From an uncultured Novosphingobium sp. (GTDB lineage: Bacteria > Pseudomonadota > Alphaproteobacteria > Sphingomonadales > Sphingomonadaceae): 23,656 bases of DNA. Shown piece after piece: positions 1 to 23,656 of the stretch. The notes beneath the pieces are model-generated. The model did not search any database and was not told the DNA's origin. It was given only the letters and a program-made list of their open reading frames with translations. Location of the stretch: the NCBI GenBank assembly GCA_937860195.1, contig CALMBN010000139.1, positions 1-23,656 of the forward strand, read 5' to 3'. The position numbers and the translations under genes are program-made. Within the stretch, counting starts at the first letter, position 1; the number at the start of each line of letters is the position of its first letter.

Positions 1-336
<336 letters not shown>

Positions 337-888
337 GTGAGACTGCTCGCACCCTGGCACGCGGTTCTGACCGGCGCGCCGGGGGCGGGCAAAACGACGT
401 TGCTCAATGCTGCAGAGGCAGCCGGGTTCAGGACTTCCCCGGAAGTTGCGCGGCAATTGCTGCAATCACCTGGCGGAATGGCGCTGCGCGAGGCCGATCC
501 CCTGGAGTTCGCCGAAGCGATGCTCGAGGCCCACGTTCGCGAATTTGAGCGGCATGCTACAGTTGAGGGACTGGTTCTTTTCGATCGGGGTTTCCCCGAT
601 GTGGTCGGATTCCTCGATGTCTCAGGCCTGCCCATACCCAAAGCTGTGGACCGCGCTTGCCGGACCGTGCGCTATCAGGGTCCGATTTTCCGCGCGCCAG
701 CCTGGGCCGCGATCTACGCTCAGGATGCCGAGCGAATTCAGGACTGGGAGCAGGCTGTGGCGAGCGACGATGCGGTGACAGCAGCGTGGCGGCGGTATGG
801 GTATGCGGTGACCGATTTGCCATTGGTGGGGGTGGGGGAGCGGCTCGATTTTATCGTTCGTATGCTAGATGATGGCTTGCTGCACTAA
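337..888 (+). CDS. AAA-type P-loop ATPase/kinase-like protein (AAA_28-like)
   Basis: A 183-residue protein with a clear Walker A motif GAPGAGKT at residues 13-20. A hydrophobic strand ending in a Walker-B-like VLFDRG lies at 79-85, and a late AERIQ segment at 131-135 resembles the lid region of small nucleotide or metabolite kinases. This combination matches the AAA_28 group (small ATPases related to the NadR/thymidylate kinase fold), annotated only as AAA family ATPase in alphaproteobacteria. The substrate is unknown. The start is the GTG at 337, directly abutting the rho stop, which implies translational coupling; no ATG gives the Walker A motif. No transmembrane segment or signal peptide is visible, so it should be cytoplasmic. 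Family assignment is good, function is open. Confidence 0.85.
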   Translation: MRLLAPWHAVLTGAPGAGKTTLLNAAEAAGFRTSPEVARQLLQSPGGMALREADPLEFAEAMLEAHVREFERHATVEGLVLFDRGFPDVVGFLDVSGLPIPKAVDRACRTVRYQGPIFRAPAWAAIYAQDAERIQDWEQAVASDDAVTAAWRRYGYAVTDLPLVGVGERLDFIVRMLDDGLLH

Positions 889-897
889 GAGGACCGG

Positions 898-1353
898 ATG
901 GAAAGCGATCTGCCCGACGATGCGATGGTAACCATCGCCGCGCTTATTTCGCGAGTCGAAGCGCTGGTGCTTGCATCGATGCTAGAGGCAGGGGGGATTC
1001 TGGTCCATGTCGATGGGGCGGCTCACGCCTCGGTCTCGGTCAATTCACTTGCGCTTGGCGGGCACCGACTCTGGGTGCCGGCCTTGCAGCATGAAGCGGC
1101 GAGCACCTTGCTGATCGAAGTGCTGGGCAAGGAGCGGTGGGCCTTCAGTTATGGCTTGCAGCGTGCCATTCTTCGCCTTGTTGGCGCATGGGCTGCGCTA
1201 TGGTCTGCCATTGCAATAATGTGGTGGGGGCTGGGCCAAGCCCCGCTTGCGTTGGTGCTATTGGGACCGCTCAATGCTGTGACCATCCCAGTCAATCCGC
1301 AAGGGCGCGGCGACTATTATCTGCACCCAAAAGCCCGTCACCCCGCCGCCTGA
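898..1353 (+). CDS. DUF2007-like putative signal-transducing membrane protein
   Basis: A 151-residue protein preceded by a good ribosome binding site (AGAGGA, 888-893). Residues 12-75 read like the DUF2007 domain found in small bacterial proteins: a short beta-alpha unit (ALISRVEALVLASMLEAGG) followed by a strand-rich part with H-R-L-W-V at 56-60. The second half has two hydrophobic stretches at about 90-110 and 113-130, so the C-terminal part is probably membrane embedded with the DUF2007 part in the cytoplasm. No biochemical role is established for the family. It follows the ATPase gene by 9 bases and is likely in the same transcript. Its end overlaps the end of the convergent gene by 16 bases (1338-1353). 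Confidence 0.7.
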   Translation: MESDLPDDAMVTIAALISRVEALVLASMLEAGGILVHVDGAAHASVSVNSLALGGHRLWVPALQHEAASTLLIEVLGKERWAFSYGLQRAILRLVGAWAALWSAIAIMWWGLGQAPLALVLLGPLNAVTIPVNPQGRGDYYLHPKARHPAA

Positions 1354-1736
1354 AGCTGCGCCGCCATCATCTCCCACAGTTTGTTGACCGCCTTGACCGG
1401 GCGGACCATCACTTTGAAATCCTTGATTTTCCCGGCGTCATCAAAGCGGATCAGGTCAATCCCGTTGATTGTGATGCCGTCGATCTCGCTGGTGAATTCG
1501 AGCAGGACATCGTTGTCCTCCACGATTTCTCGGACGTAGCTGAAGCTGTCATTACCCAGCACTTTCGCGGCGCTCAGCAGGTAGAGCATGACCTTGGCTT
1601 TTCCTTCCTGCGGGCTGTGGACCACCGGCGAATGGAAAACCGCATCATCGGCAATCTGGGCGGAGAGCAGATCGGCATCGCCGCCGCTTTCCATATAGGC
1701 GTGCCAGGCAGCGACACCGGTGTGTGTGGCGCTCAT
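1338..1736 (-). CDS. SnoaL/NTF2-like family protein
   Basis: A 132-residue protein with the features of the NTF2/SnoaL-like fold. It has an N-terminal helix pair (TGVAAWHAYMESGGDADLL), then I-A-D-D-A-V-F-H-S-P as the first strand of the cone-shaped sheet. Later alternating strands include FTSEIDGITINGIDLIRFDD and IKDFKVMVRP, a pattern typical of the family. Members include ketosteroid isomerase-like enzymes and many ligand-binding proteins of unknown substrate; nothing here fixes the substrate. The ATG overlaps the stop of the upstream dienelactone hydrolase gene by 4 bases (ATGA, 1733-1736), so the two are translated from one message. Its 3' end overlaps the convergent DUF2007-like gene. Confidence 0.83.
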   Translation of the reverse strand: MSATHTGVAAWHAYMESGGDADLLSAQIADDAVFHSPVVHSPQEGKAKVMLYLLSAAKVLGNDSFSYVREIVEDNDVLLEFTSEIDGITINGIDLIRFDDAGKIKDFKVMVRPVKAVNKLWEMMAAQLQAAG

Positions 1737-2437
1737 GCCAGGTGCTCCGCCAGAAAAACCGCAGTGCGGCTGTCAGCCAGCTGCGCGCCCACCTCATCAC
1801 GCCGGTTGCCCAGTTCGGCGGCGAAGCCGTGGTCGAGGCCGGGATAGTCATGCAGCGTCACGCGCGGGTGTTCGTCCAACCCGGCATGGATCGCGGCTTG
1901 AGCTTCTGGTCTCACGAAATGGTCGGCGGTCGGGATATGCAGCATCAGCGGCCTGGCGATGTGATGAGACTCATCAAGCATCGTATCGATCATCACCCCG
2001 TAATAGCCGACCGAAACGTCAATATCAGTCCGCGCCGCAGCCATATAGGCCAGTCGCCCGCCGAGGCAGTAACCCACACAACCGACCTTGGCCACACCTT
2101 CGCCTCGGAGCCATTTGATCGCCGATTCAATGTCATAGACTCCAGCTGCCGGATCATATTGCTGGAAATAGCCAAAGGCCTCTTGCAGTTCCGCCTCGAC
2201 ATCGGGGTTGAGTTCCACACCGGGAGCGAACCGCCAGAAAATGTCCGGCGCGACCGCCAGATAGCCCGCTGCCGCCCACTTGTCGGTCTTTTGACGAATG
2301 CCCGCGTTGACCCCGAAAATCTCCGGAATGACGATGATTGCCGCCTTGGGTGTGCCCGCAGTCCGCGCGACATAGGCGGGAATCGTGCCGCCTCCCTTGA
2401 GCGACGGGATCTGGACGGTTTCGGACATACTGTTCAC
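1733..2437 (-). CDS. Dienelactone hydrolase family protein
   Basis: A 234-residue alpha/beta hydrolase. The nucleophile sits in GYCLGG (Cys124), as in carboxymethylenebutenolidase rather than serine esterases. His203 in L-D-H-G-F and Asp172 in T-A-D-H-F complete the triad, and Glu39 in IPEIFGVN matches the glutamate that activates the cysteine in dienelactone hydrolases. Length is normal for the family. Known members hydrolyse dienelactone in chloroaromatic degradation, but most genomic copies are generic esterases, and no catabolic genes surround this one, so the substrate is unassigned. An internal ATG at codon 4 (MSETVQ) is an equally good start. It is the first gene of a minus-strand pair with the SnoaL-like gene and is divergent from the DUF6489-like gene. 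Confidence 0.9.
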   Translation of the reverse strand: MNSMSETVQIPSLKGGGTIPAYVARTAGTPKAAIIVIPEIFGVNAGIRQKTDKWAAAGYLAVAPDIFWRFAPGVELNPDVEAELQEAFGYFQQYDPAAGVYDIESAIKWLRGEGVAKVGCVGYCLGGRLAYMAAARTDIDVSVGYYGVMIDTMLDESHHIARPLMLHIPTADHFVRPEAQAAIHAGLDEHPRVTLHDYPGLDHGFAAELGNRRDEVGAQLADSRTAVFLAEHLA

Positions 2438-2542
2438 TCCATGGCTGGCCTGAGCCGCAACCCTAAGCCCGCAATGGACTTTGTGAAGGGGTTATGCCAG
2501 CTTGGCCCAAGGGAATGGCTGGGTGCCGATCAGGAGTTTGCA
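2438..2542. promoter_or_regulatory. Divergent intergenic region between dienelactone hydrolase and DUF6489-like genes
   Basis: These 105 bases separate two divergently read genes, so promoters for both must lie here or slightly inside the coding ends. I could not pick out a convincing -35/-10 pair on either strand. The only clear element is the ribosome binding site CAGGAG at 2531-2536, seven bases upstream of the ATG at 2543. Confidence 0.4.
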
Positions 2543-2800
2543 ATGAAGATCAATGTCGAAGTCGATTGCACCCCGGAAGAGGCACGCAGCTTTCTCGGCC
2601 TGCCCGATGTGTCGAAGGCCAATGGAGTCTATATCGACATGATATCCAAGGCGATGAAGGGCGCAGGTTCGGTCGATCAGGTCCAGGATTTCGCCAAGAA
2701 CATCGCGCCGATGGGCCAGGTCGGGCTTAAGCTGTTCCAGCAGTTCGTGGAAAGCAGCAGCGCGTTTGCCACTGGAGCGGGGAAAAAGAAAGACGATTGA
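2543..2800 (+). CDS. DUF6489-like small conserved protein
   Basis: An 85-residue protein beginning MKINVEVDCTPEEARSFLGL, with AGGAG seven bases ahead of the ATG, which decides the start; the reading frame stays open further upstream but only antisense to the hydrolase gene. The opening strand followed by C-T-P-E-E-A-R-x-F-L-G-L-P-D matches the pattern I recall for the DUF6489 family of sphingomonads. The middle is a helix pair (about 30-70) and the tail is basic then acidic (GKKKDD). No signal peptide or membrane segment. Function unknown. It lies 38 bases upstream of mnmE in the same direction and may be transcribed with it. The family name is from memory and should be confirmed. Confidence 0.75.
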   Translation: MKINVEVDCTPEEARSFLGLPDVSKANGVYIDMISKAMKGAGSVDQVQDFAKNIAPMGQVGLKLFQQFVESSSAFATGAGKKKDD

Positions 2801-2838
2801 TCCTCCCGCCGATACTGCTGATCTGCTAGACGGGTGAA

Positions 2839-4116
2839 ATGACCGATACGATCTTCGCCTTGTCCAGCGGCGCGCCTCCGGCAGCGATCGGCGTAGTGCG
2901 GGTTAGCGGACCCAAGGCCCGCGACGCACTCTATGAGCTGGCCGGCCGCGTTCCGGCGCCGCGCCGCGCTGCGCTGGCCAAATTGCGTGATCGCCACGGC
3001 GTTGCGATCGACGAGGCGCTGGTGCTGTGGTTGCCTGGGCCGGGAACCGAGACCGGTGAGGATACCGCCGAACTGCAATGCCACGGCGGCCGTGCGGTAA
3101 TCGCTGCGGTGGAGACTGCGCTGTCGGCGCTTGCAGGTCTTCGCAAGGCGAGGCCCGGTGAGTTTACGCGCCGCGCTTTCGCCAACGGCAAGATCGATCT
3201 GGCTGAAGCCGAGGGCTTGGCGGATCTGCTTGAGGCTGAGACCGAGCTCCAGCGGCTGTCAGCGATGGCGATGGCGGGTGGGGCGTTTTCGCGAGAGGTT
3301 GAAGGCTGGCGGGCCGAGTTGTTGATGCTCTCGGCCGCTGTCGAAGCCGTACTCGATTTCGGCGACGAAGACGATGTTGCGACACTTCCGGCCGATTTTG
3401 CAGTCAAGATCGAAGCGCTTTCGCTGGAGATCAAGACCTGGCTTGATCGTCCGCGAGCCGAACTGCTCAAGGAAGGTTTCCGGGTGGTTGTTGCGGGCCC
3501 GCCAAATGCAGGTAAAAGCACTCTATTCAATGTGTTGGTTGAGGCCGAGGCTGCGATTGCAACCCCGATTGCCGGCACCACCCGCGATGTTCTGACCCGC
3601 CCGGTTGCAATTGCCGGAGTCCCGTTCCTGTTCGCCGACACAGCTGGACTCCACGATGCGGTTGACGACGTGGTGGAGGCAATCGGGATTGAACGAGCCC
3701 TCGAAGCGCTTGACCGGGCCGATCTGGTGCTGTGGCTCGGGCCAGAGGGTGCAGGCCCGCCGGGAGCGTGGGAGATCGAAGGCCAGATCGATCGTCCGGA
3801 TCATCCTGAGAAGAGCGCCCCTCGCCACCAGCTGTCGGCCCGAACCGGGGTAGGGATTGACGAACTCCGGGCCGATCTGGTTGAGGCGGCCAGTCAGGCC
3901 CTGCCCAAACCGGGCGATGGTGCGCTCAACGAACGCCAGCACGATCTGCTCGGCCAGGCTCGCATTGCGCTGGCACAGGCCGTAGATCACCCCGATCCAC
4001 TGCTCACCGCCGAAGCCTTGCGGCTGGCCCGGGTCTCGTTCGACAAACTGCTTGGCCGAACCGCGACCGAAGATATGCTCGACGCATTGTTCGGGCGGTT
4101 CTGCATCGGGAAGTGA
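2839..4116 (+). CDS. mnmE: tRNA-modifying GTPase MnmE
   Basis: With MnmG this GTPase installs the (carboxymethyl)aminomethyl group on wobble uridine 34 of certain tRNAs. The 425-residue protein has the N-terminal tetrahydrofolate-binding domain (about 1-118, starting DTIFALSSGAPPAAIGVVRV), a helical domain, and an inserted G domain: G1 GPPNAGKST 220-228, G2 GTTRD 246-250, G3 DTAG 267-270, and S-A-R 333-335 as G5. It ends in the family's C-I-G-K with the catalytic Cys422. The G4 motif NKxD is not seen; the aligned position reads G-Q-I-D (315-318), and the loop around it is short, making the protein a little shorter than E. coli MnmE. Weak ribosome binding site. A parS palindrome begins at the base after its stop codon. 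Confidence 0.97.
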   Translation: MTDTIFALSSGAPPAAIGVVRVSGPKARDALYELAGRVPAPRRAALAKLRDRHGVAIDEALVLWLPGPGTETGEDTAELQCHGGRAVIAAVETALSALAGLRKARPGEFTRRAFANGKIDLAEAEGLADLLEAETELQRLSAMAMAGGAFSREVEGWRAELLMLSAAVEAVLDFGDEDDVATLPADFAVKIEALSLEIKTWLDRPRAELLKEGFRVVVAGPPNAGKSTLFNVLVEAEAAIATPIAGTTRDVLTRPVAIAGVPFLFADTAGLHDAVDDVVEAIGIERALEALDRADLVLWLGPEGAGPPGAWEIEGQIDRPDHPEKSAPRHQLSARTGVGIDELRADLVEAASQALPKPGDGALNERQHDLLGQARIALAQAVDHPDPLLTAEALRLARVSFDKLLGRTATEDMLDALFGRFCIGK

Positions 4117-4132
4117 TGTTCCACGTGGAACA
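4117..4132. promoter_or_regulatory. parS: parS centromere site 1 (perfect palindrome)
   Basis: TGTTCCACGTGGAACA is a perfect 16-base palindrome and fits the bacterial parS consensus TGTT(T/C)CACGTG(A/G)AACA. It starts at the base immediately after the mnmE stop. ParB, encoded 3.3 kb downstream, is expected to load here and spread along the DNA. The CACGTG core is intact. Confidence 0.92.
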
Positions 4133-4170
4133 CACCTGCGGAGTGTTTGTTGGTTGCATCGCTGAACGGT

Positions 4171-4204
4171 GAAAACCGGTTCCCACTTGTCTCCGCAATG
4201 CTCT
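4171..4204 (+). repeat. Possible copy of a dispersed alphaproteobacterial intergenic repeat
   Basis: Between the parS site and the mnmG start, the sequence GAAAACCGGTTCCCACTT continues into GTCTCCGCAATGCTCT. From memory, strings of the type AAACCGGTTCCCACTTTTC followed by GATGCTCT recur many times in intergenic regions of rhizobial and related alphaproteobacterial genomes. It contains the palindrome ACCGGT. Only one copy is present in this window, so repetition cannot be shown here; a whole-genome search is needed. Confidence 0.35.
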
Positions 4205-4219
4205 ATGGGCGCTGGCACA

Positions 4220-6070
4220 ATGCAGCAGTTCGATATCATTGTGGTCGGCGGGGGCCATGCCGGGGTTGAGGCTGCGGCTGTGGCAGCGCGGATGGGCGCG
4301 CATGTCGCGCTGGTCAGCTTCGATCTTGATGCGATCGGAGCGATGAGCTGCAATCCTGCGATTGGCGGGCTCGGCAAAGGGCATTTGGTGCGCGAAGTCG
4401 ATGCGTTCGATGGGATCATCGCGCGGGCTGCAGATGCCGGGGCGATCCATTACCGGATGCTTAACCGCTCCAAAGGATCAGCCGTGCAGGGCCCGCGGGT
4501 TCAGGCAGATCGCAAGCGGTTCAAGGCTGAGGTTCAGCGATTGCTCACGCTTCAGGGTGATCTGACACAGATTGCGGGCGAAGCAGCAGCGCTGCGGATC
4601 GAACATGGCCGGATGGCAGGGATCGATCTGGCCGATGGGACCAGCTTGGCTGCCCCGGCAGTGGTGCTGTGCACCGGCACCTTCCTTGGTGGTGTGCTGT
4701 TTCGAGGCGAAGAGCGGATGACCGGCGGACGGATCGGCGAGGCCTCGGCTCAGCGGCTCGCGGCGCAGCTGCGCGAGGTTGCCCTGCCGCTGGCCCGTCT
4801 AAAAACCGGGACGCCGCCGCGGCTCGATGGCCGCACTATCGATTGGGCCCAGCTCGACGAGCAACCGAGCGACCTTGATCCGTGGACGATGTCACCGCTG
4901 GGACCGGGCCGGGTGCTGCCGCAAGTGTTCTGCGCAATCACGCGGACCAATCCGCGCAGTCACGACGTCATCCGCGCCAATCTGCACCGTTCTCCGCTAT
5001 TTTCAGGAGCAATCGGGGCATCAGGGCCGCGCTATTGCCCTTCGATCGAGGACAAGATCCACCGTTTTGCCGACCGCGAAGGACATCAGGTGTTCCTCGA
5101 ACCGGAAGGGCTCGACACGCCATTGGTCTATCCCAACGGGATCAGCACCTCGCTCCCCGCCGACGTCCAGCTGGAGATGTTGCGGACAATGGCAGGGCTT
5201 GAGCATGTGGAAATGGCCGTGCCGGGCTATGCTGTAGAATACGATCACATCGATCCGCGCAGCTTGCGGCCAAGTCTGGAGCTGCGCGATCTGCCCGGGC
5301 TTTATTGTGCGGGGCAAATCAATGGCACCACTGGCTATGAAGAAGCCGCTGCGCAAGGGCTGGTTGCCGGAATGCATGCCGCCGCCGCAGTTGTGGGGCG
5401 TGATGGCCCTGCCATCGATCGGGCAAACAGCTATCTGGCGGTGATGGTTGACGACCTGACTCTGCATGGCGTGAGCGAGCCGTACCGAATGCTGACGGCG
5501 CGGGCGGAATATCGGTTGCGGCTGCGGGCCAACAATGCCTGCACCCGGCTGACACCCCTGGGATTGACGCTCGGATGCATCGGGCCAGAGCGGACCGAAT
5601 GGTTCGAACGACGTGCGCGTGCGCGCGAACTGCTCGATGCACAGCTTGACCTGACCGTGACTGGCAGCGCGCTGGCGGCGGGAGCCGGATTGCCGGTTCG
5701 CAGCGACGCTGGCCGTCTGGCTTTGCGCGATTGGCTGCGGTTCGGCGGGATTGGCCTGGAACAGCTGCAACCTTGGCTCAGCGCCGATGCGTTTGCGGAC
5801 CTCGATCTGGTGGCCGAAATGACTGAGGATGCCGCCTATGCGCCCTACCTTGTCCGGCAGGACGGCGAATTGCGCGATCTTCGGGCCGGTGAGGCGCTGC
5901 CGTTGGGAGATGACTTTCCCTATGAAGCGATCCCGGGGCTTTCACGGGAAATGGCCGAGCGGCTGGGCCGGGCCCAGCCCGCAACACTGGCGGCAGCTGG
6001 GCGGGTGCCGGGGATTACGCCGGCGGCATTGGCGGCGCTGCTGGTCCATGCCCGGCGGCGCGCAGCATGA
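4220..6070 (+). CDS. mnmG: tRNA uridine-5-carboxymethylaminomethyl synthesis enzyme MnmG
   Basis: The FAD-dependent partner of MnmE in wobble-uridine modification. It is 616 residues from the chosen start, normal for the family. The Rossmann FAD motif [12 protein letters not shown] is at residues 8-19 and the conserved [20 protein letters not shown] at 44-63. Both family signatures are present: [11 protein letters not shown] at 269-279, with its reactive cysteine at 273, and [17 protein letters not shown] at 364-380. The C-terminal helical domain that contacts MnmE follows. I chose ATG 4220 ([12 protein letters not shown]) because family members start just before this strand; an in-frame ATG at 4205 and a GTG at 4169 exist but lie in the intergenic repeat-like sequence, and no start has a strong ribosome binding site. 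The stop overlaps rsmG by 4 bases. Confidence 0.97.
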
Positions 6071-6711
6071 GCCTGGCGAACGAAGCTGAGGCGCGCACCT
6101 GGCTGGAAACTCTGCCGGAATGGGACGCGGCGGCCAAGGAACGGCTCGAAGCTCTTGTGGCCTTGCTGATTGAGGAGAATCAACACCAGAACCTCGTTTC
6201 GGCGGCGAGTCTGGTCGAGGTTTGGCGACGGCATATTGCCGATTCAGCGCAACTGCTTGTGCATGTTCCACGTGAAACAAGATTGTCCTGGCTTGACCTG
6301 GGCACGGGAGCGGGATTTCCGGGGCTGGTTGTTGCCGCACTCAGGCCGGATTGCGCCGTCACGATGGTCGAATCACGCGGACGGCGGGTCGAATGGCTCG
6401 AGCGGGCACGAGTCGCTTTGGGGCTTGATCGTGCTCGGATCGAAGGGGTGAGCGTCGAAACGATGCCGACCCGGCATTTTCATGTCATTTCGGCACGGGC
6501 ATTTGCTCCGCTGCCCAAATTACTCGAGCTATCCGCAAGACTGTCCACAACCGAAACGGTCTGGCTGTTGCCGAAGGGGCGGTCTGCCTTGCAGGAACTG
6601 GACGCACTGGCGGGATGGAATCACTCGTTTCACGTGGAACAATCGCTGACAGACCCCGATGCCGGAATTATCGTGGGCCAGTTGCTGGGCAGAAAGGGCA
6701 AAAAAGAGTGA
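6067..6711 (+). CDS. rsmG: 16S rRNA (guanine-527-N7)-methyltransferase RsmG
   Basis: This enzyme methylates N7 of G527 in 16S rRNA using S-adenosylmethionine. The 214-residue protein carries the family landmarks: N-L-V-S at 42-45, W-R-R-H-I-A-D-S at 53-60, the SAM-binding loop [11 protein letters not shown] at 76-86, the acidic residue ending strand 2 in V-E-S-R (Glu102), and S-A-R-A-F at 142-146. It starts on an ATGA overlap with the mnmG stop and its stop overlaps the parA GTG, so mnmG-rsmG-parA-parB are translationally chained. Two parS sites lie inside the gene and are written into codons 66-71 and 187-192, where the amino acids are H-V-P-R-E-T and S-F-H-V-E-Q. Codons such as ACA and AGA at the first site are uncommon in the surrounding GC-rich genes. 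Confidence 0.97.
6264..6279. promoter_or_regulatory. parS: parS centromere site 2, inside rsmG
   Basis: TGTTCCACGTGAAACA matches the parS consensus at all defined positions and differs from a perfect palindrome at one base pair. It lies within the rsmG coding sequence (codons 66-71), about 440 bases upstream of parA. Confidence 0.9.
6626..6641. promoter_or_regulatory. parS: parS centromere site 3, inside rsmG
   Basis: CGTTTCACGTGGAACA has the CACGTG core and matches the parS consensus except for the first base (C for T). It lies in rsmG codons 187-192, some 70 bases before the parA start, so ParB bound here could also cover the parAB promoter area. Confidence 0.82.
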
Positions 6712-7484
6712 TTCGCGTGGCAATCGCCAATCAGAAAGGCGGGGTGGGTAAAACCACCACAGCGATCAATATCGCCACCGCGATGGCCGCGACCGGCTGG
6801 AAGGTGTTGCTGATCGACCTCGATCCACAAGGGAACGCGTCGACCGGCATCGGTCTGGCAGCGGATCAGCGCGAGCAGAGTGCTTATGACCTGCTGGTTG
6901 ATCAGCAACCGCTGTCAGCATGCGTCACTGCCACCCGGATACCTGGACTCGATCTGGTCCCGGCGACGGTCGATCTGTCTGGCGCTGAAATCGAACTGGT
7001 CGGCGTGGACAACCGGACCGATCGGCTGCGTGATGCGCTGGCGGTCCCGAATGGCTATGACATTGCGTTCATCGATTGCCCGCCTTCGCTCGGATTGCTG
7101 ACGTTGAATGCCCTCAGTGCAGCGGATACCTTGCTGGTACCACTGCAATGCGAGTTCTTTGCGCTCGAAGGTCTCTCGCAACTGCTCAAAACCGTTGAGC
7201 AGGTCCAGCAGCGGTTCAATCCCGATCTCGGGATCATTGGTATTGCGCTGACCATGTATGATCGCCGCAACCGGCTGACCGATCAGGTTTCCGACGATGT
7301 CCGCTCGTGCCTTGGCAATCTGGTGTTCGAAGCGGTGATCCCGCGCAATGTCCGGTTGTCTGAGGCACCAAGCCACGGGTTGCCCGCGCTGGTCTATGAT
7401 CACACCTGTGCAGGCAGCAAGGCCTATATGGCCTTGGCGCGCGAACTGATCTCCCGTCTGCCAAAGCAAAGGAAGGCTGCATGA
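6708..7484 (+). CDS. parA: Chromosome partitioning ATPase ParA
   Basis: ParA binds DNA when ATP-loaded and is released by ParB, moving the parS-ParB complex to segregate the origin. The 258-residue protein begins [20 protein letters not shown]: the deviant Walker A KGGVGKTT is at 10-17, including the signature lysine Lys10. Walker A' is in LLIDLDPQGNAST (34-46), and Walker B is in IAFIDCPPSLGLLT (119-132). The length is typical of chromosomal ParA. The start is the GTG at 6708, overlapping the rsmG stop as GTGA. The open frame extends further upstream, but that part is antisense-like sequence in rsmG with no family similarity. The GAAAGGG at 6692-6698 may serve as ribosome binding site. The stop overlaps parB by 4 bases. 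Confidence 0.97.
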   Translation: MIRVAIANQKGGVGKTTTAINIATAMAATGWKVLLIDLDPQGNASTGIGLAADQREQSAYDLLVDQQPLSACVTATRIPGLDLVPATVDLSGAEIELVGVDNRTDRLRDALAVPNGYDIAFIDCPPSLGLLTLNALSAADTLLVPLQCEFFALEGLSQLLKTVEQVQQRFNPDLGIIGIALTMYDRRNRLTDQVSDDVRSCLGNLVFEAVIPRNVRLSEAPSHGLPALVYDHTCAGSKAYMALARELISRLPKQRKAA

Positions 7485-8413
7485 GCGAGAATCCCGTGGT
7501 CCGCATAGCCACCGCCAAACGCCCCGCTCTGGGTCGGGGCCTCGGTGCCCTGCTGGGCGAGACCCGGCGTGAAGAGCCGTTGGTCACTGAATCGCGGCGC
7601 ATGACCGAGCCGGGCAACGGCCTCGCAATGCTTGCGGTTGCGGATATCGTTCCTCATCCCGGCCAGCCGCGGCGGCACTTCTCCGAGGCGGCGCTGGCCG
7701 AACTTGCCACGTCGATTGCCCAGCGCGGGGTAATCCAACCGGTGATCGTCACTCCGCACGGCCTCGGACAATGGCGGCTGGTTGCGGGCGAACGCCGCTG
7801 GCGAGCCGCGCAACTTGCCAGGCTGCATGAAATACCAGCATTAATTCGCGAACTTGACGAGCGCGAAGTAACTGCCCTGGCGTTGATTGAAAACCTCCAG
7901 CGCGAAGACCTCAATCCGATCGAAGAGGCCCGAGCCTATCATCGGCTGGTCGAAAGCGACGGATTGACGCAGGCGGAGATCGCCAAAATGGTCGACAAGA
8001 GCCGCAGCCACGTCGCCAACCTGCTACGCCTGTTGACTCTGCCGACTCTGGTGATCGAACTGGTCGAGGAAGGCCGTCTGTCGATGGGCCACGCCAGGGC
8101 GCTTGTCGGGGTTGAGAATGCACAGACTCTGGCTGAATTGGCGGTGGCCAAGCGGCTATCGGTGCGCGAAGTTGAACGGATGGCCCGCAAGCCGGCCAGC
8201 GGCGGCAGCATTGCGCGCAAGGCCCGCGGTGAGCGCGACACCGGCGATTCGGCCGATATCGCAGCAGTCCAAAGTCATCTGGAAGAGTTTCTGGGCCTCT
8301 CGGTGCGGATCAACACCGATGCGGATCCGCGTTCGGGCGCAGTAACAATCCGCTATCGCACGCTTGATCAGCTTGACCTGATTTGTCAGCGACTGACTGG
8401 CGGCGGAATTTAG
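7481..8413 (+). CDS. parB: Chromosome partitioning protein ParB (CTPase)
   Basis: ParB recognises parS, uses CTP to clamp and slide on DNA, and stimulates ParA. The 310-residue protein has all expected parts in order: the ParA-contacting N-terminal segment RPALGRGLGALLG (14-26), the CTP-binding ParB/Srx domain from about 52 with GERRWRA at 103-109 (the GERRxRA motif), ENLQREDLNPIEEA at 137-150, a helix-turn-helix around 163-184 (LTQAEIAKMVDKSRSHVANLL), and a C-terminal dimerisation domain. It starts on an ATGA overlap with parA. Three parS sites lie within 3.4 kb upstream. The gene ends 2 bases from the stop of the convergent PAS-like gene. Confidence 0.97.
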   Translation: MSENPVVRIATAKRPALGRGLGALLGETRREEPLVTESRRMTEPGNGLAMLAVADIVPHPGQPRRHFSEAALAELATSIAQRGVIQPVIVTPHGLGQWRLVAGERRWRAAQLARLHEIPALIRELDEREVTALALIENLQREDLNPIEEARAYHRLVESDGLTQAEIAKMVDKSRSHVANLLRLLTLPTLVIELVEEGRLSMGHARALVGVENAQTLAELAVAKRLSVREVERMARKPASGGSIARKARGERDTGDSADIAAVQSHLEEFLGLSVRINTDADPRSGAVTIRYRTLDQLDLICQRLTGGGI

Positions 8414-8415
8414 CG

Positions 8416-9585
8416 TTAAACCAGCTGCTTGGCGGCCTTTTCCAACAACCGAGAGTCGCGCGGATTGCCCAGCAACGAGACGGTTCCGTCGCGATTGCGA
8501 CGAGCCACCAGCAAAGTGAACTCGTCCATCGGGGCGATATCGACCACAGGTCCCAACTGGCGCAGCTTTCGAGCCAAACCCGGACGCATAACGGTACGCG
8601 CAGCTGGTGACGAAGCCTTGCGGAGCGCCCGTTCAGCTGCGACCAGACCTTTCAGGCCGCCGGGGAATTCCTGCAGCACGGTTTGCAGCGCTCCGTGACC
8701 CAGACCGGTGCGCGCGGCGTGCTCCAGCACCAGTGCAAACTCGCTAAGCCGCGATTTAGCCCATCCGGGTCCGAACACTGCCTGGACCAGCGCGTGGAGC
8801 GGCGCAGCGGGGACGGCAGTTCCCATAGTCGCCGCCAGCATGGTTGAAAATTCACGCGGCCAGGCTCGCGCGGCAACGGCGAGGTCGTGCACGCGTGAAA
8901 CCGCCGCATAAAGCGCGCGGTGGCTGCGGTCTTCAGTCTGTTGCGCCTGAAGGGCCAAATCGCGGGCCGAACTCAGCAATCCGGCCAATCCCGGCGCCGG
9001 CCCAACACTCTGCACTTGCAACGCACCGGGTTGTGGCCGGTCGGCGTGCTTCCAACTGATTACGCCATAGACGAAATCGACCCGCTCCCCATCGCTCGAA
9101 AAGGGCAGCAGGATCGAGCGGTAGAGCACCAGGCGGTCGTCGCGATCGTCAAACTCGGCATCAAAGCCAACTGGTGCGCGATTGGCGATGACTTCAAGAC
9201 TGTGTTCGGTCAGTCGGCTGAGCAGGGACCGTTCTGGCACGTCGCCCAGATTGAAAAGGTCCCGATCCTTGCCGCATTCGGCGGCCAGTGCGTCACCGAG
9301 ATAGATCAAGGCAGGACGGTCCAGCCCGAGCGTAAAGTCAACCAAGGCACCATTGGTGCCGAGATCGCCCAGTTGTTCAGGGTACAACCCCTCGATCGGC
9401 GGCAATTCCCCCGCTTCAACCTGACTCAGCCACATCCGGTAGGCCCGGACCTGCATCCGCCGCTCGTCATCCGAGCCAGTGAACAGCGGGCCAAGGGTCG
9501 TGGTCTCTTCGCTCGCCGTATCGATGTCCATCGGCGCATCGGATTCACCCCGGCGGTTGATCTGGATATCGACAAGCGATGTCAC
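8416..9585 (-). CDS. PAS-like domain protein of unknown function
   Basis: A 389-residue protein, apparently cytoplasmic. Residues about 45-185 (RMWLSQVEAGELPPIEGLYP through VYGVISWKH) resemble the PAS_5-type sensory domain of alphaproteobacteria, with a run of strands ending in a YRSILLPF...FVYGVISW pattern. The rest is helical, with an alanine-rich segment (225-350) and a short strand-rich end. No kinase, cyclase or HTH motif is seen. The start shown is GTG 9583-9585 with CAGGA about 12 bases upstream; an in-frame ATG at 9531 (MDIDTASEE) is a real alternative. A CtrA-box-like sequence lies about 50 bases upstream (9635-9653). The PAS-like call is moderate; the function is unknown. Confidence 0.6.
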   Translation of the reverse strand: MTSLVDIQINRRGESDAPMDIDTASEETTTLGPLFTGSDDERRMQVRAYRMWLSQVEAGELPPIEGLYPEQLGDLGTNGALVDFTLGLDRPALIYLGDALAAECGKDRDLFNLGDVPERSLLSRLTEHSLEVIANRAPVGFDAEFDDRDDRLVLYRSILLPFSSDGERVDFVYGVISWKHADRPQPGALQVQSVGPAPGLAGLLSSARDLALQAQQTEDRSHRALYAAVSRVHDLAVAARAWPREFSTMLAATMGTAVPAAPLHALVQAVFGPGWAKSRLSEFALVLEHAARTGLGHGALQTVLQEFPGGLKGLVAAERALRKASSPAARTVMRPGLARKLRQLGPVVDIAPMDEFTLLVARRNRDGTVSLLGNPRDSRLLEKAAKQLV

Positions 9586-9791
9586 GTTCTGGATATTCCT
9601 GTGCCGAATGGACTGCGCACATCTACGCAGAATAGGGTAAAGATCGTTTTAAGCATGATGAACGGGCGCGCTCCCCGCTTTTTGCGGTGGAATGGCGCGG
9701 TAGCGACGTTGCGCGGGGTCCGGGAAAATCCCTAGGGTTGCACCGCGTCAGGATTGTCGGCGCAGCCAGCCGGGGCAAGGGCATAGTCAAA
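9586..9791. promoter_or_regulatory. Divergent intergenic region upstream of the CHASE2 operon and the PAS-like gene
   Basis: Some 206 bases separate the PAS-like gene (minus) from the CHASE2 gene (plus), so both promoters should lie here. The one recognisable element is the CtrA-box-like motif at 9635-9653. A short hairpin CCGC-TTTTT-GCGG lies near 9670. The plus-strand frame is open from a GTG at 9687, so the CHASE2 protein could be up to 35 residues longer. Confidence 0.5.
9635..9653 (-). promoter_or_regulatory. CtrA-box-like motif, copy 1
   Basis: Read on the minus strand the sequence is CTTAAAACGATCTTTACCC, that is TTAA, seven bases, then TTTACC, one base off the alphaproteobacterial CtrA consensus TTAA-N7-TTAA. 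It lies 50-68 bases upstream of the GTG start of the minus-strand PAS-like gene. A near-identical 19-mer lies upstream of the receiver-Hpt gene at 22787-22805 (16 of 19 bases equal). Confidence 0.55.
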
Positions 9792-12395
9792 GTGGTGGAA
9801 GCCGATCCAGCGCGACGCTCAGGCCTGCTCGCCGGTCTGTGGACCGCCTTGCGGCTCGATGGCTGGCGGCGGGTGGCGATCGGGCTGCTGCCGCTGACTG
9901 TCGCACTGATGTTGGGCGTTGCCCATGATCGCGGCTGGACCAGGTGGAGCGATGCTGCTGCCTTCGACATCATGACCCTTGACGCTCCCGGTCGTCCGCC
10001 TGCTGTGGTCATCATCGACAGCGACCGTGAATTCGAAGCGCGTGGAACGGGCCGCCATGCCGAACTGGTTCAGGCGGCATTGGCTCTGGGCGCCACCCGG
10101 GTTGCGTTCCGGCTGGACCCCGGCCTTGATATTGCTCGTGACGGATTTGCATCAGGCAAGGTCATTGTGGCTCGCCCGGTGTCCAAAGTGCCGGGCAAGC
10201 CAGTCTGGCAATTGACAAAGCCGCCTCCGAACCCAGGCATAACGAGTGGTGCGCGGGTCCTGGCCGCGGCCGAACGCGGCCTACACCGTGCCCAACTGAT
10301 GGCTCTTCCGGGATCACCGGGACCGATCCCGCTATTTGAAACTGCCGCAGCGGGGCGCGAGCCGATCGGCGAACCCTATTGGCTGCGGCTGACCCGCCGC
10401 CAGAATTTGCCTCGGTTCGAAGCCAGCCAGGTCTTGTCAGGCGAAGCGATAGAAGCGGCGCTCAAGGGCATGGTTGTGCTGGTCGAGCCGCCGCAAGCCG
10501 CGCGCCCGGTGACTGTTGCCAGTCCGCGCGATGTTCCGGGTTCTGTTGGAACGCTTACCGACTACAACGCACTGGCGATCCAGACCTTGATTGACCGGCG
10601 CGAAGTTCGTTCATTGGGAACCGCACAATCGGCTTTGTTGCTGGTGCTGTTCGCGCTGGTCTCGGGGTTGATTTACCTTCGCTCGGATCCAAAGCGGATC
10701 ATGCCATTGCTGCTGCTGGCAAGTTTGACGGCGATTGGGGCGGGCACCTGGTTGGCGCTCGAATATGCCGGCGTGCTGCTTCCAGTCACAGCGTTGGTGC
10801 TGGCTCAGCCGCTGGCTGCCCTGCTGGTTCTGCATCGCGCCGAATTGAGTGAAGATCGCAATCTCCGGCGCTTTGTCACCCAGACAATCAACCTATCCTC
10901 GCACCAGGTGCTGCTCAAGGATCTTGGCCGGATGTCGCAATTTCTGGCCGAATCGGCGACTGGTCTGGGGATTGACCAGTCCCTGCTCTTCGAGGTGCGC
11001 GGCAACCAGCTCCTGGTATTGGAATCAAGCTACGCTTTGTCGGATGAAGCACTGGGTGACCGCCGCAGGCTGCGCGCGCTCTTGCGCCGAGCGCGGCGGG
11101 CCTCGGTGCCGATCGATGCCGCTGCGTTGGTGCCGGACTGGCCGGGTGCCGCATGGCTGGCCGCATTGGGGCCTGCGCAAGGCGAGGTGTACTGGCTCTA
11201 TGGCGTTCCCGAAGGGCAGTCGGTCACGCGGGCTCTTTCGACAGCCGCTTCGCTCGCCGCCGATTACCGGGCGATGCAGCAACTGCGCGCCGATCTGAGC
11301 GCCGGGGCCGACCGTCGCCGTTCTTATCGGCCAGCAGATGAATGGGCCGGCGGCGCCGTGAAGCTGATTGCCGGCCACGGAGAACAGGTCTCAACCGGCC
11401 TCGACCGACTGGAAACTGCGGTCATGGTGTTCCATCCGATCGGTTTCCCGATTCATGCCAATGCTGCAATGGGCAATCTGTTCGGGCAACTTGATCTGTC
11501 GCTCACTGAAACGACCCTTCCGTCCTTGCTCAAGGCGCTTACCCGGCTTGATCAGGCCCGGATTGATGCCGCAGTGCGCGATTTGTTGCTCCATGGCGGT
11601 GAAATGCGGGTCGATGCGCGAGAGATCGATACCCGGTCCCGGCAACTTCGGGTTGCGGTGGCGCGCGAAGCCGCCGGGGGCCGTCCGCTTGCACTGGTGG
11701 TTGAAGCGATTGATGTGAGCGAGCTGCGCCGCTTGGCGCAATTGCGGCTCAACCTGTCGGGGCTGGTCGATGTCAGCATCCGCAATGATCTCGATGCCAT
11801 CGGGTTTGCATTGGCGGCGGCAGGCAGTGGGCGGCTTGATGCCCTGCGCATAGCCAGGGCCCATGGCCAGATCGGGCAGGCGGTTGGCCGTGCTACCGAA
11901 CGGCTTGATGCTTTGACCCCGCACCTCCATCCGGTCCCCGGCGATGCCAGAGGCGAGTGTTTCCCGCTTGATGCAGCCGTGATCGTCGAGGAGGCCTGCG
12001 GCCGGGTTGCGGCTCTGGCGCGAGAACTCAGCGTAACGATAAAGGCCAGCCGCCCGTCGATTTCCGGCTTTACCATCGCCGACCCCAGGCTTCTGGCCGA
12101 CATGGTTGAGGCCATGATCCGGATTGTTCTGGCGGATTCGCCCCCTGGCGAAGCGATCGTGCTCGATGTGACCGAGCTCGAAGGCAAGACCAGATTGAGC
12201 GTTTCTGGCGGGGTCGGGATGGCTTTTGAACGGCTCTATGCTGCGCTTGAGGCCCCGGCTGACAAGGCTCCAGGGCCATTCCGTGCCATTGTCGAAGGGA
12301 TGGCCGCTGCGGTCACCTGGGGTGCGGTGGTTTCCTATTCGAGCCGGGTCGGCAAAGGTTATCGCTTCACCATCGAAATGCGGCGGATTGGCTAA
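9792..12395 (+). CDS. CHASE2-domain membrane sensor with degenerate histidine-kinase-like C-terminus
   Basis: An 867-residue inner-membrane sensor from GTG 9792 (AAGGG about 10 bases upstream). One hydrophobic segment (27-45) leads into a periplasmic CHASE2-like domain (about 50-275), with FDIMTLDAPGRPPAVVIIDSD early and Y-N-A-L-A-I-Q-T-L-I-D-R at its end. Three membrane segments (280-350) follow, the usual CHASE2 layout. The cytoplasmic part has a GAF/PAS-like stretch, a PAS-like region (540-640), then helices where the phospho-acceptor region should be: SGLVDVSIRNDLDAIGFALA. Here the H of the H-D-L box is N (about residue 665). The ATPase-like region lacks a clear N box and has only S-G-G-V-G-M-A where D-x-G-x-G is expected. 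It is therefore probably not an active kinase. Its TAA overlaps the next ATG by one base. Confidence 0.8.
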   Translation: MVEADPARRSGLLAGLWTALRLDGWRRVAIGLLPLTVALMLGVAHDRGWTRWSDAAAFDIMTLDAPGRPPAVVIIDSDREFEARGTGRHAELVQAALALGATRVAFRLDPGLDIARDGFASGKVIVARPVSKVPGKPVWQLTKPPPNPGITSGARVLAAAERGLHRAQLMALPGSPGPIPLFETAAAGREPIGEPYWLRLTRRQNLPRFEASQVLSGEAIEAALKGMVVLVEPPQAARPVTVASPRDVPGSVGTLTDYNALAIQTLIDRREVRSLGTAQSALLLVLFALVSGLIYLRSDPKRIMPLLLLASLTAIGAGTWLALEYAGVLLPVTALVLAQPLAALLVLHRAELSEDRNLRRFVTQTINLSSHQVLLKDLGRMSQFLAESATGLGIDQSLLFEVRGNQLLVLESSYALSDEALGDRRRLRALLRRARRASVPIDAAALVPDWPGAAWLAALGPAQGEVYWLYGVPEGQSVTRALSTAASLAADYRAMQQLRADLSAGADRRRSYRPADEWAGGAVKLIAGHGEQVSTGLDRLETAVMVFHPIGFPIHANAAMGNLFGQLDLSLTETTLPSLLKALTRLDQARIDAAVRDLLLHGGEMRVDAREIDTRSRQLRVAVAREAAGGRPLALVVEAIDVSELRRLAQLRLNLSGLVDVSIRNDLDAIGFALAAAGSGRLDALRIARAHGQIGQAVGRATERLDALTPHLHPVPGDARGECFPLDAAVIVEEACGRVAALARELSVTIKASRPSISGFTIADPRLLADMVEAMIRIVLADSPPGEAIVLDVTELEGKTRLSVSGGVGMAFERLYAALEAPADKAPGPFRAIVEGMAAAVTWGAVVSYSSRVGKGYRFTIEMRRIG

Positions 12396-12772
12396 TGAAC
12401 CAGAAGATACTCTTGATCGATGACGATGATCTGTTGTGCGAGGTGCTGGCCGACTTCCTCGAAATGTCAGGCTATGGTGTGATCCGCGCCGCCGATGGAC
12501 GAGAGGGATTGGCCCGGCTTGATGATGGCGCACCGTTCGATCTGGTGCTGCTTGATCTGCTGATGCCGGAAATGGACGGATTGCGGTTTCTGGGCGTGTT
12601 GAGTGAAAGCGGTCGCGCGGTGCCGCCGGTGCTGGTCCTGTCGGCCTCGGCCACCGCCAGTGTGGTCGAAGCGCTCGATTTTCCGAGCGTTGCCGGAATT
12701 GTTCGCAAGCCGGTTCAACCCGCAGCGTTGCTCGAAAAGATTGCTGCGCTCATCGAACCCGCAAAGGGCTGA
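12395..12772 (+). CDS. Single-domain response regulator
   Basis: A 125-residue stand-alone receiver domain. The acidic pocket is D10-D11 in LLIDDDD, the phospho-acceptor is Asp54 in VLLDLLMPEMDG, the switch residue is Ser83 in VLSASA, and the conserved lysine is Lys105 in V-R-K-P. No output domain follows. The start overlaps the stop of the CHASE2 sensor (TAATG), so the two are a translated pair. Since the sensor appears to lack a phospho-acceptor histidine while this receiver looks fully functional, the phosphate probably comes from another kinase or phosphotransfer protein; the receiver-Hpt protein at 22013-22762 is one candidate. Seven bases separate its stop (12770-12772) from the CapC-like gene, suggesting one operon. 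Confidence 0.92.
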   Translation: MNQKILLIDDDDLLCEVLADFLEMSGYGVIRAADGREGLARLDDGAPFDLVLLDLLMPEMDGLRFLGVLSESGRAVPPVLVLSASATASVVEALDFPSVAGIVRKPVQPAALLEKIAALIEPAKG

Positions 12773-12778
12773 CAGCTG

Positions 12779-15292
12779 GTGCTGCCGATTTTTCCCGAAG
12801 GCGCGTTGACCAGTTCGGTCATCACCACGGTGTGGGTCGGGGTTTTCGTGCTGGCCTTTTTCAACCTGCGGTTTGGCTGGGTTATGTCCGGGTTGGTGGT
12901 GCCGGGCTATATCGTGCCACTGCTGGTATTGCGTCCGTTCGCGGCAGGCGTGATCGTGGTAGAGGCGGTCCTGACCTACCTCATCGCATATTTTTTCTCA
13001 GAACGGTTTTCACGCGGGCGCTACAATGCGCTGTTTGGGCGTGACCGGTTCATGGCCCTGATCCTCGCCAGCATCGCGGTGCGCCTGACCTTCGATGGCT
13101 GGCTTTTACCGCAAGCAGCAGAGTGGCTGTCGCGGCGTTATGACTGGCAATTCGATTGGCACAGCAATCTGCAAAGCTTCGGCCTGGTGGTGATTTCGCT
13201 GATGGCCAATCAGTTCTGGAAGCCGGGTCTGGCGCGGGGTTTGATTGCAGCAGCCGTGACCATCGGTCTGACCTGGCTGATCGTGCGGTATGGCTTGATG
13301 GAGTTCACCAATTTCCGCCTCAGCGGGGTGACCTATGTATACGAGGGGCTCGCCAGCTCGATTCTGGCCAGCCCCAAGGCCTATATCATCCTGGTTCTGA
13401 CTGCCTTCATCGCTTCACAGATGAATGTCCGGTACGGTTGGGACTTTTCGGGCATTCTGATCCCGGCGCTGATCGCCTTGCAATGGTATCAGCCAACCAA
13501 GGTGCTCAGCTCGATTGTTGAAGCGGGGGTGATCTATCTGCTGGCCATCGCGGTTATGAAGTTACCGCTTTTTGCCAGCATGACGATCGAGGGTTCGCGC
13601 AAGCTGGTGCTGTTTTTCAACGTCAGTTTTGTCTACAAACTGGTGCTTGGCCACGGACTCGGGTTGCTCGCACTCGATGTCAAGACAACGGATTTTTACG
13701 GGTTTGGCTATCTGCTTTCGACTCTCCTGGCGATCAAGGCTTACGACAAGAACATCTTCCCGCGAGTCATGCGCAATACGCTGGAAGTGTCGATTGCCGG
13801 TGCAGTTGCTGGCAATCTGGCGGGATTCGGGCTCGCCATTCTGCTCCCGGCCAATTCTGCGGCAGTGGCTGCACGGGTCAAATCCGCTTCCGGCCAGGAA
13901 ACCGGATACTTGCTTGCCGCCGCTGTTGGCGATGGGCATTTGCACAAAGCCGGTATTCCCGGTGTCGCGCTGAAAGCTTCGGAACTGCGGGCGCTGGGTG
14001 ATGCCATTCAGTTGCTGGAAAGTGGAGCCAGACCCGATCTGGTTGCACCGGCAATGCAGCAGGAAGGGTTCCTGATGTCACCACAGAGCGACGGAACCTG
14101 GGCGCTGTCTCGTGCTTCCGAAGGCCAGCGCGATCTGCTGGTGTTCAACCCTGCGGCCAGCCGCCGCCTTGCCGTTATCGCGGTCGATCCAGCGCGTCAG
14201 CCGGGCCTCGCAGCGGCATCGTTGGCGCTGTTTGCGTCACAACGCGCGCGCTGGCTGGTCGTTTCAGGATCAAATCCGGAAGCGGGCGATGCCAAGCGCT
14301 CGCTGATCGGCGTGTTGCGCAAGAATGCGCACCCGGACGAACTGGCAGTGGTGGCCGGAGCCGGAGAAACCCCCCGGCTCGAACTGGGCGGCGGTGCTGC
14401 TGCATCGCTCGATCTGGCAGTTCTGCGCGGCCAGTTGCCAGGCCTGTCCGTGCGGTTCGCGCTGGAAGGCACAGTCAACCGGGGCGAATTGGTGCTTGGC
14501 GGGACGCAGCTGGTGCTGCTCGCTTCACCAGCGACAGTTGCGAATGATCTTGTGCCGGAATGCCGGATCGAGGTTACCAGGCCGGCCATTGACGCAAGGC
14601 TTGACCTCGCCCAGCTGGCTTTTCTGAGATTCGAGGTGGTTGAGCCGGTATTGGCCGGGCTCAGTGCCAAAGCCGGTCTGCCAGAAGTTGCGCGGCGCAA
14701 CGCGGCTCTGGCCGGATGGGAGCTGGGACCCTGTGATCTGGACGGAAAACGCCAATGGCGCCTGGCCTGGCCTGACGGGACGGACAGCACCTTCTTCTTC
14801 ACTCCTGGCGCCGAAGGTGACCGAATCGTCCAGACCGAAGGCAGTTCGCGCCGTCTGATTAGCACCGCAGCGGTGCTGCATGCCCGCTGGAACAGCAGTG
14901 TGCTTATGATCGCCGCTGATGATGATCGGCTGGCCGGATCGCAACGTAGTCCCTTTGGTGTTGTCAGTCAGGCAGTGCTCCGGGCCGGATCACCGGGGTC
15001 GGCGCGCCTGATCCAATTGCGCAAGTCCCCCGCCGGTTCTCCCCCGGTTGCCGGGGCAATCGCGCTGGTTCCAGACCTGATCGAGCGCAACAGTAACTGG
15101 CTTGGCCAAATGCGCGCGCTGGCGGATATCATCGGCTTGCCGGCAACTGTGGTCGATCGAACCCGAGCGACAGCCGGCCTGGAAATTGCCCCAAACATGT
15201 CGATCCGTTACTTTTCCGAAACCGGACGAGGTAGGCACGCTACGTTTTGGCTGGTCCCAGAACCGGCCAAGCTGCGGGAGTCGAAACCGTGA
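12779..15292 (+). CDS. Tandem-duplicated CapC/PgsC-like membrane protein with C-terminal soluble domain
   Basis: PgsC is the small membrane subunit of poly-gamma-glutamate synthase, about 150 residues. This 837-residue protein contains two PgsC-like units. In unit 1 (about 18-172), SGLVVPGYIVPLLVLRPF then FGRDRFMALILASIAVRL match PgsC GLVVPGYLALVFNQP and YGRRKFAATLI, and its second half is FGLVVISLMANQFWKPG. Unit 2 (about 202-357) has YGWDFSGILIPALIALQW and FGYLLSTLLAIKAYDKN. Residues 360-837 form a soluble, presumably periplasmic region with no membrane segment. Part of it (671-750: P-G-A-E-G-D-R, A-R-W-N-S, R-L-I-Q-L) resembles the hydrolase-like protein two genes downstream but without its histidines. 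The start is GTG 12779. The stop overlaps the next GTG by 4 bases. Confidence 0.82.
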   Translation: MLPIFPEGALTSSVITTVWVGVFVLAFFNLRFGWVMSGLVVPGYIVPLLVLRPFAAGVIVVEAVLTYLIAYFFSERFSRGRYNALFGRDRFMALILASIAVRLTFDGWLLPQAAEWLSRRYDWQFDWHSNLQSFGLVVISLMANQFWKPGLARGLIAAAVTIGLTWLIVRYGLMEFTNFRLSGVTYVYEGLASSILASPKAYIILVLTAFIASQMNVRYGWDFSGILIPALIALQWYQPTKVLSSIVEAGVIYLLAIAVMKLPLFASMTIEGSRKLVLFFNVSFVYKLVLGHGLGLLALDVKTTDFYGFGYLLSTLLAIKAYDKNIFPRVMRNTLEVSIAGAVAGNLAGFGLAILLPANSAAVAARVKSASGQETGYLLAAAVGDGHLHKAGIPGVALKASELRALGDAIQLLESGARPDLVAPAMQQEGFLMSPQSDGTWALSRASEGQRDLLVFNPAASRRLAVIAVDPARQPGLAAASLALFASQRARWLVVSGSNPEAGDAKRSLIGVLRKNAHPDELAVVAGAGETPRLELGGGAAASLDLAVLRGQLPGLSVRFALEGTVNRGELVLGGTQLVLLASPATVANDLVPECRIEVTRPAIDARLDLAQLAFLRFEVVEPVLAGLSAKAGLPEVARRNAALAGWELGPCDLDGKRQWRLAWPDGTDSTFFFTPGAEGDRIVQTEGSSRRLISTAAVLHARWNSSVLMIAADDDRLAGSQRSPFGVVSQAVLRAGSPGSARLIQLRKSPAGSPPVAGAIALVPDLIERNSNWLGQMRALADIIGLPATVVDRTRATAGLEIAPNMSIRYFSETGRGRHATFWLVPEPAKLRESKP

Positions 15293-16116
15293 GCGGCGAA
15301 TCGCGCGCCTGGATATCGCTGAGCGGACTGGGCCGAACCCTGATCTGGCTGGCCCTGATCGGCCTTGTGGCCATCCTGGGCCAGCAAGCTGGATTTGGGG
15401 TGCACACTTTGCTGCGGTTGACTGAGGCGAACGGCGGTGAGGTCAGCCGGATTGCGCGGCGGGTGATCGCCTATCGGCTTGACCGGGTCCGTCCGACGGT
15501 GTTCCGCTTCAGCCAGCCGGTCAGTGCCACCCGCATCCTGACGCAACCAATCCTCGCACAGGGATCGGCCGTACCGGGCAAGGCCTGGTCCTATTCGGTT
15601 CGGGTCGAACTGCTCGACGAACGCGGTGGAATCGTTAGCGTTCACGAAGTGTATTCACGCAGCGTGCTGTTCGAATCGAGCGGCAAGCGCCGCGGTCCGG
15701 TTCAATATTACCGGGGCTCTGACGACCAGGTCGCCACAGCGGACGAAGTCAGAATTGCCGCCGACCGCCCGATCTCTGCGATCAGGGTCGTGTCGGGGAC
15801 GGTTGATCCTGGTGTGATTGCGATCGACATCAGGGTTGGGGAACGACGCCCGCTGACCTCAGCTGCGGCTGATTCGGCATTTGTCAGATTCAATCCGGAG
15901 GATCGCGCTCGGCTGGCGGCAGCCAACGCTTTCCCGCCAGAGCTGCTGACCCGTCAGGAGCGCAGTGCCATCGCCGTCAATCAATGGCGCCCGATTGGCC
16001 CGGTTGGAATCGACCGCCGCGACTATCAGATGATGGTGCTCTATGAAGAAGAGCAAGAGGACGGCGCGGGCGGATTCGAAGACGATGCTTCGGCAAGCGG
16101 GGAGGCCGGGGGATGA
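15289..16116 (+). CDS. Membrane-anchored periplasmic protein of unknown family in the CapBC-like operon
   Basis: A 275-residue protein that I do not recognise. It begins with a short cytoplasmic tail and one membrane segment (about 17-36, LIWLALIGLVAILGQQ), followed by a soluble part rich in strands (FRFSQPVSATRILTQP, YSVRVELLDERGGIVSVHEV), probably periplasmic. The C-terminus is strongly acidic (YEEEQEDGAGGFEDD) and low complexity. No catalytic motif is apparent; a structural or substrate-guiding role is a guess from position only. The GTG start overlaps the CapC-like stop (GTGA 15289-15292), and its stop overlaps the next gene (ATGA 16113-16116), so it is made in step with both neighbours and is likely a subunit of the same machine. 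Confidence 0.6.
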   Translation: MSGESRAWISLSGLGRTLIWLALIGLVAILGQQAGFGVHTLLRLTEANGGEVSRIARRVIAYRLDRVRPTVFRFSQPVSATRILTQPILAQGSAVPGKAWSYSVRVELLDERGGIVSVHEVYSRSVLFESSGKRRGPVQYYRGSDDQVATADEVRIAADRPISAIRVVSGTVDPGVIAIDIRVGERRPLTSAAADSAFVRFNPEDRARLAAANAFPPELLTRQERSAIAVNQWRPIGPVGIDRRDYQMMVLYEEEQEDGAGGFEDDASASGEAGG

Positions 16117-16973
16117 CGGTGCTTCGGCACCGCCTGACCTGGATTGTGATCGCAATGGTCCTGACTGCAACCGCTCTCGCCTTGCTCCTTCGCTCCCCTC
16201 GCAAAGAGGGCAGTTTCCACGTTCCCGATGCGGTCGAAGCGCGCGCTGCCGAAGCGATGTTTGCTCGTGCCTTGGCGAGCGGAGATCTGCGCGGATCAAC
16301 CGATTTCGAGCTTGAAGCGGGGCAACTTGAGCTGCCCGCCGGCCTTAGCCTGGCTGAGCCAAACGGAACCTGCACTGGGCGTGGTGCCTATCTGTTTCGC
16401 ACGGATCCGGCATCAATTCCGGTTGCGCTTACCGCACCGCATCGTGGGGCTGACCGGCTGACCGGTGAACTGGCCGGGGCTTTGTTCGAAGAGCATCCCT
16501 TCGCCGCCGCCGCGTGGAACAGTGCGCCGCGCCGAGGCGGCGAGGATTGTCCGCACTCGGGCGACATCGCGCGGCTGCCGACCCATTACCTGACCGCGTT
16601 TTCGCTGGCCTTTGCCCAACGCCATCCGCTTGGGCGCGTGATTCAGCTACACGGCTTTGACCACGCCAGACGCAACAGCCTTGCAGCGGCGGAAGCCGGG
16701 ATGATTCTCAGCGACGGCAGTCGCGATCCATCGGAGCGGCTGCTCGATCTGGCTGATTGCCTGACCGGGGCCTTTCCAGACACCAAGGTGGCAGTCTTCC
16801 CGATCGCTAGCGACGAACTCGGCGCAACCACAAACGCACAAGGCCGGGCCCTGCGCGCGGCCGGGTTTACTGGTTTCAGCCATCTTGAGCTGTCCGAATC
16901 AATGCGTCGCCGGTTGATGAGAAATGCCGAGGACCGGGCCAGACTGGCTGCTTGCTTCGGAGCGCGACTGTGA
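16113..16973 (+). CDS. Membrane-anchored hydrolase-like protein (possible metal-dependent polymer hydrolase)
   Basis: A 286-residue protein with one N-terminal membrane segment (8-27) and a periplasmic domain. Residues 104-118 (VALTAPHRGADRLTG) recall the PHGG...T.E segment of poly-gamma-glutamate hydrolases (zinc enzymes of the M14-like fold); HAPH-type metal ligand candidates are His110 and Asp114, with His148, His158 and His180 (QLHGFD) as further candidates. The motif AAAAWNSAPRRGGEDCPH at 131-148 is striking. A hydrolase that trims or releases the polymer would suit an operon with CapB- and CapC-like proteins, but the family assignment is tentative. Overlaps of 4 bases on both sides (16113-16116 and 16970-16973) tie it to its neighbours. 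The CapC-like protein carries a histidine-less relative of this domain. Confidence 0.55.
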   Translation: MTVLRHRLTWIVIAMVLTATALALLLRSPRKEGSFHVPDAVEARAAEAMFARALASGDLRGSTDFELEAGQLELPAGLSLAEPNGTCTGRGAYLFRTDPASIPVALTAPHRGADRLTGELAGALFEEHPFAAAAWNSAPRRGGEDCPHSGDIARLPTHYLTAFSLAFAQRHPLGRVIQLHGFDHARRNSLAAAEAGMILSDGSRDPSERLLDLADCLTGAFPDTKVAVFPIASDELGATTNAQGRALRAAGFTGFSHLELSESMRRRLMRNAEDRARLAACFGARL

Positions 16974-19900
16974 CCCCCGCCCTGCGCGCCAGCACCATGG
17001 CAGCAGCGCTGGAAGCCGAAGTCCCACAGCTTCAGCGGCCAGTCCAGTCCGATCTGCGCGACGAATTGCTGGCTTCACTCAGCGATGATCCACCTGAAAC
17101 TGCGGCTGAAATCGTTAAAGCAGCAATCGGTTGGACTTTGGCGCAATTCGTGGCGATCGAGGGCCTCCACACCAAGGCCGCCGCTTTCAACACAAGGCTG
17201 CGAAATGCGCACGATCCGGCTGAGCGCGATGCCGCAATTCTCGATTTGGCCGAGCAACTCGGGGCAGACGCGGCGCGGCTGGAAAGCGATGCCAGGGCGC
17301 TGAAGGTCCGGTTCGACGCTGATGCTGTGCTCGAGCGGTACCGGATCAGGGTTGGGATGCGCGAACGCGCCATTGCCTATGGGCTCGATCGCTGCGGAGA
17401 GCTGGTCGCGCGGGGGCTAGCCGAGGGCCTGATCGATCCGAGGTCCGGTCTGATCGGTGAGGCGCTCGCCAATCTGCTGGCGGAAGGGCGCGGCTGGCGT
17501 GGCGACCGGAGGATCCGGGTTGCGGCACACCGCGCCTTGCGCATGATTGTCGAGCGAGCGCGAGGCGGCCTTGACGGATTCTGGATCGATGCTGCAATTA
17601 TCGACACCCGCCGGACTGCACTCAACGCCGATGAAGATGCCTGGGCCCAAGTTGACGCCATGGCGACCTTGCAAGCGCTCTCGCCGACATCGTTCGAAGC
17701 AGTGATGCAGCGTCGCCTCCTGCCGAGCGCCGATCAGTCTGGCCCGCTGGCCCGCGACAACCGGTTGTTTGTGCGGCGCCAATTGGCGGGTTTGCTGGCC
17801 GATTCGAGTCATGCCCAGCCCAACCATGCCGATTGGCTCCAGCGGCTGGCCAACGATCAGGATGGCGCCGTCCGGCAGGCCCTGGCTTTTGCCTTGCCGC
17901 GCATGCCCGAGACTTTGGCCAGGGGCCTGTTTGCCAAACTGCGGGTCGATCGTGATCCGCAGGTTCGTGCTGCGTTGGTCTCGGTCCTGCCGGATGTGGT
18001 CGCGCTGGTTGGGGATGAGGTCTGTCTGGCCCTGCTCGAACGGTTGCTGGCCCGCGACCAGGATGAATTCGTGCTGAGACTTGGAATTGCAGCTGGACCA
18101 GAGCTGGTAGGGCAGCTGCTCAAGCAGGATGAGACCGGTGCGATAGCAACGGCTGCCCGGTTGCAAAAAGCGCTGACCAGCCTGCGCAAACGCAGTGATA
18201 ATGCCAAAGTCCGGCATTGGGCAGGCGAAGGCCGTGAAGCGTTGTGGTTGCTGGCCGACCCTGCAGCGAGGGCGATCGCCGAAGTTGTTGGTTCTTCGAT
18301 CGCGGGACAACGCGAAGGAGAGGCCAGGCGAATCGCGGCGCTCCGCGGCGACCAAGCGCTTGTTGGCCGGGTGTTGGCGGTGCTGGCCCAGAACGACTTC
18401 GGGTACGAATTTGCACCGGGACGGCGCCCCTCGCTGCGGCGCGGCGATCGTTTCGTCCGCCGCTGGTGGCGAATTCTCTACGAGCTGAAAACCAGCTCCA
18501 CCGATAAACGGCAAGCCTGGCTTCACACCATCGGCCGGAAATTCAGCGGCCCCATTATTGCGCCAGCCGGACATATGGCTGAGCTTGCCCCGACCAAGGT
18601 TCCGGGCGAGCCGCTGCATCTCGGCAGCGAAGCCGGGTGGCGCAACTTCGTGCCGCTGCTTGATCATGTCTTGTCGGCAGTCGATGTCGGACGTGAGTTC
18701 ACAATTTACACCAGCGAAGGGGTGACCCTGATAGTCCCGCCGCGCGGTCTGTTTGCCCGGATCCGCTGCTTTTTGAACCTGTCGCGCCAGTTTCCGGTCC
18801 TGGCCCCCCTTCGCAACGAGCCGGGGCATGACTACGTGGTCGCGCTACGCAAGGCCGGAGTCGGGATCGAATTCGCACCCCGGCTCGAGCCGGACGAAGA
18901 GCCCGATCCGCAGATCACCCGGCTGTTTTCGCTCGGGGCGGCGCTGCCGGCGATCCAGGGCATCATGCACGAGGCCTGGGCCTATTTCGCGACAGTCTAT
19001 GACAATACGCTGTTGCAGCTGGCCGTGTTTATTGTGCTGGCATCGACCTGGTTCGTCGGACGGCATGTCTGGCGCGGGCGGCTGATGCGGCGGCGGCGCG
19101 AGGGGATCGCGCTGGTGCTTGGCGGTTGGGGGACGCGCGGCAAATCGGGAACCGAACGGTTGAAAGCAGCACTGATCAGCGGGCTGGGCCACCCGCTTGT
19201 CTCCAAGACCACCGGCTGCGAGGCGATGTTCCTGCTTGGCCGGCCGTTTGGGGACTTGCAGGAAATGTTTCTGTTCCGGCCCTACGACAAAGCCACGATC
19301 TGGGAGCAGTTCGATCTGATCGAAACCACTCGCGGGCTTGGTGCGCGCGTGTTCCTGTGGGAATGCATGGGCCTCACCCCCAGCTATGTACGGGTGCTCC
19401 AGAAAGACTGGATGCGCGATGATATATCCACGATAACAAATACATATCCGGACCATGAAGATGTTCAGGGCCCAGCTGGCCGGAACATTCCAGAAGTAAT
19501 GACGCAGTTCATCCCGGATCGCGGAATTCTGCTGACGACCGAAGAGGAAATGTTTCCGATTCTGCGGGAAGCAGCAGAGGAATACGGCACCCGGATCCGC
19601 CCGGTTGGCTGGCGCGAGGCGGGCTTGATCCATCAAAGCTTGCTCGACCGGTTCCCTTACGCCGAGCATCCGTTCAACATCGCACTGGTAACTGCGATGG
19701 CCGATGAAATGGGCCTGGCAGCCGACTATGCGGTCAAGGAGATGTCTGATCGGGTCGTGGCCGACCTTGGCGTGCTCAAAATCTACCCGCGCGCGACGAT
19801 CAATGGCCGAACGCTCGAATTTGTGATGGGCAATTCGGCCAATGAGCGGTTCGGGGCGATGGGCAACTGGACCCGGATGGGATTTGTTGACCACGATCTG

Positions 19901-21100
19901 GCCAAGGACCCGGAGATTTTCGTCTCTACCGTCGTCAACAACCGCGCCGATCGGGTTCCGCGCAGTCGGGTCTTTGCGCGAATTCTGGTCGAAGATGTCG
20001 CGGCGGATCAGCATGTCCTGATCGGCTCCAACATCGACGGTCTGGTCGGCTTTATCGAAGAGAGCTGGAGGGACTACGCGGCCAAGCTGACCTTGTATGG
20101 CGATCCTGACCGCAGCCCTGGCGAGGTTTTCGCAGGATTGGCCAGGCATCAGCGGATTCCACTCGATCAGGATCAGCTGGCCGGGCGGCTGTCAGCGATG
20201 CTGGCGGCGCATTCGGACAAGATCAGTACGGCAGAGGCCATGACGGCAGCCAAAAGCGATCAGCTTGCGGCCGCGCTGGAAGGTGCCGGTGTTCCCAATG
20301 CCGCTGCGACCGCTGCCTATTTTTCCGATCAGCAGATCCTTCAGCGCGAATATGCGGCATTGGCGGCACGGATCAGCTCAGGCGGGGAGCAGGTGGCACT
20401 CGATGCCGAAGTCTGTGTGCTGCTCCGAAAATGCTTCATGGCCAAGCTGATCCCGGTGCGCGAATATTACACCCCGGGCGAAGACCTGATTCGCCTGATC
20501 GCTGAGAAATCACCGCCAGGCCTGATCAACCGGATCATGGGAATGCAGAACATCAAGGGCACCGGGCTGGACTTCGTCTACCGGTGGCAGGCTTGGGAGG
20601 CGTGCCACAGGGCTTGCCAGCAAGCGCTCGAGACTGATCCGGCGCAGATTCGCCGCGGGATTGATCTGCTTGGTGCGTTTCAGGAATACGGCGCGCTCAG
20701 CGACGGTCCGGTTCGTGAGACTGTCGCCGCGCTCAAAGCGCGCGGCGGGACGGACGAGGCCGGACTTGATGCCATTCTAACCCGGCTCGATGCGCAAATG
20801 GCTGCCTTGAGCAAAGAAAGCGCGGGCGAAAATGCCGGGGGCGGCGGTGGAAAGCTTGGTCAATGGGTCGAATCGTTCCTCGATTCGACGGATGCCGTCC
20901 GGCGCCGCCGCGCCGCCGACAAGATCTATCGCGAATTGATCGCCGAGCAGATCAGCAGCCAGCGCGCGGCCTATGAGTTGAAGAAGCTGACCGCGCGGCA
21001 AAAGGGCGGCTGGCTGGGTCCGTCGCTGATGTCGCTAGGTGAGTCCATGCGGGCATTGCTGCCCTGGATTGCAAGAGATTCGGCCAAAAAGCTGAATTGA
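16970..21100 (+). CDS. Giant CapB/PgsB-like amide ligase with N-terminal HEAT-like region
   Basis: A 1376-residue protein, against about 390 for PgsB. Residues 1-480 are helical with HEAT-like repeats (for example DRDPQVRAALVSVLPDVVAL near 327-346). An unassigned strand-rich region (about 485-645) and one membrane segment (680-697) follow, then a full CapB core (about 705-1050). The core's motifs are P-loop GTRGKSGT 721-728, K-T-T-G 746-749, W-E-C-M-G-L 797-802, TYPDHEDVQG 825-834, N-S-A-N-E-R 955-960 and NNRADRVPR 990-998. These match PgsB GIRGKSTV, KTTG, ECM, EDHMDVMG, FAANDA and NCRADRVDR in order. PgsB joins glutamates by ATP-dependent, Mur-ligase-like chemistry. The C-terminal 320 residues are helical and unassigned. 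The membrane anchor just before the ligase also occurs in PgsB. Start GTG 16970 overlaps the previous stop. The polymer substrate is unknown. Confidence 0.85.
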   Translation: MTPALRASTMAAALEAEVPQLQRPVQSDLRDELLASLSDDPPETAAEIVKAAIGWTLAQFVAIEGLHTKAAAFNTRLRNAHDPAERDAAILDLAEQLGADAARLESDARALKVRFDADAVLERYRIRVGMRERAIAYGLDRCGELVARGLAEGLIDPRSGLIGEALANLLAEGRGWRGDRRIRVAAHRALRMIVERARGGLDGFWIDAAIIDTRRTALNADEDAWAQVDAMATLQALSPTSFEAVMQRRLLPSADQSGPLARDNRLFVRRQLAGLLADSSHAQPNHADWLQRLANDQDGAVRQALAFALPRMPETLARGLFAKLRVDRDPQVRAALVSVLPDVVALVGDEVCLALLERLLARDQDEFVLRLGIAAGPELVGQLLKQDETGAIATAARLQKALTSLRKRSDNAKVRHWAGEGREALWLLADPAARAIAEVVGSSIAGQREGEARRIAALRGDQALVGRVLAVLAQNDFGYEFAPGRRPSLRRGDRFVRRWWRILYELKTSSTDKRQAWLHTIGRKFSGPIIAPAGHMAELAPTKVPGEPLHLGSEAGWRNFVPLLDHVLSAVDVGREFTIYTSEGVTLIVPPRGLFARIRCFLNLSRQFPVLAPLRNEPGHDYVVALRKAGVGIEFAPRLEPDEEPDPQITRLFSLGAALPAIQGIMHEAWAYFATVYDNTLLQLAVFIVLASTWFVGRHVWRGRLMRRRREGIALVLGGWGTRGKSGTERLKAALISGLGHPLVSKTTGCEAMFLLGRPFGDLQEMFLFRPYDKATIWEQFDLIETTRGLGARVFLWECMGLTPSYVRVLQKDWMRDDISTITNTYPDHEDVQGPAGRNIPEVMTQFIPDRGILLTTEEEMFPILREAAEEYGTRIRPVGWREAGLIHQSLLDRFPYAEHPFNIALVTAMADEMGLAADYAVKEMSDRVVADLGVLKIYPRATINGRTLEFVMGNSANERFGAMGNWTRMGFVDHDLAKDPEIFVSTVVNNRADRVPRSRVFARILVEDVAADQHVLIGSNIDGLVGFIEESWRDYAAKLTLYGDPDRSPGEVFAGLARHQRIPLDQDQLAGRLSAMLAAHSDKISTAEAMTAAKSDQLAAALEGAGVPNAAATAAYFSDQQILQREYAALAARISSGGEQVALDAEVCVLLRKCFMAKLIPVREYYTPGEDLIRLIAEKSPPGLINRIMGMQNIKGTGLDFVYRWQAWEACHRACQQALETDPAQIRRGIDLLGAFQEYGALSDGPVRETVAALKARGGTDEAGLDAILTRLDAQMAALSKESAGENAGGGGGKLGQWVESFLDSTDAVRRRRAADKIYRELIAEQISSQRAAYELKKLTARQKGGWLGPSLMSLGESMRALLPWIARDSAKKLN

Positions 21101-21101
21101 C

Positions 21102-22016
21102 CTAAAAGCGATACCCGATGCTGAGTTTCAATCGCGGCCCATTTCCGCTGAAACGCGGATCATTGGATTCGTAAAAGTCATAGCCGCCGCTGGCTCTGGC
21201 ATAAGCGCCCTTGGTGCGGCCCCAGGACAACCCCAGTTCAGGTCGAACCAGCCGGTCGCGACGCAGCGGATTGGCCGGATTGTCGGCCACCCAGCGCCCG
21301 TGATACGACCAGACCCGGTAATCGGTACCGGCGATCAGGCGCAGCCGCTTGGCTATGGGGACGCTGTAGTCAGCCGACACCGAGCTGCGCGAAAAGCCGT
21401 GCCACCCGCCATTGTCGTCGATCCGTTCGTGACTGCCGCCGAGCTCGAGCCAGTGCCACGAACCAAACCGTTGGCGCAGGTTAACTCCGCCCTGCCAGCC
21501 TTGGCCGGCCCCGCCGACTGCGTCGTTGTATCCACGCCAGCGATGGCGGCCGTAAACTTCAAAAGTGGTCGATCCGGCGCGCAATTCGATCCCGCCGCGC
21601 ACCGCGACCTGATCGGCATCGAGCGATTCGAGCACAATTGCGGATTTGGTGCCGCTGGCCGAGATGCTGAGGGTGACTTGCGGGCCCAGTTTCTGCTGAA
21701 CTTCGACCTCACCGCGCGTGGTTGTCGCATATTTGTTGGTTTCGGCCTGAAACTGGACCCTTGCGGTCGTTTTCCCGGCGGGCAGGCGATAGCCGATGAC
21801 TGCGCTTGCACCGAAGCCCGAGCGGTCGAGATCGCTGATCAGAACGCGGTCGCGTTTGGCATAAGTGGACGACAGAGTGATCTCGCCATCGAACCCGCCA
21901 CTGGCGTGCTCATCAGGCGGGCCGTAGAGATTGGCTTGCTGGGCCGCAGCAGGAAGTCCGGCAAGCAAGCCAATTGCCCCAGCCAAAGCGGTCACGATTT
22001 TGCCGAATCGGGTCAC
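21102..22016 (-). CDS. Outer-membrane beta-barrel protein
   Basis: A 304-residue exported protein. The signal peptide is clear: basic start, hydrophobic core (7-21), and cleavage probably after A25 in LPAAAQ. The mature part is a string of alternating strands with aromatic girdle residues (for example RHRWRGYNDAVGG, YRVWSYHGRW, YARASGGYDFYESND) and ends in Y-R-F, the terminal phenylalanine that guides barrel insertion. The size suggests about 10-14 strands. No porin or TonB family can be named. The GTG start overlaps the stop of the receiver-Hpt gene by 4 bases (22013-22016), so the two form an operon, and its stop lies one base from that of the convergent CapB-like gene. It might be the outer-membrane partner of the CapBC-like machine, but only position suggests this. 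Confidence 0.72.
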   Translation of the reverse strand: MTRFGKIVTALAGAIGLLAGLPAAAQQANLYGPPDEHASGGFDGEITLSSTYAKRDRVLISDLDRSGFGASAVIGYRLPAGKTTARVQFQAETNKYATTTRGEVEVQQKLGPQVTLSISASGTKSAIVLESLDADQVAVRGGIELRAGSTTFEVYGRHRWRGYNDAVGGAGQGWQGGVNLRQRFGSWHWLELGGSHERIDDNGGWHGFSRSSVSADYSVPIAKRLRLIAGTDYRVWSYHGRWVADNPANPLRRDRLVRPELGLSWGRTKGAYARASGGYDFYESNDPRFSGNGPRLKLSIGYRF

Positions 22017-22762
22017 AGTGCGCCCTTCAGTTTCGCTTGATGGCGTTCGATCAGGTCAAGCACCGGATCAGAGCCGATTGCGATCAGGTCCTTTTCGAAG
22101 TCAGCGGCGGCGGCCGAAAGCGCGTCGTCGCCGAACAGACCCGCCGTTCCCGCCAGTTTGTGCAACAGATCGCGAATTTCCGTGATCGAGTCTGAATCGC
22201 TCTGGCACAGTGCCAAAGCCAGATCGATCCGGGCCAGCGTGGCGCGTTTGCGTTCGGCATAGCGATTTTCAAGCGCGTGATTGTGGTATGCGGCGGCGGG
22301 CTGCTTGTTGACCGAATCGTCCGGCAGCCAAGCCTCGAGCACGGCTGAGAGCTTGTCGAGACTGAGCGGCTTGGACAGATAGCCTTGCCCGCCAGCCGCC
22401 GTAAACCGGCTGATTTCGCGCGGTTCGGCCACAGCCGTCAGCGCGATGACGGGAAGCGCAGCTGCCGAAAACCCGGCACTGCGCAAACGGCGGGTTGCTT
22501 CGATCCCGTCAACGACCGGCATCATGAAATCCATCAATACCAGCGAAAATGGGCGGTCTTCCGCCAGAGCAGTGCGAAGCATCTGGAGCGCCTGATGCCC
22601 ATCGCCAGCCCCTTCGACGTTCAGGCCGAGGCGGCGGGCCATCATGCAGGTCAGTTCCAGCCCGATCTCGTTATCTTCCGCGATCAGCACCCGTGCGGTC
22701 GAATCGACGGCAGGGACGCTTGCCAGCTGGCGCATCGTGGCTGGATTGGAAAGTGAGCCCAT
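22013..22762 (-). CDS. Receiver-Hpt hybrid phosphorelay protein
   Basis: A 249-residue protein from ATG 22762; a TTG at 22783 would add seven residues. The N-terminal receiver domain has the acidic pair E29-D30 in LIAEDNE, phospho-acceptor Asp78 in VLMDFMMPVVDG, Thr109 in A-L-T-A and Lys131 in L-S-K-P. After a linker comes a C-terminal Hpt domain with the phospho-acceptor His201 in LLHKLAGTAGLFG. Such a protein can shuttle phosphate between a kinase, its own receiver and another regulator. No kinase gene is adjacent. It is followed, with a 4-base overlap, by the outer-membrane barrel gene, an odd pairing that hints at co-regulation of signalling and surface function. A CtrA-box-like sequence lies about 25-43 bases upstream of the start. 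Confidence 0.9.
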   Translation of the reverse strand: MGSLSNPATMRQLASVPAVDSTARVLIAEDNEIGLELTCMMARRLGLNVEGAGDGHQALQMLRTALAEDRPFSLVLMDFMMPVVDGIEATRRLRSAGFSAAALPVIALTAVAEPREISRFTAAGGQGYLSKPLSLDKLSAVLEAWLPDDSVNKQPAAAYHNHALENRYAERKRATLARIDLALALCQSDSDSITEIRDLLHKLAGTAGLFGDDALSAAAADFEKDLIAIGSDPVLDLIERHQAKLKGAL

Positions 22763-22786
22763 AACCACACCAGTCCTGCCCAATCA

Positions 22787-22805
22787 GGGTAAATATCGGG
22801 TTAAG
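22787..22805 (-). promoter_or_regulatory. CtrA-box-like motif, copy 2
   Basis: On the minus strand the sequence is CTTAACCCGATATTTACCC, that is TTAA, seven bases, TTTACC, one base off the CtrA consensus TTAA-N7-TTAA. It is 16 of 19 identical to copy 1 at 9635-9653, and in both cases it reads toward a minus-strand signalling gene a short distance away. Confidence 0.55.
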
Positions 22806-22847
22806 GGATGCTTGCTGCCAGACCTGGGGCAAATACGCAGTCCAGCG

Positions 22848-22907
22848 AAAGTTGCGCGGCGTAACGCACACCGGGACCGTGCCGCTCGAGTTGCGCTGCG
22901 CAACTTT
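22848..22907. repeat. Inverted repeat in the divergent intergenic region
   Basis: AAAGTTGCGC at 22848-22857 is the exact reverse complement of GCGCAACTTT at 22898-22907, with 40 bases between. The right arm also belongs to a compact palindrome, TTGCGCTGCGCAA at 22891-22903. The pair lies between the receiver-Hpt gene and the acyl-CoA dehydrogenase start, so it may be an operator for one of them or a structured leader. There is no T-run, so it is not a typical terminator. Confidence 0.5.
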
Positions 22908-22998
22908 GCGCGGTGCAGTTAACCGTGCGATTAAATTCCGGTTGACCGGTGCCCCGGACGGTGGATAGCCTTGGTAACCGTATTCGGAGAACCACGCC

Positions 22999-23115
22999 AT
23001 GTCGCTCGATCTGTTGCCCCGCACCGCTTACAACGAAGATCACGAGGCCTTTCGCCAGACCGTCCGCCGTTTCATGCAGGAAGAAATCGCACCGCATCAG
23101 GCCGAATGGGCCGAG
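22999..23115 (+). CDS. Acyl-CoA dehydrogenase, N-terminal fragment (cut at a probable assembly joint)
   Basis: A good ribosome binding site (GGAGA, 22986-22990) precedes an ATG and about 39-42 residues typical of the start of acyl-CoA dehydrogenases: MSLDLLPRTAYNEDHEAFRQ, then TVRRFMQEEIAPHQAEWAEAGI. These FAD enzymes oxidise acyl-CoA thioesters. After E-A-G-I the frame, without any stop, turns into an unrelated membrane transporter sequence, so only the very start of the dehydrogenase is present; the rest, about 340 residues in a normal family member, is missing. The end given is approximate, between 23111 and 23130. The most likely reason is a false join in the assembly rather than a real fusion gene. 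Confidence 0.75.
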
Positions 23116-23376
23116 GCCGGGATCGCGTTCCGACCGTCGATCGCCTGGAAGACGCTCGTGCCCGGCGCGATCGTCGGGACCTACCTGTCGCTCGTGTTCT
23201 GGCTCGGCGGCTTCAAGTGGGCCGACGCCTCGGTCGCGGCGGTCCTGAACCAGATGGCGACGATCTACATCCTGGTGCTGGCCCGGCTGGTGCTCGGGGA
23301 GACGATCGTGCCGCGGCAGGTGCTCGGGGCCGGCTTCGCGGTGGCCGGGGCGCTGGTGATCATGCTCACCCGTTGA
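23116..23376 (+). CDS. EamA/DMT-family transporter, C-terminal fragment
   Basis: About 83 residues in the same frame as the dehydrogenase start but of clearly different origin. They hold the last three membrane helices of an EamA (drug/metabolite transporter) protein: W-K-T-L-V-P-G-A-I-V-G-T-Y-L-S-L entering one helix, ADASVAAVLNQMATIYILVL as the next, then L-G-E-T-I-V-P-R and a final helix GAGFAVAGALVIML. The pattern N-Q-x-(A/S)-T-(I/L)-(Y/F)-I-L followed by L-G-E is a hallmark of the family's second repeat. Codon third positions here are almost all G or C, noticeably more so than in the rest of the window, which points to DNA from another organism joined at about 23115. Confidence 0.75.
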   Translation, partial: AGIAFRPSIAWKTLVPGAIVGTYLSLVFWLGGFKWADASVAAVLNQMATIYILVLARLVLGETIVPRQVLGAGFAVAGALVIMLTR

Positions 23377-23389
23377 TCACCGGCATGGG

Positions 23390-23656
23390 CTAGGGCCCAG
23401 CAAACGTCGGCACCAGCGTCCCGTCCGGTCGCCCCACCGGGACGTGGTCCCCGACGTAGTGCCCGCGGACCCAGGTCGTCCGCTCCGCGATCCGGGTCAA
23501 CAGCCCCTCGATCGTGGAGAACGACCACCGGAGCGCCGCTTCCTCCGGCACGATCCCGCCGACCGCGGTCCGCACGTGGTACCCGAGCAGCGTCCCGCCC
23601 GCCGCGTCGACCAGGAATTCGACCGGCAGGTCGCCATCAAGATGATCCGGCGCGGC
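23390..23656 (-). CDS. Unidentified protein, C-terminal part, running off the window
   Basis: On the minus strand a frame is open from the window edge to TAG at 23390-23392, giving 88 residues with no need for an internal start; a GTG at 23575 is available but unnecessary. The sequence (for example FLVDAAGGTLLGYHVRTAVG, and later T-T-W-V-R-G-H-Y-V-G-D-H-V-P-V-G) is soluble and shows no family I recognise. Codon use is very GC-rich like the preceding transporter fragment and unlike the sphingomonad-type genes, so it probably belongs to the same foreign piece. The stop codons of this gene and the transporter face each other 13 bases apart. Confidence 0.5.
   Translation of the reverse strand, partial: AAPDHLDGDLPVEFLVDAAGGTLLGYHVRTAVGGIVPEEAALRWSFSTIEGLLTRIAERTTWVRGHYVGDHVPVGRPDGTLVPTFAGP

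Follow-up and report, generated by a model that had tools for sequence, protein, structure and literature searches.

The window analysed here, a stretch of 23,656 nucleotides from an uncultured Novosphingobium sp. (GCA_937860195.1, contig CALMBN010000139.1), carries an operon that probably encodes a trans-envelope machine for making, guiding, trimming and exporting a gamma-glutamyl polymer, most plausibly poly-gamma-glutamate. It would be a Gram-negative version of the PgsB-PgsC synthase. The operon and the genes beside it are:

9687-12395, plus strand: pseudo-histidine kinase, 902 aa; opens the operon
12395-12772, plus strand: stand-alone response regulator receiver, 125 aa; PF00072, 73.6 bits
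12779-15292, plus strand: CapC2, 837 aa; GTG start
15289-16116, plus strand: X, 275 aa; GTGA overlap with CapC2
16113-16973, plus strand: Hyd, 286 aa; ATGA overlap with X
16970-21100, plus strand: CapB-large, 1376 aa; GTGA overlap with Hyd
21102-22016, minus strand: outer-membrane beta-barrel-like protein, 304 aa
22013-22783, minus strand: receiver-Hpt phosphotransfer protein, 256 aa; PF00072 and PF01627

An earlier note on this DNA had described four genes between 12779 and 21100 chained by 4-base overlaps. The ORF coordinates and the three overlaps are correct and the four genes are linked, but the unit is wider, with at least six genes, the kinase and receiver standing at its start. The kinase stop and the receiver start overlap in TAATG (12393-12397), and a gap of 6 bases separates the receiver from CapC2. 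All genes of the locus have a common codon-position GC pattern, 0.40-0.55 at the second position and 0.65-0.71 at the third. A scan gave 5 promoter-like sites (2.6 ± 1.2 in shuffled sequences) and 14 terminator-like sites (12.0 ± 4.1). The proposed position near the chromosome origin is found in the window, where parA-parB lie upstream, but mnmE or parB was nearby in only seven of 24 loci, some of them on short contigs. In six loci (L025, L026, L033, L035, L036 and L044) the operon does not follow parB but lies across the mnmE-parB cluster, at a distance of about 3-5 kb from mnmE. Adjoining parB in the window is a 389-aa protein (8416-9585, minus strand) with no match in Pfam or NCBIfam and no relative in the compared loci.

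CapB-large consists of a helical-repeat part (approximately residues 1-660), a single TM-like segment just ahead of the P-loop (679-697), a PgsB-type ligase part (690-1040) and a C-terminal extension (1060-1376). The N-terminal part resembles HEAT repeats, with a HEAT_2 score of 26.5 bits, just below the cut-off of 27.7. All five motifs on which the earlier note had relied are present in the PgsB order (GTRGKSGT at residue 721, KTTG at 746, WECM at 797, PDHEDV at 827 and NNRADRVPR at 990), and GxRGKSG, KTTG, WECM, PDHED and NNRxDR are invariant in the covering rows of a 25-row alignment. Profile searching likewise places the protein in the PgsB family (TIGR04012, 178 bits, E 2.4e-52, residues 694-1047 of a 1382-aa frame from 16952), though below the equivalog cut-off of 222.7 bits; this E-value rules out an assignment outside the CapB family. 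The cut-off was reached by none of the 12 large-type proteins scored, which gave 178 bits for the window, 170-197 for three relatives and 188-207 for eight genomes. The extension past the PgsB profile has an invariant GxQNIKG motif and matched no Pfam family. A sequence search of solved structures with CapB-large returned two weak rows and nothing useful. CapB-large is a fusion, since its halves are separate adjacent ORFs in some relatives, namely L041 (677 and 719 aa), L043 (671 and 721 aa) and L046 (568 and 601 aa); split halves were also found in L069 and L093.

In a tree of 64 ligase parts, 16 classic and 48 large-type rows, with group labels that we assigned, are split by a 100/100 branch. 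The 29 window-side rows form one group (99/96) nested among rows from other Pseudomonadota. This nesting would be compatible with a single transfer into the window's family, provided that the rooting holds and bearing in mind that the classic rows were narrowly chosen: they were taken from a search with the Rhodothalassium protein or from the Methylovulum genome's class.

The doubled CapC described earlier was borne out. Two stretches of CapC2 match PF14102 (126.3 bits, against a gathering cut-off of 27), which makes it a member of the CapC family; with the PgsC equivalog TIGR04011 it scored 60 bits, below the cut-off of 96.45, and two relatives scored 66.5 and 49.7. By hhalign, the predicted model and a fold search, two degenerate zinc-hydrolase-like domains (at about 400-600 and 610-835) follow a fused pair of CapC/PgsC membrane units that spans about residues 1-355. 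The tail is related to Hyd: residues 422-530 align with it in hhalign (E 3.5e-5), and the Hyd profile matches the CapC2 tail in nine of 30 relatives, with E values down to 3e-17. The metal motifs of Hyd are absent from these domains. The PF05908 profile found no match in CapC2, and a sequence search of solved structures with CapC2 gave no rows. X, aligned in 15 rows, has one N-terminal TM-like segment (residues 13-31) and no match in Pfam or NCBIfam. Neither X nor CapC2 showed kinship by hhalign to the TIGR04332 protein of classic Gram-negative operons. In one Oligoflexus-phylum genome, matches to X (23 bits) and Hyd lie in one long frame (L092, 4811-8785), suggesting a fused X-Hyd. The 'CapCone' domains treated in the available text of a paper on lipocones are unrelated (PMC12419801).

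Hyd had been called an anchored, hydrolase-like protein, and this description can be refined. It has one N-terminal membrane segment. The nearest structural neighbours of its AlphaFold model (pLDDT 93.7) are N-formylglutamate amidohydrolases and poly-gamma-glutamate hydrolases, both at about the same distance. The top five VIA rows are, by name (for 2odf, by its family), families acting on glutamate amides. Csd4 ranked below these hydrolases. Residues H110, D151, H180, N241, H257, E259 and R265 are invariant in 46 rows, and D114 is present in at least 90%. By sequence, Hyd has no match over cut-off to PF05908 or the rest of Pfam, and its profile found no solved structure. Alignment to a single PF05908 sequence was weak in hhalign, and a 28-row PF05908 profile was therefore used; the conserved positions then align motif by motif, at a probability of only 28%. 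The predicted structure has the PF05908 fold. Hyd is like the PF05908 hydrolases PghP (3a9l) and YndL (5onj) in fold and apparently in the order of conserved His, acid, His, Asn, Glu and Arg, and unlike them in having no Pfam match, D where PF05908 has E, a membrane anchor and a gene that stands together with those of the synthase. N-formylglutamate amidohydrolases (2odf, 2q7s; PF05013) are small cytoplasmic enzymes of histidine breakdown and differ from Hyd in having no linkage to a synthase. A genuine PF05908 hydrolase (190 bits) is found in L040 (6034-6606), two genes after CapB-large and right behind an M23-peptidase ORF; L040 is a gammaproteobacterial MAG contig whose genome has no CapC match.

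The 902-aa protein has membrane segments and a PAS-like domain (PAS_4, a weak match at E 0.0056, below the cut-off), and its Methylovulum counterpart matches HATPase_c at 36 bits. In all 17 aligned kinase rows, a RNDLEAI-type motif without His occupies the expected H-box, whose place was taken from the alignment, so that the 902-aa protein lacks the phospho-acceptor His of a functional histidine kinase. The His-less kinase is kept in the operon versions of the window's family and of the Methylovulum and Thiohalobacter records. Receiver orthologues retain the phospho-acceptor Asp region. In the Qipengyuania/Erythrobacter loci L030, L027 and L032, the frame upstream of the receiver-Hpt part of the minus-strand gene looks like the final portion of a kinase ATPase domain, which would suggest a hybrid kinase; unlike these, the window shows no such part at 22783-23656 on the minus strand.

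The 304-aa protein, which matched no Pfam family over cut-off, has a hydrophobic N-terminus and, in each of the 17 aligned rows, a C-terminal YRF or FRF. These features suggest an outer-membrane barrel and possible export pore. The window's family keeps the small separate gene, also in loci where it has shifted to the operon's opposite end (L024, L041, L043). Large ORFs with a barrel-like end precede CapB in the outside loci L058, L042, L038, L046, L047 and L040; no kinship was found that would make the small barrel a cut-down form of these ends.

A scan with the large protein gave 24 loci, labelled Erythrobacteraceae, Thiomargarita, Thiohalobacter, Methylovulum, Gammaproteobacteria, Marinicella, Oligoflexus and Cellvibrionales. 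Six of the seven genomes behind the non-Erythrobacteraceae loci have a doubled CapC, the exception being that of L040, with none. For a less biased view, CapC-family surveys were made in samples that overlap and include the window's genome. CapC over cut-off was found in 11 of 196 genomes of the window's order (10 doubled, 1 single), 17 of 397 of its family (all doubled), six of 398 of its phylum (all doubled), 11 of 369 of the class of the Methylovulum genome (6 doubled, 5 single) and four of 58 of the phylum of the Oligoflexus genome (3 doubled, 1 one-domain near a contig end). Single frames in the last two surveys are 158-226 aa long and doubled ones 785-1096 aa. All 10 genomes of the window's genus that the order-level survey listed lack a CapC match, and the operon is thus patchy within the genus.

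Besides the window's, stretches from 30 genomes with a doubled CapC (or, in G1275, a contig-cut one) were searched with profiles. The co-occurrence in related genomes on which the earlier note had staked its claim is clear: all 17 same-family relatives have the pseudo-kinase, receiver, CapC2, X, Hyd, helical-repeat part and CapB in that order, at least five of them on contigs shared with loci used for building the profiles. The barrel-type gene lies beside the operon in all 17 (15 at 299-495 bits, two at 125-130) and the receiver-Hpt gene in 15. Outside the family the operon versions are related and less regular. Ten stretches belong to other Pseudomonadota, half of them to family f43 and half to the Methylovulum genome's class. 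Among these, X was found in nine, Hyd in eight, a gene with a barrel-like end in six, and the helical-repeat part or CapB in six, one of which is end-cut and gave just 28 bits for CapB; three of the ten stop at a contig end before those genes. In G253, a true exception, a 1809-aa ORF comes after CapC2-X and the stretch contains no Hyd. The three Oligoflexus-phylum stretches have Hyd in all, X weakly in two (23 and 28 bits) and CapB in one. All 30 genomes encode a CapB homologue, within the fetched stretch in 23 and elsewhere in the remaining seven; a TIGR04012 homologue was present in eight of eight genomes searched, none over cut-off. In a Thiomargarita-labelled genome CapC2 (L060) and CapB-large (L037) are apart, and no X or Hyd was detected beside either.

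The Bacillus PgsBC(A/E)/CapBCA(DE) systems (TIGR04012, TIGR04011, PF14102) share with the window the CapB ligase motif order and the CapC membrane core. Polymer-cutting enzymes, CapD and PgdS, belong to the wider Bacillus system. In contrast to these systems, the window has a doubled CapC to which hydrolase-like domains lacking metal motifs are fused, CapB is extended and fused to a helical-repeat part, there is no CapA, and X, a built-in Hyd, the barrel-type gene and signalling genes are added; the scores fall below the equivalog cut-offs. The earlier note took small capB-capC-capA genes as the known form; classic small capB-capC pairs occur in Proteobacteria too. In all six single-CapC genomes a classic CapB was over cut-off (436-526 bits, frames of 405-462 aa). 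The classic operon pgsB-pgsC-TIGR04332 in L064, whose CapB is identical to a Rhodothalassium salexigens record, comes from the same order of bacteria as the window and has CapB and CapC adjacent, but its CapB is 402 aa and over cut-off (435.9 bits), its CapC is single (113.5 bits), and its third gene is a TIGR04332 'poly-gamma-glutamate system protein' without hhalign kinship to CapC2 or X.

No CapA (PF09587) was found beside CapC in 12 genomes (11 doubled, 1 single), though five have a match over cut-off elsewhere; in the window's own genome, which is incomplete (2.3 Mb, 71%), there is one match of 21 bits, below the cut-off. The absence of CapA at the locus is therefore as the earlier note said, but is not unusual in itself, because the CapsuleFinder PGA model, in the available text of its source, makes CapB and CapC mandatory and CapA and CapE accessory (PMC5542703). 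Homologues of both mandatory proteins are present here, as judged without CapsuleFinder's own profiles and thresholds. The same text reports PGA systems, requiring CapB and CapC, in most phyla, so that some of the present loci may already be counted there (PMC5542703). In the available part of another paper, three ORFs for gamma-PGA polymerases are given for Novosphingobium PP1Y (PMC4059872). A description of the operon architecture was not found in the open-licence PMC literature, which excludes most subscription papers. The parts and their chemistry are known; the architecture itself has no description in the literature found.

In synthase-dependent polysaccharide secretion systems a synthase works together with a hydrolase in the periplasm and a pore in the outer membrane, and the logic of the proposed gamma-glutamyl machine resembles theirs. 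CapB-large would be tethered at the inner membrane, where its ligase part would use ATP to activate the carboxyl of glutamate or of the growing gamma-glutamyl chain for amide bond formation; the doubled CapC core would be its partner in synthesis and the way out through the membrane. In the periplasm, the metal-less domains of the CapC2 tail may hold the chain or guide it as it emerges. Hyd, anchored next to them, would cut gamma-glutamyl bonds and so set the chain length or free the chain. The polymer would leave through the putative outer-membrane barrel, which the window's family has as a small separate protein and several other groups as a large one within the operon, and the pseudo-kinase, receiver and Hpt proteins may regulate the process.

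The envelope or secreted amide-linked polymer system inferred earlier is thus upheld as far as sequence and predicted fold go, but its product need no longer be called wholly unknown, the fold match of Hyd to glutamate-amide hydrolases making a gamma-glutamyl product likely. Gamma-linked glutamate is indicated by the ligase kinship, the Hyd fold and the genuine PF05908 hydrolase in L040. The below-cut-off scores of all 12 large-type proteins and the long branch between their ligase parts and classic PgsB leave room for another product, and with the near-equal structural distance of Hyd from its two groups of neighbours would suit an amide polymer of another amino acid, a mixed chain or a chain of diacids and diamines, Hyd then being suited to the bond in question. 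The unchanged ligase motifs and the glutamate-amide names of the top five Hyd rows speak against such a polymer, which we consider rather unlikely. It is still less probable that there is no free polymer and that the ligase adds short glutamate chains, trimmed by Hyd, to an envelope acceptor such as a peptidoglycan stem, lipid or protein, as the doubled CapC core and barrel-type gene suit secretion better and Csd4 ranks below the glutamate-amide hydrolases. A decayed or purely regulatory locus with degenerate pseudo-kinase and pseudo-hydrolase domains, for which the kinase motif without His, the CapC2 tail without metal motifs and the patchy distribution might be cited, is very improbable, since decay would not give invariant catalytic residues in CapB and Hyd and a gene order kept in every same-family relative.

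The operon may represent an undescribed class of dedicated Gram-negative trans-envelope system for amide polymers, a suggestion that we make tentatively. It would be a PgsBC-type synthase on the polysaccharide-secretion plan, in which non-catalytic hydrolase domains joined to the membrane core serve as polymer guides and both a trimming hydrolase and a pore in the outer membrane are built in; its product would be a gamma-glutamyl (or new) polymer so far unseen in these bacteria. The Bacillus model of poly-gamma-glutamate synthesis does not explain how a polymer passes a two-membrane envelope. A conserved list of parts is now available in named Qipengyuania and Altererythrobacter strains, which makes this question directly testable. 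If the proposal is true, hydrolase domains devoid of enzymatic activity can become components of a channel for a polymer.
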